A DNA stretch of 64,000 nt, from NCBI RefSeq assembly GCF_000971175.1, contig NZ_BBLY01000001.1:793709-857708 (forward strand), written 5' to 3'. The notes beneath the pieces were generated by a model. The model had not been told where the DNA came from. It saw only the letters and a program-made list of their open reading frames with translations, and ran no database searches. Position 1 is the stretch's first letter. Every line of letters starts with the position of its first letter. Of the stretch, positions 1 to 64,000 are shown one piece after another. A program made the translations under genes and the position numbers. Origin of the DNA: Demequina pelophila (GTDB taxonomy: Bacteria > Actinomycetota > Actinomycetes > Actinomycetales > Demequinaceae).

Positions 1-33
1 GTCGCCCGACCCGACCCGTGCATCGTCCCCCAA

Positions 34-1047
34 CTAGGAGGCCCCGGCCGTCGCCGGCTCGCTGCCCGCAAGGCGACGCGCAAGCACGGCGCACACAAGC
101 AGCTGTATCTGGTGGAAGAGGATCACGGGCAGGGCGACCGAGGCGGCCATCACGGGGCTGAACAGCACGCTCGCCATGGGCAGGCCGGTTGCGAGCGACT
201 TCTTGGAGCCGCACATGAGCAGGGCCACCCGGTCCGCGCGGTCGAGTCCCAGGCGCGCGCCGCCCGTCCACGTCAGGGCCAGCATGGCGGCGAGCAGCAC
301 CCCGCAGACCGCGGCCAGCGCGAGCAGCGTCCATGCGGTGACGCCGTCCCACGTGCCGGAGACCTGGGCCTCGGAGACGGCGCCGTAGGCGACCAGCACG
401 ATGGTGGCGCGGTCCGTCACCTTGGTGAGGGACTTGTGGCGGCGGATCCATGCGCCGATCCACCGTTCGACCACCTGCCCGAGCACGAAGGGCACGAGCA
501 GCATCATGAGGGTCTGCGAGACTCCCCCGCCCTCGCCCGCATGGCGCCCCGTGCTCACGATGAGGGCGCCCACGAGCAACGGGGTGAGCACGATGCCCAG
601 CACGTTCGAGACGGTGGCGCCGCAGATGGCCCCCGCGACGTTGCCGCGCGCGATCGACGTGAAGACCACGGAGGACTGCACCGTCGAGGGCAGCAGTGTC
701 AGGTAGAGCAGTCCCGTGCGCAGCTCGGGCGCGAGGACGGCGTCGGGCAGGAACGTCAGCACGATGCCGAACACGGGGAACACCACATACGTGGCGGCGA
801 GCATCGCCCCCTGCAGGCGCCAGTTCCGCAGGCCTGCGAGCACCTCCGTGGTGGGCATGCGGGCGCCGTAGAGGAAGAACAGCAGGACGATCGCCGCGCG
901 CGTGACCGTACCCAGGACGTCGGCGACACCGCCGCTCGCGGGCAGCAGGAGGCCCAGGACCAGGACGCCGACGATCATCGCCACGAGGGGGTCGATCCAC
1001 CCGACCGCCCTGCGCAGCACGCCGCCCCGTTCGTCCATGGGCCCCAT
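34..1047 (-). CDS. SBF-like (YfeH-type) bile acid:sodium symporter family protein
   Basis: The 337-residue protein is almost entirely hydrophobic, with about nine to ten membrane helices beginning near residue 18. It resembles the SBF-like branch of the bile acid/arsenite transporter superfamily, for example E. coli YfeH; motifs such as FFLYGARMP near the second helix and a late GSKKSLATGLP stretch are typical. Family members are secondary transporters in the cytoplasmic membrane; the substrate cannot be read from sequence. The start is either the ATG at 1047 or a second ATG at 1038, preceded by a G-rich ribosome site. It is divergent from the P-type ATPase at 1118, with a 70-bp gap. The family call is firm, the substrate unknown. 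Confidence 0.85.
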   Translation of the reverse strand: MGPMDERGGVLRRAVGWIDPLVAMIVGVLVLGLLLPASGGVADVLGTVTRAAIVLLFFLYGARMPTTEVLAGLRNWRLQGAMLAATYVVFPVFGIVLTFLPDAVLAPELRTGLLYLTLLPSTVQSSVVFTSIARGNVAGAICGATVSNVLGIVLTPLLVGALIVSTGRHAGEGGGVSQTLMMLLVPFVLGQVVERWIGAWIRRHKSLTKVTDRATIVLVAYGAVSEAQVSGTWDGVTAWTLLALAAVCGVLLAAMLALTWTGGARLGLDRADRVALLMCGSKKSLATGLPMASVLFSPVMAASVALPVILFHQIQLLVCAVLARRLAGSEPATAGAS

Positions 1048-1117
1048 CCAAGCGCATCGTCGCCTGGGACCGGGGCCACCTTTCGGGGCGGCCCCCGCCG
1101 CTTCCTAGGATGGGATC

Positions 1118-3814
<2,697 letters not shown>

Positions 3815-3843
3815 CGCCCGAGTGCGGGCAGAGCTCTCTCCCA

Positions 3844-5268
3844 TCACGCGAGAGCCGGTTGATCGAGGTCGAGGCGGATGGTTCCGCCCTGCAGCGCGCG
3901 CTGGTCGGGGGCATCGGGCGGCGGGAGGAACCAGGGCCTGCCGCCTCTCATCTCGAGCCGCCACTGGCTCTCGTGAAGCCTGACGTGACACCCGACGCAG
4001 AGCAGCACCCCGTTGGCCAGGTCGGTCGGGCCCCGGTGGGCCACCCATTCGTCCGCATGATGGGTCACGCACCATGACGGCGGCGCCAGGCACCAGGCAC
4101 AGCCCCCGTCGCGCTCGGCCAGCGCCCGCCGCTGCTGGGCGGTGAACAGCCGCCTCGCGCGACCCCAGTCCAGCGGCACGCTCGCCCCGCCCATGACCGC
4201 GGGGCGGATCTGCGCGTCCACCGTCATGAGGCGCAGGGTGCCCATGGTGATCGGGTCGGTGAGGTCGTCCACGCTGCCGAGCGAGAGGTCGTTCCTCAGC
4301 GCGGCCTCGTCGATGCGCACGACCACCTCGGTCGACACGCCCGATCCCGGCGCCTCGCAGCCCATTCCATGCCGGGCGAGCGACACGAGCGCGTCGACCC
4401 GGATCTGGGCTGCGGTCCTCTCGTCGCCCGTCCGCTCGTCGCGCCTGGCCTGGAACGCGTGCCGCACCTGCGCGTCGCACCACGCCATCAGGGGCGCGGC
4501 CGACGCCGCGTCCAGTCGACCGTGCACCACGGTCATCCCGTCCGCGTCCTTCGTGAACGTGAGGGACCGCCGCGCGCGGTGGCGTGCCTCCCGATCGGCC
4601 GCCTGCTCCCGCCGGCGGTCCGCCAGCACGGCCCGGCACGCGCGCCGCAACTCCTTGACGCTCACTCGCGCGGCCTTCGCCACCAGGCGTCCCTCGACGG
4701 CCGGCGCCTCGCCTGCCAGACGTGCCGCCGTGAGAGCCGGGGCGTCGTCGCCGTCGACATCCTCGGCCAACTCCTCGAGCGTCGCCTTCACCACGGACGC
4801 GGCCGCGACCGAGATGGTGCCATCGCTCAGTGCCGCGGCCAGCACCGCCCAGCGGGGAGGCGCCTGCCGGCGGGCCGAACCCGCCCGATTCTTGTCGTCG
4901 CCCTGGTCCTTGTCGGCGCCCCCGTCCCCCGCATCGTCCCCACCCGGGTTCGACCCTCCGCCGCCCAGCGCGGAGCCGGCCTCGATCAGCCGGCGGGCCT
5001 CCGCCTCGTCGACGCCCAGCTTCTTGGCGACCCTCTGAGCGCCCGCGCTCTCGCGCCGACGCGCTCCGCCCCAGGGGGAGGTCTCACGCTCGCGGCGCGA
5101 TGCATCGGCCGCGACGACCGCCGCCAGCACGTTGACCTGCCGGTGGAGGCACGCCACCGTCTCCTGCAGCACCTCGAATTCCTCGCCGGAGAGGTCCTCC
5201 ATCTCCGCGCCGTCGAGCCGGCGCGCGGCGGCCACCGCCGTGACCAGTCGCGCCGTCGAGAACCTCAT
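3844..5268 (-). CDS. DUF222 domain HNH endonuclease (13E12-type repeat family)
   Basis: This 474-residue protein has an N-terminal helical DUF222 region and a C-terminal HNH nuclease domain. The C-terminal 100 residues show CAWC, a THH pair, the LANGVLLCVGCH segment and a final HE, giving the two zinc-binding CxxC pairs and the catalytic histidines of the family. A low-complexity acidic Gly/Asp segment lies near residues 100-130. Such genes are multicopy in many actinobacteria and their role is unproven; a link with mobile introns or mobile elements is often inferred. It is convergent with the ATPase at 1118, with a 29-bp gap. Confidence 0.88.
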   Translation of the reverse strand: MRFSTARLVTAVAAARRLDGAEMEDLSGEEFEVLQETVACLHRQVNVLAAVVAADASRRERETSPWGGARRRESAGAQRVAKKLGVDEAEARRLIEAGSALGGGGSNPGGDDAGDGGADKDQGDDKNRAGSARRQAPPRWAVLAAALSDGTISVAAASVVKATLEELAEDVDGDDAPALTAARLAGEAPAVEGRLVAKAARVSVKELRRACRAVLADRRREQAADREARHRARRSLTFTKDADGMTVVHGRLDAASAAPLMAWCDAQVRHAFQARRDERTGDERTAAQIRVDALVSLARHGMGCEAPGSGVSTEVVVRIDEAALRNDLSLGSVDDLTDPITMGTLRLMTVDAQIRPAVMGGASVPLDWGRARRLFTAQQRRALAERDGGCAWCLAPPSWCVTHHADEWVAHRGPTDLANGVLLCVGCHVRLHESQWRLEMRGGRPWFLPPPDAPDQRALQGGTIRLDLDQPALA

Positions 5269-5343
5269 GACTCCATCCCATCACCACCCTCTGACATTCC
5301 CGACAAACCGGACGCCGGGTGTGGAAAAGGGGGATCGAGAGAT

Positions 5344-5373
5344 AGAGAGAGGGAGGGAGGAAGGGAGGGAGAG
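5344..5373 (+). repeat. Polypurine tract with a G-quadruplex pattern
   Basis: An unbroken A/G run lies in the gap between the DUF222 gene and the 3' end of the LCP gene. Within it, four GGG runs at 5351, 5355, 5363 and 5367 are separated by 1, 5 and 1 bases, which fits a G-quadruplex pattern on the plus strand. The facing LCP transcript carries the polypyrimidine complement. No function is established. Confidence 0.6.
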
Positions 5374-5380
5374 CCCCGCC

Positions 5381-6619
5381 CTACCCGACGCCACCCACGG
5401 TCTCGCCGGGCTCGAACGCGCCCGCGGCGATGTCCGCCCAGAACGCATCCTCGAGATCCGGATCGAGCAGCACGGTCGACCCGACGCCGGCCACCGAGTA
5501 CCCCATCGACCGGATGGGCGGCGTGCCGGTGACGGCGTCGCCGCCGAGCCCCGACCGCAGGTCCAGCGCCGCGCGTGCGAGATCGACCACGCCGGTCCCC
5601 TCGCTCACGGCGAAGGCATCGAGTCCCGCGGACGTCAGCCCCACCATCGTGAAGGGATTGAGCAGCGTCGCGGGGCTCAGCGCCTCGTTCGCGACCGCCG
5701 ACACGACCTGGCGCTGGCGCTGCGTGCGACCGATGTCGCCCAGCGGATCCGAGTACCGCATCCGCGAGAACGCGAGCGCGGTCTCGCCGTCGGCCTCGTG
5801 GCAGCCGGCCTCCCACTCGAGGCGGCTGCGCCAGTCCGAGACGTCCTCGTCGTAGCAGAGCTCCACGCCGCCCACCGCGTCGACCATGTCCGCGACGCCG
5901 TTGAAGCCCACCTCGAGGTACAGGTCGATGGTGAGGTTGGTGACGCCCTCGACCGTCTCGACCAGGAGCGGCGCGCCCCCGAACGCGAAGGAGGCGTTGA
6001 TCTTGTTCGCGCTGTGGCCCGGAATCTCGACATACGAGTCGCGCGGGATCGAGATCAGCGCGACCGGCCCCGACTCTGGCTTGTGCAGCACCATGATGGT
6101 GTCGGTGCGCGCGCCCTCGGTGCCGTCGTCGTCCCAGTCGTCGCGCGAGTCCGAGCCGACGATCAGATAGGTGCGCCCCGGCGTGTCCGCGGCGCCGCTC
6201 AGCGCGTCGACATGATTGATCTGCGAGGACGCCCAGAACGCGAAGACGCCCAGGCTGACCGCGACGAGCACCAGCAGCAGCGCGACGATCCTCAGGAACG
6301 ACGGGCGCCTCCTGCGCGGCTTGCGCTGAGGAGCGGGCGCCGGGGCCGGCTGGGTGCGGGGCGCCTGCTCCGCCCGGGACCGGGGACGATGCGCGGCCCC
6401 CTCTGCCGCCCCGCGCCCGTACGCGGCGGGACGGCCCGGCGAGGGCTGACCCTGGCGCGGCATCACCTGGGTGCGGTCGAGGTCCTCGCGCGGCGCGGCC
6501 CCCTGGGGCCGCTGCGGACGCGCCTTGCCCTGCGGCTGAATGGACGGCGGCATCGCGCGCGGGAACGCGGGCCGGCGCGGCGGCTCCTCGGGACGGGGAT
6601 CGCCAGTCGAGTCGGTCAT
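5381..6619 (-). CDS. LCP (LytR-CpsA-Psr) family cell-wall polymer ligase
   Basis: The predicted 412-residue type II membrane protein has a Pro/Arg-rich cytoplasmic tail (residues 1-105), one transmembrane helix (about 108-130) and an extracellular LCP domain (about 148-310). Seen motifs are YLIVGSDSRDD, ARTDTIMVLH, ISIPRDSYVEIPG, NASFAFGG and FSRMRYSDPLGDIGRTQRQ, which hold the arginines and aspartates that bind lipid pyrophosphate in this family. LCP enzymes transfer wall polymers such as teichoic acid or arabinogalactan from lipid carriers to peptidoglycan. I chose the ATG at 6619 (TDSTGDPRP) because the frame extends upstream without a plausible ribosome site. The gene appears to be transcribed alone. 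Confidence 0.9.
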   Translation of the reverse strand: MTDSTGDPRPEEPPRRPAFPRAMPPSIQPQGKARPQRPQGAAPREDLDRTQVMPRQGQPSPGRPAAYGRGAAEGAAHRPRSRAEQAPRTQPAPAPAPQRKPRRRRPSFLRIVALLLVLVAVSLGVFAFWASSQINHVDALSGAADTPGRTYLIVGSDSRDDWDDDGTEGARTDTIMVLHKPESGPVALISIPRDSYVEIPGHSANKINASFAFGGAPLLVETVEGVTNLTIDLYLEVGFNGVADMVDAVGGVELCYDEDVSDWRSRLEWEAGCHEADGETALAFSRMRYSDPLGDIGRTQRQRQVVSAVANEALSPATLLNPFTMVGLTSAGLDAFAVSEGTGVVDLARAALDLRSGLGGDAVTGTPPIRSMGYSVAGVGSTVLLDPDLEDAFWADIAAGAFEPGETVGGVG

Positions 6620-6881
6620 TGCCTGAGGGTAACCCGGGCCGATGCACGGGCGGGCCAGGCGGGTCCGAGTCGCCTTCACCTGGGGACGGGTTCGTGCCGG
6701 CCGCCCCTCGGCAGGCGGCAAGACCGCACAGGGATGGACGCCCGGCCGGGCATCAGGCCCGATGCCGCGCACGGGACCGCCGAACGGCACCAAACGGAGC
6801 AAACCTCTTGCGCTCACGGCGCGACTCGGGCATGATTCTGCCGTCCCCCTCTCCCCCGTGATCGCAACGGAGCCCTCACAC

Positions 6882-7079
6882 ATGCCCGCTCTCGAGCACG
6901 CCTTCAGCCGCGGTGGCGCCGGCATCACCTATCTGCGACAGATCTCGGCCGCCCGAGGCATCCCGATCTCCCTGAGCTTCGTCGGCGGCAGCCTGCTGGC
7001 GTCGTCCCTGTTCTCGGCCTGCGAGACGCTCGGACTGCGCACCTCCGAGGTGCTCGCCCAGTTCGACCGCGCCGCCTAG
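6882..7079 (+). CDS. Small hypothetical protein
   Basis: A 65-residue reading frame starts at ATG 6882, with CGGAG about 10 bases upstream. It codes for a short, mildly amphipathic protein (start PALEHAFSRGG, end EVLAQFDRAA) with a hydrophobic middle near residues 32-46. I recognise no family. GC3-rich codon use over its length and its fit in the gap between the LCP and LacI genes support coding. The longer frame starting at 6642 has composition unlike a protein in its first 80 codons. A DNA-binding or accessory role cannot be claimed. Confidence 0.4.
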   Translation: MPALEHAFSRGGAGITYLRQISAARGIPISLSFVGGSLLASSLFSACETLGLRTSEVLAQFDRAA

Positions 7080-7100
7080 TCTCCCCGCGGCGCGCGCCGC

Positions 7101-8111
7101 CTACCGCCCGGTCGACTCCCGCACCACCAGGTCCGGCGCGAACACCACGTGGCGAGGCGCCTCGCCCTTGGCCCGCGACGCCTCCTCCAGCATGAGCTCG
7201 ACGGCGGTCGCGCCGATGAGCCCGCGCGGCTGCCGCACGGAGGTGATGGGCACCACCGCAGAGGCGGCGAAGGAGATGTCGTCGTAGCCGACGATCGCGA
7301 CCTCGTCGGGCACGCGGATGGGATCGTCTCCAAAGAGCATGGCGCGCTCGACGCCGATCGCGAGCAGGTCGTTGGCCGCCACCACGCCGTCGATGCGCCC
7401 CTCCCGCACGAGCGGGCGCAGCGCCTCCCCGGCGCGACGGCCCTCCTCGAGGGACATCTCGTCCGTACCGAAGAGCTGGATGGTGCCGCCGTGGTGCGCG
7501 CGCACGGCGTCGGAGGCGCCCCTGAAGCGGTCGGCGACCTGACCGATGCGCAGGGGTCCGCCCACGAACGCGAGGCGCGTCCTGCCCGTGTCGAGCAGGT
7601 GCTGGGCGGCAAGGCCCCCGCCCGCGACATCGTCGACGGACACGGAGGCGAAACGCGGCTGGTCCGCGCCGCGGTCGACCAGCACCACGGGGATGCCGCG
7701 CCTGCGCAGCTCCTCGAGGCGCGCGAAGTCGTCCTCGGCGGGCGTGATCAGCACGCCGCTGACGCGCTGACGCTCGAAGACGTCCAGGTGCCGGGCCTCG
7801 CGCTCGGGAGACTCGTCGGAGTTGGCGAGGAAGACGGTCAGCCCCTCCTCCTCGGCGCGCGCCTCGGCGCCCCTCGCGACGTCGGTGAAGAAGGGGTTGC
7901 TCACGTCGAGCACGACCAGCGCGAGACTGTGGCTCCTGCCCACGCGCAGCTGCTGCGCCGCCGCGTTGGGGACGTATCCGAGCTCCTCGATCGCGGCGCG
8001 AACCTTCTCCACCGTCGCGGCCTTGACGTGGTCGGGGCGGTTGAGGACGTTGGAGACGGTGCCCACGGACACGCCCGCCAGCGCCGCCACCTCCTTGACA
8101 CTCGCGGCCAC
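7101..8111 (-). CDS. LacI-family regulator, probable rhamnose utilisation repressor
   Basis: This 336-residue regulator has an N-terminal LacI helix-turn-helix (SVKEVAALAGVSVGTVSNVLN, about residues 4-23) followed by a periplasmic-binding-protein-like effector domain. The GTG at 8111 is chosen because AGGAAG lies about 8 bases upstream and the HTH begins right after it. The gene is divergent from rhaT-rhaP-rhaQ-rhaS. A partly conserved operator (TGAATGGTTTCA, 8171-8182) lies in its own leader and an exact TGAATCGTTTCA at 8359 in the facing promoter. I infer that it represses the rhamnose genes and itself, with rhamnose or a derivative as inducer. The second LacI at 19698 is an alternative owner of these sites. 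Confidence 0.9.
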   Translation of the reverse strand: MAASVKEVAALAGVSVGTVSNVLNRPDHVKAATVEKVRAAIEELGYVPNAAAQQLRVGRSHSLALVVLDVSNPFFTDVARGAEARAEEEGLTVFLANSDESPEREARHLDVFERQRVSGVLITPAEDDFARLEELRRRGIPVVLVDRGADQPRFASVSVDDVAGGGLAAQHLLDTGRTRLAFVGGPLRIGQVADRFRGASDAVRAHHGGTIQLFGTDEMSLEEGRRAGEALRPLVREGRIDGVVAANDLLAIGVERAMLFGDDPIRVPDEVAIVGYDDISFAASAVVPITSVRQPRGLIGATAVELMLEEASRAKGEAPRHVVFAPDLVVRESTGR

Positions 8112-8170
8112 GCCACCACTTCCTCGACTCGATCCTCCATGCACCGCACGCCGCGGGCATGCGGCGGTCA

Positions 8171-8182
8171 TGAATGGTTTCA
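8171..8182. promoter_or_regulatory. Variant LacI operator upstream of the lacI-type gene
   Basis: TGAATGGTTTCA differs by one base from the exact 12-mer found four times near rhamnose genes. It lies 60 bp upstream of the GTG start of the LacI gene, a position suited to autoregulation. Confidence 0.5.
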
Positions 8183-8318
8183 CAGTCCTACCACACGCTC
8201 CCGAACCGGCGCGAACGCCTGCGCCCCGGCCGCGACCGCGTGGCGACAACCGGAGACGGCCCCCGTGCACCGCAAGCCACGCTCCCCCACATCGTTATGG
8301 CGCCGTGACATGCGAGAG

Positions 8319-8370
8319 TTGACCGGTTCAAGTGACCCACGCTAGGTTCGAACAATCCTGAATCGTTTCA
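8319..8370 (+). promoter_or_regulatory. rhaT promoter with downstream LacI operator
   Basis: A -35-like TTGACC (8319-8324) and a -10-like TAGGTT (8343-8348) are 18 bases apart. The operator TGAATCGTTTCA follows at 8359-8370, over the expected start region. The same order occurs before rhaI at 13212-13253. Repressor binding there would block transcription initiation. Confidence 0.65.
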
Positions 8371-8407
8371 CGATGACGTGAGAGATTCCGCACGGGAAAG
8401 GTCGACG

Positions 8408-9934
8408 ATGACAGATTCCTCAGCCGCCTCGAGGTCGGGCCCCACGCTCGTCCTGGACAAGGTGGCGAAGTCCTTCGGACAGGTCGTGGCGCTCAAGTCC
8501 GGCAGCCTAGAACTGGAGAACGGCTCGATCCACGCGCTGATCGGAGAGAACGGCGCCGGCAAGTCCACGATCGTGAAGATCATCGCCGGCCTCTATCAGC
8601 GCGACTCGGGCCGCTTCGAGTACCTGGGCGAGCCGGTGGACTTCACGACGACGGCCCAGTCGAAGGACGCGGGCATCGCGGTTATCTACCAGGAGCCCAC
8701 GCTGTTCCCCGACCTCAGCGTCACGGAGAACATCTTCATGGGCCGCCAGCCCACCCTCTCGATGGGCCGCATCGACCGCAAGGCGATGCGCGAGGAGACC
8801 GAGCGCCTGTTCGAGCAGCTCGGGGTGCGCGTGGACCCCGACCACCCCACCCGCGGGCTCTCGATCGCGGACCAGCAGCTCGTCGAGATCGCGAAGGCCA
8901 TCTCGCTCGACGCGCGCGTGCTCATCATGGACGAGCCCACGGCGGCCCTGAGCGGGGTCGAGGTCGAGCGCCTCTTCGCCGTCGCCCGTGGCCTCCGCGA
9001 CGAGGGGCGCGCGCTGATGTTCATCTCGCACCGCTTCGACGAGGTGTTCGCGCTGTGCGACACCGTCACCGTGATGCGCGACGGCGAATACATCGCCACG
9101 TCCGCGATCGCGGAGACGTCCGTCGACGCCCTGGTGCGCCAGATGGTCGGCCGCGACGTCACCAACATGTTCCCCAAGGAGGTCGCGGAGATCGGCGAGG
9201 TCGCGATGTCCGTCGAGGGCCTCACCCGCACCGGCGTGTTCCACGACGTGTCGTTCGAGGTCCGCTCCGGGGAGATCCTGGCGCTCGCGGGCCTCGTCGG
9301 CGCGGGGCGCAGTGAGATCGTCCGCGCCGCGTTCGGCGTCGACCCTTATGACGAGGGCACCGTGACGGTCGCCGGCGCCCGACTGCGCCCGGGAGACCCC
9401 TCCGCGGCGATGGCGCACGGGGTCGCGCTCATCCCCGAGGACCGCCGCAAGCAGGGCGCCGTGCTGGAGTCCGGCATCGCACGCAACATCACCCTGGCGA
9501 CGCGCGGCCGCCTCGCTCGCGGCGGCCTGATCTGGAACGCCCTCGAGAACGACTCCGCCCAGGAGTGGGCGTCGAGGCTCGAGGTCAAGGCCACCGCCCT
9601 CGACACCCTCGCCGGCACCCTGTCGGGCGGCAACCAGCAGAAGGTCGTCATCGCGAAGTGGCTCGCCACCGAGCCGCGGGTGCTCATCGTCGACGAGCCC
9701 ACGCGCGGCATCGACGTGGGCACCAAGGCGGAGGTCCACCGCCTCCTGTCCGACCTCGCGGGCCAGGGCCTCGCGATCATCACGATCTCCTCGGAGCTGC
9801 CCGAGGTGCTGGGCATGGCGGATCGGGTGCTCGTGGTGCACGAGGGCCGGATCACCGGGGAGTTCTCGCGCGAGGAGGCCACCCCCGAGGCCGTGATGCA
9901 TGCCGCGACCCACAAGCTGGAGGACGTCCGATGA
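8408..9934 (+). CDS. rhaT: Rhamnose ABC importer, duplicated ATP-binding subunit
   Basis: This 508-residue protein holds two fused ABC ATPase domains, as in RbsA/XylG-type CUT2 importers. Domain 1 has Walker [10 protein letters not shown] and Walker [11 protein letters not shown]. Domain 2 has a degenerate Walker A (GLVGAGRSE), signature LSGGNQQK and [13 protein letters not shown], the usual asymmetric pattern. It powers sugar uptake with the permeases at 9931 and 10958 and the binding protein at 12073. The ATG at 8408 follows GGAAAGG. Its stop overlaps the next start (ATGA). The rhamnose assignment comes from the adjacent rhaI, rhaM and rhaB and the shared operator. The symbol follows rhizobial usage and is not the E. 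coli RhaT symporter. Confidence 0.9.
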
Positions 9935-10965
9935 CGCTGACCGACTCGCGCGCGGCCGCCACCGGCTTCGCCTCACGCACCCTGTCGCTGCTCAAGCAGC
10001 GCGAGGTGGGGATCTTCGCGGCCTTCGCGCTCGTGGTGATCGTCACGACCATCAGGAACCCGAACTTCCTGTTCTCGAACGACGGCTTCCGCGACCTGCT
10101 CGTGACGCCGTCGCTGCTGCTGCTCGTCGCGGTCGGGCAGGCGATGGTCATCATCACGCGCAACGTCGACCTGTCGGTCGGCTCGGTCATGGGCCTGACC
10201 GCCTACCTGGTGGGCACCCTGTTCCGCGACTTCTCCGCGATGCCGTGGCCGCTGGCCTTCGTGATCGGCATCGCCTTTGGCGGCGCGCTCGGCCTGGTCA
10301 ACGGGCTGCTGGTGGCGTTCGCGAAGGTGCCCAGCCTGGTCATCACGCTGGGCACGCTGTACGCCTATCGAGGCATCAACGTGATGTGGACGGGTTCGGA
10401 CCGCATCAACGCCTCGGACATGCCCGCCGACTTCCTCGCGCTGGGCACCAGCTCGATCGCGCGCATCCCGTACATCACGATCATCGCGCTCGTGGTCCTC
10501 GCTGCCGCCGGCTGGTACATGTTCACCCAGCGCGCCGGCCGGGAGTACTACGCGATGGGCTCCGACCCGGACGCGGCGACGCTCTACGGGCTCAAGGTGC
10601 GCCGCCGCCTCATCACGGCGTTCGTGGTCTCCGGCGCGCTCGCCGGCCTCGCCGGCGTGGTCTACGCCGCGCGATACGGCACCGTGAGCTCCCAGGTGGG
10701 CGTGGGCTACGAGCTCCAGGCCGTCGGCGCGGCGGTGATCGGCGGCGTCGCGATCTTCGGCGGCTCCGGCACGGTCTTCGGGGCCGCGATCGGCGCCTTC
10801 CTCCTCATCACCATCAACCGCGCCCTGCCGGTCGTCGGGGTCCAGGACTTTTGGCAGCAGGCCGTGGTCGGCACGCTCATCATCGGCGCGATCGTGCTCG
10901 ACCGCCTCGCCGCCAACCGACAGGAACGCCAGCTCGCGGCGGATAGGGAGAGCTCCCGTGACTAG
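9931..10965 (+). CDS. rhaP: Rhamnose ABC importer permease
   Basis: This 344-residue inner-membrane permease of the CUT2/BPD_transp_2 family has about eight to ten helices. The [15 protein letters not shown] segment (near residue 70) and the [15 protein letters not shown] segment near the C-terminus are typical of RbsC/XylH-like proteins. The start overlaps the rhaT stop by 4 bp, implying translational coupling. It pairs with the homologous permease at 10958 to form a heterodimeric channel, as in rhizobial RhaP/RhaQ. Confidence 0.9.
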
Positions 10966-12007
10966 CACCATCCTGACCTCGTCTCAGGCGCGGTCCTACG
11001 CCGAGTTCCAGCAGCCGCTGTGGAGGCGCATGCTGTTCACGCGCGAGATGGCCGTGTACGCCGCTCTCGTCGCCGTCATGCTGGTGGCGAGCCTCACGGT
11101 GAAGAACTTCGCCGCCCCGATCACCGCCACCTACCTGCTCCTCGACGTCGCGGCGATCCTGCTCATGGCGCTGCCCATGACCCTGGTCATCACCACCGGC
11201 GAGATCGACCTGTCCGTCGCCTCCGTGGTGGGGCTGTCCTCGGTGCTCACGGGCGTGCTCTACGAGGCCGGGCTGCCGTTCGCCCTCGCGGCCCTGCTCG
11301 CGATCGCCGCGGGCGCCGTCGCCGGCTCCATCAACGGCCTGCTCGTCACCAAGGTGGGCCTGCCGTCTCTCGCGGTGACCATCGGCACGCTCGCGCTGTT
11401 CCGCGGCCTGGCCGTGGGGCTGCTGGGCACCACCGCGATCACCAGCTTCCCGCAGGAGTGGCGCGACCTCGCCACCTCCAAGATCCCGGGCACCCCGATC
11501 CCGAGCGTGATGATCCTGTTCGGGGTCCTCGCGGTCGCCTTCGCGGTGCTCCTGCACTTCACGCCGTTCGGCCGCGGCATCTACGCGATCGGCCAGTCGA
11601 AGGAGGCGGCGCACTTCTCCGGCGTCCGCGTCGAGCGGACCAAGCTGATCCTGTTCATCCTGAGCGGCGCCGTCGCGGCCCTCGCCGGCGTCTACTACAC
11701 CCTGCGCTACGGCAGCGCGCGTGGCGACAATGCGATGGGCCTGGAGCTCGGCGTGATCGCGGCGGTGCTGCTCGGCGGCGTCTCGATCTTCGGCGGCCGC
11801 GGCGCCCTGCACGGGCCGATCGCCGGCGTCCTCCTCATCGGCGTCATGGCGAGCGCGCTGCGCCTCGCGAACATCACCTCCGACGTCATCAACGTCATCA
11901 CCGGCACCCTGCTCATCCTGTCGGTGGTGTCGCCAAGCGTCCTCGCCTGGAACAGTTCGCGCCGCGCGCGGGCACGGGCGAGGAAGGAAGGGTCCGCGTC
12001 CGGATAG
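10958..12007 (+). CDS. rhaQ: Rhamnose ABC importer permease, second subunit
   Basis: This 349-residue CUT2 permease is related to the preceding one. TGEIDLSVASVVGLSSVL (near residue 80) and LLGGVSIFGGRGALHGP near the end mark the family. The GTG start at 10958 overlaps the end of rhaP by 8 bp, and the ribosome site GGGAG lies inside rhaP. A 65-bp gap then separates it from the binding protein, which has its own strong AAGGAG site. Which permease is P and which is Q is assigned by order only. Confidence 0.88.
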   Translation: MTSTILTSSQARSYAEFQQPLWRRMLFTREMAVYAALVAVMLVASLTVKNFAAPITATYLLLDVAAILLMALPMTLVITTGEIDLSVASVVGLSSVLTGVLYEAGLPFALAALLAIAAGAVAGSINGLLVTKVGLPSLAVTIGTLALFRGLAVGLLGTTAITSFPQEWRDLATSKIPGTPIPSVMILFGVLAVAFAVLLHFTPFGRGIYAIGQSKEAAHFSGVRVERTKLILFILSGAVAALAGVYYTLRYGSARGDNAMGLELGVIAAVLLGGVSIFGGRGALHGPIAGVLLIGVMASALRLANITSDVINVITGTLLILSVVSPSVLAWNSSRRARARARKEGSASG

Positions 12008-12072
12008 GACGCGCGTCCCGGGCAGTCCCCCTTGCACGACCGTGCGGGGCCCACAAAGAAGGAGAGAGAACG

Positions 12073-13134
12073 ATGAAGTTCCCCACCAAGACCACGCGCG
12101 GGGGCGTCGTGGCGGCGGTCGCCGCGCTCGCCCTCGTCCTCGCCGGCTGCTCGTCCAGTGACGACGACACGGACGCCGGCGCCACTGCGGGCGGCGGCGA
12201 CGACGGCATGGCCACCGAGGCCAACCTCGACATCGTGTTCCTGCCCAAGAACCTGGGCAACGCCTACTTCGACACCTCCAACGCCGGCGGCGCGGACGCG
12301 ATCGCCGAGTTCGGCGGCAGCTACTCCGAGGTGGGCCCGCAGGAGGCCTCGCCCGACGCCCAGGTGAGCTACATCAACACCGCGACCCAGCAGGGCGTGG
12401 GCGCCCTCGTCGTCTCGGCCAACGACCCGGCCGCGATCTGCGATGCCCTCAACGAGGCCCGCGACGCCGGCGTGAAGGTGGTCACCTTCGACTCCGACAC
12501 CAACCCCGAGTGCCGCGACCTGTTCATCAACCAGGCCACGGCCGAGGGCATCGCCCGCATCCAGGTCGACCTCATCGCCGAGCAGATCGGTGACGCGGGC
12601 CAGGTCGCGGTCCTGTCCGCCTCCGCCAACGCCACGAACCAGAACGCCTGGATCGAGATGATGGAGGAGATGCTCGCGGCCGACCACCCGGACATCGAGC
12701 TCGTCGAGGTGGTCTACGGCGACGACGACGACCAGACCTCGTTCGACAAGACCGCGGCCCTGCTGCAGACCTACCCCGACCTCAAGGGCATCATCTCCCC
12801 CACCACGGTCGGCGTCTCGGCCGCGGCCCGCTACCTGTCGACCTCGGAGTACAAGGGCCAGGTCATGCTGACCGGCCTCGGCACCCCGAACCAGATGCGC
12901 GCCTACGTCGAGGACGGCACCGTCGAGGCGTTCGCCCTGTGGAACCCGGCCGACCTGGGCTACCTCGCCGCCTACGCCGCCAAGGCCCTCATCGAGGGTG
13001 ACATCACCGGCGCCGAGGGCGACACCTTCGAGGCCGGCGACCTCGGCTCCTACACCGTCGGCGCCGACGCCACCGTCCTCCTGGGCGACCCGTACGTGTT
13101 CGACGCGGACAACATCGGCGACTTCGACTTCTAG
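12073..13134 (+). CDS. rhaS: Rhamnose ABC importer substrate-binding lipoprotein
   Basis: This 353-residue extracellular binding protein has a lipoprotein signal peptide with lipobox LAGC (lipidated Cys 26), a Ser/Asp/Gly-rich linker and a periplasmic-binding-protein type I fold. FLPKNLGNAYFDTSN near residue 55 and NDPAAICDALNEARDAGVKVVTFDSD are typical of RhaS. It would deliver sugar to RhaP/RhaQ. The start ATG follows AAGGAGAG. It is last in the import operon and is followed by a strong hairpin at 13149-13187. The next genes have their own promoter. Confidence 0.92.
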   Translation: MKFPTKTTRGGVVAAVAALALVLAGCSSSDDDTDAGATAGGGDDGMATEANLDIVFLPKNLGNAYFDTSNAGGADAIAEFGGSYSEVGPQEASPDAQVSYINTATQQGVGALVVSANDPAAICDALNEARDAGVKVVTFDSDTNPECRDLFINQATAEGIARIQVDLIAEQIGDAGQVAVLSASANATNQNAWIEMMEEMLAADHPDIELVEVVYGDDDDQTSFDKTAALLQTYPDLKGIISPTTVGVSAAARYLSTSEYKGQVMLTGLGTPNQMRAYVEDGTVEAFALWNPADLGYLAAYAAKALIEGDITGAEGDTFEAGDLGSYTVGADATVLLGDPYVFDADNIGDFDF

Positions 13135-13148
13135 GAGTCGCCTCTCAT

Positions 13149-13187
13149 GGGCCCGGCCTCGCGCGGCGACGTCGCGGGGCCGGGCCC
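13149..13187 (+). terminator. Stem-loop between rhaS and rhaI
   Basis: A ten-base inverted repeat (GGGCCCGGCC with GGCCGGGCCC) is extended by about five further pairs around a nine-base loop. It starts 14 bp after the rhaS stop. There is no clear T-run, so termination or 3'-end protection of the abundant rhaS message is the likely role. Confidence 0.6.
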
Positions 13188-13211
13188 GACCCCGCTCCCG
13201 AGCCCACCGGT

Positions 13212-13253
13212 TTGACGCGCCCCCTCGACCCGGACTAGATTTGAATCGTTTCA
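13212..13253 (+). promoter_or_regulatory. rhaI promoter with abutting LacI operator
   Basis: TTGACG (13212-13217) and TAGATT (13236-13241) are spaced by 18 bases. The exact operator TGAATCGTTTCA follows immediately (13242-13253). The layout matches the rhaT promoter, so both operons are probably repressed by the same LacI protein. Confidence 0.7.
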
Positions 13254-13312
13254 GAACCGCTCGATCCGCCGATGGACCGCATCGTCCCGGATCCCGCTCA
13301 AAGGAGAGAATG

Positions 13313-14479
13313 ATGGCCTTCAGCAGCCACGTCGCCAGCCGCCTCGAGGAGCAGGCCATCGAGCTGCCCTCGTGGGCGTTCGGCAACTCGGGCACCCGCT
13401 TCAAGGTGTTCGGCACCCCCGGGACGCCGCGCGACCCGTTCGAGAAGATCGCGGACGCGGCCCAGGTGCACAAGCACACGGCCCTGTCGCCGTCCGTCGC
13501 GCTCCACATCCCGTGGGACAAGGTCGACGACTACGCGGAGCTGCGCAAGCACGCCGAGGACCACGGCGTCGCGCTGGGCACCGTCAACTCGAACACCTTC
13601 CAGGACGACGACTACAAGTTCGGCTCGCTCGCCCACCGCGACGATCGCATCCGTCGCAAGGCCATCGATCACCACCTCGAGTGCATCGACATCATGGACG
13701 AGACCGGCAGCCGCGACCTCAAGATCTGGCTCGCGGACGGCACCAACTACGCCGGCCAGGACGACATGCGCGGCCGTCAGGACCGCATGCACGAGTCGCT
13801 CCAGGAGATCTACGCGCGCATCGGCGAGGGCCAGCGCCTGGTGCTCGAGTACAAGATCTTCGAGCCGGCGTTCTACCACATGGACGTGCCGGACTGGGGC
13901 ACCTCGTACGCCCAGGTGGCGGCGCTCGGCGAGCGCGCGACCGTGTGCCTCGACACCGGCCACCACGCCCCCAGCACCAACATCGAGTTCATCGTCATGC
14001 AGCTGCTGCGCCTGGGCAAGCTCGGCTCGTTCGACTTCAACTCCCGCAACTACGCGGACGACGACCTCATCGTGGGCGCCGCGGACCCGTTCCAGCTGTT
14101 CCGCATCCTCGTCGAGGTGATCCGCGGCGGCGGCTACGGCAAGGACGGCGACACCGCGTTCATGCTCGACCAGTGCCACAACATCGAGGACAAGATCCCG
14201 GGCCAGATCCGCTCGGTGCTCAACGTCCAGGAGATGACGGCCCGCGCGCTGCTGGTCGACCGCGAGGCCCTCACCGCCGCGCAGATCGAGGGCGACGTCC
14301 TCCAGGCGCACGGCATCCTCATGGACGCCTTCTACACCGACGTCCGCGCGGACCTCGCCGCCTGGCGCGAGGAGCGCGGCCTACCCGCCGACCCGATGCA
14401 GGCCTTCGCCGAGTCGGGCTACCTCGCCACGATCGCCCAGGAGCGCGTGGGCGGCGTCCAGGCGGGCTGGGGCGCCTGA
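13313..14479 (+). CDS. rhaI: L-rhamnose isomerase, RhaI type
   Basis: This 388-residue TIM-barrel sugar isomerase converts L-rhamnose to L-rhamnulose in the cytoplasm. It matches the Pseudomonas/actinobacterial RhaI family rather than E. coli RhaA. Metal and base residues are expected in LEYKIFEPAFYHMD (Glu), CLDTGHHAP (Asp/His) and FDFNSRNYADDD (Asp). Two adjacent ATGs exist at 13310 and 13313; the second gives a better distance to AAGGAG. It is the first gene of rhaI-rhaM-rhaEW-rhaB-lldD and sits behind the operator at 13242. The next start is 3 bp after its stop. Confidence 0.93.
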   Translation: MAFSSHVASRLEEQAIELPSWAFGNSGTRFKVFGTPGTPRDPFEKIADAAQVHKHTALSPSVALHIPWDKVDDYAELRKHAEDHGVALGTVNSNTFQDDDYKFGSLAHRDDRIRRKAIDHHLECIDIMDETGSRDLKIWLADGTNYAGQDDMRGRQDRMHESLQEIYARIGEGQRLVLEYKIFEPAFYHMDVPDWGTSYAQVAALGERATVCLDTGHHAPSTNIEFIVMQLLRLGKLGSFDFNSRNYADDDLIVGAADPFQLFRILVEVIRGGGYGKDGDTAFMLDQCHNIEDKIPGQIRSVLNVQEMTARALLVDREALTAAQIEGDVLQAHGILMDAFYTDVRADLAAWREERGLPADPMQAFAESGYLATIAQERVGGVQAGWGA

Positions 14480-14482
14480 CGC

Positions 14483-14833
14483 ATGCCCCGCGTCTGCTTC
14501 ACCCTGCAGGTGGACCCGGTGCGACTCGACGAGTACGTCGAGGCGCACCGGGCCGTCTGGCCGGAGATGCTCGCGGCCATCCGCGACGCCGGGCGTCGCG
14601 ACTACTCGCTGTTCCTCCGGCCCGACGGGCTGCTGGTCGGGTACTACGTGACGGATGACGATGCGGCGTCCGCCCGGGCGCTCGCCGCGGACCCCCGCAC
14701 GGCCCGCTGGGAGCAGACCATGGCCCCGTTCTTCGTCTCGCTCGACGGCGAGCGCGCGGATCAGGGCGCGCCGCAGCTCACCGAGGTGTTCAACCTCGCC
14801 GACCAGCTCGAGGCCGCCGGCCTCGAGGACTGA
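14483..14833 (+). CDS. rhaM: L-rhamnose mutarotase
   Basis: This 116-residue protein of the RhaM/YiiL family interconverts the alpha and beta anomers of L-rhamnose, helping the isomerase. The residues described for E. coli RhaM line up without gaps: His 22, Tyr 41 and Trp 76 are all present at the same numbers. It lies 3 bp after rhaI and is translated with it. A 57-bp gap with its own GAAAGGA site precedes the following aldolase gene. Confidence 0.93.
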   Translation: MPRVCFTLQVDPVRLDEYVEAHRAVWPEMLAAIRDAGRRDYSLFLRPDGLLVGYYVTDDDAASARALAADPRTARWEQTMAPFFVSLDGERADQGAPQLTEVFNLADQLEAAGLED

Positions 14834-14890
14834 ACCACCGCATCGTCCACCCGTCCGCAGTCCCCCCAGACCCCACCGAAAGGAACGACC

Positions 14891-16936
14891 GTGCCAGTCC
14901 CCACCACCTCCACGGCCCTCGCCCTGCTGGACCGCTCGCACCGGCTGGGCGCCGACCCGCGCAACACCAACTTCGCCGGCGGCAACACGTCGGCCAAGGA
15001 GACCGCGGTCGACCCGGTCACGGGCGCGCCCGTCGACCTGCTGTGGGTGAAGGGCTCGGGCGGCGACCTGGGCACCTTGGGCACGGACGGACTCGCGACG
15101 CTGCGGCTCGACCGCTTGCGCGCGCTCGTCGACGTCTACCCTGGCGAGGAGCGCGAGGACGAGATGGTGGCGGCGTTCGACTTCTGCCGGTTCGGCCTGG
15201 GCGGCGCGACCCCGTCGATCGACACCGCGATGCACGGCCTGGTCGACGCGCCGCACGTGGACCACCTCCACCCCGACGCGGGCATCGCCATCGCGACCGC
15301 CGCGGACGGCGAGGAGCTCACCGAGCGCATCTTCGGCGACCGCGTCGTCTGGGTGCCGTGGCGCCGGCCCGGCTTCCAGCTGGGCCTCGACATCGCGGCC
15401 ATCAAGGCAGCCAACCCGCAGGCGATCGGCTGCATCCTGGGCGGCCACGGCATCACCGCGTGGGGCGACTCCTCCGCGGAGTGCGAGGCGCGCTCGCTCG
15501 AGATCATCGAGACGGCGACGCGCTACATCGCGGAGCACGGCAAGGATGCCCCGTTCGGGGCGCCGCTCGAGGGCTACGGCCCGCTGGGGGACGATGCGCG
15601 GCGCGCCAAGGCGATCGCCCTCGCCCCGGTGATCCGCGGCCTGGCCTCCGTGGACCGGCCGATGGTGGGCCACTTCACCGACGCGGACGTGGTGCTCGAC
15701 TTCCTTGCCCACGCGGAGCACCCGCGCCTGGCCGCGCTGGGGACGTCCTGCCCCGACCACTTCCTGCGCACCAAGGTCAAGCCGCTGGTGCTCGACCTGC
15801 CCGCGGACGCTCCGGTCGAGGACTGCATCGCGAGGCTCAAGGACCTGCACACCCAGTACCGGGCCGACTACCAGGCCTACTACGACGCGCACGCGACGGA
15901 GGACTCCCCCGCGATCCGCGGCGCGGACCCCGCGATCGTGCTGGTCCCCGGCGTGGGCATGTTCTCCTTCGGCGCGAACAAGCAGACCGCGCGCGTGGCC
16001 GGCGAGTTCTACGTCAACGCCATCAACGTGATGCGCGGCGCCGAGTCGCTGTCCACCTACACCCCGATCTCCGACGCGGAGAAGTTCCGCATCGAGTACT
16101 GGGCGCTCGAGGAGGCCAAGCTCCGCCGGTTGCCCGCCCCCAAGTCTCACGCCACCCGCGTCGCCTTCGTCACCGGGGCGGCCTCCGGCATCGGCAAGGC
16201 CGTCGCCACCCGCCTCGCCAGGGAGGGCGCGTGCGTGGTCATCGCGGACCTGGACCTGGACAAGGCGCGGGCCGCCGCGGCGGAGCTGGGCTCGACGGAC
16301 GTGGCCGTCGGCGTGGCCGCCAACGTGGCGGATCCGGACGCGGTCGCCGCCGCCATGGGCGAGGCGGTGCTCGCCTTCGGCGGCGTCGACCTGGTGGTCA
16401 ACAACGCCGGCCTGTCCCTGTCGAAGTCCCTGCTCGACACCACGGAGAAGGACTGGGACCTCCAGCACGCCGTGATGGCGAAGGGGTCTTTCCTGGTGTC
16501 GCAGGCCGCCGCGCGCGTGATGATCGCGCAGGAGATGGGCGGCGACATCGTCTACATCGCGTCCAAGAACTCCGTGTTCGCGGGCCCGAACAACATCGCC
16601 TACTCCGCCACCAAGGCGGACCAGGCCCACCAGGTGCGCCTGCTCGCCGTCGAGCTGGGCGCGCACGGCATCAAGGTCAACGGCATCAACCCCGACGGGG
16701 TGGTGCGCGGCTCCGGCATCTTCGCCGGAGGCTGGGGCGCGAACCGCGCCAAGACATACGGAATCGAGGAGGACAAGTTGGGCGAGTTCTACGCGCAGCG
16801 AACCATTCTGAAGCGCGAGGTGCTCCCCGAGCACGTCGCCAACGCGGCCGCGATGATCACCGGCCCCGACATGACGCACACGACCGGCCTTCACATCCCC
16901 GTGGACGCCGGCGTGGCCGCAGCCTTCCTCCGATGA
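14891..16936 (+). CDS. rhaEW: Bifunctional rhamnulose-1-phosphate aldolase / L-lactaldehyde dehydrogenase
   Basis: This 681-residue fusion has an N-terminal class II aldolase domain (about 1-400; metal-binding histidines in HVDHLHPD and GGHGITAW) and a C-terminal short-chain dehydrogenase (TGAASGIG at about 428-435, YSATK with Tyr 571 and Lys 575). Proteins of this design (RhaEW in Bacillus and Chloroflexi) split rhamnulose-1-phosphate to DHAP and L-lactaldehyde and oxidise the aldehyde to L-lactate. It overlaps rhaB by 4 bp. Together with lldD it forms the oxidative branch of the pathway. A second, non-homologous-length aldolase is encoded at 27040. Confidence 0.92.
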   Translation: MPVPTTSTALALLDRSHRLGADPRNTNFAGGNTSAKETAVDPVTGAPVDLLWVKGSGGDLGTLGTDGLATLRLDRLRALVDVYPGEEREDEMVAAFDFCRFGLGGATPSIDTAMHGLVDAPHVDHLHPDAGIAIATAADGEELTERIFGDRVVWVPWRRPGFQLGLDIAAIKAANPQAIGCILGGHGITAWGDSSAECEARSLEIIETATRYIAEHGKDAPFGAPLEGYGPLGDDARRAKAIALAPVIRGLASVDRPMVGHFTDADVVLDFLAHAEHPRLAALGTSCPDHFLRTKVKPLVLDLPADAPVEDCIARLKDLHTQYRADYQAYYDAHATEDSPAIRGADPAIVLVPGVGMFSFGANKQTARVAGEFYVNAINVMRGAESLSTYTPISDAEKFRIEYWALEEAKLRRLPAPKSHATRVAFVTGAASGIGKAVATRLAREGACVVIADLDLDKARAAAAELGSTDVAVGVAANVADPDAVAAAMGEAVLAFGGVDLVVNNAGLSLSKSLLDTTEKDWDLQHAVMAKGSFLVSQAAARVMIAQEMGGDIVYIASKNSVFAGPNNIAYSATKADQAHQVRLLAVELGAHGIKVNGINPDGVVRGSGIFAGGWGANRAKTYGIEEDKLGEFYAQRTILKREVLPEHVANAAAMITGPDMTHTTGLHIPVDAGVAAAFLR

Positions 16937-18369
16937 CCGCGACGGTTGCCGCGGTCGACCTGGGGGCGACCTCCGGACGCGTGATGATCGGGCGCATCGG
17001 CCCGAACACCCTCGAGCTCGAGCAGACGGGGCGCTTCCCCAACGGCCCGGTCCGCACGCCGGACGGGCTGCACTGGAACCTCCAGCAGCTGTACGCCCAC
17101 GTCCTCGACGGGCTGGGGGCGGCCGCGCGCGCGGGACACGCCGTGGCGTCGATCGGCATCGACTCGTGGGCGGTCGACTACGCGCTCCTGCGCGGCGACC
17201 GGGTGCTGGGCGAGGCGTTCCACTACCGCGACGAGCGCACCGCGCACGGCGTGGAGCTGGTGCACGCGGACGAGCCGTTCTCCCTGCTCTACGCCCGCAA
17301 CGGGCTCCAGTTCCTGCCCTTCAACACGCTGTACCAGCTCGCGGTCGAACGCGAGGCGGGCATGCTCGACGTGGCCGACCGGATGCTGCTGGTGCCGGAC
17401 CTGCTCGCCTGGTACCTCACGGGCGCGACGGTCGCGGAGGCCACCAACGCCTCGACCACCGGGCTCCTCGACGTGAGCACCCAGGAGTGGGACGGCGAGC
17501 TCATGGACCGCCTGCGCCTGCCGCGCGGACTGTTCCCGCGCATCGTCCACCCGGGCGAGCGGATCGCCGCCCTGCTCCCCCACGTCGCCGAGACCACCGG
17601 CCTGGCCGGGGGCACCCCGGTCATCGCGGTCGGCTCGCACGACACGGCCTCGGCCGTGGTCGCGACTCCCATGACCGAGCCGGGCGGCGCGTACATCTCG
17701 TGCGGCACCTGGGGGCTCGTGGGCGTCGAGACGGAGTCGCCCATCCTCACGGCCGCCGCCCGGGAGGCGAACTTCACCAACGAGGGCGGCGTCGACGGCC
17801 GCACCCGCTTCCTCCACAACGTCATGGGCCTGTGGATCCTGTCCGAGACCATCCGCGCGTGGGAGCGCGACGGCGACACGGTCGACCTACCCGCGCTGCT
17901 CGCGGCGGCCGCGGACGCGCCGGAGCCCGCTCACGTCTTCGACGCGAACGATGCGGTGTTCGCCCCGCCGGGCGACATGCCCGGGCGCATCGCCGCGTGG
18001 TTCGCCGACCGTGGCCTGCCGGCCCCGGCGACGCGCGCGGAGGTCGCACGGTGCATCGTCGAGAGCCTCGCGCAGGCCTTCGCCGACGCGGTGCACCAGG
18101 CGGGCTCGCTCGCGGGCCAGGAGGTGCGCCGCATCCACATCGTGGGCGGTGGCTCGCTCAATATGCTGCTGTGCCAGCGCACCGCGGACCGGGCGGGCGT
18201 GCCCGTGCTCGCGGGACCGGTCGAGGCCACCGCGATCGGCAACGTGCTCATCCAGGGCCGCGCCCTGGGCGCGGTGAAGGGCTCGCTCGAGTCGCTGCGC
18301 ACCCTCGTCGCGGACACGTTCGCCCCCACGCTCTACCAACCGAGAACCGTCGCAACGAAGGGACGCTGA
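16933..18369 (+). CDS. rhaB: Rhamnulokinase
   Basis: This 478-residue FGGY-family kinase phosphorylates L-rhamnulose at O1 with ATP. The N-terminal phosphate loop [15 protein letters not shown] (residues 5-19), [11 protein letters not shown] (near 76), the [14 protein letters not shown] motif and the nucleotide-binding [14 protein letters not shown] segment near the C-terminus are those of RhaB. The ATG overlaps the rhaEW stop (ATGA). Length is normal for the family. Confidence 0.94.
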
Positions 18370-18370
18370 C

Positions 18371-19642
18371 ATGAGGATGGACCGCCGGGTGCCCCGACCC
18401 GCGGAGCTCGCACCGCTGCTGAAGTTCAAGAGGTTCGAGCCGAACGGGCGCACCCGCCGGCTCGCCAAGGCGCACACGATCGCGGACCTGCGCGCGATCG
18501 CGCGGCGCCGCACGCCGCAGGGCCCGTTCGACTACACGGACGGCGCCGCGGAGGAGGAGCTGTCGCTCGGGCGCGCGCGTCGCGCGTTCCGGGAGATCGA
18601 GTTCCACCCCGCGATCCTGCGCGACGTGTCCCACGTGGACCCGTCCGTGGAGATCCTGGGCGGGCGCTCCTCGATGCCGTTCGGCATCGCGCCGGTGGGC
18701 TTCACGCGCATGATGCACGCGGAGGGCGAGCGGGCCGGCGCGTCCGCCGCCGCCGCCGCGGGCATCCCCTTCTCGCTGTCGACGCTGGGCACCACCTCCC
18801 CCGAGGGCGTGCGCGACGCGAACCCCCACGGACGCAACTGGTTCCAGCTGTACATGCAGAAGGACCGCGACAAGTCCATGGAGCTCATGAACCGCGCCGC
18901 CGCGGCGGGCTTCGACACGCTCCTCATCACCGTCGACGTGCCCGTGGCGGGCGCGCGCCTGCGCGACCACTACAACGGGTTCTCCATCCCCCCGCAGCTG
19001 GGCCTCAAGACGGTCCTCAACGCGCTCCCCCGCCCCGAATGGTGGTTCAACTTCCTCACCACGGAGCCCCTCGCCTTCGCCTCGCTCACCGAGTGGGACG
19101 GCACCATCGGGGAGCTGCTCGACGCGCTGTTCGACCCCACCGTCGACTTCGACGACCTGGCGTGGCTGCGCGACCAGTGGCCCGGCAAGGTCGCGGTGAA
19201 GGGCATCCAGACGCTGGACGATGCGCGGCGCGTGGTGGACCTGGGCGTCGACGGCATCGTGCTGTCGAACCACGGCGGCCGCCAGCTGGACCGCGCCCCG
19301 GTCCCGTTCCACCTGCTGCCGTCCGTGGCGGCGGAGCTGGGCGACCGCACGGAGATCGTGCTCGACACCGGCATCATGTCGGGGGCCGATGTGGTGGCCG
19401 CCCTGGCCTGCGGCGCGGACTTCACGCTCGTGGGCCGCGCGTACCTCTACGGGCTCATGGCCGGCGGGCGCGAGGGCGCCGACCGCGCCATCGAGATCCT
19501 GTCGGGCCAGGTGGTGCGCACCATGAAGCTGCTGGGGGTGTCCTCCGTGGCGGAGCTCAACCCCGGGCACGTCACGCAGCTGCGCCAGATGATGCCCGTC
19601 GGGGCACCCGCTCCGGCGCGCACGGCGACCCGACGCCCGTAA
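18371..19642 (+). CDS. lldD: FMN-dependent L-lactate dehydrogenase / alpha-hydroxy-acid oxidase
   Basis: This 423-residue TIM-barrel flavoenzyme oxidises L-2-hydroxy acids. [11 protein letters not shown] near residue 57, the TLGTTSPE loop, the catalytic SNHGGRQLD with His 301 and the terminal FMN phosphate site [11 protein letters not shown] fit LldD. It starts 1 bp after the rhaB stop, so its substrate is very probably the L-lactate released by RhaEW, giving pyruvate and electrons to the respiratory chain. ATG 18371 is chosen; ATG 18377 is an alternative. It is the last gene before the strong hairpin at 19647. Confidence 0.9.
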
Positions 19643-19646
19643 TCGA

Positions 19647-19686
19647 GGCCGGCGGGCCGGGCATGGGACGGCCCGGCCCGCCGGCC
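19647..19686. terminator. Bidirectional terminator between lldD and the second lacI
   Basis: Sixteen-base perfect arms (GGCCGGCGGGCCGGGC and its complement) enclose an eight-base loop. The hairpin sits between two convergent genes and can end both transcripts. Confidence 0.75.
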
Positions 19687-19697
19687 GGCGACGGCTC

Positions 19698-20744
19698 TCA
19701 GACCACCCGCTCGTCGACCGTCGAGCGCCGCACCACCAGGTGCGGCACGAGCGTCACCTGCCGGTGCGTGTGCCCGGGGTCCCCGATCTCCTCGAACGCG
19801 ATCGCCGCACCCGCCGCGCCCAGCGCCTCGCCGGGCTGGCGGATCGTCGTGAGCGGCATCGGGCTGTCCCAGGCCGCCCGGTTGTCGTCGTAGCCGACGA
19901 TCCCGACATCGCGAGGGATAGACAGCCCGGGCTCCACGCCGAACGCCTGTGCGATCCCCGCGGCCAGCAGGTCCGCGACCGCGAACACGCCGTCGACCTC
20001 GCCCGCGCCCACGCGCGGCGCGAGCCTGCGGCCCACGGCCCACCCGTGCGAGCGATCGATCTGGTCCACGCGCTCGACGCGCACCTCCACCCCGGCCGCC
20101 GCGGACTCCTCCGTGAAGCCGGCGAGACGCTCGGCGACGGGCTGCAGCTCGAGCGGGCCGGCCACGACGACGAGCCGGCGCCGCCCGGTGTCGATCAGAT
20201 GCCGGGCGGCCAGACGCCCGCCCAGCCGGTTGTCCATGTCCACCCGGCAGTGGTGGTCCGAGTCCCCGCGGTAGTTGAGGAAGATCAGCGGGTGAGACGG
20301 CCTGTGCCCGTCGACGAGGCCGCGGAAGTGGCTCGCATCGTTGATGGTCACCAGGGTCGCCAGCGTCTGGGAGGCCTCGAACATCGCGAGGTACTGGCGC
20401 TCACGCGCGAGGTCCGCGTCGGTGTTCGCCATCAGCACGTACGCCTGGTGCTCGGTGGCGACCCGCTCGACCCCGCGGCTGATGTCGACGAACAGCGAGT
20501 TCGTGAGGTCGGACAGCACCAGGCCGAGCGCCCGCGTCGAGCCCGCCGCGAGCGAGCGCGCCGGACCGTGAGGGACGAAGCCGAGCGTCGCGATCGCCGC
20601 CTCGACGCGCGTCAGCGTCGCCTCGGACACCCGCTGGGGATGGTTGAGAACGTTCGACACCGTCCCCTGGGACACGCCGGCGAGTCGCGCGACGTCGCCG
20701 ATGCCTACCCGACGCCCCACGCCCTCGCCCGCCACGCGCCCCAT
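19698..20744 (-). CDS. LacI-family transcriptional regulator of the rhamnosidase operon
   Basis: This 348-residue protein has a LacI HTH (GIGDVARLAGVSQGTVSNVLN, about residues 14-34) and a sugar-binding effector domain with LVLSDLTNSLFVDISRGVE and a late VGYDDN motif. It is the last gene of a minus-strand unit with a binding protein, two permeases and a GH78 rhamnosidase; only 1 bp separates it from the rhamnosidase stop. It probably represses that unit, with the palindrome TGAAGCGCTTCA at 26578 as a candidate site. The start may be ATG 20744 or a GTG about 24 bp later. Confidence 0.87.
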   Translation of the reverse strand: MGRVAGEGVGRRVGIGDVARLAGVSQGTVSNVLNHPQRVSEATLTRVEAAIATLGFVPHGPARSLAAGSTRALGLVLSDLTNSLFVDISRGVERVATEHQAYVLMANTDADLARERQYLAMFEASQTLATLVTINDASHFRGLVDGHRPSHPLIFLNYRGDSDHHCRVDMDNRLGGRLAARHLIDTGRRRLVVVAGPLELQPVAERLAGFTEESAAAGVEVRVERVDQIDRSHGWAVGRRLAPRVGAGEVDGVFAVADLLAAGIAQAFGVEPGLSIPRDVGIVGYDDNRAAWDSPMPLTTIRQPGEALGAAGAAIAFEEIGDPGHTHRQVTLVPHLVVRRSTVDERVV

Positions 20745-20745
20745 G

Positions 20746-23340
20746 CTAGGCCGTGCCCGCCGCCGATCCGCGCCCGCCCGGGCCGGCCTCCCCCGTGCGA
20801 TAGCGATACGAGCCCGCGACCGCCCGGTGGACCGCACCGTCGGGCAGCACCACCGTCCCGGACACCCCGGGCGGCAGCGTCACGTCGAGCGTGAACTCCT
20901 CCCCGTCCAGGGTCCAGCCGACCGCGATCTCGCCGGCCGGGCTGAGGTGCCGGGCGGAGGCGGAGGTCAGCCCGCCGCCGGGGCGGGGCCGGATCTCGAC
21001 CTCGCGGTAGCCCGGCGCGGACGGGGCGAGGCCCGCGACCACGCGGTGCAGGAAGTCCACCACCGCGCCGAGGGCGTAGTGGTTGAAGGACGTCATGTCG
21101 CCGGGATTGATCGAGCCGTCCGGGAGCATCGAGTCCCACCGCTCCCAGATGGTGGTGCCGCCCATCGACACCGTGTAGAGCCACGACGGGCACTCGGTCT
21201 GCAGCAGCAGCGCGTAGGCGTCGTCGAGATGTCCCGTCGAGGCGAGCGCGTCGCAGATGATCGGGGTGCCCACGAATCCGGTCTGGATCCGGTGTCCGCC
21301 CGCGCGCACGGCGCGCGACAGGAGGTCGCCCGCCCGCGCACGCATCGCATCGTCCACCGCCAGGTCGAACTCGATGACGAGCGCGAGCCCGGTGGGGGCG
21401 TCGGACAGCGACTCGAGGTCGGCGAGCCAGCGGCGCTGGATGCCTCCCAGTACCCGCCCGGCGAGGGCCTGGCAGCGCGCCGCCTCGGCGTCGCGGCCGA
21501 GCAGCGTCGCGGCCTGGGCCGCCATCCGTGCGGAGCGCACCGCGCAGGCGGAGGCGACAAGGTAGCGGTCGGTGCGGGCGTCGGCCGGGTCGTGCGGCGG
21601 GGCGGCGGGGTCGAGCCAGTCGCCCAGCTCCATCGACCCCTCGACCACGTCCGCGGCGCGCACGCGCTTCTCCACGTGGTCGAGCCACGCGAGCATGGAC
21701 GGGAACTGCCGCTCGAGCACCCCGACGTCGCCGCGCCTCTCGTACATCACCCAAGGCACCACGACCGCCGCGTCGCCCCACGCCATGGAGGCCCCGCGCG
21801 GGAACCCGCACTCGACCCACGGCACGAAGTTGGGCACCCAGCCGTCCTCGCCCTGCTCCGCGGCGACGTCGCGCAGCCACGAGCTGAGCACGCCGTCCGC
21901 CCCGTAGAGGAACTCGGCCGCGGGAGCGAACACCTGAATGTCGCCCGTCCAGCCCATGCGCTCGTCACGCTGCGGGCAGTCGGTGGGCAGGTCGACGAAG
22001 TTGTCGCGCATCGACCACACGGTGTTCTCGTGGAGGCGGTTGAGCATCGGGTCGGAACACTCGAACCAGCCGCGCCGCTCCATGTCGGTGTGGATGACGA
22101 CCGCCTCGACGTCGCCGTCGGCGAGGTCGCCCGGCCAATTCTCCAGCTCGGCGTAGCGGAAGCCATGGATGGTGAATCGGGGGCTCCACACGGCCGGGGT
22201 GCCGTCCGAGGTGTACGCGTCGATGGAGACGGCGCGGCGGAGCGGCCTGGTCCCCAGCGCATCGTTCTCGAGGACCTCGGCGTGGTGGAGCACGACGGTG
22301 TGGCCTGCCGGAGCGTCCACCCGGACGCGCAGCACTCCGGAGATGTTCTGGCCGAAGTCCAGCCGGATCCGGCCGTCGGGCCGGCGCTCGACCGCGACGG
22401 GCGTCAACGCCTCGATCGGTCGCACCGGCTCGTTGATCGCGGGCTCGAGGCGCGCGGCGAGATCCGAGACGTCGCGCCGCTCCGGCGCGGCCCAGCCCGC
22501 CGTGTCGTGTCCCGGCAGGTCCCACCCGGCCGGAAGCAGCCGCGCGTCGTAGCGCTCGCCCTCGTAGAGACCGGCGGCGGTCGCAGGTCCCGGGGCCGTG
22601 CGCCACGCATCCCCCAGGGGAACGATGCGGCGCTCGCCGGCGGCATCCTCCACCTCCAGCTGCGCGAGCAGGCCCACGTGCGCGCCGTACACGTCCCACA
22701 GACCGCCGTCGAAGCCGATGTTCCCGCGGAACCAGCCGTCGGCGAGCTCGGCGGCAAGCACGTTCGCGCCGGCGCGCAGCCGCTCGGTCACGTCGTGCAC
22801 GCGGTAGCGGTGGCGGTGGGTGTAGCTGGTCCAGCCGGGCGCCAGGTGCTCGTCGGAGACGGGGGCACCGTTGAGTCGGCCGACGTGGACGCCCGCCGAC
22901 GTCACGTACAGCCGGGCGGCGGCGGGCGCGGAGTCGAGCGTGAACTCGGCGCGCAGCAGCCACGACGGCCGGGTCACGTGCGGAGCGGACGCCGACGGCA
23001 CCACGAGCGGCTCGACCCAGTCGGCGGGCGCATAGAGAGCACCCTCGACCGGCAGCGGAGCGGACCACTCGGTCCACTCCCCCGCGACCTGGGCGCGCAC
23101 GCTCAGCTCGGTGCGCTCGCGCGACGCGAGCGGGGCGAACGGCCAGTCGATCAGGGTGTGGGCGTCCCCATCGACGTCTGCAGTGGTCTCGCCTCCGTCG
23201 CGGCGGATGCGGACCTGAGCCCGCTCCTGAGCTGACCCGGCGGGCGTCTCGGCGAGCCTCCACGACAGGCGCGGCGCCGGCAGCGGCGCCCCCAGCGCAT
23301 CGTCCCTGAGGCCCGCCCGGACCCCGACGACGGCGCTCAT
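20746..23340 (-). CDS. GH78 alpha-L-rhamnosidase
   Basis: This 864-residue glycoside hydrolase of family 78 has N-terminal beta-sandwich domains (Bac_rhamnosid_N at about 120-290), an alpha/alpha-barrel catalytic domain (about 380-730) with CPQRDERMGWTGDIQVFAP and GGTTIWERWDSM, and a C-terminal beta domain. These two segments carry the acidic and aromatic residues of GH78 active sites. There is no signal peptide, so it should act in the cytoplasm on imported rhamnosides or rhamnogalacturonan pieces, releasing L-rhamnose. The ATG overlaps the permease stop (ATGA). It supplies substrate for the rhaI operon. Confidence 0.93.
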   Translation of the reverse strand: MSAVVGVRAGLRDDALGAPLPAPRLSWRLAETPAGSAQERAQVRIRRDGGETTADVDGDAHTLIDWPFAPLASRERTELSVRAQVAGEWTEWSAPLPVEGALYAPADWVEPLVVPSASAPHVTRPSWLLRAEFTLDSAPAAARLYVTSAGVHVGRLNGAPVSDEHLAPGWTSYTHRHRYRVHDVTERLRAGANVLAAELADGWFRGNIGFDGGLWDVYGAHVGLLAQLEVEDAAGERRIVPLGDAWRTAPGPATAAGLYEGERYDARLLPAGWDLPGHDTAGWAAPERRDVSDLAARLEPAINEPVRPIEALTPVAVERRPDGRIRLDFGQNISGVLRVRVDAPAGHTVVLHHAEVLENDALGTRPLRRAVSIDAYTSDGTPAVWSPRFTIHGFRYAELENWPGDLADGDVEAVVIHTDMERRGWFECSDPMLNRLHENTVWSMRDNFVDLPTDCPQRDERMGWTGDIQVFAPAAEFLYGADGVLSSWLRDVAAEQGEDGWVPNFVPWVECGFPRGASMAWGDAAVVVPWVMYERRGDVGVLERQFPSMLAWLDHVEKRVRAADVVEGSMELGDWLDPAAPPHDPADARTDRYLVASACAVRSARMAAQAATLLGRDAEAARCQALAGRVLGGIQRRWLADLESLSDAPTGLALVIEFDLAVDDAMRARAGDLLSRAVRAGGHRIQTGFVGTPIICDALASTGHLDDAYALLLQTECPSWLYTVSMGGTTIWERWDSMLPDGSINPGDMTSFNHYALGAVVDFLHRVVAGLAPSAPGYREVEIRPRPGGGLTSASARHLSPAGEIAVGWTLDGEEFTLDVTLPPGVSGTVVLPDGAVHRAVAGSYRYRTGEAGPGGRGSAAGTA

Positions 23341-24233
23341 CCCTTCACCGCGCCGGAGGTCAGGCCCGCCATCACCTTCTGGTTGAGGAAGATGTAGAGC
23401 CCGAGCGTGCCGAACACCGTCACCGAGATGGCGGCGAACAGGGGCCCGTAGTTGACGGCGCCGTACTGACCCGTGAAGTTGAGCAGGCCCACCTGGATGG
23501 TGCGCAGGTCCGCCTTGGTCACGAAGGTCATCGCGACCAGCAGGTCGTTCCACAGGAAGAAGAACTGCACCAGCGCGACCGTGAAGATGGCGTTCTTCAC
23601 CAGCGGCAGGGTGACGTTACGGAAGATGCGCCACACGCTCGCGCCGTCGAGCGTCGCCGCCTCGAACACCTCGCGAGGGATGCCCCGCATGAAGGTGGCC
23701 AGCATGAAGACGGTCAGCGGCAGGCCGATCGCGGTGTAGGTGATGACGAGCGGCCACATGGTGCCCGTGATGCCGGCGCGGAAGTACATGGTGAACAGCG
23801 GCAGCAGGATCATCTGCGTGGGCACCATGATTCCCGCGAGGAAGAGGATGAGCACCACGCTCCGTCCCTTCCACACCAGGATCTGGAGCGCGAAGGCCGC
23901 GGCCGACCCGAAGATGATGACGAGAGCGAGCGACGGGAAGACGGCGAGCACCGAGTTCCGGATGTAGGTGCCCATCCCGCCATCGACGAACGCGGAGACG
24001 TAGTTGTCGAAGTTCCACTGCTGCGGCAGTGCCCAGAAGGGCTCCGACAGGAACTCCGGCTGCGTCTTGAAGGACCCCATGAGGATCCAGAACATCGGGT
24101 AGATCACGGTCGCGAGGACCAGCCCGAGGCCCACCCAGCCGGGGATGCGGCGCAGGCGCACGCTCAGAGGCTTTCCGGAGCGGCGTCGCTCCTGGGACCG
24201 GCCGCGGTCTGCGGGTGCCAGTGTGGTGGTCAT
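23337..24233 (-). CDS. CUT1 ABC importer permease (MalG-like)
   Basis: This 298-residue permease has a basic N-terminus, six predicted helices and the EAA loop (IPREVFEAATLDGASVWRIF, about residues 180-199) that contacts the ATPase. It pairs with the permease at 24230; start and stop overlap by 4 bp on both sides (ATGA), which implies coupled translation. The GH78 gene next to it suggests rhamnose-containing oligosaccharides as cargo. No ATPase gene is present in this operon. Confidence 0.9.
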   Translation of the reverse strand: MTTTLAPADRGRSQERRRSGKPLSVRLRRIPGWVGLGLVLATVIYPMFWILMGSFKTQPEFLSEPFWALPQQWNFDNYVSAFVDGGMGTYIRNSVLAVFPSLALVIIFGSAAAFALQILVWKGRSVVLILFLAGIMVPTQMILLPLFTMYFRAGITGTMWPLVITYTAIGLPLTVFMLATFMRGIPREVFEAATLDGASVWRIFRNVTLPLVKNAIFTVALVQFFFLWNDLLVAMTFVTKADLRTIQVGLLNFTGQYGAVNYGPLFAAISVTVFGTLGLYIFLNQKVMAGLTSGAVKG

Positions 24234-25114
24234 GATTCGGTCACGTCCCGTCGCATCGATCGGAAGATGAAGATGGTGACGAGCAGGCAGAGGATCGTCA
24301 GCACGAAGGCGACGGTCGAGCCGTACCCGTATTGCCCGTACGCGAAGCTGGTACGGAACATGTAGAGCGTGAGCGGCGTGGTGGCGCTTCCCGGGCCGCC
24401 GTTCGTCAGGGCGACGATGCTGTCGAAGACCTTCAGTGTGCCGTTGATCGAGAAGATCACGGCGGACAGCAGCACGGGCAGCGACATCGGGAGGACGATG
24501 CGTCGGATGAGCTTCCAGGTCCCGGCGCCGTCGATGCGCGCCGACTCCATCATGTCCTGGGGGATCTCGACCAGGCCGGCGTAGAGCAGCACGCCGTAGA
24601 AGCCCATCGAGCGCCACACGTCCATGAGGATGATGACCCAGAACGCGTAGCTCGGCGTGCCGAGGAAGTCGGTCAGATCACCGCCCAGCCACTGCAGGAT
24701 CGTGTTGACCGGCCCCTCCGTGGGCGCGGCCTCGAAGATGCGCGAGAACATCAGTGCCACGGCCACGGTGGGCAGGATCACGGGGAAGAAGATGGTGGTG
24801 CGCACCAGGGGCGACTTGTTCTGCAGGAAGAAGATGTAGACCAGCGCGAGGCCGTAGCCGACCGCGACCTGCAGCACGGTGGTCACCAGGGCGTAGCGCA
24901 CGGTGAACCACAGCGCATCGATCGCGGTGGGATCGCCGAAGAACTTGATCCAGTTGTCGAATCCGACGAACTCGAACCCCGAGATCGCGTTGCCGGCCTG
25001 GAAGGTATAGGTGACCGACCACAGGATCGGGATCACCATGACCACCGTGTAGATGGCGAGGGCCGGGAGGAGCATCACCACCGTGGCGGTGCGATTGCGG
25101 AAGACGGTATCCAC
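24230..25114 (-). CDS. CUT1 ABC importer permease (MalF-like)
   Basis: This 294-residue permease has six predicted helices and an EAA-type loop (IPQDMMESARIDGAGTWKLI, about residues 192-211). The GTG start at 25114 follows AAAGGA. It overlaps the second permease by 4 bp. An 82-bp gap carrying a long hairpin separates it from the upstream binding-protein gene, a common device to lower membrane-subunit output relative to the binding protein. Confidence 0.9.
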   Translation of the reverse strand: MDTVFRNRTATVVMLLPALAIYTVVMVIPILWSVTYTFQAGNAISGFEFVGFDNWIKFFGDPTAIDALWFTVRYALVTTVLQVAVGYGLALVYIFFLQNKSPLVRTTIFFPVILPTVAVALMFSRIFEAAPTEGPVNTILQWLGGDLTDFLGTPSYAFWVIILMDVWRSMGFYGVLLYAGLVEIPQDMMESARIDGAGTWKLIRRIVLPMSLPVLLSAVIFSINGTLKVFDSIVALTNGGPGSATTPLTLYMFRTSFAYGQYGYGSTVAFVLTILCLLVTIFIFRSMRRDVTES

Positions 25115-25150
25115 GAGAATCCTTTAGCGCGCAGAGTGTGAGGGGGGGAC

Positions 25151-25187
25151 CTCGGGTTCCGAGCCCGTGCGGGGCTCGGAACCCGAG
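25151..25187 (-). terminator. Intercistronic hairpin between binding protein and permease genes
   Basis: Perfect 16-base arms (CTCGGGTTCCGAGCCC and its complement) enclose a five-base loop, 10 bp after the binding-protein stop. No T-run follows on the minus strand. Partial termination or protection of the 3' end of the upstream message is likely. Confidence 0.7.
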
Positions 25188-25196
25188 GCAGGGGCG

Positions 25197-26540
25197 TCAG
25201 CCGTTCTGGGCCTGGACCAGCTCCATGAACTCCTGGCCGGAGAGGTTGCCGCCGGCGAGCGCGCCGCCGTTGGTCTGCGACACGGTGGTCGCGGCCGGCG
25301 AGAACGCCGCCTCGAACCACAGGACCGAGCCCGTCGCGTTCGCGATCTGATCCTGGACCATCGTGGTGAGCTCGGACTGCTCGGCGGGGGCGTCCGTGAT
25401 CTCGAAGCCGGTCACCTGACCCGCCTCGTTGAGCGCGACGTCGCCGTAGTTCTGCGCGATGCAGGCGACCCACTCGCCGATGTCGTCGGTGTACGCGCCC
25501 GCGCCGAACATCACCGGCACTCCGGCGTTCGCCGGCGTCTCGTCGATGCTTCCGGCGCCGCCCTCGACCTCAGGGAAGGGGAAGTAGCCGATGTTGTCGA
25601 TGCCGATCTGGTTCTGCGACTCGTCGTTGAAGTTTCCGAGCGCCCAGCTGCCCATGTAGAACATGGCGGCGCCGCCCGTGAGGAACTGGTTCATCGCCGT
25701 GTCGTAGTCGATCGAGCCCGGCGCGGGGCCGAAGAAGCCGGACTCACCGAGCGCCGCCACCGCCTCCGCTCCCTCGACGTACTCCGGGTCGGTCAGGCTC
25801 GCCTCGCCGTCGGCGACCTTCTGCATCGCGTCGGCGCCGAGCGAGCGGAAGATGTAGTTGCCGACGAGCCGGGTGACGGGCCAGCCCTCGGTGCCGGAGG
25901 CGCTCAGCGGCTGGATGTCTGCGGCCTGCAGGGTCTCGGCGACCACGACGAAGTCGCCCCACGTCTCGGGGACGTCCACGCCGGCGTCCTCGAACAGCGC
26001 CTTGTTGTACCAGAATCCCTCGATGTTGTACTCGGTCGGGAGGGCGTAGAGGTCGTCGGACTGGTACAGCTGCTTGAGCGTGGCCTCGGCCGCGGGGAGC
26101 ACCGCGCCCTCGACGCCCAGGTCGGCGAGCACCTCGGACAGGTTGACCACCAGTCCGGCCTCGATCCATTCGGTCATGAGCGACGGCGTGCCGGGCGCCA
26201 TCTGCATCGCGGGCAGCGCGTCGTTGGCCGCGAGCACCTGGAGCTGCTGGTCCCACTGCTCGGCGGCGATCGAGTCGGTCACCAGCGGCGTGCCGTCGGC
26301 GGCAGCGGCGCACGCGCCGGCCTCCAGCGACTCGAGGGTGGCCGCGATGAGGGTGTTCGAGGTCTGGCCGGTGTAGGTGAACTCGTCGCTGGAGGTCATG
26401 GACTCACCGCCGTCGCCGGCGGCGGTCGAACTGTCCTCCGAGTCCGAGGACCCGGAGCACGCGGCGAGGGCCAGCGCGCTCGCCCCGATGAATGCCACGG
26501 CAGCGAGAGACCGGCGGCCGCGCCCAATGTGATTCTTCAC
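25197..26540 (-). CDS. CUT1 ABC importer substrate-binding lipoprotein
   Basis: This 447-residue extracellular solute-binding protein (family 1) has a lipoprotein signal peptide with lipobox ALAAC (Cys 28), a Ser/Asp-rich linker and the two-lobe binding domain; NIEGFWYNKALFEDAGVDVPETWGDF near residue 185 is typical. The GTG start at 26540 follows AGGAGG by 4 bases. It is the first gene of the minus-strand rhamnosidase operon. The ligand is probably a rhamnose-containing oligosaccharide, by context. Two operator-like sites lie directly upstream. Confidence 0.92.
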   Translation of the reverse strand: MKNHIGRGRRSLAAVAFIGASALALAACSGSSDSEDSSTAAGDGGESMTSSDEFTYTGQTSNTLIAATLESLEAGACAAAADGTPLVTDSIAAEQWDQQLQVLAANDALPAMQMAPGTPSLMTEWIEAGLVVNLSEVLADLGVEGAVLPAAEATLKQLYQSDDLYALPTEYNIEGFWYNKALFEDAGVDVPETWGDFVVVAETLQAADIQPLSASGTEGWPVTRLVGNYIFRSLGADAMQKVADGEASLTDPEYVEGAEAVAALGESGFFGPAPGSIDYDTAMNQFLTGGAAMFYMGSWALGNFNDESQNQIGIDNIGYFPFPEVEGGAGSIDETPANAGVPVMFGAGAYTDDIGEWVACIAQNYGDVALNEAGQVTGFEITDAPAEQSELTTMVQDQIANATGSVLWFEAAFSPAATTVSQTNGGALAGGNLSGQEFMELVQAQNG

Positions 26541-26550
26541 GATTCCTCCT

Positions 26551-26589
26551 TGAATCGATTCCGAGGCGCTCCGGCTTTGAAGCGCTTCA
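26551..26589 (-). promoter_or_regulatory. Paired operator-like sites upstream of the rhamnosidase operon
   Basis: TGAATCGATTCC (26551-26562) touches the ribosome site of the binding-protein gene. TGAAGCGCTTCA (26578-26589), extended to a perfect 16-base palindrome TTTGAAGCGCTTCAAA, lies 15 bases further upstream. Both resemble LacI sites but differ from the four exact 12-mers, so they may belong to the operon's own LacI protein. Confidence 0.5.
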
Positions 26590-26802
26590 AACGTCACCAT
26601 AGGAGCGTTATGCAGTGGAGTCAAAAGGGACCCTCCCGGGCGTCGTGCTGCCTGAGGAGGGCGGGCCCGAACTTCGCGGCGCGATCATCACTCCTGGAAA
26701 AACGCCTACTCGCGCGAGGAGTTCGCCCGCCGCCCGGGGCGCGCGCCGCTGACGGAGAGGCACCGCGAGGGGTTGTGAACGTTCTCAGGAATGCCTCGTT
26801 AC

Positions 26803-26930
26803 TGAATCGATACAATCCCGCAGCTCCGCCCCCGCTCGACACCCGCCGCGGTGCCCGGCGGCGCGCCCGCCCGGGAAGCCCGGGGCCCCGAACTGGCGCG
26901 CAGCCCCCGAACTGTGATTGAATCGTTTCA
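26803..26930 (+). promoter_or_regulatory. Upstream region of rhaD with LacI operators
   Basis: This is part of the 499-bp gap between the divergent binding-protein and rhaD genes. TGAATCGATACA at 26803-26814 is a near match. The exact TGAATCGTTTCA lies at 26919-26930, abutting a -10-like TGTGAT at 26913-26918, 110 bp before the rhaD start. No good -35 box is visible. The rest of the gap shows no further gene. Confidence 0.5.
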
Positions 26931-27039
26931 AGGCGGGGCTTGCACGTGCGGGACGCGCGCATCGGCCTCACCCGAGAAACGTGACGACGCAGCAGCGATG
27001 CTGCGCCGCTCCCCACCCAACAACCACAGGAGCACCACA

Positions 27040-27864
27040 GTGACCATCGAGAAGCCCAAGCCCACGCTCGACGAGATGATCGCCCAGATCGGCGAGTGCG
27101 GCTACCGCATCTGCGAGATCGACGCGTCCGAGGCCGGCGCCGGCAACATCTCCGTCTACATGGGCTGGGACGTGGAGGTCCGCCGCCACTTCCCCAATGC
27201 CGAGGAGATCGAGCTTCCCGTCCCCGCCCCCGCGCTCGCCGGCGGCACCGTGCTCGCGACCGGCTCGGGCCGCCGCCTGCGCCAGATCGAGGCCGAGCCC
27301 CTGTCCGCCATCGGCGCCGTGAAGATCCACGAGGGCGGCCTCACCGGCACGCTGTACACCGCGAACACCCGCAAGTTCGCCCGCCTGACCTCGGAGTTCA
27401 ACTCGCACCTGGCCGTCCACCAGGACCAGGTCGAGCGCCGCGGCATCGACTTCCAGGCCGTGGTCCACGCGCAGCCCCCGCACCTCACCTACCTGTCGCA
27501 CATCCCGGCCTACCGCTCCAACGAGCGCATGAACCGCGCGATCCTGCGCTGGGAGCCGGAGACCATCGTGTCGCTGTCGCAGGGCATCTGCGTGCTCGAG
27601 TTCATGATCCCGGGCTCCGAGGAGATGGGGAAGGCCAACGTCGAGGGCCTGCGCGACTACGAGATCACCCTGTGGTCCAAGCACGGCACCATGTCCCGCT
27701 CGGACGTCTCGGTCTTCCGCGCGGTCGACCGCGTCGAGTACGCCGAGACCGGCGCCAAGTACGAGTACATGGACCTGGTCGCCGGCGGCCGCGCCGAGGG
27801 CCTGTCCGCGGAGGACATCCGCGAGGTCGCCGACACCTTCGGCATCAAGTCGCAGTGGCTCTGA
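27040..27864 (+). CDS. rhaD: Rhamnulose-1-phosphate aldolase, E. coli RhaD type
   Basis: This 274-residue class II aldolase has the same length as E. coli RhaD and aligns along its whole length: GNISVYMGWDV near 35, TGSGRR at 74-79, LTSE with Glu 119, VVHAQ with His 143, MIPGSEEMG at 189-197 and WSKHG with His 215. It cleaves L-rhamnulose-1-phosphate to DHAP and L-lactaldehyde. The second His of the HxH metal motif is Gln 145 here. The GTG start follows CAGGAG. It stands alone behind an exact LacI operator and duplicates the aldolase activity of RhaEW. Confidence 0.88.
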   Translation: MTIEKPKPTLDEMIAQIGECGYRICEIDASEAGAGNISVYMGWDVEVRRHFPNAEEIELPVPAPALAGGTVLATGSGRRLRQIEAEPLSAIGAVKIHEGGLTGTLYTANTRKFARLTSEFNSHLAVHQDQVERRGIDFQAVVHAQPPHLTYLSHIPAYRSNERMNRAILRWEPETIVSLSQGICVLEFMIPGSEEMGKANVEGLRDYEITLWSKHGTMSRSDVSVFRAVDRVEYAETGAKYEYMDLVAGGRAEGLSAEDIREVADTFGIKSQWL

Positions 27865-27935
27865 GCCGCTGACCGCCTGACTCCACGAGGCGCCGTCACC
27901 CGCGAGGGTGGCGGCGCTTCGTCGCGTCCGGACCC

Positions 27936-28583
27936 TCAGACCTCGGCCGGCTCCCCCACCGCCAGCCGTCGCACCTCGGCCTCGGGGCAGAACCCCGCCA
28001 GCATCCCAGCGTACTTGGCGGGATTGCTCGCCCCCGACTCGTGCATCGGCACCGCGACGCGCGGGCCCACGGCCCTCACGTAGTCGACGGCCTCGGCGAG
28101 CTTGAGCCACGGCGAGTCGATGGCCACCAGCAGCACGTCCACGGGCGCCTCCGGAACCGTGAACGAGTCGCCGGGGTGGAGCAGCGCTCCCCCGTCGACC
28201 AGGTACGCGTTGTTGGTGCACCCGGGCACCTCGCGGTAGACCGCCGCGTGGATCCCGCCCAGCACGTCCACCCGCGTGCCGCCGTGGCCGTTCTCGTCGC
28301 CGAAGCGCAGCACATCGCCCGGGCGCGCGACGTCGACCCCGGGCGGCAGGCCCTCGACGGACGATGCGGTGTCCGGGTCGACCACCAGCCTCGCCTGAGG
28401 ATTGGAGGCCAGGAGGCCGGCCAGCCGGGACGTGTCGACGTGGTCCTCGTGCTGGTGGGTGATGAGCACGGCGTCGAGGCCGGTCACGCCCTCGACGTCC
28501 GAGTAGCAGCCGGGGTCGAACAGCAGCCGCGCGGCGCCCGTGTCGACGATGAAGCAGGCATGGCCCAGGTGGGTGAGCTGCAC
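27936..28583 (-). CDS. MBL-fold metal-dependent hydrolase (UlaG-like)
   Basis: This 215-residue metallo-beta-lactamase-fold protein starts at GTG (QLTHLGHACF) after GAGGGGG. The metal motif THQHEDHVD (about residues 52-60), an HPGD motif and a C-terminal MHESG histidine are visible. The compact form without a beta-lactamase signal peptide resembles UlaG/YtfB-like hydrolases acting on phosphoesters or lactones; the substrate is unknown. It lies between rhaD and fucO but on the opposite strand to rhaD, with its own spacing, so a role in rhamnose use is not implied. Confidence 0.85.
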   Translation of the reverse strand: MQLTHLGHACFIVDTGAARLLFDPGCYSDVEGVTGLDAVLITHQHEDHVDTSRLAGLLASNPQARLVVDPDTASSVEGLPPGVDVARPGDVLRFGDENGHGGTRVDVLGGIHAAVYREVPGCTNNAYLVDGGALLHPGDSFTVPEAPVDVLLVAIDSPWLKLAEAVDYVRAVGPRVAVPMHESGASNPAKYAGMLAGFCPEAEVRRLAVGEPAEV

Positions 28584-28719
28584 GGGACCCCCTCGTCCGT
28601 CGGGCCGCCCCGGAGACCGGGCGGCGCGTCGTCCCGACCCTAGCGGCCGGCGAGGCGCCGACGCCAGGGCTCCACGCATCGTCCCCTCGCACGTCCCCGA
28701 GCACCCTGGAAACGCGCAA

Positions 28720-28751
28720 GGGCGCCCCGGACCGTGAGGTCCGAGGCGCCC
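28720..28751 (-). terminator. Terminator downstream of fucO
   Basis: Fourteen-base arms (GGGCGCCCCGGACC, one mismatch) enclose a four-base loop, 16 bp beyond the fucO stop. On the minus strand the hairpin is followed by a T-containing stretch. Confidence 0.65.
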
Positions 28752-28767
28752 CGGGTGACGCGACGGG

Positions 28768-29934
28768 TCAGGCGACCGGCGCGCCCACGAGCGAGCGGAA
28801 CAGCGTCTCGAACTCGGCGACGGTGGTCTCGCGCGGGTTGCCGCCGGCGCACACGTCGTCGAACGCGGCCTGGGCGAGGGCGGGGATGTCCTCCTCCTTG
28901 GCGCCGATCTCGTCGATGGTGAGCGGGTTGCCCAGGTCGCGCGTGAGCTGCGCGACCGCGGCGACGGCGGCCTCGCGGGCCTCCTCGAGCGGCATGCCGT
29001 AGGCGTTCTCGACGCCGAAGGCCGCGGCGATGTCGCGGTACTTCTCGCCCGTCTCCGGCGCGTTGAACGCCATCACCGGGGCCAGCAGGATGCCGTTCGC
29101 GACGCCGTGGGGCGCCGAGTAGAACGCGCCCAGCGGGTGCGCCATCGCGTGCACGATGCCCAGGCCCACGTTCGAGTAGCCCATGCCCGCGATGTACTGG
29201 GCGAGGGCCATGCGCTCCATGGCGTCGGCGTCGCCGTCCGCGGCGGCGCGCAGCGAGGACGCGATCACCTGGATGGCCTTGAGGTGGAACAGGTCCGACA
29301 GCTCCCAGGCGCCCTTGGTGGTGTAGCCCTCGATGGCGTGCGTGAGTGCGTCGAGGCCGGTGGCGACCTTGAGCGCGCGCGGGGCGGTGGCCATCATGTC
29401 CGCGTCCACGACCGCCATGATCGGGATGTCGTGCGGGTCGACGCACACGAACTTGCGGTTGTTCTCCACGTCCGTGATGACGTAGTTGATGGTGGTCTCC
29501 GAGGCGGTGCCCGCGGTGGTGGGGACCGCGATGATCGGGACGCAGGGGTTCTTGGTGGGCGCGACGCCCTCGAGCGAGCGCACGTCGCCGAACTCGGGGT
29601 TGGCGACGATGATGCCGATCGCCTTGCAGGTGTCCTGCGGCGAGCCGCCGCCGACCGCGATGAGGACGTCCGCGCCCGAGGCCTTGAACGCCTCGACGCC
29701 GGCCTGCACGTTCTCGATGGGCGGGTTGGGCAGGACGTTGTCGTAGATCTCGTAGGCGAAGTCCGCGGCGTCGAGGAGCGCGGTGACCTTGCCCGTCACG
29801 CCCGACTCGATGAGCACCTTGTCCGAGACGACGAACGCCTTGGTGAAGCCGCGCGAGGCCAGCTCGCCCGGGATTACCTCGATCGAGCCCGCGCCGAAGT
29901 AGGCCGTCTGGTTCCAGATCATCCGATGTGCCAC
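28768..29934 (-). CDS. fucO: Lactaldehyde reductase (L-1,2-propanediol oxidoreductase)
   Basis: This 388-residue group III iron-dependent alcohol dehydrogenase resembles E. coli FucO along its length. The NAD-binding GGGSPQD (near 95), VPTTAGTASETT (near 139) and the iron ligands in GLDALTHAIEG and in GIVHAMAHPLGAFYSAPHG are visible. It reduces the L-lactaldehyde from rhamnulose-1-phosphate cleavage to L-1,2-propanediol, usually when oxygen is scarce. The GTG start at 29934 follows GGAGG; an ATG lies four codons in. An exact LacI operator lies 67 bp upstream, joining the gene to the rhamnose regulon. Confidence 0.92.
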   Translation of the reverse strand: MAHRMIWNQTAYFGAGSIEVIPGELASRGFTKAFVVSDKVLIESGVTGKVTALLDAADFAYEIYDNVLPNPPIENVQAGVEAFKASGADVLIAVGGGSPQDTCKAIGIIVANPEFGDVRSLEGVAPTKNPCVPIIAVPTTAGTASETTINYVITDVENNRKFVCVDPHDIPIMAVVDADMMATAPRALKVATGLDALTHAIEGYTTKGAWELSDLFHLKAIQVIASSLRAAADGDADAMERMALAQYIAGMGYSNVGLGIVHAMAHPLGAFYSAPHGVANGILLAPVMAFNAPETGEKYRDIAAAFGVENAYGMPLEEAREAAVAAVAQLTRDLGNPLTIDEIGAKEEDIPALAQAAFDDVCAGGNPRETTVAEFETLFRSLVGAPVA

Positions 29935-30000
29935 GTCGCACCTCCATTGCCGGGCCCGCGCGCGGCGACTCCGCCGCTGGTGGTCACCGGCCCGTTCGCG

Positions 30001-30012
30001 TGAATCGTTTCA
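30001..30012. promoter_or_regulatory. LacI operator upstream of fucO
   Basis: This is an exact copy of TGAATCGTTTCA, 67 bp upstream of the fucO start. It is reversed relative to the gene compared with the copies before rhaT, rhaI and rhaD. No clear -35/-10 pair is visible on the minus strand. Confidence 0.6.
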
Positions 30013-30108
30013 GGCGGGGGACGATGCGCGGGGGGCCTTTGGTCCCGGGCGCCCTGCTTGCGCTCCGCAGCCGCAGCGCTCCCGCCCCGCCTCGCCCCCA
30101 GCGCCCCA

Positions 30109-30157
30109 GGAGGTGCTCAGTGCCCAAAATCACTGATTCTGGGCACTGAGCACCTCC
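30109..30157. repeat. 49-bp near-perfect palindrome
   Basis: Perfect 18-base arms (GGAGGTGCTCAGTGCCCA and its complement, 30109-30126 and 30140-30157) continue inward through a 13-base centre with a single mismatch, so almost the whole 49 bp is self-complementary. Its A/T-containing core differs from the surroundings. It could be a bidirectional terminator for fucO and the protease gene or a small palindromic mobile repeat. Confidence 0.75.
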
Positions 30158-30162
30158 GGAGA

Positions 30163-30290
30163 CGCACGGGCGAGGCGGCGGACCCACGGGCGAGGCGGCC
30201 GGCGCACGGGCGAGGCGGCCGGCGCACGGGCGAGGCGGCCGGCCCACGGGCGAGGCGGCCGGCGCACGGGCGAGGCGGCCGGCCCACGCG
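30163..30290. repeat. 20-bp tandem repeat, about six units
   Basis: Units of CACGGGCGAGGCGGCCGG plus two variable bases repeat every 20 bp, with the joint base alternating between G and C. The array starts just after the palindrome and ends 27 bp before the protease stop codon. The pattern is a minisatellite; there are no spacers and no CRISPR features. A partial inverted copy (CCCCGCCTCGCCCC) lies near 30085. Confidence 0.8.
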
Positions 30291-30316
30291 CGCACGCTCA
30301 GGCGCACGGGTCCAGC

Positions 30317-31711
30317 TCAGGCCGGGCCCGCGATGAGCGTGACGTCGGCGGTGTGGGCGTCGCCGCTCGCGTCGGTCCAGGCGAGGCTCACGGTGTCGCC
30401 GGGCTCGTACTCGGCGAGCGCCGTGGCCAGCTCGGAGCCGCTCGTCACGGCCGTCCCGTCGACCTGGGTGACGGTGTCGCCCGCGGCGAGCCCCGCATCG
30501 GCCGCCGGGGTGTCCGCGTAGACGTAGGCGATCTGGGCGCCGTCGTCGCTGGTGACCACGCCGATCCGCCCGTCCGCCGTACGTCCGAGGCCGGTGTCGG
30601 AGCTCACCGCGACGCCCAGGAAGGCCGGATAGCCGATCGAGACGCCGTCGGACTCGTCGCCCGCCTGGATCTGCGCGACGATCGCGAGCGCCTCGTCGAT
30701 GGGCACGGCGAACGCGATGGTGGTCGAGAGCCCGGACGATGCGGCGGTGGTCATGCCCACCACCTCGCCCTCGTCGTCGAGCAGCGCGCCGCCGGAGTCG
30801 CCGGAGACCACGTCGGCGGAGAACTGGATCATGCCGTCGAGGGTCTCCCCCGCCACCGTGTACGACGAGGAGGTGGTGACGGTCGAGTCGAGGCCGTTCA
30901 CCGTGCCGTCGGCGGCCAGCAACACGCCGCCGCCCTCGGAGTTGCCCACGGCGGTGATCGCGTCGCCCACCGCGAGTTCGTCGTCGTCGATCGCGACGGT
31001 CGCGAGGCCGCTCGCGCCGTCGAGCTGGAGCAGTGCGACGTCGTCCTCGGCGTCGGTGCCCAGCACCGTCGCGGCGTAGGTCTCCCCGGACGACGCGATG
31101 GTCACCGTGATCTCCGTCGAGCCCTCGATCACGTGGTTGTTGGTGAGGACCAGGCCGTCGCTGGTGAGCACCATGCCGGTGCCGGCGGCCTCGGCCTCCT
31201 GGTAGCCCAGGACGGTGTCGATGAGGACCACGCCGGTGGACTCGGAGTCGTCGGCCGCGGTGGCCTCCTCTTGCGTGGAGCCGTACGTGTTGCCGTACGC
31301 GGAGCCGCCGTAGGTGCCGCCGTTGGTCGCGCCGCCGTCGGCGCCGTACGAGCCGTCATTGCCGTACGAGCCGTAGCTCCCGTAGGCGCCCGGGCCGCCG
31401 CGCATGCCCGGCATCGCCTGGGGCATCGCGGCCGCGCCGCCGAGCGCCGCGCCACCGCCGTCGGTGCCGCCATCCGTGGTGCCGTCGAGCGCGAGGCCGT
31501 CCGACGCATCGTCCGCTGTCGCGACCTGCGCGGCCGTCGTCGCCGCATCGTCCTCGAAGGTGGCCGCGGCGCCGATGGTGAGGCCCGCGAGCGCGAGGAC
31601 GGAGGCGCCCGCGAGCATGCGGGTGCGCGTGGTGCCGAACCGGCGGCGGGGCCGCACGTAGGCGACCGTCTCCGCGCTGACGGGGCTGTCGGGGTACCGG
31701 ATCTCGCTCAT
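30317..31711 (-). CDS. Membrane-anchored trypsin-like serine protease with PDZ domain (HtrA-like)
   Basis: This 464-residue protein has a short basic N-terminus, one membrane segment (about 38-55), a Gly/Tyr/Ser-rich linker with repeated YGS motifs, a trypsin-like domain and a C-terminal PDZ domain. The triad is seen in TNNHVIEG (His), EDDVALLQLD (Asp) and VVSGDSGGAL (Ser). Such DegP/HtrA-like proteins act outside the membrane in protein quality control. ATG 31711 is chosen because AGGAGG lies 6 bases upstream; an in-frame ATG eight codons earlier has no such site. Confidence 0.9.
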   Translation of the reverse strand: MSEIRYPDSPVSAETVAYVRPRRRFGTTRTRMLAGASVLALAGLTIGAAATFEDDAATTAAQVATADDASDGLALDGTTDGGTDGGGAALGGAAAMPQAMPGMRGGPGAYGSYGSYGNDGSYGADGGATNGGTYGGSAYGNTYGSTQEEATAADDSESTGVVLIDTVLGYQEAEAAGTGMVLTSDGLVLTNNHVIEGSTEITVTIASSGETYAATVLGTDAEDDVALLQLDGASGLATVAIDDDELAVGDAITAVGNSEGGGVLLAADGTVNGLDSTVTTSSSYTVAGETLDGMIQFSADVVSGDSGGALLDDEGEVVGMTTAASSGLSTTIAFAVPIDEALAIVAQIQAGDESDGVSIGYPAFLGVAVSSDTGLGRTADGRIGVVTSDDGAQIAYVYADTPAADAGLAAGDTVTQVDGTAVTSGSELATALAEYEPGDTVSLAWTDASGDAHTADVTLIAGPA

Positions 31712-31791
31712 GATCTCCTCCTCGAAGTTCCTCATACCTTCACTCCACTCCCCTGTCCGGGGAACGGACCCAGAGGAACCTGGGAGAACGC

Positions 31792-31995
31792 TCAGAGTGC
31801 GGACTCGCGCGCGCCCACCTCCCTGATCGCCTGCGGCACGGTCTCGACGGGACGCGAGCGCCAGCCGCCGCGCTGGGCGCGCAGGTCCTCGCCGTCACGC
31901 ACGATCCACGCCGCGATGCGCCCGGTGGCCGTCTCGATCACCGCGGTCTGGCCCGCGCGATCGGCGGCGTAGTAGACGAGTTGCGGACCGAGCAC
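31792..31995 (-). CDS. Short open frame, possibly truncated
   Basis: This 67-codon frame has protein-like composition in its middle (TAVIETATGRIAAWIVRDGEDL) but begins inside the 59-bp repeat at 31966. Its original 5' end may have been replaced. I recognise no family and see no convincing ribosome site. It may be a remnant or not a gene at all. Confidence 0.22.
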   Translation of the reverse strand: MLGPQLVYYAADRAGQTAVIETATGRIAAWIVRDGEDLRAQRGGWRSRPVETVPQAIREVGARESAL

Positions 31996-32024
31996 CCCGC
32001 CATGGTCGGCGCGGGGGCCGACAC
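31966..32024. repeat. 59-bp dispersed repeat, copy A
   Basis: It matches 34740-34798 in the same orientation with only a few mismatches; both hold GTAGTAGACGAGTTGCGGAC and CATGGTCGGCGCGGGGGCC. In copy B the sequence is part of a serine-recombinase reading frame. The two copies flank the surface-protein gene. Confidence 0.75.
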
Positions 32025-32045
32025 TGTCAGGGCCACCAGGCCCTC

Positions 32046-32231
32046 TCCGTGTCCACGGAGGCCCGGAGAGCGGCAGCGTGGGGCCGTGTCTTCAGCGAGT
32101 CCCTCACCCGAGGCGAGGCGAGCACCGACGCGTGGCCCGCTGGCCACTCCGCGCACCCCGCCGACTCCGAGGACGAGTTCGCGGTCAGCCTGCGCAAGCA
32201 GGTCCAGCATCTCGACTCGATCGGAGGCTGA
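32046..32231 (+). pseudogene. Unassigned C-terminal coding remnant
   Basis: A frame ending in a TGA at 32229-32231 reads STEARRAAAWGRVFSESL and, at its end, DEFAVSLRKQVQHLDSIGG. The composition is protein-like and unlike shadow frames. It begins shortly after repeat copy A without a credible start, so it looks like the tail of a lost gene, perhaps from an integrated element. No family is recognised. Confidence 0.35.
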
Positions 32232-32232
32232 C

Positions 32233-32475
32233 AGGCAACCGTCACACCGGAAGCGCGAACAGGTCGCCGACTTCCTGCATCAGGGTCTCGGACGCAACGA
32301 GATCGCCCGGCGCGCCGAGGTCTCCCCGGCCACGGTCGGCAGGATCGCCCGCGAGGAGGGGGGTGACGTTCGACCGGTCGCAGATGGTCGAGGCGACGAG
32401 AATCGCGAGCGCCGACGCCCGCTACAAGCGCCAGATGCTGGCGTCGAACCCGCTCGGTGCCATCGAGTCTGCTCG
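32233..32475 (+). pseudogene. Helix-turn-helix protein remnant with frameshift
   Basis: The first frame reads REQVADFLHQGLGRNEIARR followed by AEVSPATVGRIAREEG, a clear HTH resembling small phage or element proteins of actinobacteria. After a run of six G at 32358-32363 the sense continues in another frame as VTFDRSQMVEATRIASADAR, which is the usual continuation of that protein type. One extra G explains the break: a real inactivation or a sequencing error. No start codon is evident. Confidence 0.5.
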
Positions 32476-32592
32476 GATGCGGCTGGCGCAGCAGGACAGC
32501 GCGGCGGGCTGCTGCCCGGGCGAAGCGGTGTCCGGATACGACTCCGCCCCGACCCGTGAGGAGGGGCCGGGGCGGTGTCTGCCTGCGCAGGG

Positions 32593-34203
32593 TCAGGCGT
32601 CCTGGCGGCGGCGGGCGACGACGGTGAAGCCGGCGCCGGCGAGGATCAGTGCGGCACCACCACTGCCCAGGAGGAGCGTCGAGTCATCGACGCCAGTGTG
32701 GGCGAGGGACGATGCGGTCGTAGTGACCACCGCGTCCGACGAGCCGGTCTTGGCGACGGCCGCCTCCAGGTGGGCCGCGGCGGGCGTCGACGTGCGCTGG
32801 GCGATCGGCTGCATGGCGGTCGACGCGCTGTCCGCCTGGGCTATAGCCTCCTTGGCTGCAGCGGCCTGGGTGCCGCTGAAGGGAACCTCAAGCTGCGGCT
32901 CAGCGACCGTGATCGGCGTCGGCCTCGCGCTCGGAACGAGCGTCGGCGTCGCGGTAGGCGTTTTGGTCGGCACGAAGTACGGCGTCGCCTGCGAGAGCGT
33001 CGGCGCCGCCGCGGTGCCGATCTGCGACCCAGGGGTCGGAGAGGTGCCACCCGTTGAGACTCCGGGACCCGGGATCACGTACGTGGTGATCGGGCCGTCC
33101 GGCGTCCCGACCTGCAGCGTGAAGCCCGACTGGCCTTCCTGGTTCTGCGAGTCGTCCGACTTCGGGGGCGCCACGACCGGGGCGTCCGCCTTCGGCGGAA
33201 TGAGGGTCGGCGAGGTCGGAGCCGGCGGCGCGTAGTTCGGGTCCTTGGCCGAGTTCGCATCATCCGGGACCGGCGACGTGCCACCGACGATCGAGCCCGG
33301 GGTGGGGATCACGATCGTCTGGTCGGCGTTGGGGTCCTTGGCCGAGTTCGCATCCGCCGGAACCGGCGAGGTACCGCCCACGGTGGCGCGGGTGTCGGGG
33401 ATGACCACGTACTGGTCCTGGTCCGCATCCTGATTCTGCGAGTCGTCCGACTTCGGGGGCGCCACGACCGGGGCGTCCGCCTTCGGCGGAATGAGGGTCG
33501 GCGAGGTCGGAGCAGGCGGCGCGTAGTCGGGATCCTTGGCCGAGTTCGCGTCGGCCGGGACCGGCGAGGTGCCGCCCACGGTGGTGCGGGTGTCGGGGAT
33601 GACCACGTACTGGTCCTGGTCCGCATCCTGATTCTGCGAGTCGTCCGACTTCGGGGGCGCCACGACCGGGGCGTCCGCCTTCGGCGGAATGAGGGTCGGC
33701 GAGGTCGGAGCCGGCGGCGCGTAGTTGGGGTCCTTCGCGGAGTTGGCATCGTCGGGAACCGGCGAGTCGGCGGAGATGGTCTGCTGCGGCTCCGGGGTGA
33801 CGATGACCGGCGCGGGCGAGGTGTCGGTGACCGTGTCGCGGGTGTCGTCGACCACGACGGTCTGGTCGGCCTTCGGCGGCTCGACCACAGGGGTCGCCGA
33901 CTTCGGCGGAATCAGACGGGGGGCGACGGGCGCCGGCGGCGCGTCGACCTGAGCGGGGGTCTTCTGCGACCCGTTCGGGTCGTCGAGCGTGTTGGTGGCC
34001 GGCACGCAGATCTCTTCGGTGCCGCCGTTGGTGGTGGTGGCCTCGACGGTTCCGCCGGCGGCGGCGCAGGCGCCGGCGTCCACAGCGGCCGTTGCGGTGG
34101 AGATCGCGAAGGGCGCGACCGTGAGAGCGGCCGCGGCGGCGAGGGTGCCGGCGGTGATGCGAATGGCGGGTCGTGCGGCGGTGGAACGTCGTGCGTGCCT
34201 CAT
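32593..34203 (-). CDS. Repeat-rich LAHTG sortase-anchored surface protein
   Basis: This 536-residue secreted protein has a signal peptide (RHARRSTAARPAIRI, then a hydrophobic stretch to about residue 40), a long Pro/Asp/Lys-rich repeat region (about 75-360), a Pro/Thr linker, and a C-terminal sorting signal LAHTG near residue 500, followed by a hydrophobic helix and ARRRQDA. LAxTG is typical of actinobacterial class E sortase substrates. The repeat unit is 66 residues. The protein is likely a wall-attached stalk or adhesin without a recognisable binding domain. It is flanked by the 59-bp repeat copies and by gene remnants. Confidence 0.85.
   Translation of the reverse strand: MRHARRSTAARPAIRITAGTLAAAAALTVAPFAISTATAAVDAGACAAAGGTVEATTTNGGTEEICVPATNTLDDPNGSQKTPAQVDAPPAPVAPRLIPPKSATPVVEPPKADQTVVVDDTRDTVTDTSPAPVIVTPEPQQTISADSPVPDDANSAKDPNYAPPAPTSPTLIPPKADAPVVAPPKSDDSQNQDADQDQYVVIPDTRTTVGGTSPVPADANSAKDPDYAPPAPTSPTLIPPKADAPVVAPPKSDDSQNQDADQDQYVVIPDTRATVGGTSPVPADANSAKDPNADQTIVIPTPGSIVGGTSPVPDDANSAKDPNYAPPAPTSPTLIPPKADAPVVAPPKSDDSQNQEGQSGFTLQVGTPDGPITTYVIPGPGVSTGGTSPTPGSQIGTAAAPTLSQATPYFVPTKTPTATPTLVPSARPTPITVAEPQLEVPFSGTQAAAAKEAIAQADSASTAMQPIAQRTSTPAAAHLEAAVAKTGSSDAVVTTTASSLAHTGVDDSTLLLGSGGAALILAGAGFTVVARRRQDA
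33141..33770. repeat. Internal 198-bp tandem repeats of the surface-protein gene
   Basis: Blocks starting at about 33141, 33431 and 33629 share TTCTGCGAGTCGTCCGACTT and the following 100 or so bases nearly identically. The last two are exactly 198 bp apart, equal to 66 codons. The unit codes for PPAPTSPTLIPPKADAPVV and related Pro-rich text. High DNA identity suggests recent expansion or exchange. Confidence 0.8.
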
Positions 34204-34422
34204 TGAGCTACTACCTTCCTCAGCTGACAAGAACTGGACGCCCCTCGCCCCTTCGCGAGGGAGCGTCCGCTGACAACTATCGGCTGGCACCGCATGCCCG
34301 AACCCGGGACCGGCGTCTTGGCTTTCGTCAACTTTCGGTTAACTGCAAGTGACAACTCGTGCCGCATACGACATTTGCGCCAAGACGAGCTCTTGGGTGA
34401 TGCGCGCCTGAGCCGAGAGCGC

Positions 34423-34560
34423 TCAGCCCGCGGGGCCGACCAGCCGCACCGCACCGCCTGGCCGCGCCTGCCCCAACGCCTGGAGCGACCCGAGGCGCAC
34501 CAGCGCGACCACCGGATACCCGCCCGTGGTCGGGTGGTCCGCGAGGCAAAGGAGGCCAAC
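34423..34560 (-). pseudogene. C-terminal remnant of 5-oxoprolinase subunit C (PxpC/KipA-like)
   Basis: The minus-strand frame reads LLCLADHPTTGGYPVVALVR, then LGQARPGGAVRL and a stop at 34423. The LADHPTTGGYPV motif is characteristic of the end of the biotin-dependent carboxyltransferase-like subunit of 5-oxoprolinase. The frame is cut at about 34560, where serine-recombinase coding sequence begins on the other strand. Only about 45 codons remain and no partner subunits are present. Confidence 0.6.
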
Positions 34561-34566
34561 CAGTCG

Positions 34567-34883
34567 CCGCCTACGTCGATGAAGGCCGCTCCGGCACCTG
34601 CTCCAACCAACCCCAATGGCGTGCACTCCTGGAGGACGCCAAGTCGGGCAAGATCGATGCGGTCGTGGTGGCCAAGTCCGACCGCTTCGCCCACAAGGCG
34701 CCGGATGCCATCGGCGAGACCGACCGGCTCGCCGAGTTCGGCGTAGTAGACGAGTTGCGGACCGTGCACGATGCCATGGTCGGCGCGGGGGCCGACACCG
34801 GTCGGGCGGCCGCCAACGGCACACGGAAGCCGGGCCGATCGCAACCGACCCGGCCTCTCGTCACGGTCGTGCCGTGGCCGTGA
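34567..34883 (+). pseudogene. Serine recombinase (resolvase) fragment
   Basis: The plus frame reads AYVDEGRSGTCSNQPQWRAL followed by LEDAKSGKIDAVVVAKSDRF, the middle of a serine-recombinase catalytic domain (compare the family's DAVVVxKxDR motif). The active-site Ser region at the N-terminus and all DNA-binding domains are missing. The frame runs on to a stop at 34883 through the 59-bp repeat copy B. It is a non-functional relic of a mobile element. Confidence 0.6.
34740..34798. repeat. 59-bp dispersed repeat, copy B
   Basis: This copy lies inside the recombinase fragment and matches 31966-32024 in direct orientation. The interval between the two copies, about 2.7 kb, contains the surface-protein gene and the HTH remnant. 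Confidence 0.75.
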
Positions 34884-35325
34884 ACTCGAGCCTCACCGAG
34901 CCCGGCGGGGCCTTGTCCAGGCTGTGCCGTCGCAGGGCGACGATACTGAGGCCCGCGATGAGCCATGCAATGGCCCCGGCGGCCGCACCCGCGATCACGT
35001 GCGTGTGGAAGTCACCGACCAGACCCTCGCTCACGACCGCGAAGACGCCGAAGGCGCCCAGCAGCACCCCTCCCACGAGGTTGGTGATCGCGTTCGCACG
35101 GCCGCGCACGAACACCGCGGCGACCGCGACGGCGAGCGGGAAGACCGCCATACCTGCCATGAACAGCGAGTCTCCTGTGGTGATCGGTTCGCCCTCCATG
35201 GTGCCGGCGACCGCCTCCTCGAGCACGCCGACCTCGTAGAAGAACACCACCATCGCGCCCACGAGAGCGACGCCTGCGGCGACCCACAGGATCGCGAATC
35301 GCATCCTTTCGAGTGTGGAGCCCAT
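34861..35325 (-). CDS. Hypothetical four-helix membrane protein
   Basis: This 154-residue protein has four hydrophobic segments (about 9-29, 52-71, 80-103 and 111-133). I recognise no family. The ATG at 35325 (GSTLERMRFAIL) is chosen because GGAGAGGAG lies about 9 bases upstream; upstream in-frame ATGs at 35334 and 35376 are poorer. Its 3' end overlaps the end of the degenerate recombinase frame on the other strand by 23 bp. Confidence 0.65.
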   Translation of the reverse strand: MGSTLERMRFAILWVAAGVALVGAMVVFFYEVGVLEEAVAGTMEGEPITTGDSLFMAGMAVFPLAVAVAAVFVRGRANAITNLVGGVLLGAFGVFAVVSEGLVGDFHTHVIAGAAAGAIAWLIAGLSIVALRRHSLDKAPPGSVRLEFTATARP

Positions 35326-35476
35326 GTCGACCATCTCCTCTCCGACTCCACGGGGACGTCCTTGTCCCTCTCCCATTGTCCCGCCGCGCGCGGCCGGGCG
35401 CGCCGCGCGACGTCGCGCGGGGACCGCCCCCGTAGGAGCGGCCCCCACGCGACGGCGCGTCGCCTCGGACCTGGCC

Positions 35477-36271
35477 TCAGACCTGGGCCTCCCGCGCCCG
35501 AGCAGCGGCGGCGCGCCACGTGTCGCGGTCGACGCCCTTGACCAGCAGCCAGATCGCGAAGACCAGCTCGCCCGGGATCGCGAGCACGATCACGACCATC
35601 TCCCACGTACCCGCCAGCTCGGGGACCAGGAAGGTGCCGAAGCTCTGGAGCAGGTAGCCGGCGCCCGCGAGCGCCAGGAGGATGCCGGAGATGCGCGGCA
35701 GGAAGCCCGACCGGACCACCAGCCACCCGGTGATGAGCAGCGACAGCGCGAAGAAGAAGCCCCAGACGAGTACCAGGCCCTCGTTCGCCTCTTGGAAGAA
35801 CAGCGCGAGGCCGTCGCGCTGCGCCGCGGAGAACGGGTCGAGCGCGCCGCTCTCGCTCAGCGCGTGGAGCGTGAAGACGCTGGTCGCGAGGCACCCGGCC
35901 GCCATCACGACGGCCTCGGCGACGCGGGCGAACGCTCCCGCGAGCGACATCGCCCGGCTCACCGGCCGCAGCAGCGCGTAGAGGACGGCTGCGAGCACGA
36001 TCTCGATGAGGACGATCGCCGCCTCTCCCGCCAGGCCCCATCGGAACAGGGCCTCGTCGGCGCGGATCGCGTCGGCCGTGGCGGCGGCGTCGCCGGGCAC
36101 CACGAGCGTCGAGCGCACGCTGGTCGCGAGCGGGTAGATGACGAAGATGGCCAGGTAGAGCACGCCCGCCAGGGTGGTGAGCCGGCGGAGGCGGCGGTCC
36201 GTTCCGTAGACCGGGGCCGATGCGACGGCCGGGTCGGGCGTGACGGCTGCGGTGGGGGTCGGGGATGACAT
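35477..36271 (-). CDS. DUF4386 family integral membrane protein
   Basis: This 264-residue protein has about six to seven membrane helices; the ordering and motifs (RRLTTLAGVLYLAIFV near 28-43, GLVLVWGFFFALSLLITG near 170) fit DUF4386. Function is unknown for the family. The start follows AAGGAG by 5 bases. The leader contains a G-rich tandem repeat at 36287-36365. Confidence 0.82.
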   Translation of the reverse strand: MSSPTPTAAVTPDPAVASAPVYGTDRRLRRLTTLAGVLYLAIFVIYPLATSVRSTLVVPGDAAATADAIRADEALFRWGLAGEAAIVLIEIVLAAVLYALLRPVSRAMSLAGAFARVAEAVVMAAGCLATSVFTLHALSESGALDPFSAAQRDGLALFFQEANEGLVLVWGFFFALSLLITGWLVVRSGFLPRISGILLALAGAGYLLQSFGTFLVPELAGTWEMVVIVLAIPGELVFAIWLLVKGVDRDTWRAAAARAREAQV

Positions 36272-36286
36272 GGCTGCTCCTTGTGC

Positions 36287-36365
36287 TGGGGGCTAGCAGG
36301 GTGGGGACTAGCAGGGTGGGGGGACTAGCAGGGTGTGGGGACTGGCAGGGTGTGGGGACTGCAGT
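36287..36365. repeat. G-rich tandem repeat, about five units of 15-18 bp
   Basis: The core GGGGACTAGCAGGGTG and variants repeat in the 110-bp gap between the DUF4386 start and the stop of the oxidoreductase gene at 36382. Closely spaced GGG/GGGG runs also permit a G-quadruplex. It lies in the probable promoter or leader of the DUF4386 gene, so copy number could affect its expression. Confidence 0.7.
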
Positions 36366-36381
36366 GCGTCGGACCGGTCGC

Positions 36382-37365
36382 TCACGCGACCAGCACGACC
36401 TTGCCGCGGGCCTTCCCGCGGTGGACGAAGTCGACGGCGGTGGCGGCGTCCGCGAGGTCGTAGGCCGCCTCGACGGACGGACGCACCGCGCCGGCGGCGA
36501 CGAGCTCGAGCACCTGGGCGAGGTCCTCGCGCTTGGGCGTGGCGAACAGCGGGCGCAGCCGCTGGCGGCCGAACGGCGAGAGCATCGCGGCGCCCGCGAA
36601 CCGGCGCATCCCGGTGAGGGACCTCGCCTGCCCGCCGCCCACGACCACGTAGGTGCCGCCGGGCGCCGCGAGGCGTCGGGCGCGGACCAGCGGGAGCGTG
36701 CCCACCAGGTCGATCACCGCGTCGTAGCCGGTGAGGGCGGCGACGTCGGCGGCGGTGTAGTCGATGACGTGGTCGGCGCCCAGGGACTCGACGAGCGAGA
36801 CGTTGCGGGTCGAGCACACGCCGGTGACCTCCGCGCCGAGCGCCTTCGCGATCTGGACCGCGAAGGTCCCGACGCCGCCGGACGCGCCGAGCACGAGCAC
36901 TCGGCGGCCGGCTTCGACGCCGCCCAGGCGGAGCGCCTGGAGCGCGGTGACCGCGGCCGTCGGGAGGGCCGCCGCCTCCTCGAAGGCGAGGCCGGCGGGC
37001 GGGGCGACCAGCGCATCGTCCGCCGCGACGGCGAACTGGGCGAAGGCCCCGCTCGCCCAGCCGACCACGGGGTCGCCGGGCCGCCAGGCCGTGACGCCGG
37101 CGCCGACCGCGACGACCGTGCCGGCGACGTCCGTGCCGGGCACGGGACGCTTAGGGCGGGTGAGCCCGTAGGACAGGCGGGCCGCGTACGGCACGCCCTC
37201 GATGGCGAGCCCGTCGCCGCGATTGATGCCGGCGGCGCGGACCCGGACGACCACCTGGTGGTCGTCGGGGATGGGCATGGCGACCTCGTGCTGCTCGAGA
37301 TCGGCGGGCGACCCGTAACGGTCGAGACGGACGGCGCGGATGGTGGTGGGGAGTGCGGTATTCAT
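36382..37365 (-). CDS. NADP-dependent quinone oxidoreductase-like MDR protein
   Basis: This 327-residue zinc-independent medium-chain dehydrogenase/reductase has a GroES-like N-terminus (GINRGDGLAIEG near 50, PGTDVAGTVVAVG near 78) and a Rossmann domain with VLGASGGVGTFAVQIAKALGA (near 157-177). It lacks the structural zinc cysteines, as in quinone oxidoreductases and enoyl reductases. It is divergent from the AraC regulator at 37532, which probably controls it. The electron acceptor is unknown. Confidence 0.88.
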   Translation of the reverse strand: MNTALPTTIRAVRLDRYGSPADLEQHEVAMPIPDDHQVVVRVRAAGINRGDGLAIEGVPYAARLSYGLTRPKRPVPGTDVAGTVVAVGAGVTAWRPGDPVVGWASGAFAQFAVAADDALVAPPAGLAFEEAAALPTAAVTALQALRLGGVEAGRRVLVLGASGGVGTFAVQIAKALGAEVTGVCSTRNVSLVESLGADHVIDYTAADVAALTGYDAVIDLVGTLPLVRARRLAAPGGTYVVVGGGQARSLTGMRRFAGAAMLSPFGRQRLRPLFATPKREDLAQVLELVAAGAVRPSVEAAYDLADAATAVDFVHRGKARGKVVLVA

Positions 37366-37531
37366 GTGCTTCACGCTAGGAATCGGCGGGGTGCCCGGTC
37401 TTGGCATCGCGGGCCGGTTCCTTGACCGTTCCGGCCACGGGCGGCCTACGGTGGGGTGACCGGGGCCGATGCACGGGCCCGGTCCGGTTCGGCGGCCCCT
37501 CTGGAGCGGGGTTGCGTTCGGGAGGGGGCGC

Positions 37532-38539
37532 ATGAGCAGCGTGCGGAGCTCCGTGGTTCGGGTCATCGCGACCGTCGCGAGCGCGCCGGCCACCCCGGCG
37601 GAGCTGCTCGGGAGCATCGGGCTCAAGGCCGGCGTGGACCCGGCGCGCGCGGCCCAGGAGCGCGTCCCCGCGGACCAGTACTACGACCTCCTCGAGCGCG
37701 CGACCCTGCCCGACGACCACGGCCTCCCCTACCGCTACGGCGAGCGGCTGCACGCCGACGACCTGTCCGCGCTGGGGCTCGGGTTGAAGACCGCCGAGAC
37801 GCTGCGCGATTCGCTGCGGCGGCTCGTGCGGTACATCGTGCTGCTGAGCGACACGCTCGAGTACGCGCTGCTCGACCTGCCCGACGGCGGGGCGACGCTC
37901 ACGCTGTCCCGGCCGGCGCATCGGCGCGGGGCACGGCTCGCGAACGAGTGCGCGTTCGCGGCGGTCATGAAGGCGCTGTCCGAGGCGGCCGGAAGCCGCG
38001 TGGTGCCGCGCGAGGTGGCCTTCCGGCATCCGCGCCCGGCCTCCATCACCGAGGCGCACTCGTACTTCGGCTGCCCGGTCGCCTTCGGAGCCGAGCGCAA
38101 CGCGCTCGTGTTCGGCGCGTCGACGCTGGCCACGCGGGGGCGGCTCGCGGATCAGGGGCTGTCGTCGTTCCTGCTCGCGCACCTCGAGGAGCTGAGGGCG
38201 GGCGAGGGCGAGCGCTCGCTGGTCGAGTCGGTGCACGCGACCGTCACCGACCTGCTGCCGGACGGGCCTCCCAGCAAGGCCGTGATCGCGCGGCGGCTGG
38301 GGCTGAGCGAGCGGACCCTGCACCGGCGCCTCGCCGAGGAGGGCGAGACGTATCAGGCGATCACCGCCCGCGCGCGGCGCGAGGGCGCCGAGGCGCTGCT
38401 GGCCGATGCACGGCACTCGCTCGCCGAGGTCGCTTTCCTCACGGGGTTCTCCGACCAGAGCGCGTTCCACCGCGCGTTCAAGGGGTGGACGGGGCGGACG
38501 CCGGCGGAGTTCCGGGGGTCGGTGGTGGAAGGGGTCTAG
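37532..38539 (+). CDS. AraC-family regulator with Arabinose_bd-type sensor domain
   Basis: This 335-residue protein has an N-terminal ligand domain of the OruR/ArgR-like type (about 20-200) and a C-terminal AraC HTH domain (about 235-330; SKAVIARRLGLSERTLHRRL and ALLADARHSLAEVAFLTGFSDQSAFHRAFK). The start ATG follows GGGAGGGGG. The divergent gene pair suggests it activates the oxidoreductase at 36382 in response to an unknown compound. It ends in a 4-bp overlap with the convergent antiporter gene. Confidence 0.87.
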   Translation: MSSVRSSVVRVIATVASAPATPAELLGSIGLKAGVDPARAAQERVPADQYYDLLERATLPDDHGLPYRYGERLHADDLSALGLGLKTAETLRDSLRRLVRYIVLLSDTLEYALLDLPDGGATLTLSRPAHRRGARLANECAFAAVMKALSEAAGSRVVPREVAFRHPRPASITEAHSYFGCPVAFGAERNALVFGASTLATRGRLADQGLSSFLLAHLEELRAGEGERSLVESVHATVTDLLPDGPPSKAVIARRLGLSERTLHRRLAEEGETYQAITARARREGAEALLADARHSLAEVAFLTGFSDQSAFHRAFKGWTGRTPAEFRGSVVEGV

Positions 38540-39828
38540 GGATCGTCCGTGGCGCCGGCGAGGTATTGCCGCCGCGCCTTGGGTCCGCCGCGCCGATCCG
38601 GCCCGGCAGCGCCGAAGCGCGCCGCGCCGGGTCCCGCCGAGATCCCGTGCAGCAGCACGCTCAGCAGGATCGTGAGCGAGACCGTCGCCACCACGGTGCC
38701 GACCACGGGCTCCTCGGAGGCGGCGAGCGCCTCGACCGCGAACAGGGCGAAGATCACCGAGGCGAGCCCGCGCGGCCCGAACCAGCCGAGGAACAGGACA
38801 TCCCGGCGTGGCAGGCCCGTGCCGATCAGCGCAATCGCGACGGGCACCATCCGCAGGACGGTCAGGGCGAGCAGCGCGTACAGGAACGCGGCGGGACTGC
38901 CATAGGCGACGATCACGGGCACGAGGCCCGCGCCGAAGAGGAACCACAACGCGAGCGCGAGCATCTCGCCGCCCAATTCGGGGAGCACGACCACGGACTC
39001 GGCGTCGGCCTCGGCCTCGGCGAGGCGCCCACGCGTGGCCCCGCTGAAGGCGAGGCCCCCGACGAACGCCGAGATGAAGGCGTTGCCGCCGGCCGCATGC
39101 GCCGCGGCGAACGACGCGATCGCGAGGGCCAGCACGGCGATCTGCAGCGCGCCCCGCGGGGCCCAGCGCCGACGCGAGGCGATGGTGGCGGCGAGGCCGC
39201 CCACGACCCCGACGACCAGGCCGATCGCGGCGCCGACCACGAGCTCGAGAAACGCTCGCTCCGCGGCGACCGACTCGCTCGCGGAGGTCACGCCGAGCGC
39301 GCTCGCGCTCATGACCAGCGCCAGCGTGACCACCGGCGTCGCGATCCCGTCGTTGAGGCCGCTGTCGACGTTGAGCGACCGCCGGAGCCGCAGGGGGACG
39401 CGACGGTCCTCGATCACGGGCGCGCTGAGCGCGGCGTCCGTCGGGGCCAGCGCCGCACCGACGAAGAGCGCGAGCGCCCACGACATGCCGGGGCCGAGGA
39501 TCATTGCCGCGGCGGTGCCGAGCGCGATCGCGAGCGGCAGGCCGATCCCCAGCAGCCGCACCGGGAGGGAGGCCTCGCGTCGCAGCGCCCGGAGGTCGAT
39601 CCGCGACGCGTCGGCGAAGAGGATGAGCGCGAGCGTCAGCTCCGCCACGGCCCGGGCCGAGGCCGCCTCGACGTCGATCGGGATCGGGCCCCACCATGGA
39701 TTTGCGAGGAGCAGGCCCGCCGCCGTGAAGACCATGGGCCCGGTGATGTTGCGGCGCGACAGCACGCCCGACATGACCGCCCATCCCGCGATCAGCAGCG
39801 CGAGCGCGGTGGCGGAGGCGACGTTCAC
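38536..39828 (-). CDS. CPA1-type cation:proton antiporter
   Basis: This 430-residue membrane protein has about 12 helices of the Na+/H+ exchanger fold. The LAPTDAALSAPVIED segment and NVDSGLNDGIATPVV carry the Asp residues (ND pattern) expected in ion exchange of CPA1 antiporters. A late GWFGPRGLASVIFA motif supports the family. GTG 39828 is chosen because GGGGAGGG precedes it. The role is pH and sodium homeostasis by family knowledge. Confidence 0.88.
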   Translation of the reverse strand: MNVASATALALLIAGWAVMSGVLSRRNITGPMVFTAAGLLLANPWWGPIPIDVEAASARAVAELTLALILFADASRIDLRALRREASLPVRLLGIGLPLAIALGTAAAMILGPGMSWALALFVGAALAPTDAALSAPVIEDRRVPLRLRRSLNVDSGLNDGIATPVVTLALVMSASALGVTSASESVAAERAFLELVVGAAIGLVVGVVGGLAATIASRRRWAPRGALQIAVLALAIASFAAAHAAGGNAFISAFVGGLAFSGATRGRLAEAEADAESVVVLPELGGEMLALALWFLFGAGLVPVIVAYGSPAAFLYALLALTVLRMVPVAIALIGTGLPRRDVLFLGWFGPRGLASVIFALFAVEALAASEEPVVGTVVATVSLTILLSVLLHGISAGPGAARFGAAGPDRRGGPKARRQYLAGATDDP

Positions 39829-39983
39829 CGGCCCTCCCCTCCCCCGCATCGGCGGCTCACCAGGCCTGATAGCACCACGCTACGCCCGCGACTTCGGCGC
39901 CGCTCGGAGACGCGAGACCGCCCCGGGCGCTCGTGCCGCGGACGCCCGCGAGGGCATGGACACGGGCGCGTACCGTGGATGGG

Positions 39984-41240
39984 GTGTCGGGCGAACTGCC
40001 TCGCCGCACCGATCACGTGGTGATCGGTGCGGGCCAGGCCGGTCTCGTGGCGAGTTGGCACCTGCAGCGAGCCGGCCGCGACCACATCGTGGTGGATCGA
40101 CGGGCGTCCCTGGGCGGCGGCTGGCAGGACCGCTGGGACGCGTTCCGCCTCGTCGGTCCGGCGTGGACCACCTCGCTGCCGGGAGCGCCCTACGCGGGCG
40201 GCGACCCCGAAGGATTCATGGGGCGCGATGAGGTGGTCGCGCGCATGGCGACGTACGCGGACGGCATCGGCGCGCCGGTGGCGCTCGACACCTCGATCTC
40301 CCGCCTGAGCCCTACGGACGACGGGTGGCACCTCGACACCAGCCGCGGCCCGCTGACCGCCCGCCAGGTGACGGTGGCGACCGGAGGATTCCACCGCCCG
40401 CACATCCCCCCGGTCGCCGCGGCGCTGCCCGCGAGCATCCGTCACCTCCACTCGCACGACTATCGGCGCGAGTCGGACCTCCCCGACGGAGCCGTGCTCA
40501 TCGTCGGCACCGGGCAGACCGGCACGCAGCTCGCCGAGGAGCTCATGGACGCCGGCCGCGAGGTCTTCCTGTGCATCGGCCATGCCGGTCGGGCGCCTCG
40601 GCGCTATCGGGGCGAGGACATCTTCGTCTGGATGCGGCGCCTGGTCGACGACGGTCCGCGCGTGGGCGTCGAGCTCCCCACCGCGGCGCAACTGCCGGAC
40701 CCGGCCATGCGGGTCGCGGGCAACGCCCAACTGTCCGGGCACAAGGGCGGGCATTCCCCCGACCTGCGTGCGCTCGGACGCGACGGCGCGCACCTGGTCG
40801 GACGGCTGGAGGCCTGTTCAGGCGACTGGTGCCGACTGGGAGGCGACGTGGCCGCGACGCTCGATCAGATCGACCGCTTCTTCGAGGACGGCGTCCAGCA
40901 ACTCTTCGATGCCTTCATCGACGCCGCTGGCATCGATGCGCCTCCCGCGGCGCCGCAGGCGACGGCGGACTTCACGCCGAAGCCGGTCGACGAGCTCGAT
41001 CTCGGCGCGGCCGGCATCGCGACCGTCCTGTGGGCCACCGGCTACCGCCAGGATCTGAGCTGGATCGACGCGCCCGCGACGGACGCGATGGGCTTCGCGA
41101 TCCAGGAGCACGGGATCTCACCGCTCCCCGGGCTGTCCTTTCTGGGCGGGCTCTGGCAGCACGACTCGACGTCGTCCACCCTCGTAGGCCTCGAGCGGGA
41201 CGCCCGCCTGTGGGCAACGGGTCTCGGGCTGCCGGCCTGA
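39984..41240 (+). CDS. FAD-dependent flavin monooxygenase-like oxidoreductase
   Basis: This protein of about 418 residues has an N-terminal FAD motif GAGQAGL (near residue 13), GGGW, and a second dinucleotide motif GTGQTGTQLAEEL (near 174) as in flavin-containing and Baeyer-Villiger monooxygenases. A late ATGYRQDLSWID segment completes the fold. The start is a GTG (39984, or 39975). The substrate is unknown. It precedes an MFS exporter and the catabolic cluster and could feed it, but a 160-bp gap argues against one transcript. Confidence 0.8.
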   Translation: MSGELPRRTDHVVIGAGQAGLVASWHLQRAGRDHIVVDRRASLGGGWQDRWDAFRLVGPAWTTSLPGAPYAGGDPEGFMGRDEVVARMATYADGIGAPVALDTSISRLSPTDDGWHLDTSRGPLTARQVTVATGGFHRPHIPPVAAALPASIRHLHSHDYRRESDLPDGAVLIVGTGQTGTQLAEELMDAGREVFLCIGHAGRAPRRYRGEDIFVWMRRLVDDGPRVGVELPTAAQLPDPAMRVAGNAQLSGHKGGHSPDLRALGRDGAHLVGRLEACSGDWCRLGGDVAATLDQIDRFFEDGVQQLFDAFIDAAGIDAPPAAPQATADFTPKPVDELDLGAAGIATVLWATGYRQDLSWIDAPATDAMGFAIQEHGISPLPGLSFLGGLWQHDSTSSTLVGLERDARLWATGLGLPA

Positions 41241-41400
41241 GCGATATCGCGGTGGCCGGTACGTGGCGAACCGCCTGCGCGCGCGGTTGATTCGCCCCGG
41301 GGCGCTCGGACTCCACGTGGCTCAGGTGGTGAGCCGTCTGCGGACCGGCCCCGATCCGGGCGCGGTGCTAGCGTCGTGAATGCCAGCGGAAGGAGTCCCG

Positions 41401-43077
41401 GTGACCGCACAGACGCCCTCCGGAACCGAGGCCCCCGCCACGCGCGGACCCATGAGCGTCATCGCGATGCTCGCCGCGGCGCAGTTCGTCATGGTGCTGG
41501 ACACCACGGTGATGAACGTCTCCATCTCGCAGGTGGTCGCGGACCTGAACACCACCGTGCTGGGCCTCCAGGGCGCGATCACGATCTACACGCTCGTCAT
41601 GGCCTCCCTCATGCTCCTCGGCGGCAAGCTGAGCGACCGCTGGGGCGCGAAGCGGGCCTTCGCGATCGGCCTGCTGGTCTACGGCGCGGGATCGCTGACC
41701 ACGGCGGTCGCACCGTCGCTTCCCGTGCTGCTGGTCGGCTGGTCACTCCTCGAAGGAATGGGCGCGGCCCTGGTGATCCCCGCGATCGCCGCGCTGATCA
41801 TCCGCACCTACGACGGCAGGCAGCGCGTGATGGCCTACGGCGTCCTGGGCGCGGTGGCCGGCGCCTCGGCGGCGGTGGGGCCGCTCATCGGCGGCTGGGT
41901 CACGACAGTGGCGAGCTGGAGGGTGGTGTTCGCCGGCGAGACCGTGCTCGTCATCATCATCACGCTCTTCCTGCGGCTCATTCCCGCCACGGCGGCGCGC
42001 AAGTCGCATCTGGACGTCGGCGGCGTGGCGCTGTCCGTCGCCGGCCTGGGAATCGGCGTCTTCGCCGTCCTCCGGTCGAGCCAGTGGGGATGGGTGCTGC
42101 CCGGGACGCAACTGCCCCAGATCGGCGGCCGGGAGATCGCCCCGCTCGGACTGTCCCCCACGATCTGGCTGCTCGTGCTCAGCGGATTCCTGCTGGTGTG
42201 GCTCCATCGCTATGAGGAGAAGGTCAAGGCCGCAGGCAGGGAACCCCTGGTCGACCTCTCGCTGCTGAAGATCCTCCCGCTGCGCGCGGGCCTCATCATG
42301 CTCGCGGCGCAGCAGTTCATCACGCTCGCCACCTTCTTCGTGCTGCCGCTGTACCTGCAGTCGGTGCTCGGCTTCGACGCGCTGCGGACCGGCATCACCA
42401 TCCTCCCCTTGTCGATCGCCCTGTTCGTCTGCGCCCTCGTAGGCGCCTCGCTGTCCACCAGGCTCCGGCCCCGGCAGATCGTCGGGCTGGGAGTGTTCTC
42501 GATGCTCGCGGGCGAGGTCGTGGCCCTGGCGTTCGTGCGCCCGGCCCTGGACAACGCGGGCTTCGGAGTGGGGCTGGCGCTCATCGGCGCCGGCCTGGGA
42601 CTGCTGGCGTCGCAACTGGGCAACGTCATCATGTCCTCGGCACCGCCCGGGCGCGGAGGCGAGGCCGGGGGCCTGCAGGGCACCGCGCAGAACCTGGGGG
42701 CATCGCTCGGCACCGCGGTCATCGGGTCGGTCCTCATCGGGGTGCTGGCGTCGCGCTTCTCCGAGGTCATCGGGGCCCAGGAGGGCCTGTCCGCGGACCT
42801 CCGTGTCGCAGCGAGCCAGGCGGTGGCCGAGAACGCCAACTTCCTCTCCGCGGAGGACGTACGGAGCGCGACCTCCGCCGCCGGTCTGAGCGAGACCGAG
42901 GTGTCGCTGATCGTCGAGTCGTACAGCGAGGCCCAGCTCAACGCGCTGCGCGGCGCGCTGGCCGGCATCGCGCTGTTCGCGGTCGCCGCGCTGGCCTACC
43001 TGCGCGGGTTGCCGCAGCGCTACGCGCAGTACGCTCCCGAGCAGGACCCGCCTCCCGCGCCCGAGCGGCAGGCGTAG
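41401..43077 (+). CDS. MFS transporter of the DHA2 (EmrB/QacA) type, 14 helices
   Basis: This 558-residue drug:proton antiporter-like protein has motif C-like and LDTTVMNVS signatures in helix 1, GGKLSDRWGAKR (motif A) after helix 2 and a long loop between helices in the second half. GTG 41401 follows AAGGAG by 5 bases. It is convergent with a MarR regulator at 43104 (26-bp gap), a frequent pairing for exporters. The substrate is unknown; it may export an intermediate or toxic substrate of the neighbouring catabolic genes. Confidence 0.9.
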   Translation: MTAQTPSGTEAPATRGPMSVIAMLAAAQFVMVLDTTVMNVSISQVVADLNTTVLGLQGAITIYTLVMASLMLLGGKLSDRWGAKRAFAIGLLVYGAGSLTTAVAPSLPVLLVGWSLLEGMGAALVIPAIAALIIRTYDGRQRVMAYGVLGAVAGASAAVGPLIGGWVTTVASWRVVFAGETVLVIIITLFLRLIPATAARKSHLDVGGVALSVAGLGIGVFAVLRSSQWGWVLPGTQLPQIGGREIAPLGLSPTIWLLVLSGFLLVWLHRYEEKVKAAGREPLVDLSLLKILPLRAGLIMLAAQQFITLATFFVLPLYLQSVLGFDALRTGITILPLSIALFVCALVGASLSTRLRPRQIVGLGVFSMLAGEVVALAFVRPALDNAGFGVGLALIGAGLGLLASQLGNVIMSSAPPGRGGEAGGLQGTAQNLGASLGTAVIGSVLIGVLASRFSEVIGAQEGLSADLRVAASQAVAENANFLSAEDVRSATSAAGLSETEVSLIVESYSEAQLNALRGALAGIALFAVAALAYLRGLPQRYAQYAPEQDPPPAPERQA

Positions 43078-43103
43078 CGCCGCCGCCGGGTCGAGGTGTC
43101 GCC

Positions 43104-43550
43104 TCAGTCGGCGAAGGCGACGCGGCGCAGCAGGGCGATCAGGGTCTCGCGCTCGGACGGCGTGAGCGTGGGGTGGAGGGTGCGCTCGGCCTCGAGCGCC
43201 GCGGCGCGCGCCTCGCCCGCGAGGGTGCGCCCCGCTGCCGTGGCGGTGACGGTACGCGCGCGGCGGTCGCGCGGGTCCGGGAGCCGCTCGATGAGCCCCC
43301 GGCCTTCGAGCGCATCCACCAGGCCCACCACCTGGCTGGGGTCCAGGCGCAGGAAGGCGGCGATCTCGCGCTGCGTGGGCGCGGGGTCCTCCCCCGCCAC
43401 CAGGGCGAGCAGCGCGTAGGACCGCACGTTGAGGTCGAGCGGCTTGAGGACGGCGTTGGCGGCGGAGATCGACAGCGCGTTCGCCCGCGCGATCAGGAAG
43501 CTCAGGTCGTCGCCCAGTCGGCCGCCCTCGGCGGCACTCGTCCCCTCCAT
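43104..43550 (-). CDS. MarR-family transcriptional regulator
   Basis: This 148-residue winged-helix regulator shows APTQREIAAFLRLDPSQVVGLVDALEGRGLIERLPDPRDRRAR, the MarR recognition helix and wing. ATG 43550 follows GAGG. It is divergent from the amidohydrolase gene. Between them lies TTGACAATCTCAA, a TTGA-N5-TCAA inverted repeat that also occurs before the SDR gene at 45755. I infer that the protein represses the catabolic cluster until an aromatic or acyl ligand binds. Confidence 0.88.
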   Translation of the reverse strand: MEGTSAAEGGRLGDDLSFLIARANALSISAANAVLKPLDLNVRSYALLALVAGEDPAPTQREIAAFLRLDPSQVVGLVDALEGRGLIERLPDPRDRRARTVTATAAGRTLAGEARAAALEAERTLHPTLTPSERETLIALLRRVAFAD

Positions 43551-43581
43551 CCGGACCTCCCTCCCGCATCGGCGCCACAAC

Positions 43582-43600
43582 TTGACAATCTCAACTATAG
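43582..43600. promoter_or_regulatory. Candidate MarR operator between marR and the amidohydrolase gene
   Basis: TTGACAATCTCAACTATAG contains a TTGA-N5-TCAA inverted repeat and a perfect -35 hexamer TTGACA. Sixteen of 19 bases recur at 45755-45773. Position: 66 bp before the amidohydrolase start and 32 bp before the MarR start. Confidence 0.6.
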
Positions 43601-43647
43601 AGAATAGCAATGACTTGTCCAGGCCGCCTTACCTGCAGGAGTCGACG

Positions 43648-44532
43648 ATGACCCGCTATGAACCGGCGATCGACGTGACCGCGCTCGACGCGATCGACGT
43701 CCACGTCCACATCGAGGCCGGCGCGCACGGCCACGCGTCGCTGCCGCCCGACCTGGTCGCGGCGGCGTCGAAGTACTTCGCGGTCGACGCCTCCGGCCTG
43801 GGCCTCGACGCCGTCGCCGACTACTACCGCGAGCGCCGCACCGCCGCCGTGGTCTTCACCGTCGACGCGGAGACCTCGCTGGGCCACGCGCCCGTCGACA
43901 GCGCCGAGATCGCCGCCGGCGCCGCCCGCCACCCCGACGTGCTCGTCCCGTTCGGCTCGGTGGACCCCCACCGGGAGGACGCGCTCGACCGCATGCGCCG
44001 CCTGGTCGAGGATCACGGGGTGCGCGGCTTCAAGTTCCACCCCACCGTGCAGGCCTTCGATCCGAGCGACGAACGCTGGTATCCGCTGTACGCGGCCATG
44101 GAGGACGCGGGTGTGGTGGCGCTGGTCCACACGGGGCAGACGGGCATCGGCGCGGGGATGCCCGGCGGCAGGGGCCTGCGACTCGCCTACTCGAACCCGA
44201 TGCTGCTCGACGGCGTGGCCGCGGACTTCCCCACCCTGCAGATCGTGATGGCGCACCCCAGCGTCCCGTGGCAGGACGAGGCGATCTCGGTCGCGACCCA
44301 CAAGCACAACACGTGGATCGACCTGTCGGGCTGGAGCCCCAAGTACTTCCCGGAGCAGCTGGTGAGGAACGCGAACTCGATCCTCAAGCGGCGGGTGCTG
44401 TTCGGCTCGGACTTCCCCATGCTCACCCCGGACCGCTGGCGCCGGGACGTCGAGCAGACGGCGCTGAAGCCGGAGGTGCTGCCCGGCATCCTCAAGGACA
44501 ACGCGGTCCGCCTCCTGGGCCTGGGGAGCTGA
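43648..44532 (+). CDS. Amidohydrolase_2 family metal-dependent hydrolase or decarboxylase
   Basis: This 294-residue TIM-barrel protein has the DVHVH motif near residue 15, FKFHPTVQAFDPSDERWYPL, a metal His in IVMAHPSVPW and GSDFPMLTPDRW near 252. This is the ACMSD/salicylate-decarboxylase-like group, whose members hydrolyse lactones or decarboxylate aromatic acids. It starts the operon downstream of the MarR-type site and ends 1 bp before the acyl-CoA dehydrogenase gene. Its exact reaction cannot be deduced. Confidence 0.85.
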   Translation: MTRYEPAIDVTALDAIDVHVHIEAGAHGHASLPPDLVAAASKYFAVDASGLGLDAVADYYRERRTAAVVFTVDAETSLGHAPVDSAEIAAGAARHPDVLVPFGSVDPHREDALDRMRRLVEDHGVRGFKFHPTVQAFDPSDERWYPLYAAMEDAGVVALVHTGQTGIGAGMPGGRGLRLAYSNPMLLDGVAADFPTLQIVMAHPSVPWQDEAISVATHKHNTWIDLSGWSPKYFPEQLVRNANSILKRRVLFGSDFPMLTPDRWRRDVEQTALKPEVLPGILKDNAVRLLGLGS

Positions 44533-44533
44533 C

Positions 44534-45724
44534 GTGACCGCCGCGGCCGTCTCGGCCGGCCTCGCGACCGACCCCTACGGCTTCGCCGCGACCCACCTGA
44601 GCCCCGCCGCGCGCGCGGCGCTCGAACGGCTCGAGCGCACGCTCCACCAGGAGGTCCGCCCGCTCCTCGCCCAGGCATGGGACACCGGGACCATGCCCGA
44701 CGCGATCCTCGACGCGCTCGTGCCGCTCGACCTGATGCACCCCGCCGGCGTCGACCCGGCGGAGGCGGGCTCGTCGATGTTCGCCGGCTTCCGCAACTAC
44801 GTGCTCGCCCGCACGGACGTCTCGGTCGCGACGCTGTACAACGCGCAGTCGGGGCTGTTCCGCACGGCGGTGCGACTGGGCGGCTCGCCCGCGCAGGCGG
44901 CACGCCTCGACCCGCGCATCGCCGCCTTCACGCTGCGCGGCGTCTTCGCGCTCACCGAGCCCGACCACGGCTCGGACATCGCGGGCGGCATGGCCACGCG
45001 CGCCACGCGCGACGGCGACGCATGGACGCTCACCGGCGCGAAGCGGTGGATCGGCGGGGCGGCCGCGGCGGACGTGCTGGCCGTGTTCGCGCGCGACGAG
45101 GCCGACGGGCAGGTCAAGGCCTTCCTGGTGCCCCGGACCGCGCCGGGCGTGACCCTCACCCCCATGACCGGCAAGATCGCCCTGCGGCCCATGCAGAACG
45201 CGGACATCCTCCTCGACCGCGTGCGCGTGACCGAGGCCGACCGCCTTCAGGGCGTGAATGGGTGGCGGGACGTCGCACGGATGCTGGGCGCGATGCGCTC
45301 GGACGTCGCCTGGATCGCGACCGGCCTGCAGGCCGGCGCCCTCGACGCGGCCCTGCGCTACGTGGCCGAGCGCGAGCAGTTCGGCCGCCCGATCGCGGGC
45401 TTCCAGCTGGTCCAGGAGAAGCTCGCGCGCATGCTGGGCAATCTCACGGCGTCGCTGGGGATGGTGGCGCAGCTCTCGGCCCGCCAGGACGCGGGGACCT
45501 GGGACGATGCAGCCTCGGCCCTAGCGAAGATGCAGACCTCCCTCCTGGCCCGCGAGACCGTCGCGCTGGGTCGGGAGGTGCTGGGCGGGAACGGGATCCT
45601 GCTCGAGAACCACGTCGCCCGCTTCTTCGCCGATGCGGAGGCCGTCTATTCGTACGAGGGCACCCACGAGATCAACGCGCTGGTGGTGGGGCGAGCCCTC
45701 ACCGGCGCCTCGGCCTTCGTGTAG
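44534..45724 (+). CDS. Acyl-CoA dehydrogenase
   Basis: This 396-residue FAD-dependent dehydrogenase shows FALTEPDHGSDIAGGMATRA near 138 (FAD contact), TGAKRWIGGA, REQFGRPIAGFQLVQEKLA and EVLGGNGILLENHVARFFADAEAVYSYEGTHEINALVVGR, with a Glu in YEGTHEIN as catalytic-base candidate, as in glutaryl-CoA dehydrogenases. It introduces the alpha-beta double bond in an acyl-CoA. GTG starts 1 bp after the amidohydrolase stop. The acyl chain is unknown. Confidence 0.9.
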   Translation: MTAAAVSAGLATDPYGFAATHLSPAARAALERLERTLHQEVRPLLAQAWDTGTMPDAILDALVPLDLMHPAGVDPAEAGSSMFAGFRNYVLARTDVSVATLYNAQSGLFRTAVRLGGSPAQAARLDPRIAAFTLRGVFALTEPDHGSDIAGGMATRATRDGDAWTLTGAKRWIGGAAAADVLAVFARDEADGQVKAFLVPRTAPGVTLTPMTGKIALRPMQNADILLDRVRVTEADRLQGVNGWRDVARMLGAMRSDVAWIATGLQAGALDAALRYVAEREQFGRPIAGFQLVQEKLARMLGNLTASLGMVAQLSARQDAGTWDDAASALAKMQTSLLARETVALGREVLGGNGILLENHVARFFADAEAVYSYEGTHEINALVVGRALTGASAFV

Positions 45725-45754
45725 ACGACCCCCAGAAGTTGACCGCAACAATCA

Positions 45755-45773
45755 TTGACGTTCTCAACTAAAG
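45755..45773. promoter_or_regulatory. Second copy of the MarR-type operator
   Basis: TTGACGTTCTCAACTAAAG lies in the 85-bp gap before the SDR gene, 55 bp upstream of its start. It keeps TTGA-N5-TCAA and the following CTA. It suggests that the second half of the cluster has its own promoter under the same regulator. Confidence 0.6.
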
Positions 45774-45809
45774 GTGCTTGACTGGCGCCACGGACAAAGG
45801 AGTTCACGG

Positions 45810-46757
45810 ATGACCACCCACGCCACGCCCCTCGCGGGCAAGACCGCCATCGTCACCGGCTCCGGCCGCGGACTGGGACTCGCCTACGCGCAGGAGCTCG
45901 CCCGCCAGGGCGCCGCCGTGGTGATCAACGACGTCGACGAGGCCACCGCCGCGGACGCGGTCGCGTCGATCGAGGCCCTCGGTGGCCGCGCCACCGCCGT
46001 GGTCGCCCCCGTGGGCCCCACCGCCACGGCCGATGCGCTCGTCGCCGCGGCCGTCGACACGTTCGGCGGGCTCGACATCCTGGTGACCAACGCGGGCGTG
46101 CTGCGCGACACCGTGCTCTGGAAGATGACCGACGACGACTTCGACACCGTCATCTCGGTGCACCTGCGCGGCACCTTCACGTGCGTGCGCGCCGCCGCGA
46201 CGTGGATGCGCGAGCACGAGGTCGCCGGCCGCATCATCTGCATCGGCTCGCCCACCGGACAGCGCGGCAACTTCGGCCAGACCAACTACGCCGCCGCGAA
46301 GGCCGGCATCGTGGGCATGGTCCGCACGTGGGCGCTCGAGCTCAAGCGCGCGGGGATCACCGCGAACGCGGTCATCCCCATCGCCGCAACCGCGATGACC
46401 GCCACCGTGCCGTACTTCGCCGCGGCCGTGGAGGCCGATGCGGCGGGCGAGCCGATGCCGCCGTTCTTCCGCCACGACCTGGGCTTCGGCACCTCCGACG
46501 ACGTCGCGCCGCTGGTCGCCTACCTCGCCTCCGACGCCGCGGCCGGGTTCAGCGGCCAGGCCGTGGGCATCGGCGGCGACCGCCTCCAGCTCTGGTCGCA
46601 CCCGGAGGCCGTCGTCACGGCCTACCGCGAGGGCGGCTGGACACCCCAGGCGCTCGCCGAGGACTTCCCGACCCTGATCGGCGACGCCCGCCAGAGCGTC
46701 GGCGAGAAGTTCCCCGCCCTGCCCGAAGACCTGGTCCGCACCCAACCCGTGGCCTGA
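45810..46757 (+). CDS. Short-chain dehydrogenase, 3-hydroxyacyl-CoA dehydrogenase-like
   Basis: This 315-residue SDR has TGSGRGLG near residue 17, NNAG-type VTNAGVLRD near 95, active-site Ser in CIGSPTGQRG and YAAAK (Tyr-x3-Lys) near 158. Sequence and C-terminal extension resemble the dehydrogenase part of peroxisomal multifunctional enzyme type 2 (17-beta-HSD4). With the MaoC gene 26 bp downstream it can do hydration and oxidation of an enoyl-CoA. The start follows AAAGGAG. Confidence 0.87.
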   Translation: MTTHATPLAGKTAIVTGSGRGLGLAYAQELARQGAAVVINDVDEATAADAVASIEALGGRATAVVAPVGPTATADALVAAAVDTFGGLDILVTNAGVLRDTVLWKMTDDDFDTVISVHLRGTFTCVRAAATWMREHEVAGRIICIGSPTGQRGNFGQTNYAAAKAGIVGMVRTWALELKRAGITANAVIPIAATAMTATVPYFAAAVEADAAGEPMPPFFRHDLGFGTSDDVAPLVAYLASDAAAGFSGQAVGIGGDRLQLWSHPEAVVTAYREGGWTPQALAEDFPTLIGDARQSVGEKFPALPEDLVRTQPVA

Positions 46758-46783
46758 CGCCGCATCGTCCCCAAGGAGTCCCC

Positions 46784-47248
46784 ATGACCGCCACCACCAC
46801 CATCGTGAAGTACACCGACATCCCCTCGCTCGCCGGCCAGGACCTGGGATGGTCCTCCTGGCTCGAGGTCACCCAGGAGCGGGTGAACCTGTTCGCGGAC
46901 GCGACCGACGACCACCAGTGGATCCACACCGACCCCGAGCGCGCGACCGCGGAGAGCCCTTTCGGCGGACCCATCGCCCACGGCTTCCTGTCGCTGTCGC
47001 TCGCGACCCGGTTCTGGACGGAGCTGCTCGACGTCGAGGGCGTGACCACCAAGGTCAACTACGGGCTCGACAAGGTCCGCTTCGTGTCCCCCGTCGCCGT
47101 GGGCGCCCGCGCCCGCATGAACGCCGTCATCGCCGAGGTCACCGAGGTGCGCGGCGGCTACCAGCTCACCGTCGACCAGACCATCGAGGTCGAGGGCGGC
47201 ACCAAGCCGGCGGTGGTCGCGCGCGGGCTGTACCGCTTCTACGCCTGA
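46784..47248 (+). CDS. MaoC-like (R)-specific enoyl-CoA hydratase
   Basis: This 154-residue hot-dog-fold protein contains FADATDDHQWIHTDPERA (about 37-54) and GPIAHGFLSLSLATRF, the Asp/His hydratase dyad of the MaoC/PhaJ family (D-x4-H). It would hydrate the product of the acyl-CoA dehydrogenase to a 3-hydroxyacyl-CoA for the SDR. AAGGAG lies 7 bases before the ATG. Confidence 0.9.
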   Translation: MTATTTIVKYTDIPSLAGQDLGWSSWLEVTQERVNLFADATDDHQWIHTDPERATAESPFGGPIAHGFLSLSLATRFWTELLDVEGVTTKVNYGLDKVRFVSPVAVGARARMNAVIAEVTEVRGGYQLTVDQTIEVEGGTKPAVVARGLYRFYA

Positions 47249-47309
47249 CGGCACCAGCCCACCCGGCCGCGCGCCGGAGCCACCCTTCTCACGCTGCAAC
47301 GAGGCACTC

Positions 47310-48851
47310 ATGAGGAATCAAGGACTGGGCGACTGGATCGCCCGCCGCCGCATCAAGTCCGCCGGCGACCTCGCCCTCATCGGCGAGGACCGCACCTACC
47401 GGTACGAGGAGTTCGCGGACAGGATCGCACGGCTGGCCAACGCGCTCGCCGACCGCGGACTCGCCAAGCGTGACCGCCTGGTCTACCTGGGCAACAACCA
47501 CGCCGACTTCCTCACCACGTTCTTCGCGTGCGGCACGCTGGGCGCGATCTTCGTGCCGCTCAACACCCGGCTCGCGCCGCGCGAGCTCGAGTACATGATC
47601 GAGGACTCCGGGGCCGTGTTCCTGGTCACGCACCACTCGACGCGGGACCTCGCGCGCGCCGCAGCCTGGTCCAGCGGGATCCGCAAGCGCCTGGTGGTCG
47701 GCGGGCCCGCGGAGCTGCCCGCGGTCGAGTCCTTCGACGAGGTGGTCGAGGCGGCCAGTCCCGCGCTGCGCGACGAGGAGGTCTCGCTCGAGGATCCGGC
47801 GATGATCCTCTACACGTCCGGAACCACCGGCCGACCCAAGGGCGCGGTCCTCACCCACGGCAACCTCACCTGGAACGTGTTCAACGCGATCGTCGACTAC
47901 GACGTCACCTCGACGGACGTCTCGCTCATGATGTCGCCCATGTTCCACGTCGCCTCGCTGTCGATGGGGGCGCTGCCGGCCCTGCTCAAGGGCGGCGCGG
48001 TGGTGCTGCAGGAGAAGGTCGAGCCCGGCGCGGTGCTCGCCGCGATCGAGGAGCACGGCGTCACCAGCCTCTCGGGGGTGCCCACCACCTTCCAGTTCCT
48101 GTCGGAGCATCCCGCCTGGGACACCACCGACCTGTCGAGCATCCGCAAGCTCACGTGCGGCGGCTCGGCGATGCCGCTGCGGGTGATCGAGGCCTACGAG
48201 GCGCGCGGGTTGGCGTTCTCGAGCGGGTACGGACTCACCGAGTCCTCCCCCGGCGCCACGTCGCTGCCGGTGCGAAAGGCGAGCGAACACGTGGGCACCG
48301 CGGGACTGTCGCACTTCTTCACGGATGTGCGCATCGTGGGCCCCGAGGGTGAGGTGCTGGCCCCCGGCGAGCAGGGCGAGATCCAGATCTCCGGCCCCAA
48401 CGTGATCCGCGACTATTGGCGTCGCCCCGAGGCGAGCGCGGAGGCGCATGACGGCGCGTGGCTGCGGTCCGGGGACGTCGGCTGGCTCGACGAGGACGGC
48501 TACCTCACCGTGACCGACCGGCTCAAGGACATGATCATCTCCGGCGGCGAGAACGTGTACCCCGCCGAGATCGAGCAGCTGATCATGGAGAACGCGGGGA
48601 TCCGCGCGACCGCGGTGATCGGGGTGCCCGACGACCGCTGGGGCGAGGTTCCGCTCGCCGTCATCGCCCTCCACGAGGGTGCGACGGTGACGGCCGACGA
48701 GGTACTCGCGCATCTCAAGGGTCGGCTCGCCCGCTACAAGCAGCCCAAGGCCGTGGTGATCGTCGAGGACCTGCCCCGCACCGCGAGCGGCAAGGTCCGC
48801 AAGGTGGACCTGCGGCGGCAGTTCCCGGCGCTGCCGGATCCCGCGCGCTGA
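47310..48851 (+). CDS. Acyl-CoA synthetase (AMP-forming, FadD-like)
   Basis: This 513-residue adenylate-forming ligase has the phosphate loop YTSGTTGRPKGAVLTHGNL (about 168-186), GYGLTESSPG, the SGDVGWLDEDGYLTVTDRLKDMIISGGENVYPAEIE hinge and a C-terminal PRTASGKVRK with the catalytic Lys. It activates a carboxylic acid to its CoA ester, the entry reaction of the cluster's beta-oxidation-like sequence. Its substrate acid is unknown. Confidence 0.9.
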   Translation: MRNQGLGDWIARRRIKSAGDLALIGEDRTYRYEEFADRIARLANALADRGLAKRDRLVYLGNNHADFLTTFFACGTLGAIFVPLNTRLAPRELEYMIEDSGAVFLVTHHSTRDLARAAAWSSGIRKRLVVGGPAELPAVESFDEVVEAASPALRDEEVSLEDPAMILYTSGTTGRPKGAVLTHGNLTWNVFNAIVDYDVTSTDVSLMMSPMFHVASLSMGALPALLKGGAVVLQEKVEPGAVLAAIEEHGVTSLSGVPTTFQFLSEHPAWDTTDLSSIRKLTCGGSAMPLRVIEAYEARGLAFSSGYGLTESSPGATSLPVRKASEHVGTAGLSHFFTDVRIVGPEGEVLAPGEQGEIQISGPNVIRDYWRRPEASAEAHDGAWLRSGDVGWLDEDGYLTVTDRLKDMIISGGENVYPAEIEQLIMENAGIRATAVIGVPDDRWGEVPLAVIALHEGATVTADEVLAHLKGRLARYKQPKAVVIVEDLPRTASGKVRKVDLRRQFPALPDPAR

Positions 48852-48934
48852 GTCCGGCGGCTGAGCTCGCCTGCCGAGTCAGCGCGCTGACTCCGCCTCC
48901 CGAGCCAGCCGCCCGGCCCCGCCCCCGGGCGGGG

Positions 48935-49891
48935 TCAGCGCACCAGGAGCGGCTGCGCCTCGGCCGTCGGCAGCCCCGCATGGCGTCGGCGACCCGCGCG
49001 GACCACGACCGCGAGCGCGGCGACGTGGATGGCGGTGAACAGCACGCTGGGAACGTACGCGATCTCGATCTGCGCGGCGAACGCGAGCCCGATGTCCCAC
49101 GCGTGGAGCACCACCGGCACGGCGAAGATGATCCCGTCGCGACGCAGGTCCAGCGGGCGGTCGAGCTTCGCGTACCGGAGCACCAGGAAGGTCGCGACGC
49201 TCAGGTTGAGCACCAGCATGACGCTCTCCGCGACGAGCGTGCCCTGCGGGGCCAGCGGCCACGCGTAGAGCAGGAACAGGTTGATGGGCGACACGAGCAC
49301 GATGAGGGACGGGACGATCGCGACCAGCGGCCCGCTCGTGCGCAGCCATCCGATGTTCTTGCGCTCGGCGAGACGCTGGACCAGCGCCACCGCGAAGCAG
49401 TAGTAGAGGATCATCGTGAACCATCCCGAGAAGTTGAACACCGGGATGCCGAAGAAGCCGCCCTCGTAGGTCATGGTCCAGTTCCACTGCCCCGACGCGA
49501 CGCCGTCGATGGTGTGGACGTCGAAGACGTTGGCGGGGTCGATCGTCATGTCCTGGATCGATCCCCAGAGCCCGGCGAGGAACGGCGCCACCCACCACGG
49601 CAGGCGCAGGTGCTCGGCGAGCCACAGCGCGCAGTACACGCCGACCGCTTCGACGAGCAGGATGCTGAGCGGCACCTTGCCGATCATCATGATGCGTTCG
49701 GCGCTGTAGTCGTAGATGTTCTGCCACACGCCGACGTTCTCGAACGTCGCGGCGAAGATGACGAAGCCGAGCAGGGTGAGGACATGGCGCGTCGCCGCGG
49801 GGCGCGCGGTCGCGTGAATGAGACACGCGACGAACACCACGAGGGAGAGCATCTCGTAGAGGAACCAGGACACGGGCGTGCCGAAGATCAT
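48935..49891 (-). CDS. Multi-helix membrane protein, carotenoid-synthesis (CruF)-like
   Basis: This 318-residue protein has about eight helices. FENVGVWQNIYDYSAERIMMIGKVPLSILLVEA and GGFFGIPVFNFSGWF resemble the conserved GVP-x-NF-x-GW region of carotenoid biosynthesis (DUF422/CruF) membrane enzymes. That assignment is tentative; no other carotenoid gene is near. It is divergent from a TetR regulator with 66 bp between, and is the likely target of that regulator. Confidence 0.6.
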   Translation of the reverse strand: MIFGTPVSWFLYEMLSLVVFVACLIHATARPAATRHVLTLLGFVIFAATFENVGVWQNIYDYSAERIMMIGKVPLSILLVEAVGVYCALWLAEHLRLPWWVAPFLAGLWGSIQDMTIDPANVFDVHTIDGVASGQWNWTMTYEGGFFGIPVFNFSGWFTMILYYCFAVALVQRLAERKNIGWLRTSGPLVAIVPSLIVLVSPINLFLLYAWPLAPQGTLVAESVMLVLNLSVATFLVLRYAKLDRPLDLRRDGIIFAVPVVLHAWDIGLAFAAQIEIAYVPSVLFTAIHVAALAVVVRAGRRRHAGLPTAEAQPLLVR

Positions 49892-49957
49892 GAGCCGTCC
49901 TTGATCTGATCGATGAGCGGGAGTTTCTGTCGGACGGCAAAAAGTTACCATGGCGTC

Positions 49958-50644
49958 GTGACGATCACAGACGGCTCGACCGAGTCCGGCCGAACCGCCC
50001 AGCCCGCCCGCGCCCGGATCGGCCGACCCCCCAAACTCAGCCGCGACAGCATCGTCGCCGCGGCGCGCGGGCTCGACCGAGCACAGATGTCGGTGACCGC
50101 GGTCGCGGACGCGCTGGGCGTCGCGCGCAACGCCGTCGCCTACCACGTGGGCGGCCGCGACGAGCTGGTCGCGCTCGTGATCGAGAGCGAGCTCGAGGAA
50201 CGGCTCGCGCCGCTCGAGGTGCCCGTGGACGACTGGAGGCGGGCAATCAAGGTCGCATCGGAGGGCATGCTCGACGCGCTCGTCGCGTGCGGCCCGGCCG
50301 CGCTCGCGATCACCCGCGCGCCGCGCACCGGGTTCCTGGGACCGTCGGAGCAGCTCCTCGTGGCACTCACCCGTGCGGGATTCTCCGATGCGGCGGCCGG
50401 CCGCGCGCTCGCTCTGCTGTCCGAGGTCGTCTACGCGGCCGCGCGGTACACGCTCGAGACCGAGCCCGGGCACGGCCGCCCGCGCGACGAGGAGCTGGCT
50501 TCGGTGAGCGCGGCCGCCGCGCGCCGCTTCCCCACCTTCGTGCGCGTATTCGAGGAGAGCTGGACACCTCGGGAGCAGCTGGACTTCGCGCTCGAGGTCA
50601 TCATCGCCGGGCTGGAGGCGAGCCGGGCAGGGGCTGCGGACTGA
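49958..50644 (+). CDS. TetR-family transcriptional regulator
   Basis: This 228-residue protein starts at GTG 49958 and carries a basic leader, then an HTH (SRDSIVAAARGLDRAQMSVTAVADALGVARNAVAYHVGGRDELVALVI, about 28-75) and an all-helical ligand domain. There is no good ribosome site upstream; a short leader or near-leaderless message is possible. It probably represses the divergent membrane protein gene at 48935 and itself. Confidence 0.82.
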   Translation: MTITDGSTESGRTAQPARARIGRPPKLSRDSIVAAARGLDRAQMSVTAVADALGVARNAVAYHVGGRDELVALVIESELEERLAPLEVPVDDWRRAIKVASEGMLDALVACGPAALAITRAPRTGFLGPSEQLLVALTRAGFSDAAAGRALALLSEVVYAAARYTLETEPGHGRPRDEELASVSAAAARRFPTFVRVFEESWTPREQLDFALEVIIAGLEASRAGAAD

Positions 50645-50843
50645 CCAGTGCACGGTCAGGTGCGGGAGAGGAATCCTGCGCGAGGGCGCTCGGCCCTGCC
50701 GCCCGAGGGGGCGGACGGGCTCGCCGATGCGCGGGGCAACGCCGCCGCACAGGAAGCCATCCGGGCGGTCCACCGCGCCTACCGTGCGCAGCGAGGGGTT
50801 CGGCTGTATTGCAGCCCTGCCGCGTTGCTGGGATACTGAGGGC

Positions 50844-51143
50844 ATGTCCTCCGCATCGTTCCACGGCTACGTCGGCGTCCAGCGCCGCGGATTGATCGCG
50901 CTGCCCACCGATCTGCGTCGCCGGCTCCATCTGGACGAGCCGGGTGCCCAGGTGGAGGTCACCGAGCGCTCCGACGGCGTGATCGAGTTGCGCCCGGCAC
51001 TGCCGGTGGATGCCGCGCAGGCCTGGTTCTGGACCGAGCGCTGGCAGGAGCGCGAGCGGGAGGTCGACGATCATGTGGCGGCCGGCCGCGTCACCGTCCA
51101 CTCGGATGGCGACGACTTCCTCGCCCACCTCGATCGCTTGTGA
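50844..51143 (+). CDS. AbrB/MazE-like antitoxin
   Basis: This 99-residue protein has an N-terminal swapped-hairpin AbrB fold signature (YVGVQRRGLIALPTDLRRRLHLDEPGAQVEV, about 8-38) and an acidic, helical C-terminus. Such proteins bind their own promoter and neutralise a toxin. The GTG start of the toxin-like gene overlaps its stop by 4 bp (GTGA), the usual arrangement in type II pairs. About 200 bp upstream without a gene may hold its promoter. Confidence 0.72.
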   Translation: MSSASFHGYVGVQRRGLIALPTDLRRRLHLDEPGAQVEVTERSDGVIELRPALPVDAAQAWFWTERWQEREREVDDHVAAGRVTVHSDGDDFLAHLDRL

Positions 51144-51451
51144 AGTTCGAGACCACACCGGCCTTCGATGCTGACGTGCGACGGCTCAAGCCGGAGCACC
51201 TGGTCGAGTTCCGCAAGGTGCTCCGGGACAAGTTTGTCCCCGCGTGCGACGCCTTCGCGGCAGACCCCGCAACGTCGTGGCCAGCGTCTCTTCGCGTGAA
51301 GTCCGTGCGCTCGGCACCGGGCGTCCTCGAGATGACGTGGTCGTTCTCCTCGCCAGACGGGCGCGCCACCTTCGAGCTGCTCACGGTAGGCGGCGAGTTG
51401 CGCATACGGTGGCGCCGGGTCGGCGACCATGCCGTCTTCAGGGATCCTTGA
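51140..51451 (+). CDS. RelE/ParE-like toxin
   Basis: This 103-residue basic protein reads KFETTPAFDADVRRL at the N-terminus and EMTWSFSSPDGRATFELL, then RIRWRRVGDHAVFRDP at the end; the order of strands and the terminal basic strand resemble RelE-superfamily mRNA interferases. It overlaps the AbrB-like gene. Activity is inferred from size, position and fold-like pattern, not from a full motif match. Confidence 0.6.
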   Translation: MKFETTPAFDADVRRLKPEHLVEFRKVLRDKFVPACDAFAADPATSWPASLRVKSVRSAPGVLEMTWSFSSPDGRATFELLTVGGELRIRWRRVGDHAVFRDP

Positions 51452-51543
51452 GCCTGACCGCCACGAGGCTCGGCTCATGGCGAGAGAATGGGGCGGCAAG
51501 CGGCAGGCCGCCATTCACCGGATTCCAGCCGAGGACACTCAGA

Positions 51544-51922
51544 GGCGGATGAGCTGGCCGATACGCCGGGTTCTGTCTCTCACGCCGAGGCGCGAGGGGC
51601 GGCCATCCATCTAGGCCCTGGATTGCTCCAGGGCTCGAGCAACCTACCCGAGTACTCGGGCGAGCAGCCCTCGTACGCACTCTGTCTGGTCTTGCTCCGG
51701 GTGGGGTTTACCTTGCCGCTCCTGTCACCAGTCGCGCGGTGAGCTCTTACCTCACCCTTTCACCCTTACCCCGCCGCCGAGGCGACGTGGCGGTCTTCTC
51801 TCTGTGGCACTGTCCCGCGGGTCACCCCGGGTGGCCGTTAGCCATCACCCTGCTCTGTGGAGCCCGGACGTTCCTCGGGATCCGAAGATCACGCGGCCGC
51901 CTGGCCAACTCATCCGCCCGGC
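51544..51922 (-). ncRNA. rnpB: RNase P RNA (type A)
   Basis: Read on the minus strand, this about 380-nt RNA carries the universal RNase P core: GAGGAACGTCCGGGCTCCAC near the 5' end, CAGGGTGATGGCTAACGGCC, ACAGAGAGAAGACCG, GGTAAGGGTGAAAGGGTG, GAGCGGCAAGGTAAACCCC, and the 3' ACAGAACCCGGCGTATCGG. The ends pair as P1 (GGCGGATGAG with CTCATCCGCC). It processes tRNA 5' ends. A -10 TATCCT at 51924-51929 lies directly upstream on the minus strand. The exact ends are estimated to a few bases. Confidence 0.95.
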
Positions 51923-51923
51923 A

Positions 51924-51978
51924 AGGATAGCGAAGGGACGATGCAGGGGTCGACTCTCGTCGAGCCCCGCACCGTCCC
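51924..51978 (-). promoter_or_regulatory. padR terminator hairpin overlapping the rnpB promoter
   Basis: On the minus strand, TCGACC (51948-51953) and TATCCT (51924-51929), 18 bases apart, fit a promoter for rnpB. The same DNA forms a long imperfect hairpin at 51935-51978 (outer arms GGGACG with CGTCCC, inner TCGAC with GTCGA). It follows the padR stop at 51998 and can terminate padR, whose transcript would otherwise run into rnpB. Confidence 0.6.
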
Positions 51979-51997
51979 TCGGGTCGAGTCGGGCCTG

Positions 51998-52642
51998 TCA
52001 GCCCTCGTCGGTCAGCAGCCGGTAGAGGTCCCTGCGGGCTCCCGCCAGGATCTGGGCCACCTTCTGGGCGTCCTCCTCGGAACGCGACTGGCGCGTCACG
52101 TGGATGGCCGCGTCGCGCAGCTGCATCATCTCCTCGCGCACCCGGGCCGAGCCGTCGTCGGCGCGGGGGCCGGCGAACAGCGCATCGGCGTCCGGCGCGT
52201 TGTCCTGGACCCAGGTGCGGCCGGCGTCCGTGAGCGAGGCGACCTTGCGGCCGTCCACCTGGTCGATCGCGACCAGGCCCTCGTCCTCGAGCGCCTGCAG
52301 CGCCGGGTAGATGGAGCCGGGGCTGGGCGACCAGGCGCCGGAGGTGCGCTCCTCGATCGCGCGGATCAGGTCGTAGCCGTGGCGCGGCTGCTCGGCCAGC
52401 AGGACCAGGATCGCGGCGCGCACGTCGCCGCGCGCCCGCCCCCCTCGTCCCCCGCGACCGCGGCCGCGAGGTCCGGGGCCGAAGCCTCCGCCCGGGCCGA
52501 AGCCTCCGGGTCCGGGGCCGAACCCCGGACCGAAGCCGTGCTCGTCGCCGTGACCGTGACGGCCCCGGTGATGCCTGCCGTGGGATCGGTCGGTGCCGCC
52601 CCACTCGCCGCTGGACCAGTTGTTCGTGTCGATGTTCGTCAT
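51998..52642 (-). CDS. PadR-family regulator with Gly/His-rich N-terminus
   Basis: This 214-residue regulator has a low-complexity His/Gly/Arg-rich leader (about 15-70), then the PadR winged helix (RAAILVLLAEQPRHGYDLIRAIEER and PGSIYPALQALEDEGLVAIDQVDGRKVASLTDAG, about 75-140) and a helical dimer tail. The start ATG follows AAGGGAG by 7 bases. A palindrome at 52677-52686 in its leader is a candidate autoregulatory site. The histidine-rich leader might bind metal; that is only a suggestion. Confidence 0.88.
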   Translation of the reverse strand: MTNIDTNNWSSGEWGGTDRSHGRHHRGRHGHGDEHGFGPGFGPGPGGFGPGGGFGPGPRGRGRGGRGGRARGDVRAAILVLLAEQPRHGYDLIRAIEERTSGAWSPSPGSIYPALQALEDEGLVAIDQVDGRKVASLTDAGRTWVQDNAPDADALFAGPRADDGSARVREEMMQLRDAAIHVTRQSRSEEDAQKVAQILAGARRDLYRLLTDEG

Positions 52643-52676
52643 GTCGAACTCCCTTCGATATTCGTCGACACGCACA

Positions 52677-52686
52677 CGATATATCG
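52677..52686. promoter_or_regulatory. Palindrome upstream of padR
   Basis: CGATATATCG is a perfect 10-base palindrome in an otherwise GC-rich leader, 35 bp upstream of the padR start. A/T-rich inverted repeats here are typical PadR binding sites. Confidence 0.5.
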
Positions 52687-52700
52687 CGTAAGTGACGGCG

Positions 52701-54524
52701 TCAAGGGTTCGACTCGGGGCCCTCGTCGCTCTCGGAACGGCCCGCGCCCTCACCCTCAACCTCAACCTCGACCTCGCCCGCAGCCCCCTCTTCACCGCCA
52801 TCGGCCGCGACGTCCCACCGCGTCCCCTCGAGGTCCCCGCGCAGCACGCCCGTCACGCGGTCCACCGCGGCGCCGACGGTGGGCGCGAAGCGGTCGGCCG
52901 GGAACCGGTCGGCCACGCCGTAGCGACGCAGCGTGTCCACCACCGGGTCCTTCATCTCAGCAAACACGAGCGTCACGCCGTGCTTCGCCAGCCACTCCTC
53001 GAGCTCGACCAACTGGTCCACGGCCGTGGTGTCGACCGCCGTGATGGGCTCGGAGGCCAGGATGACGGTCGTCACGTCCGGCCCCGCGGCCTTCACCCTG
53101 GCCCGCACCCAGCGGGCGAACGCCTCGCCGTTGGCGAAGAACAGCGGCGCGTCGAACCGCACGATCACCAGGCCGGGGATCCGCTCGCCCTGCTCGGGGA
53201 AGCGCGTGAGGTCGTGATAGCCGCGCAGCCCGTGCACGCGCCCCAGCTCCGCCCGGTACGGCCGCCACGACCGGCGCACGAACGCGAACATCGACAGCAC
53301 CACCGCCGCGCCGATCCCCTCGAGCACCCCGAACACCAGCACTCCCGTGAGCGCCGCCATCGACAGGCCCAGCTCGATCTTGTCGATGCGCCACAGCGTC
53401 CTGACGGCCTTGACGTCGATGAGCGTGATGACGGCCGCGATCACTACCGCGGCGAGCGTGGCCTTGGGCAGCACCACGGTGAGCCCGGGCATCAGCAGCA
53501 TGAAGACCACGAGCAGCACGGCGCCCACGACGCCGGTGAGCTGGCTCTTCGAGCCGGCCTGCTCCGCGACGGGCGTGCGGGACGAGGAGGCGGAGATGGG
53601 GAAGCCGCCCATCGCTCCCCCGGCGATGTTCGCGATCCCGATGCCCCGGAGCTCGTCGCTGCCGCGCACCGTCTCGCCGCGCCGCGCGGCGAGGGTGCGC
53701 GACAGCACCGCAGAGTCCGTGAAGGCCACGAGCGCGATGCCCAGCGCGGGGATCGCCAGGTCCTTGACGTCCGACCACTCCAGCCCGCCCAGGGCCGGGG
53801 CCGGGAGGCCCTGGGGCAGGGCGCCCACGGTGGGTAGCGCATCGGCCAGAGAGAAGGCCCATGTCACGACCATGGCGACCACGACCGCGACCAGCACGCC
53901 GGGCACCGGGAACTTCACCCGCCGCAGTACCAGGATGATCGCGAGCGAGCCCACGCCGATCGCGGCGGCGGTGGGGCCCACGGCGCCGTCGGCGAGGGCG
54001 CGTCCGATCTCCACGACGCGCGCGCCGATGCCGTCCGCGTCCACCGAGAATCCGAGCAGCGTGGGGATCTGGGACACGATGACGATCAGCGCGATCGCGT
54101 TGAGGTATCCGAGCCGGACCGGTTTGGACAGCAGATCCGTGACGAAGCCCAGGTTGACCACGCCGGCGAGCAGCATGACCAGGCCGACCATGATGGCGAG
54201 GAGGCCCGCGAGGGCGACGGCGCGGTCGTCGTCGCCCAGGGCGAGCGGCAGAATGGCCGCGCCGATGATGGGCGCGAGCGCCGAGTCCGGGCCCAGCACC
54301 AGGATCCGCGACGGCCCTACCAGCGCGTATGCGAGCAGCGGGATGACGGTCGCGTACAGGCCGGTCACCGGGGGCAGGCCCGAGACCTGGGCGTAGCCCA
54401 TGCCCGCGGGGATGAGCAGCGCGGTGACCACGATGCCCGAGCGGATGTCCGGCCACAGCCACGCGCGCTTGTATCGCCGGGCGGTGCGCACGCCCGGCAG
54501 CCAGCGCTCGAGCGTCGTCGCCAA
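52701..54524 (-). CDS. SulP-family anion permease with STAS domain
   Basis: This 607-residue protein has a SulP membrane domain (about 10-430; WLWPDIRSGIVVTALLIPAGMGYAQVSGLPPVTGLYATVIP at the start) and a cytoplasmic STAS domain (about 465-570; VIVRFDAPLFFANGEAF and TTAVDQLVELEEWLAKHGVTL), ending in an acidic tail. Family members move sulfate, bicarbonate or other anions. The TTG at 54524 is chosen because GGAGG precedes it and no ATG or GTG lies near the domain start. Confidence 0.9.
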   Translation of the reverse strand: MATTLERWLPGVRTARRYKRAWLWPDIRSGIVVTALLIPAGMGYAQVSGLPPVTGLYATVIPLLAYALVGPSRILVLGPDSALAPIIGAAILPLALGDDDRAVALAGLLAIMVGLVMLLAGVVNLGFVTDLLSKPVRLGYLNAIALIVIVSQIPTLLGFSVDADGIGARVVEIGRALADGAVGPTAAAIGVGSLAIILVLRRVKFPVPGVLVAVVVAMVVTWAFSLADALPTVGALPQGLPAPALGGLEWSDVKDLAIPALGIALVAFTDSAVLSRTLAARRGETVRGSDELRGIGIANIAGGAMGGFPISASSSRTPVAEQAGSKSQLTGVVGAVLLVVFMLLMPGLTVVLPKATLAAVVIAAVITLIDVKAVRTLWRIDKIELGLSMAALTGVLVFGVLEGIGAAVVLSMFAFVRRSWRPYRAELGRVHGLRGYHDLTRFPEQGERIPGLVIVRFDAPLFFANGEAFARWVRARVKAAGPDVTTVILASEPITAVDTTAVDQLVELEEWLAKHGVTLVFAEMKDPVVDTLRRYGVADRFPADRFAPTVGAAVDRVTGVLRGDLEGTRWDVAADGGEEGAAGEVEVEVEGEGAGRSESDEGPESNP

Positions 54525-54578
54525 AGTGGGCCTCCGCCTCCATCCTTGCGCATGTCCGGGCCCACTACCCTGGCGACC

Positions 54579-55352
54579 GTGCTCATCCTCCTGCCGCCCT
54601 CCGAGGGCAAGACCGCGCCCGCCGCCGGCGACCCCGTCGACCTCGCCGGGCTCTCGCACCCCGGCCTCGAGGAGCCGCGCCGGCGTGTGGCCGATGCGCT
54701 GGCCACCGTGAGCGGGCAGCGCAACGCGATGGAGGCGCTGGGCGTGGGCGCGTCGCTCGCCGCGGAGGTCGAGCGCAACCGGACGGTGTGGGGGAACCCG
54801 GCCGCCGCATCGGCCACGGTGTATTCAGGCGTCCTCTACGACGCCGCGGGCATGGCGACCTGGGACGATGCTCGGCTCGCCCGGGCGCGGACGCACGTGC
54901 GCACGGTGTCCGCGCTGTGGGGCGCGGTCTCCCCCGCGGACCGTATTCCCGCGTACCGGCTGTCGATGGGGATCTCGCTGGGGCGACTCGGCGGGCTCGC
55001 GACGTTCTGGAAGCGGCACCTGCCGGCGGAGCTGGACGCGCTCGCCGACGGGCGCCTGGTGATCGACTGCCGCTCCGCGGCCTACGTCGCGGCCTACCGG
55101 CCCGCCGATGCGCCGTGGGTGAGCGTGGGCGTGCAGCGCGAGCTGAACGGCAGGCGCGCGGTGGTGAGCCACATGGCCAAGCACACGCGCGGCCTCCTCA
55201 CCGCGCACCTCCTGGGGGACGATGCGGTGCCGGAGACCGCGGCCGACCTCGCCGACGCTGCGGCCGGGATGATCGGCGACGCGCTCGTCGACGTGGCCTT
55301 GGTCCGCAAGGCCAAGGGGCCGGACGAGCTGACGCTGGTCATCGCCGGTTGA
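54579..55352 (+). CDS. yaaA: YaaA (DUF328) peroxide stress response protein
   Basis: This 257-residue protein begins LILLPPSEGKT at GTG 54579 and carries YSGVLYDAAGM, RIPAYRLSMGISL and a late VVSHMAKHTRGLL motif, as in YaaA. In E. coli YaaA lowers free iron and limits DNA damage during hydrogen peroxide stress, and binds DNA through a helix-hairpin-helix-like motif. It is divergent from the SulP gene. No strong ribosome site is visible, so a leaderless start is possible. Confidence 0.88.
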   Translation: MLILLPPSEGKTAPAAGDPVDLAGLSHPGLEEPRRRVADALATVSGQRNAMEALGVGASLAAEVERNRTVWGNPAAASATVYSGVLYDAAGMATWDDARLARARTHVRTVSALWGAVSPADRIPAYRLSMGISLGRLGGLATFWKRHLPAELDALADGRLVIDCRSAAYVAAYRPADAPWVSVGVQRELNGRRAVVSHMAKHTRGLLTAHLLGDDAVPETAADLADAAAGMIGDALVDVALVRKAKGPDELTLVIAG

Positions 55353-55397
55353 AGGGTCGGCTCCTGCGGCGACCGGGGCGTCTCCTCCCCCACCTCT

Positions 55398-55491
55398 TTG
55401 CTCGACAGAGTCGCCCACGTAGAATGGTGGTCGCGGCGGGCCATCGCCCTCGGAGCCCGGCAGTCTTCCGGACGGTAGACGAGCCGGGCTC
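55398..55491 (+). other. Promoter-like boxes and stem-loop in a 147-bp gap
   Basis: TTGCTC (55398-55403) and TAGAAT (55420-55425) are 16 bases apart on the plus strand. A hairpin follows with GAGCCCGGC (55453-55461) and its complement (55483-55491), reinforced by an inner GTCT/AGAC pair. On the minus strand the same hairpin can terminate the DUF3800-like gene. A short plus-strand RNA of about 60 nt is possible but unproven. Confidence 0.35.
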
Positions 55492-55499
55492 ACGCACGT

Positions 55500-56066
55500 T
55501 CAGAGTCGGATCACACGACCCTCGACCAGCGCGCCGGCTCGCCTCGACCAGTCGCCACCCTTCTGGTGGCACCACGCGACGGCGTCGCTCACCCAGAGCA
55601 GCGGCTCGTCGTAGGGGCTGGCGTGTCGATACGCGAATCCCGATGGCGCGCGACGCGCTCGCAGCACGCCTCCAACGGTGCGGCGGTCCGCAGCTTCGAG
55701 GGACGCATCGCGTTCGAGAACGAGCTCGCTTGCGCCTGCATCGAGCGCCGCTCCAGCCGCGGCTTCGAGACACAGTGGCCGGGCGATGCGGTCGGGCTTC
55801 CCCGAGACCTGCCAGACCGTGGCTCGCACCGACAGGCCAGCCAGCTCGGAGAGCAGCGCCCGGCGCCGAGGATCACTCTCGCTCTTGAAGTGCAATCGGC
55901 GCTGTCGCTTCGGGAGCAAGCGCCGCAATCGACGTCGCGCCTCGCCCCTGTCGACCGGCGCCACCGCGACCGCGGCAAGAATGTAGCCCCGCGCCTTCGA
56001 TTCGTCGATGTAGACGGCATCGCCGGGCAGGATGCCGGAGTTCGCCCGAAATCGTGCAGCGGCCAT
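55500..56066 (-). CDS. DUF3800-like protein
   Basis: This 188-residue protein has an N-terminal VYIDESKARGYILAAVAV (near 18) with the acidic DES motif, a central KSESDPRRRALL and a late LWVSDAVAWCHQKGGDW; these resemble the DES and D-x2-AW motifs of DUF3800, a probable RNase H-fold family of unknown role often seen in defence or mobile contexts. Similar short forms are common in actinobacteria. The neighbours give no clue. Confidence 0.6.
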   Translation of the reverse strand: MAAARFRANSGILPGDAVYIDESKARGYILAAVAVAPVDRGEARRRLRRLLPKRQRRLHFKSESDPRRRALLSELAGLSVRATVWQVSGKPDRIARPLCLEAAAGAALDAGASELVLERDASLEAADRRTVGGVLRARRAPSGFAYRHASPYDEPLLWVSDAVAWCHQKGGDWSRRAGALVEGRVIRL

Positions 56067-56263
56067 AGGCGCAGTTCAGCAGACCGCGCGAACGCGGGTG
56101 CCGCCGTCCACAGGCGCCGTCTCCGCCGAGCGTGTCGGATCGCTTCCGAGCACGCTCCGCCACCTCGCGCTGCGGCCACGCCCCCGTCTCGGACGCGACG
56201 TTCATCGACATAGAACAGTCGGTGGTCGAGCGGGCCGAGCGAATCATCGCCGGTTGAGAGGCG

Positions 56264-56623
56264 TCACGATCCGCTCGTCGATGCGACGCGGACCGCTCGC
56301 GCGGACGCGTCGTCGCGCGGCGCCAGGCGTCCCGTGCGACGCATCCAGGCCTCGAGAGGGAGCGTCACGAGCGGCGGCACCGCCGCCACCAGCACGAGCG
56401 CGAACGTGCCCAGGCCCCACCGCAGCCTGATCCACGCGATGGACGCGACCACCAGGTAGACGATGAACGCCGCGCCGTGGAGCCGGCCGAAGACCGCCAC
56501 GCCCAGAGCGGTGGTCTCGGACACGTGCTTGAGGTACATCCCGGCGAGCAGGCCCGCCCAGGTGAAGGCCTCGGCGATCGCCACGACGGCGAACCACCGT
56601 CCGATGCCGCTGATGCGCTCCAT
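56264..56623 (-). CDS. DUF3817 family membrane protein
   Basis: This 119-residue protein has three hydrophobic segments (about 9-30, 42-62 and 68-90) in the DUF3817 pattern (AEAFTWAGLLAGMYLKH, then GRLHGAAFIVYLV). The family is of unknown function in actinobacterial membranes. The upstream gap (56624-56846, 223 bp) holds short direct and inverted repeats, described separately. Confidence 0.82.
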   Translation of the reverse strand: MERISGIGRWFAVVAIAEAFTWAGLLAGMYLKHVSETTALGVAVFGRLHGAAFIVYLVVASIAWIRLRWGLGTFALVLVAAVPPLVTLPLEAWMRRTGRLAPRDDASARAVRVASTSGS

Positions 56624-56704
56624 TGCCGCTCCTCACGGGTCGCTCCGACGCCGGGGCGCATCGGGGCTTGCCGGCGAGGATAGCGGCAGTGCCGACGCCA
56701 CCCG

Positions 56705-56837
56705 TCCACACACCCCCACCCGAATGGGTAGCTGGTGGTCGCTCTCAGCAGGTTTCTGCGCGCCACGGGTAGCTGGTTGTCGTTCGTGTGTGGACAGGTG
56801 ACGCCGCGGGCGACCGTGCGCGCCAGGTGACGCCGCG
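56705..56837. repeat. Cluster of short direct and inverted repeats
   Basis: GTCCACACAC (56705-56714) and GTGTGTGGAC (56786-56795) form an inverted repeat enclosing two copies of GGGTAGCTGG (56726, 56767). Next to it are two copies of CAGGTGACGCCGCG (56795 and 56824). The block fills most of the gap between DUF3817 and the PAP2-DGK gene. Confidence 0.6.
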
Positions 56838-56846
56838 CGGCAGCAC

Positions 56847-58445
56847 TCAGCGCCGCGGGACCTTGACCAGCAGCTCGCCCGGGACCACCTCGGCGGAGAA
56901 CTCCGCGGTCTCGCCGCCCAGGTCCCCGTCGATCTCGAAGGGCACCGCGCGGTCGAGCCGCACCGTCACCTTGCGACCCGCGAACCGTCGCAGCGGCGAG
57001 GACGATCCCCGGCGCCCCAGCGCGGAGAGCATGCGCATCGCGCCCGCCAGCCCGCCACTGCTGCGCGCGACCAGCACGTGGAGTCGCCCATCCGCCGCAT
57101 CCGCCGCCGGCAGCAGGTCGACGCCGCCCTGGAGCCGACCCACATTGCCCACGAGGGTGAGCACGGTGTCGCCGTCGTAGACCTCCTCGCCGTCGAGCGT
57201 GACCGTGGCGTGGAACGGCTCGGCGCCCACCTGTCGCACGCCCGCGACCACGTAGGCGCCGCCCTTGACGAGGCGCTTGAGGCGCGGGTCGGTGTCCTTC
57301 ATGATCTGCGCGTCGAGCCCCACGCCGGCCATCACCACGTAGGACTCGCTCGACTCCCCTACCGTCCAGCGGACCACGTCGATGGGACGCACCACGCCGT
57401 GCAGGGCGACCTCGAGCGCCTCGTCCTCGTCGAGCGGGATGCCCAGGTTGCGCCCCAACAGGTTGCCCGTGCCGGCCGGAATGATGCCCACGGCCACGCC
57501 TGTGCCGGCGAGCTCGGCGCACACGGTCCGCACGGTGCCGTCGCCGCCGGCGACCAGGACGAGGTCGACGTCCTTCGCCAGCGCGTCCTGGGCCATGCCC
57601 CGCCCCGGATCGTTCTGCTCGGTCTCGATCCACAGCGGCGGCTGCCAGCCGGCGCTCGCCATGGCGAAGGTGACACGGCGGCGGAACAGGTCGAACTCGA
57701 CCACCTTGGTGGGGTTGTAGATGACGGCGGCCCGGTGCCCGGTGTCGGCCGGCACGCGGCGCGCGTTCCGCACCAGGACGATCGACTCGATCCCCACGAT
57801 CCAGAGGGCCGCGGTCGCGATCACCACCCCGAACAGCCATCCGCCCACGATGTCCGAGGGACGCACGGTTCCCATCGCCCACTCGTCGAGCGCCGTCATG
57901 ACGACCAGCAGCGCCACGGCTGCGCGGCGCCACATGCCCGCGGCGTGCGACCGGCGCTCGGCGTTGGCGACCGCGAGCACCATCCACAGCAGGATGGTGA
58001 CGGCGGCCAGGTGGCCGGACGGATACGCGCTGCCGATGGCGGCGATGGAGTCGTCGAAGCCCGACGCGGGCCGCGGCCGGTCGATGAGGAGCCGGTTCAC
58101 GTGCCACAGCGGGATGCCCAGCGCCGCGATCGCCAGTGCCGCGGACAGGCGCCGCTGCCGCTGCTGATACGCGGCGATCGCGAGCACCACTGCGACGGCC
58201 ATGATGAAGAACGGGTTGGTGATCAGGGAGAACGCCTCGGCGATCTGCCCCCAGTACGACCTCGGGTCCATGCCGGAGGCCGGGATCCGGTCGTCCAGGT
58301 GGGTGCCCAGCCACCCGGACATCACGCCCGCGGTCCAGGCCGCGTAGGTCGCCAGCGCCACGGCGAAGACGATGGGCTCGAACACGCGCCGATGCATGGC
58401 GACGGGCGCCCTTCCGCGTCGCTCCCCGCCGCTCGGCTGAGTCAT
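56847..58445 (-). CDS. PAP2 phosphatase-like / diacylglycerol kinase-like fusion
   Basis: This 532-residue protein has an N-terminal six-helix PAP2-like membrane domain (about 18-225) and a C-terminal DAGK catalytic domain (about 237-525) with VIYNPTKV, the nucleotide loop GGDGT at about 300-304, and IPAGTGNLLGRN. PAP2 motif 1 (RLLIDRPRP, starting near 118) and motif 2 (PSGH, 142-145) are present. Motif 3 reads DEWAMGTVRPSD, without the usual Ser-Arg and His. The kinase half should phosphorylate a lipid such as diacylglycerol or undecaprenol; the phosphatase half may be inactive. ATG 58445 is chosen over an upstream in-frame ATG. Confidence 0.87.
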   Translation of the reverse strand: MTQPSGGERRGRAPVAMHRRVFEPIVFAVALATYAAWTAGVMSGWLGTHLDDRIPASGMDPRSYWGQIAEAFSLITNPFFIMAVAVVLAIAAYQQRQRRLSAALAIAALGIPLWHVNRLLIDRPRPASGFDDSIAAIGSAYPSGHLAAVTILLWMVLAVANAERRSHAAGMWRRAAVALLVVMTALDEWAMGTVRPSDIVGGWLFGVVIATAALWIVGIESIVLVRNARRVPADTGHRAAVIYNPTKVVEFDLFRRRVTFAMASAGWQPPLWIETEQNDPGRGMAQDALAKDVDLVLVAGGDGTVRTVCAELAGTGVAVGIIPAGTGNLLGRNLGIPLDEDEALEVALHGVVRPIDVVRWTVGESSESYVVMAGVGLDAQIMKDTDPRLKRLVKGGAYVVAGVRQVGAEPFHATVTLDGEEVYDGDTVLTLVGNVGRLQGGVDLLPAADAADGRLHVLVARSSGGLAGAMRMLSALGRRGSSSPLRRFAGRKVTVRLDRAVPFEIDGDLGGETAEFSAEVVPGELLVKVPRR

Positions 58446-58585
58446 GACCACCCCCGCGCCCAGGCTAGGCGATCGTGCGCCGTTGCGACGCGCCCGCAAC
58501 GCAGGGATGTTGCGCGGCGGTCTGGGCGGGAGTGTCCGAAATCACACGGCTCGGGCACCGCTTTCGCGACTCCACCGCCCCCGCC

Positions 58586-58611
58586 TTAGATACAGTACGT
58601 ACCGTATCTAA
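58586..58611. promoter_or_regulatory. 26-bp palindromic operator of the TetR-ATPase operon
   Basis: TTAGATAC and GTATCTAA flank a central GTACGTAC; only two symmetric positions (9 and 18) break perfect symmetry. It lies 70 bp upstream of the TetR start in a GC-rich region and is very probably the binding site of that TetR, giving autoregulation of the operon. Confidence 0.75.
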
Positions 58612-58680
58612 GGGCCGGAGATCCCGGCCACGGAGACCACACCACTCGATCACCGCGTCACCGACCACCAAGGAGGAACC

Positions 58681-59262
58681 GTGCCCCACACCCGCCGCTC
58701 CTCCGACGAGGTCCTGAGCGCCATCCGCGACGCCGTCCACAGCGAACTCGCCGCGCACGGCTACCAGGGCATCACCTTCGAGGGCGTCGCCCGGGCCGCG
58801 GGCACCTCCCGACCGGTGCTCTACCGCCGCTTCCCCACCCGCGCCGCGATGGTCACGGACACCGTCATCGCGCACAGCACCGAGGCCGCGTCGACGCCCC
58901 CCACGGGCGCGCTCCGCACGGACCTCATCGACCTCCTCGAGGTCCTCTACGCGCAGATCGGCGCCACCGGCGTCGAGGTCTTCTCCGGCCTCCTCGCGGA
59001 GGTCGACCACGACACGGCGACCCGCGTCGAGGAGGCCACGCTCGGCTTCTTCATCGGCCGCCTCTCCACCATCGTCGACGCGGCCCGCGCCCACGGCGAG
59101 CTGGGCCCCGAGCGTCTCCATCCGCGCGTGCCCGGGGCGGTCCTCGCGCTCGCACGGCACGAGGCCACGCTCAGCCCGGAGGCACCGTCCCGCGAGGACG
59201 CCGCCTCGCTCGTGGACCACGTCATCGTTCCCCTCCTCCAGGTCTCGACCCAGGCGCGGTGA
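58681..59262 (+). CDS. TetR-family regulator of the second P-type ATPase
   Basis: This 193-residue regulator has the HTH in ITFEGVARAAGTSRPVLYRRFPTRAAMVTD (about 31-60) and a helical effector domain. The GTG start follows AAGGAGGA. Fifty-three bases separate it from the ATPase start, so the two are likely one operon behind the palindrome at 58586. The effector is unknown; a cation or a membrane-active drug would fit. Confidence 0.9.
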   Translation: MPHTRRSSDEVLSAIRDAVHSELAAHGYQGITFEGVARAAGTSRPVLYRRFPTRAAMVTDTVIAHSTEAASTPPTGALRTDLIDLLEVLYAQIGATGVEVFSGLLAEVDHDTATRVEEATLGFFIGRLSTIVDAARAHGELGPERLHPRVPGAVLALARHEATLSPEAPSREDAASLVDHVIVPLLQVSTQAR

Positions 59263-59315
59263 GCGCCCGCCGGTCGACCTTCCACCCCCACAAGTCCCCA
59301 GAAAGCAGCACCGCC

Positions 59316-62054
59316 ATGACTGTGACCGCCGACCCCGGCGCGCCCGAGCGCGCCCAGGCCGCGCCCACCGGGAGCCCGACCGCGCACCCCGAGGCGCCCC
59401 ATGCATCGTCCCCGGACCAAGTCCTCGCCCACCTGGCGAGCGCCGCGACGGGCCTGACCCACGCCGACGCGGACCAGCGCCTCGCCGAGCACGGCCCCAA
59501 CGCGCTGCCCGAGCCGCCCAGGAAGCACCCCGTGCTGCGCTTCCTCGCGCACTTCAACGACGTCCTCATCTACGTCCTGCTGGGCGCCGCCGCGCTCAAG
59601 GCGTACATGCAGGACTGGGTCGACTTCTCCGTGGTGCTGGGCGTGGCCGTCATCAACGCGATCATCGGCTTCGTGCAGGAGGGCCAGGCCGAGCGCGCGC
59701 TCGACGGGATCCGCAACATGCTGTCCTCCGAGGCGCAGGTGCTGCGCGACGGCCACTGGGTCGCGGTCCCGGCCGAGTCCGTGGTGCCGGGCGACGTCGT
59801 GCGCGTGCGCGCCGGTGACCGGGTCCCCGCGGACCTGCGCCTGATCGAGTGCGCGAACCTCCAGGTGGACGAGGCGGCCCTGACCGGCGAGTCGGTCGCC
59901 GCGATCAAGGACACGGCTTCGGTCGCGGCCGATGCCGGCATCGGCGACCGCACCTCGATGCTCTACTCGAGCACCATCGTCGCGACGGGCACCGGCGTGG
60001 GCGTCGCGGTCGCGACCGGCACCGCCACGGAGATCGGTCGCATCCAGCAGATGGTCACCTCCGCGGAGACCATGGAGACGCCCCTGTCGCGCCAGCTCGC
60101 GCGCTTCGGCAAGCAGATCGCCTTCGGCATCCTCGCCATGTGCGCCGTCATGATCGTCGTGGGCACCGTGATCCACGACTTCGGCTTCAACGAGCTGGTC
60201 TCCGCGACCATCGGCTTCGCGGTCGCCGCGATCCCCGAGGGCCTCCCCGCCGTCGTCACCATCACGCTCGCGCTGGGCGTCGCCCAGATGGCGCGCCGCC
60301 AGGCGATCGCCCGCAAGCTCACCGCGGTGGAGGCGCTCGGCTCCGTCACCGTCATCTGCTCGGACAAGACCGGCACGCTCACCCAGAACGAGATGACCGT
60401 CCGCACCGCGATCACCCGCGGCGGCGAGTTCGCCGTCGAGGGCACCGGCTACGCGCCGGAGGGCCTCGTGCGGGTGGACGATGCGGTGGTCACCCTGGAC
60501 ACCCGCCCGGACCTGGCGGCCCTGGTGGTCGCGGCCGCGAGCTGCAACGACGCCCGCGTGGTCGAGGAGGACGGCCGCTGGCGCGTGGTGGGCCAGCCCA
60601 CCGAGGGCGCGATCGCGACGTTCGCGCTCAAGACCGGCATGGACCTGTCCGACGTCACCCGCATCGCGGAGGTGCCGTTCGACTCGGCGCACAAGTACAC
60701 GGCGACGCTGAACGCGACCGCGGAGGGCACCGTCCTGCGCGTCATGGGCGCCCCGGACCGCCTGCTCGAGCGCTGCACGCACCAGCGCGCCGCGGACGGC
60801 TCGCTCGAGCCGCTCGACGCGGACTTCTGGCACGCGCAGATCGACCGCCTCGCGGCGCAGGGCCTGCGCACGCTGGCGGGCGCGCACCGCCCCGTGGCGG
60901 CCGATGCCTCGGCCGAGCTGGACCACGACGACGTCGACGGCCTGGTGTTCCTGGGCCTGTTCGGCATCGTGGACCCGCCGCGGCCCGAGGCCATCGACGC
61001 GATCCGCGAGTGCCACTCCGCCGGCATCCGCGTGAAGATGATCACCGGCGACCACGCCGGCACGGCCACCGCGATCGCCCGCGAACTGGGCATCGCCCCC
61101 GCGACCGGCGAGGTCCGCCACCTCACGGGCGCCCAGCTCGAGGCCATGAGCCAGGACGAGCTCGAGGCCTGCGCGCACGACGTCGACATCTACGCCCGCA
61201 CCTCCCCCGAGCACAAAATCCGCATCGTCAAGGCGCTCCAGGCGCACGACGAGGTCGTGGCCATGACCGGCGACGGCGTCAACGACGCCCCCGCACTGCG
61301 GAGGGCCGATGTGGGCGTCGCCATGGGCATCAAGGGCACCGAGGCGACCAAGGAGGCCGCGGACATCGTCCTCGCCGACGACAACTTCGCCACCATCGAG
61401 CGCGCCGTCGAGGAGGGTCGACGAATCTACGACAACATCCGCAAGTCGGTCGTGTTCCTGCTGCCCACCAACGGTGCGCAGTCGCTCGTCATGCTGGTCG
61501 CGGTGCTGTTCGGGCTGACGCTGCCCCTGGTGCCGGTGCAGATCCTCTGGGTCAACCTGGTGTGCGGCACCACGCTGTCGCTCGCGCTCGCCTACGAGAA
61601 GGCCGAGCCCGGCCTCATGAAGCGGCCGCCGCGCGGCTCCGGCGGCTCGGTGCTGTCGAAGTCCTCGTTCGCGCACATCGTGGTCGCGTCGCTCCTCATC
61701 GGCGGCGCCACGCTGGGCGTGTACTGGTGGGCCGCGGGCGCCGGGATCGACACCGCGCTCGCGCAGACCCTGACCGTCACCACCCTGGTGCTCAGCCAGG
61801 TGGCGTACCTGTTCAACTGCCGCTTCCTCAACGCCACGTCGCTCACGACGCGGGCGCTCACGGGCAGCGCGGCGGTGTGGATCGCGATCGGCGCGCTCAT
61901 GACGTTCCAGCTGCTGTTCACGTACGTGCCGTTCATGAACTCCTGGTTCAACTCGGCGCCGCTGAGCCTCTCCGACTGGGGCCTCACGGCCACCATCGCG
62001 GTGGGTGTGTTCCTCCTGCTCGAGGGCTACAAGGCGCTGGCGCGCCGGCGCTGA
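59316..62054 (+). CDS. P2-type cation-transporting ATPase (copy 2)
   Basis: This 912-residue pump has the same layout as copy 1 at 1118: N-terminal cation-ATPase domain, TGES, PEGLP in M4, DKTGTLT with Asp 350, KMITGDH and GDGVNDAP. M6 reads [15 protein letters not shown], again without the SERCA Asp. ATG 59316 is chosen over the GTG at 59259, which lies in the TetR stop region. The first 35 residues are a variable Ala/Pro-rich leader. Unlike copy 1 it is in an operon with a TetR gene, so the two pumps are probably made under different conditions. Confidence 0.93.
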
Positions 62055-62127
62055 GTCGCTGAATCGGGGCCCGCTTGGCCCCCGGCCCCCCGTTGATCCG
62101 GGCCCGCTTGGCCCCACCCACGCAGTC

Positions 62128-62174
62128 GCACGACGGGCGTGGACCTCGGTCCCCGAGGTCCACGCCCGTCGTGC
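62128..62174. terminator. Strong terminator after the second ATPase
   Basis: Perfect 22-base arms enclose a three-base loop (TCC), followed on the plus strand by ATTT. It starts 73 bp after the ATPase stop. Before it, a GGGCCCGCTTGGCCCC element occurs twice (about 62066 and 62100). Confidence 0.8.
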
Positions 62175-62286
62175 ATTTCCCCGCCCATTCCGGCGCCGGG
62201 GAGTGCCTCGAGGCTCCGTGCCGCGACTCGAACGAGCCGGAGGAGCCTCTTTCCGTTCGTGGTTCTACTGCGAGGGCTGAATCAGC

Positions 62287-62312
62287 GCGGCGTGTCGCGG
62301 CCGACACGCCGC
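62287..62312. terminator. Second hairpin in the 392-bp gap 62055-62446
   Basis: Eleven-base arms (GCGGCGTGTCG and its complement) enclose a four-base loop. It lies downstream of the minus-strand RNase H gene and may end that transcript. Apart from this and the terminator at 62128, I see no gene in the gap. Confidence 0.5.
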
Positions 62313-62446
62313 TGCACCCCGCCCTGTTTCACTCCAGAGTGCAGAACGGGAAATGGAACGTGTCGCCCCCTCGGGATCACGGAGGGACCAGGAGGAACAC
62401 GGAGAGGCCACGAGGACGCGCCAGCGCCGGGCCGACGCCGCCCCCT

Positions 62447-63892
62447 CTACTCGACCGGAATCCCCAGCGCGAGCAGGTGCGTCTCCGCGATCGAGCCGTC
62501 CTCGCGCGCGCGCACCTGCAGCACGGTGGTCGACGCGGGCGACGGCCAGATGGCGCCCCAGCCCGCGGGATCCATGTCCAGCGCCATGCCCACGATCGAC
62601 TTGATCACCACGGCGTGCGCGACCAGCGCGACGCCGCGCGGCACGTCGCGACCGTCGACGCAGTGACGGGCGTGATCGGCGGCCACGTCGCCCACGAGCG
62701 ACCAGCCCCGCTGCCCCACATCCTGAATGCGCTCGCCGCCGGGCGCCGCGATCTGGTTCGCGCGCCACCGGTGGATCGCGTCGCCGTCGCGCTCCGCGAT
62801 CTCGGCGACGGTGAGCCCCTCCCACTCGCCGAACACGATCTCCCGCAGCCGCTCGTCCGTCTCGACGTGCGCGCCGAGGCGCCGCCCGATCGCGCCCGCG
62901 GTCTCCTGCGTGCGCACGATCGGCGAGGCGAGCAGCCTCGTCACGTGCGGCAGGTGCTCCCACGTGCGCCGGCCCATGCGGTACAGCGCATCCGCCACCT
63001 TGGCGGCCTGGACCCGGCCCGCCGCGGACAGGCTCGGCCCCGGCACCCCTCCGCCGGACATCCGCTTCGCGGTGGTCATCTCCGTCACGCCGTGGCGCAC
63101 CAGCACCACGGTGAGCGGCGCGACCAGGTCCTCCTCGTTCGGGGAGAACGGGCTCTGCACCTTGGGATGGACCAGGGACGATGCCCCGGCCGGGTCGGTC
63201 GCGCCGTCCGGTGCGTCGTCGACGTCGGTCCCCTCCGGCAGGGGGTGGTCCTCGCGCTCGACGCGCGGCTCCACCTGCGTGTCGCTCGCGGGGGTCACGC
63301 CCTCGCCTCGCGCCGCGGCGAGTGCCGCGCGCACGCGGCTCGCGCCGGTGGGGTCGTGGCGCACGGGAGCCTCGTCGTCGCCCGCGCCGCCCGCCGCGCC
63401 GGCCGGCGTCTCACCGCCGGCGAGGCGCGAACCGCCCCCGGCCGCCGCATCGTCCCCGGGCAGGCGGTCGCGGCGGATGTCCTCCTCGCGCGTGTCCATC
63501 GCCTCGTTGGCGAGGCGGTCGGCGAGCTTGTTGCGCTCGCGCGGGATCCACGCGTACTCGACCTGCGCGCCGGCGACCAGCTGCTGGGCGCGGGCGGCGA
63601 GCGGCTTCATGTCGGGGTGCTTGACCTTCCAGCGGCCGGACATCTGCTCGACCACCAGCTTGGAGTCCATGCGCACGTCCAGGCGCGCGTCGGGGTCGAT
63701 CGCGCGCGCGGCCTCGAGCCCCGCGATGAGGCCGCGGTACTCGGCCACGTTGTTGGTGGCGTGGCCCACGTAGCCGGCCCGCTCCGCGAGCACCGCGCCC
63801 GTGGCGCCATCCTTCACGGCCGCGCCGAAGCCGGCCGGGCCGGGATTGCCGCGCGAACCGCCGTCCGCCTCGATGATGAGGGTCCGGGTCAC
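62447..63892 (-). CDS. RNase H (type I-like) / histidine phosphatase fusion
   Basis: This 481-residue protein has an N-terminal RNase HI-like domain (about 1-135; EADGGSRGNPGPAGFGA, NNVAEYRGLIAGLEAA, MDSKLVVEQMSG, ADRLANEAMD, holding the Asp-Glu-Asp-Asp catalytic set), a disordered acidic linker (about 135-270) and a C-terminal phosphoglycerate-mutase-like domain with LVRHGVTE near 278. Such fusions are known in actinobacteria (bifunctional RNase H/acid phosphatase, CobC-like). The GTG start overlaps the upstream zinc-ribbon stop (GTGA), so the two genes are coupled. Confidence 0.92.
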   Translation of the reverse strand: MTRTLIIEADGGSRGNPGPAGFGAAVKDGATGAVLAERAGYVGHATNNVAEYRGLIAGLEAARAIDPDARLDVRMDSKLVVEQMSGRWKVKHPDMKPLAARAQQLVAGAQVEYAWIPRERNKLADRLANEAMDTREEDIRRDRLPGDDAAAGGGSRLAGGETPAGAAGGAGDDEAPVRHDPTGASRVRAALAAARGEGVTPASDTQVEPRVEREDHPLPEGTDVDDAPDGATDPAGASSLVHPKVQSPFSPNEEDLVAPLTVVLVRHGVTEMTTAKRMSGGGVPGPSLSAAGRVQAAKVADALYRMGRRTWEHLPHVTRLLASPIVRTQETAGAIGRRLGAHVETDERLREIVFGEWEGLTVAEIAERDGDAIHRWRANQIAAPGGERIQDVGQRGWSLVGDVAADHARHCVDGRDVPRGVALVAHAVVIKSIVGMALDMDPAGWGAIWPSPASTTVLQVRAREDGSIAETHLLALGIPVE

Positions 63893-64000
63893 GCCTTCGC
63901 CTCGCGGACGAGGATGCGGCCGCACTCCTCGCAGCGCACCACGTCGTCCGCGGGCCGCGACTGGATCGCCGCCAGGTCACCCGGGTTGAGAGGCATGTGG
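63889..64000 (-). CDS. C4-type zinc-ribbon protein, C-terminal part (runs off the window)
   Basis: The last 36 codons read HMPLNPGDLAAIQSRPADDV followed by VRCEECGRILVREAKA. The CEEC pair is the second half of a four-cysteine zinc ribbon, as in coiled-coil zinc-ribbon proteins (zf-RING_7) that commonly precede the RNase H/phosphatase fusion in actinobacteria. The stop overlaps the next start by 4 bp. The coiled-coil part lies outside the window. Confidence 0.8.
   Translation of the reverse strand, partial: HMPLNPGDLAAIQSRPADDVVRCEECGRILVREAKA

Follow-up and report, generated by a model that had tools for sequence, protein, structure and literature searches.

In mycobacteria, one published account gives the P1 promoter motif as tTGTCRgtg, 8 nt, TannnT (PMC5656591), and another describes PafBC as engaging a -26 promoter motif (PMC11804915). 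The locus described here lies in a 64,000-nt stretch of Demequina pelophila DNA (the window) and resembles the P1/PafBC DNA-damage promoter in one respect: both copies of a direct repeat, and 7 of 13 genes of a small-protein family, share the TGTCRG box and the exact N10 spacing to NANNNT. Where the TANNNT of P1 opens with T, the -10 element of the direct cases opens with G or C (G in both copies), and the start codon stands 6-7 nt past the -10, that is, the transcript would be leaderless if the element is used. A second point of comparison is offered by the LPXTG/LAXTG sortase substrates of Actinobacteria (class E sortase), with which the surface protein encoded here shares a hydrophobic N terminus, proline-rich repeats, an LAHTG anchor and a hydrophobic tail followed by RRR, whereas for the body of the protein no clear relative was found. 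The general kind of locus is the decayed genomic island, or recombination scrap region; here too truncated phage-type, recombinase and metabolic gene fragments lie side by side, but this one also holds a surface gene that is complete and unshared and, directed toward it, the duplicate of a promoter-like start. No description of this arrangement was recognised in a literature search, judged on brief entries.

The preliminary description of this DNA saw two near-59-bp direct repeats around a surface-protein gene as fitting the insertion, or duplication by recombination, of a cassette beside a decayed element. But what are these repeats? We think it likely that the region is a scrap island assembled by illegitimate joins, in which the repeat represents two front ends of one island-borne small-gene family and not the bounds of a cassette. 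The features of the region are as follows.

30317-31735, minus strand: left flank, HtrA-type trypsin/PDZ protease gene
31792-31995, minus strand: intact small gene; it encodes 67 aa and belongs to an unnamed family of small proteins almost confined to the genus
31965-32024, minus strand: repeat copy A, with a P1-like element and the GTG start and opening codons of the 67-aa gene
32038-32475, plus strand: relic of a gene pair, with the last part of a 126-aa gene and the first part of a 149-aa HTH gene, 72% to the pair in a congener (G012)
32540-32579, minus strand: G+C-rich hairpin directly 3' of the surface gene, terminator-like with no T run (fold of 32530-32600, z -3.7)
32593-34203, minus strand: surface-protein gene with hydrophobic N-terminus, 198-nt in-frame repeats and LAHTG sorting signal (residues 499-533)
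34224-34276, minus strand: strong hairpin in the surface-gene leader, between TTGTCAG boxes at 34224-34230 and 34270-34276 (fold of 34204-34300, z -4.3)
34441-34551, minus strand: tail of a pxpC-type carboxyltransferase (CT_A_B), last ~37 aa, rest missing (PF02626 positions 223-259 of 261, E 2e-7)
34563-34724, plus strand: internal fragment of a serine recombinase, N-terminal part missing (Resolvase PF00239 positions 34-87 of 145, E 4e-8)
34739-34798, minus strand: repeat copy B, with the same P1-like element, GTG start and about ten codons; a 5' stump
34861-35322, minus strand: right flank, here DUFm, a 153-aa probable membrane protein with no Pfam match over the cut-off

The repeats themselves are real. 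Copies A and B are identical at 56 of 60 positions, with a 26-base exact run at each end; BLAST gives a 60-bp match at 93%, a longer version of the pair runs to 69 nt at 88%, and in 30 order-3 Markov sequences of 64 kb the longest exact repeat reached only 16-22 bases. The search for the repeat elsewhere that the preliminary description had called for returned these two copies and no third at E <= 0.001 in the organism's own genome (2,682,991 bases, 11 contigs; 40 of 114 first-look candidates scored), and an exact 25-mer of the repeat had no occurrence in viral contigs. In copy A, the P1-like element TGTCGG...GACCAT occupies 32002-32023 and is followed by the GTG start of the small gene at 31993-31995. 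Copy B has the same element at 34776-34797 and a GTG at 34767-34769, after which come codons for HGPQLVYYA; the sequence then departs from the small-gene family and the remainder of the gene is missing. The 3' limit of the repeat thus falls just within the family's opening stretch, M..xQLxYYA. Since copy A opens an intact family gene, copy B is the stump of one and the motif is conserved, the repeat is a duplicated front end consisting of a promoter-like element and a start, intact in A and cut off in B. Its upstream half is probably a promoter, as judged from sequence.

How widespread is the small gene? By protein search, the family occurs in 10 of 44 genomes of the genus, which means 9 of the 43 others; four of these nine have at least two copies, so multiple copies in a genome are common. 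In an even draw of the order (297 genomes), matches were found in eight genomes belonging to 3 of 94 genera, and the two that lie beyond the genus are only weakly matched (E 5e-5 and 9e-5). The open reading frame at copy A aligned with seven homologues over most of its length at 44-69% identity, and its homology to the family thus spans most of the protein. This alignment comprises 8 of the 15 family matches, its own included, and omits two with an internal stop, two near-identical copies from one genome (G060) and three that are partial or divergent. No Pfam, PHROG, NCBIfam or PADLOC model matched the small gene, and PADLOC matched none of five proteins tried. A collection of genome contigs yielded 341 pattern stretches for the small protein, zero of them confirmed, and phage and plasmid collections gave no match at 0.1; all these collections may omit the window's own genome or near ones. 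A single-sequence fold prediction of the small protein (mean pLDDT 59) was set aside. Among 20 neighbours of family genes, Pfam matched seven (tail tape-measure, Gp49, HTH_3, DUF932, DUF3800, HTH_21 and one beta-lactamase-family protein) and left 13 unmatched; most of the matched ones we take to be island-type genes. In G060, two contigs of 82 and 55 kb (C2 and C3) carry three nearly identical small-gene copies sharing 75 nt upstream, which suggests a mobile repeat.

TGTCRG-N10-NANNNT-N6/7-start precedes the seven of 13 distinct family loci mentioned above, a tally that includes the window's own and drops the two G060 duplicates from the 15 matches. Both repeat copies retain the motif, and the spacer sequences are unalike among the motif-bearing loci. 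Simulated upstream regions contained on average 0.0016 motifs per set of 13, with a maximum of one in 5000 draws. Of 414 control ORFs from the same stretches a single one had the motif, a figure that understates the background because each ORF's most upstream start was used. That ORF (L161:10752-12173, in genome G004) encodes a C-5 cytosine DNA methylase preceded by a leaderless P1-like motif, in a region that also holds a small-family gene. Both strands of 26 long sequences (937,304 strand-bases) hold 15 matches in all: seven ahead of family genes, one at copy B, one ahead of a small membrane-protein ORF overlapping a family gene (L093), and six others, three of which precede open frames of 271, 346 and 474 codons, the control counting only the last. 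In four of the 13 loci the motif is absent from the 400 nt upstream even on a looser search. Within the window the pair of box and hexamer occurs four times against 1.69 expected, a number reached by 12 of 100 shuffles; the weight of the motif is its fixed position before family genes, not its rarity. We infer that it could be a DNA-damage promoter of the P1/PafBC type. No sigma-70 consensus was found in 31700-35000. At L093/L158 and at a second locus of the same genome, G010 (L084/L151), the small gene partly overlaps the ORF in front of it, which encodes a small membrane protein, and a P1-like motif lies ahead of the pair, strict in the former and looser (TGTCAC) before the similar unit at L084; a two-gene module is possible.

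What surrounds the two front ends fits the graveyard of mobile genes of the preliminary description, as four truncated pieces are found within 2.8 kb: the small-gene stump, the recombinase interior, the pxpC tail and the HTH gene pair. The HTH relic and the 5-oxoprolinase remnant named there both held up. The window ORF across 32038-32475 matches phrog_5536 (E 6e-8), as does the HTH gene of the G012 pair, whose reading frames are open and which is followed by a gene with a NOV_C domain. The organism's own intact pxpC (G000:C8) is 66% similar to the tail over 32 aa and that of another congener (G059) 74% over 35 aa, which disfavours the idea that the tail is a copy of the resident gene. These matches show what the fragments are. 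Rfam at gathering cut-offs returned nothing from 31700-35500. One plasmid match to 31700-35000 (111 bp, 73%, Sinorhizobium, within the surface gene) was taken as chance.

Our preferred reading runs as follows. Copy A belongs to a whole small gene, and the direct repeat is a doubled promoter-like region plus start; a second copy of the small gene would have lost its body and become joined to recombinase scrap, leaving the 5' stump that is copy B; and the 2.8 kb between the flanking genes would have built up around a single complete surface-protein gene as fragments were joined illegitimately. The comparisons above show that copy A's gene is homologous to the family, that diverged relatives keep the promoter-like motif and that copy B is truncated; in what order things happened, and how the pieces were joined, we infer. 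Where did copy B come from? Family copies in other genomes are mostly far apart (G060 excepted) and A and B are 93% alike, so copy B may have arisen on the spot by duplication instead of arriving independently. A more specific version, in which the small gene was duplicated in tandem at this place and its second copy then underwent deletions and insertions, draws on the same 93% identity and on the absence of a third copy among the candidates scored in the genome; no other duplicated part is seen in the flanks, and we regard this version as possible but doubtful. It overlaps the preferred reading and differs from it solely in the origin of copy B, so the likelihoods given here do not sum to one.

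Could a 2.77-kb segment with the surface gene instead have entered the small gene at its 5' end, 60 bp of that gene being duplicated or serving as an att site and copy A keeping the gene whole? Without such a segment, DUFm, the small gene and the HtrA gene would align in a row on the minus strand, and the lack of a clear relative of the surface gene in 43 congeners also counts in favour. Target duplications are usually far shorter than 60 bp, however, and the other contents of the supposed insert are truncated gene fragments. No intact recombinase, integrase or transposase was seen between the repeats, only an internal 63-aa recombinase fragment. The relatives do not show the row either. Close HtrA homologues (E below 1e-50) are found in 20 of 43 congeners and DUFm in four, and in 13 stretches from relatives (10 around HtrA and three around DUFm, the fourth DUFm genome, G059, being left out), none from a genome of the same species, HtrA and DUFm never occur together (tblastn, E <= 1e-6) and no match to the small gene or the surface gene turned up beside either flank. 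We therefore hold this insertion to be unlikely. Both repeats being 5' ends of one small-gene family in scrap DNA, the neat cassette of the preliminary description is possible but not supported.

On its other side the HtrA gene has partly conserved company: in G030, relatives of window genes from 20746-27864 lie within 9 kb 3' of HtrA (74-75% for two, 37% for a third), and in G017 a 38% relative of the third such gene is placed likewise. The break in gene order is thus on the 5' side of HtrA, at the start of the scrap. Downstream of the HtrA gene, tandem 20-base repeats occupy window positions 30163-30290, beside an imperfect 37-bp inverted repeat at 30096-30170. Elsewhere in the window, ~2100-3100 and ~60350-61350 share many 24-mers in register some 58 kb apart, likely a long duplicated segment.

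The preliminary description also placed copy B inside a serine-recombinase relic; the relic stands, but copy B adjoins it with an overlap of about two codons. The fragment lacks the N-terminal part of the resolvase domain, which is not complete; the catalytic serine of these enzymes sits nearer the N terminus. On the plus strand, copy B continues the frame of the fragment without a stop, and the Resolvase match to the read-through product stops at residue 64, some two codons inside copy B. When the query is lengthened by 20 or 46 residues, taken from the repeat and beyond, the Pfam score of 34.1 bits becomes 34.8 or 34.2, and the shifts in the three PHROG scores stay between -1.5 and +0.5 bits. 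In tblastn, some alignments to recombinases reach query residues 68-83, deeper into copy B, and four of the 186 phage records, like two of the 26 from plasmids, cover at least 80% of the 83-aa query; because some pairwise alignments extend further into the repeat, a partial overlap is admissible and recombinase sequence may run some way into copy B, but the small gene accounts for the whole of the repeat. It is very improbable that the repeat stems from a decayed recombinase element, with copy B as coding sequence of the enzyme and copy A as a second fragment of one. The stop-free frame and the few alignments that extend partly or fully speak for this, but the profile matches stop some two codons inside copy B, and copy A opens a conserved gene that lies on the opposite strand.

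This leaves the one complete gene in the scrap other than the small gene. The repeat-rich LAHTG protein is borne out, in-frame repeats of 198 nt included. Its gene has a third-position G+C of 0.89, a coding-type composition, and the anchor reaches 18.0 bits with TIGR01167, whose cut-off is 15.9; with NF041528 and NF058582 the protein stays under their respective cut-offs. The protein has a predicted signal peptide (hydropathy only), an anchor motif, a hydrophobic tail (also from hydropathy) and a basic end. With the anchor motif present and five sortase matches in the genome, the gene looks complete. Relatives are scarce: one weak C-terminal match in the 43 congeners (G029, E 4e-4; 33 of up to 47 candidates scored in many genomes), zero confirmed among 90 pattern stretches in the collection of genome contigs, and no plasmid match at 1e-5. 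The leader boxes are the sole two TTGTCAG sites in the window, where TTGTCRG is not enriched (4 found, 7.87 expected); the pair is found in 6 of 162 loci, every one an overlapping copy of the same place. A terminator scan gave one site (0.7 expected), which is this leader hairpin; the hairpin at 32540-32579 is not among its sites.

The promoter-like element of copy B aims at the surface gene on the same strand, 566 nt away, and that it might serve this gene is suggested by orientation and distance only. One could go further and propose an island-spread, genus-restricted family of ~65 aa with its own leaderless damage-type promoter, whose duplicate, copy B, now drives or co-drives an orphan sortase-anchored surface gene; we consider this quite unlikely. 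If true, copy B as the promoter of the surface gene would mean that DNA damage alters the cell surface. Beyond this, the locus illustrates that a neat pair of direct repeats can be two gene front ends rather than the termini of a mobile element, and it points to a small-gene family, as yet without a name, that sits on actinobacterial islands and has a conserved promoter which may respond to damage.
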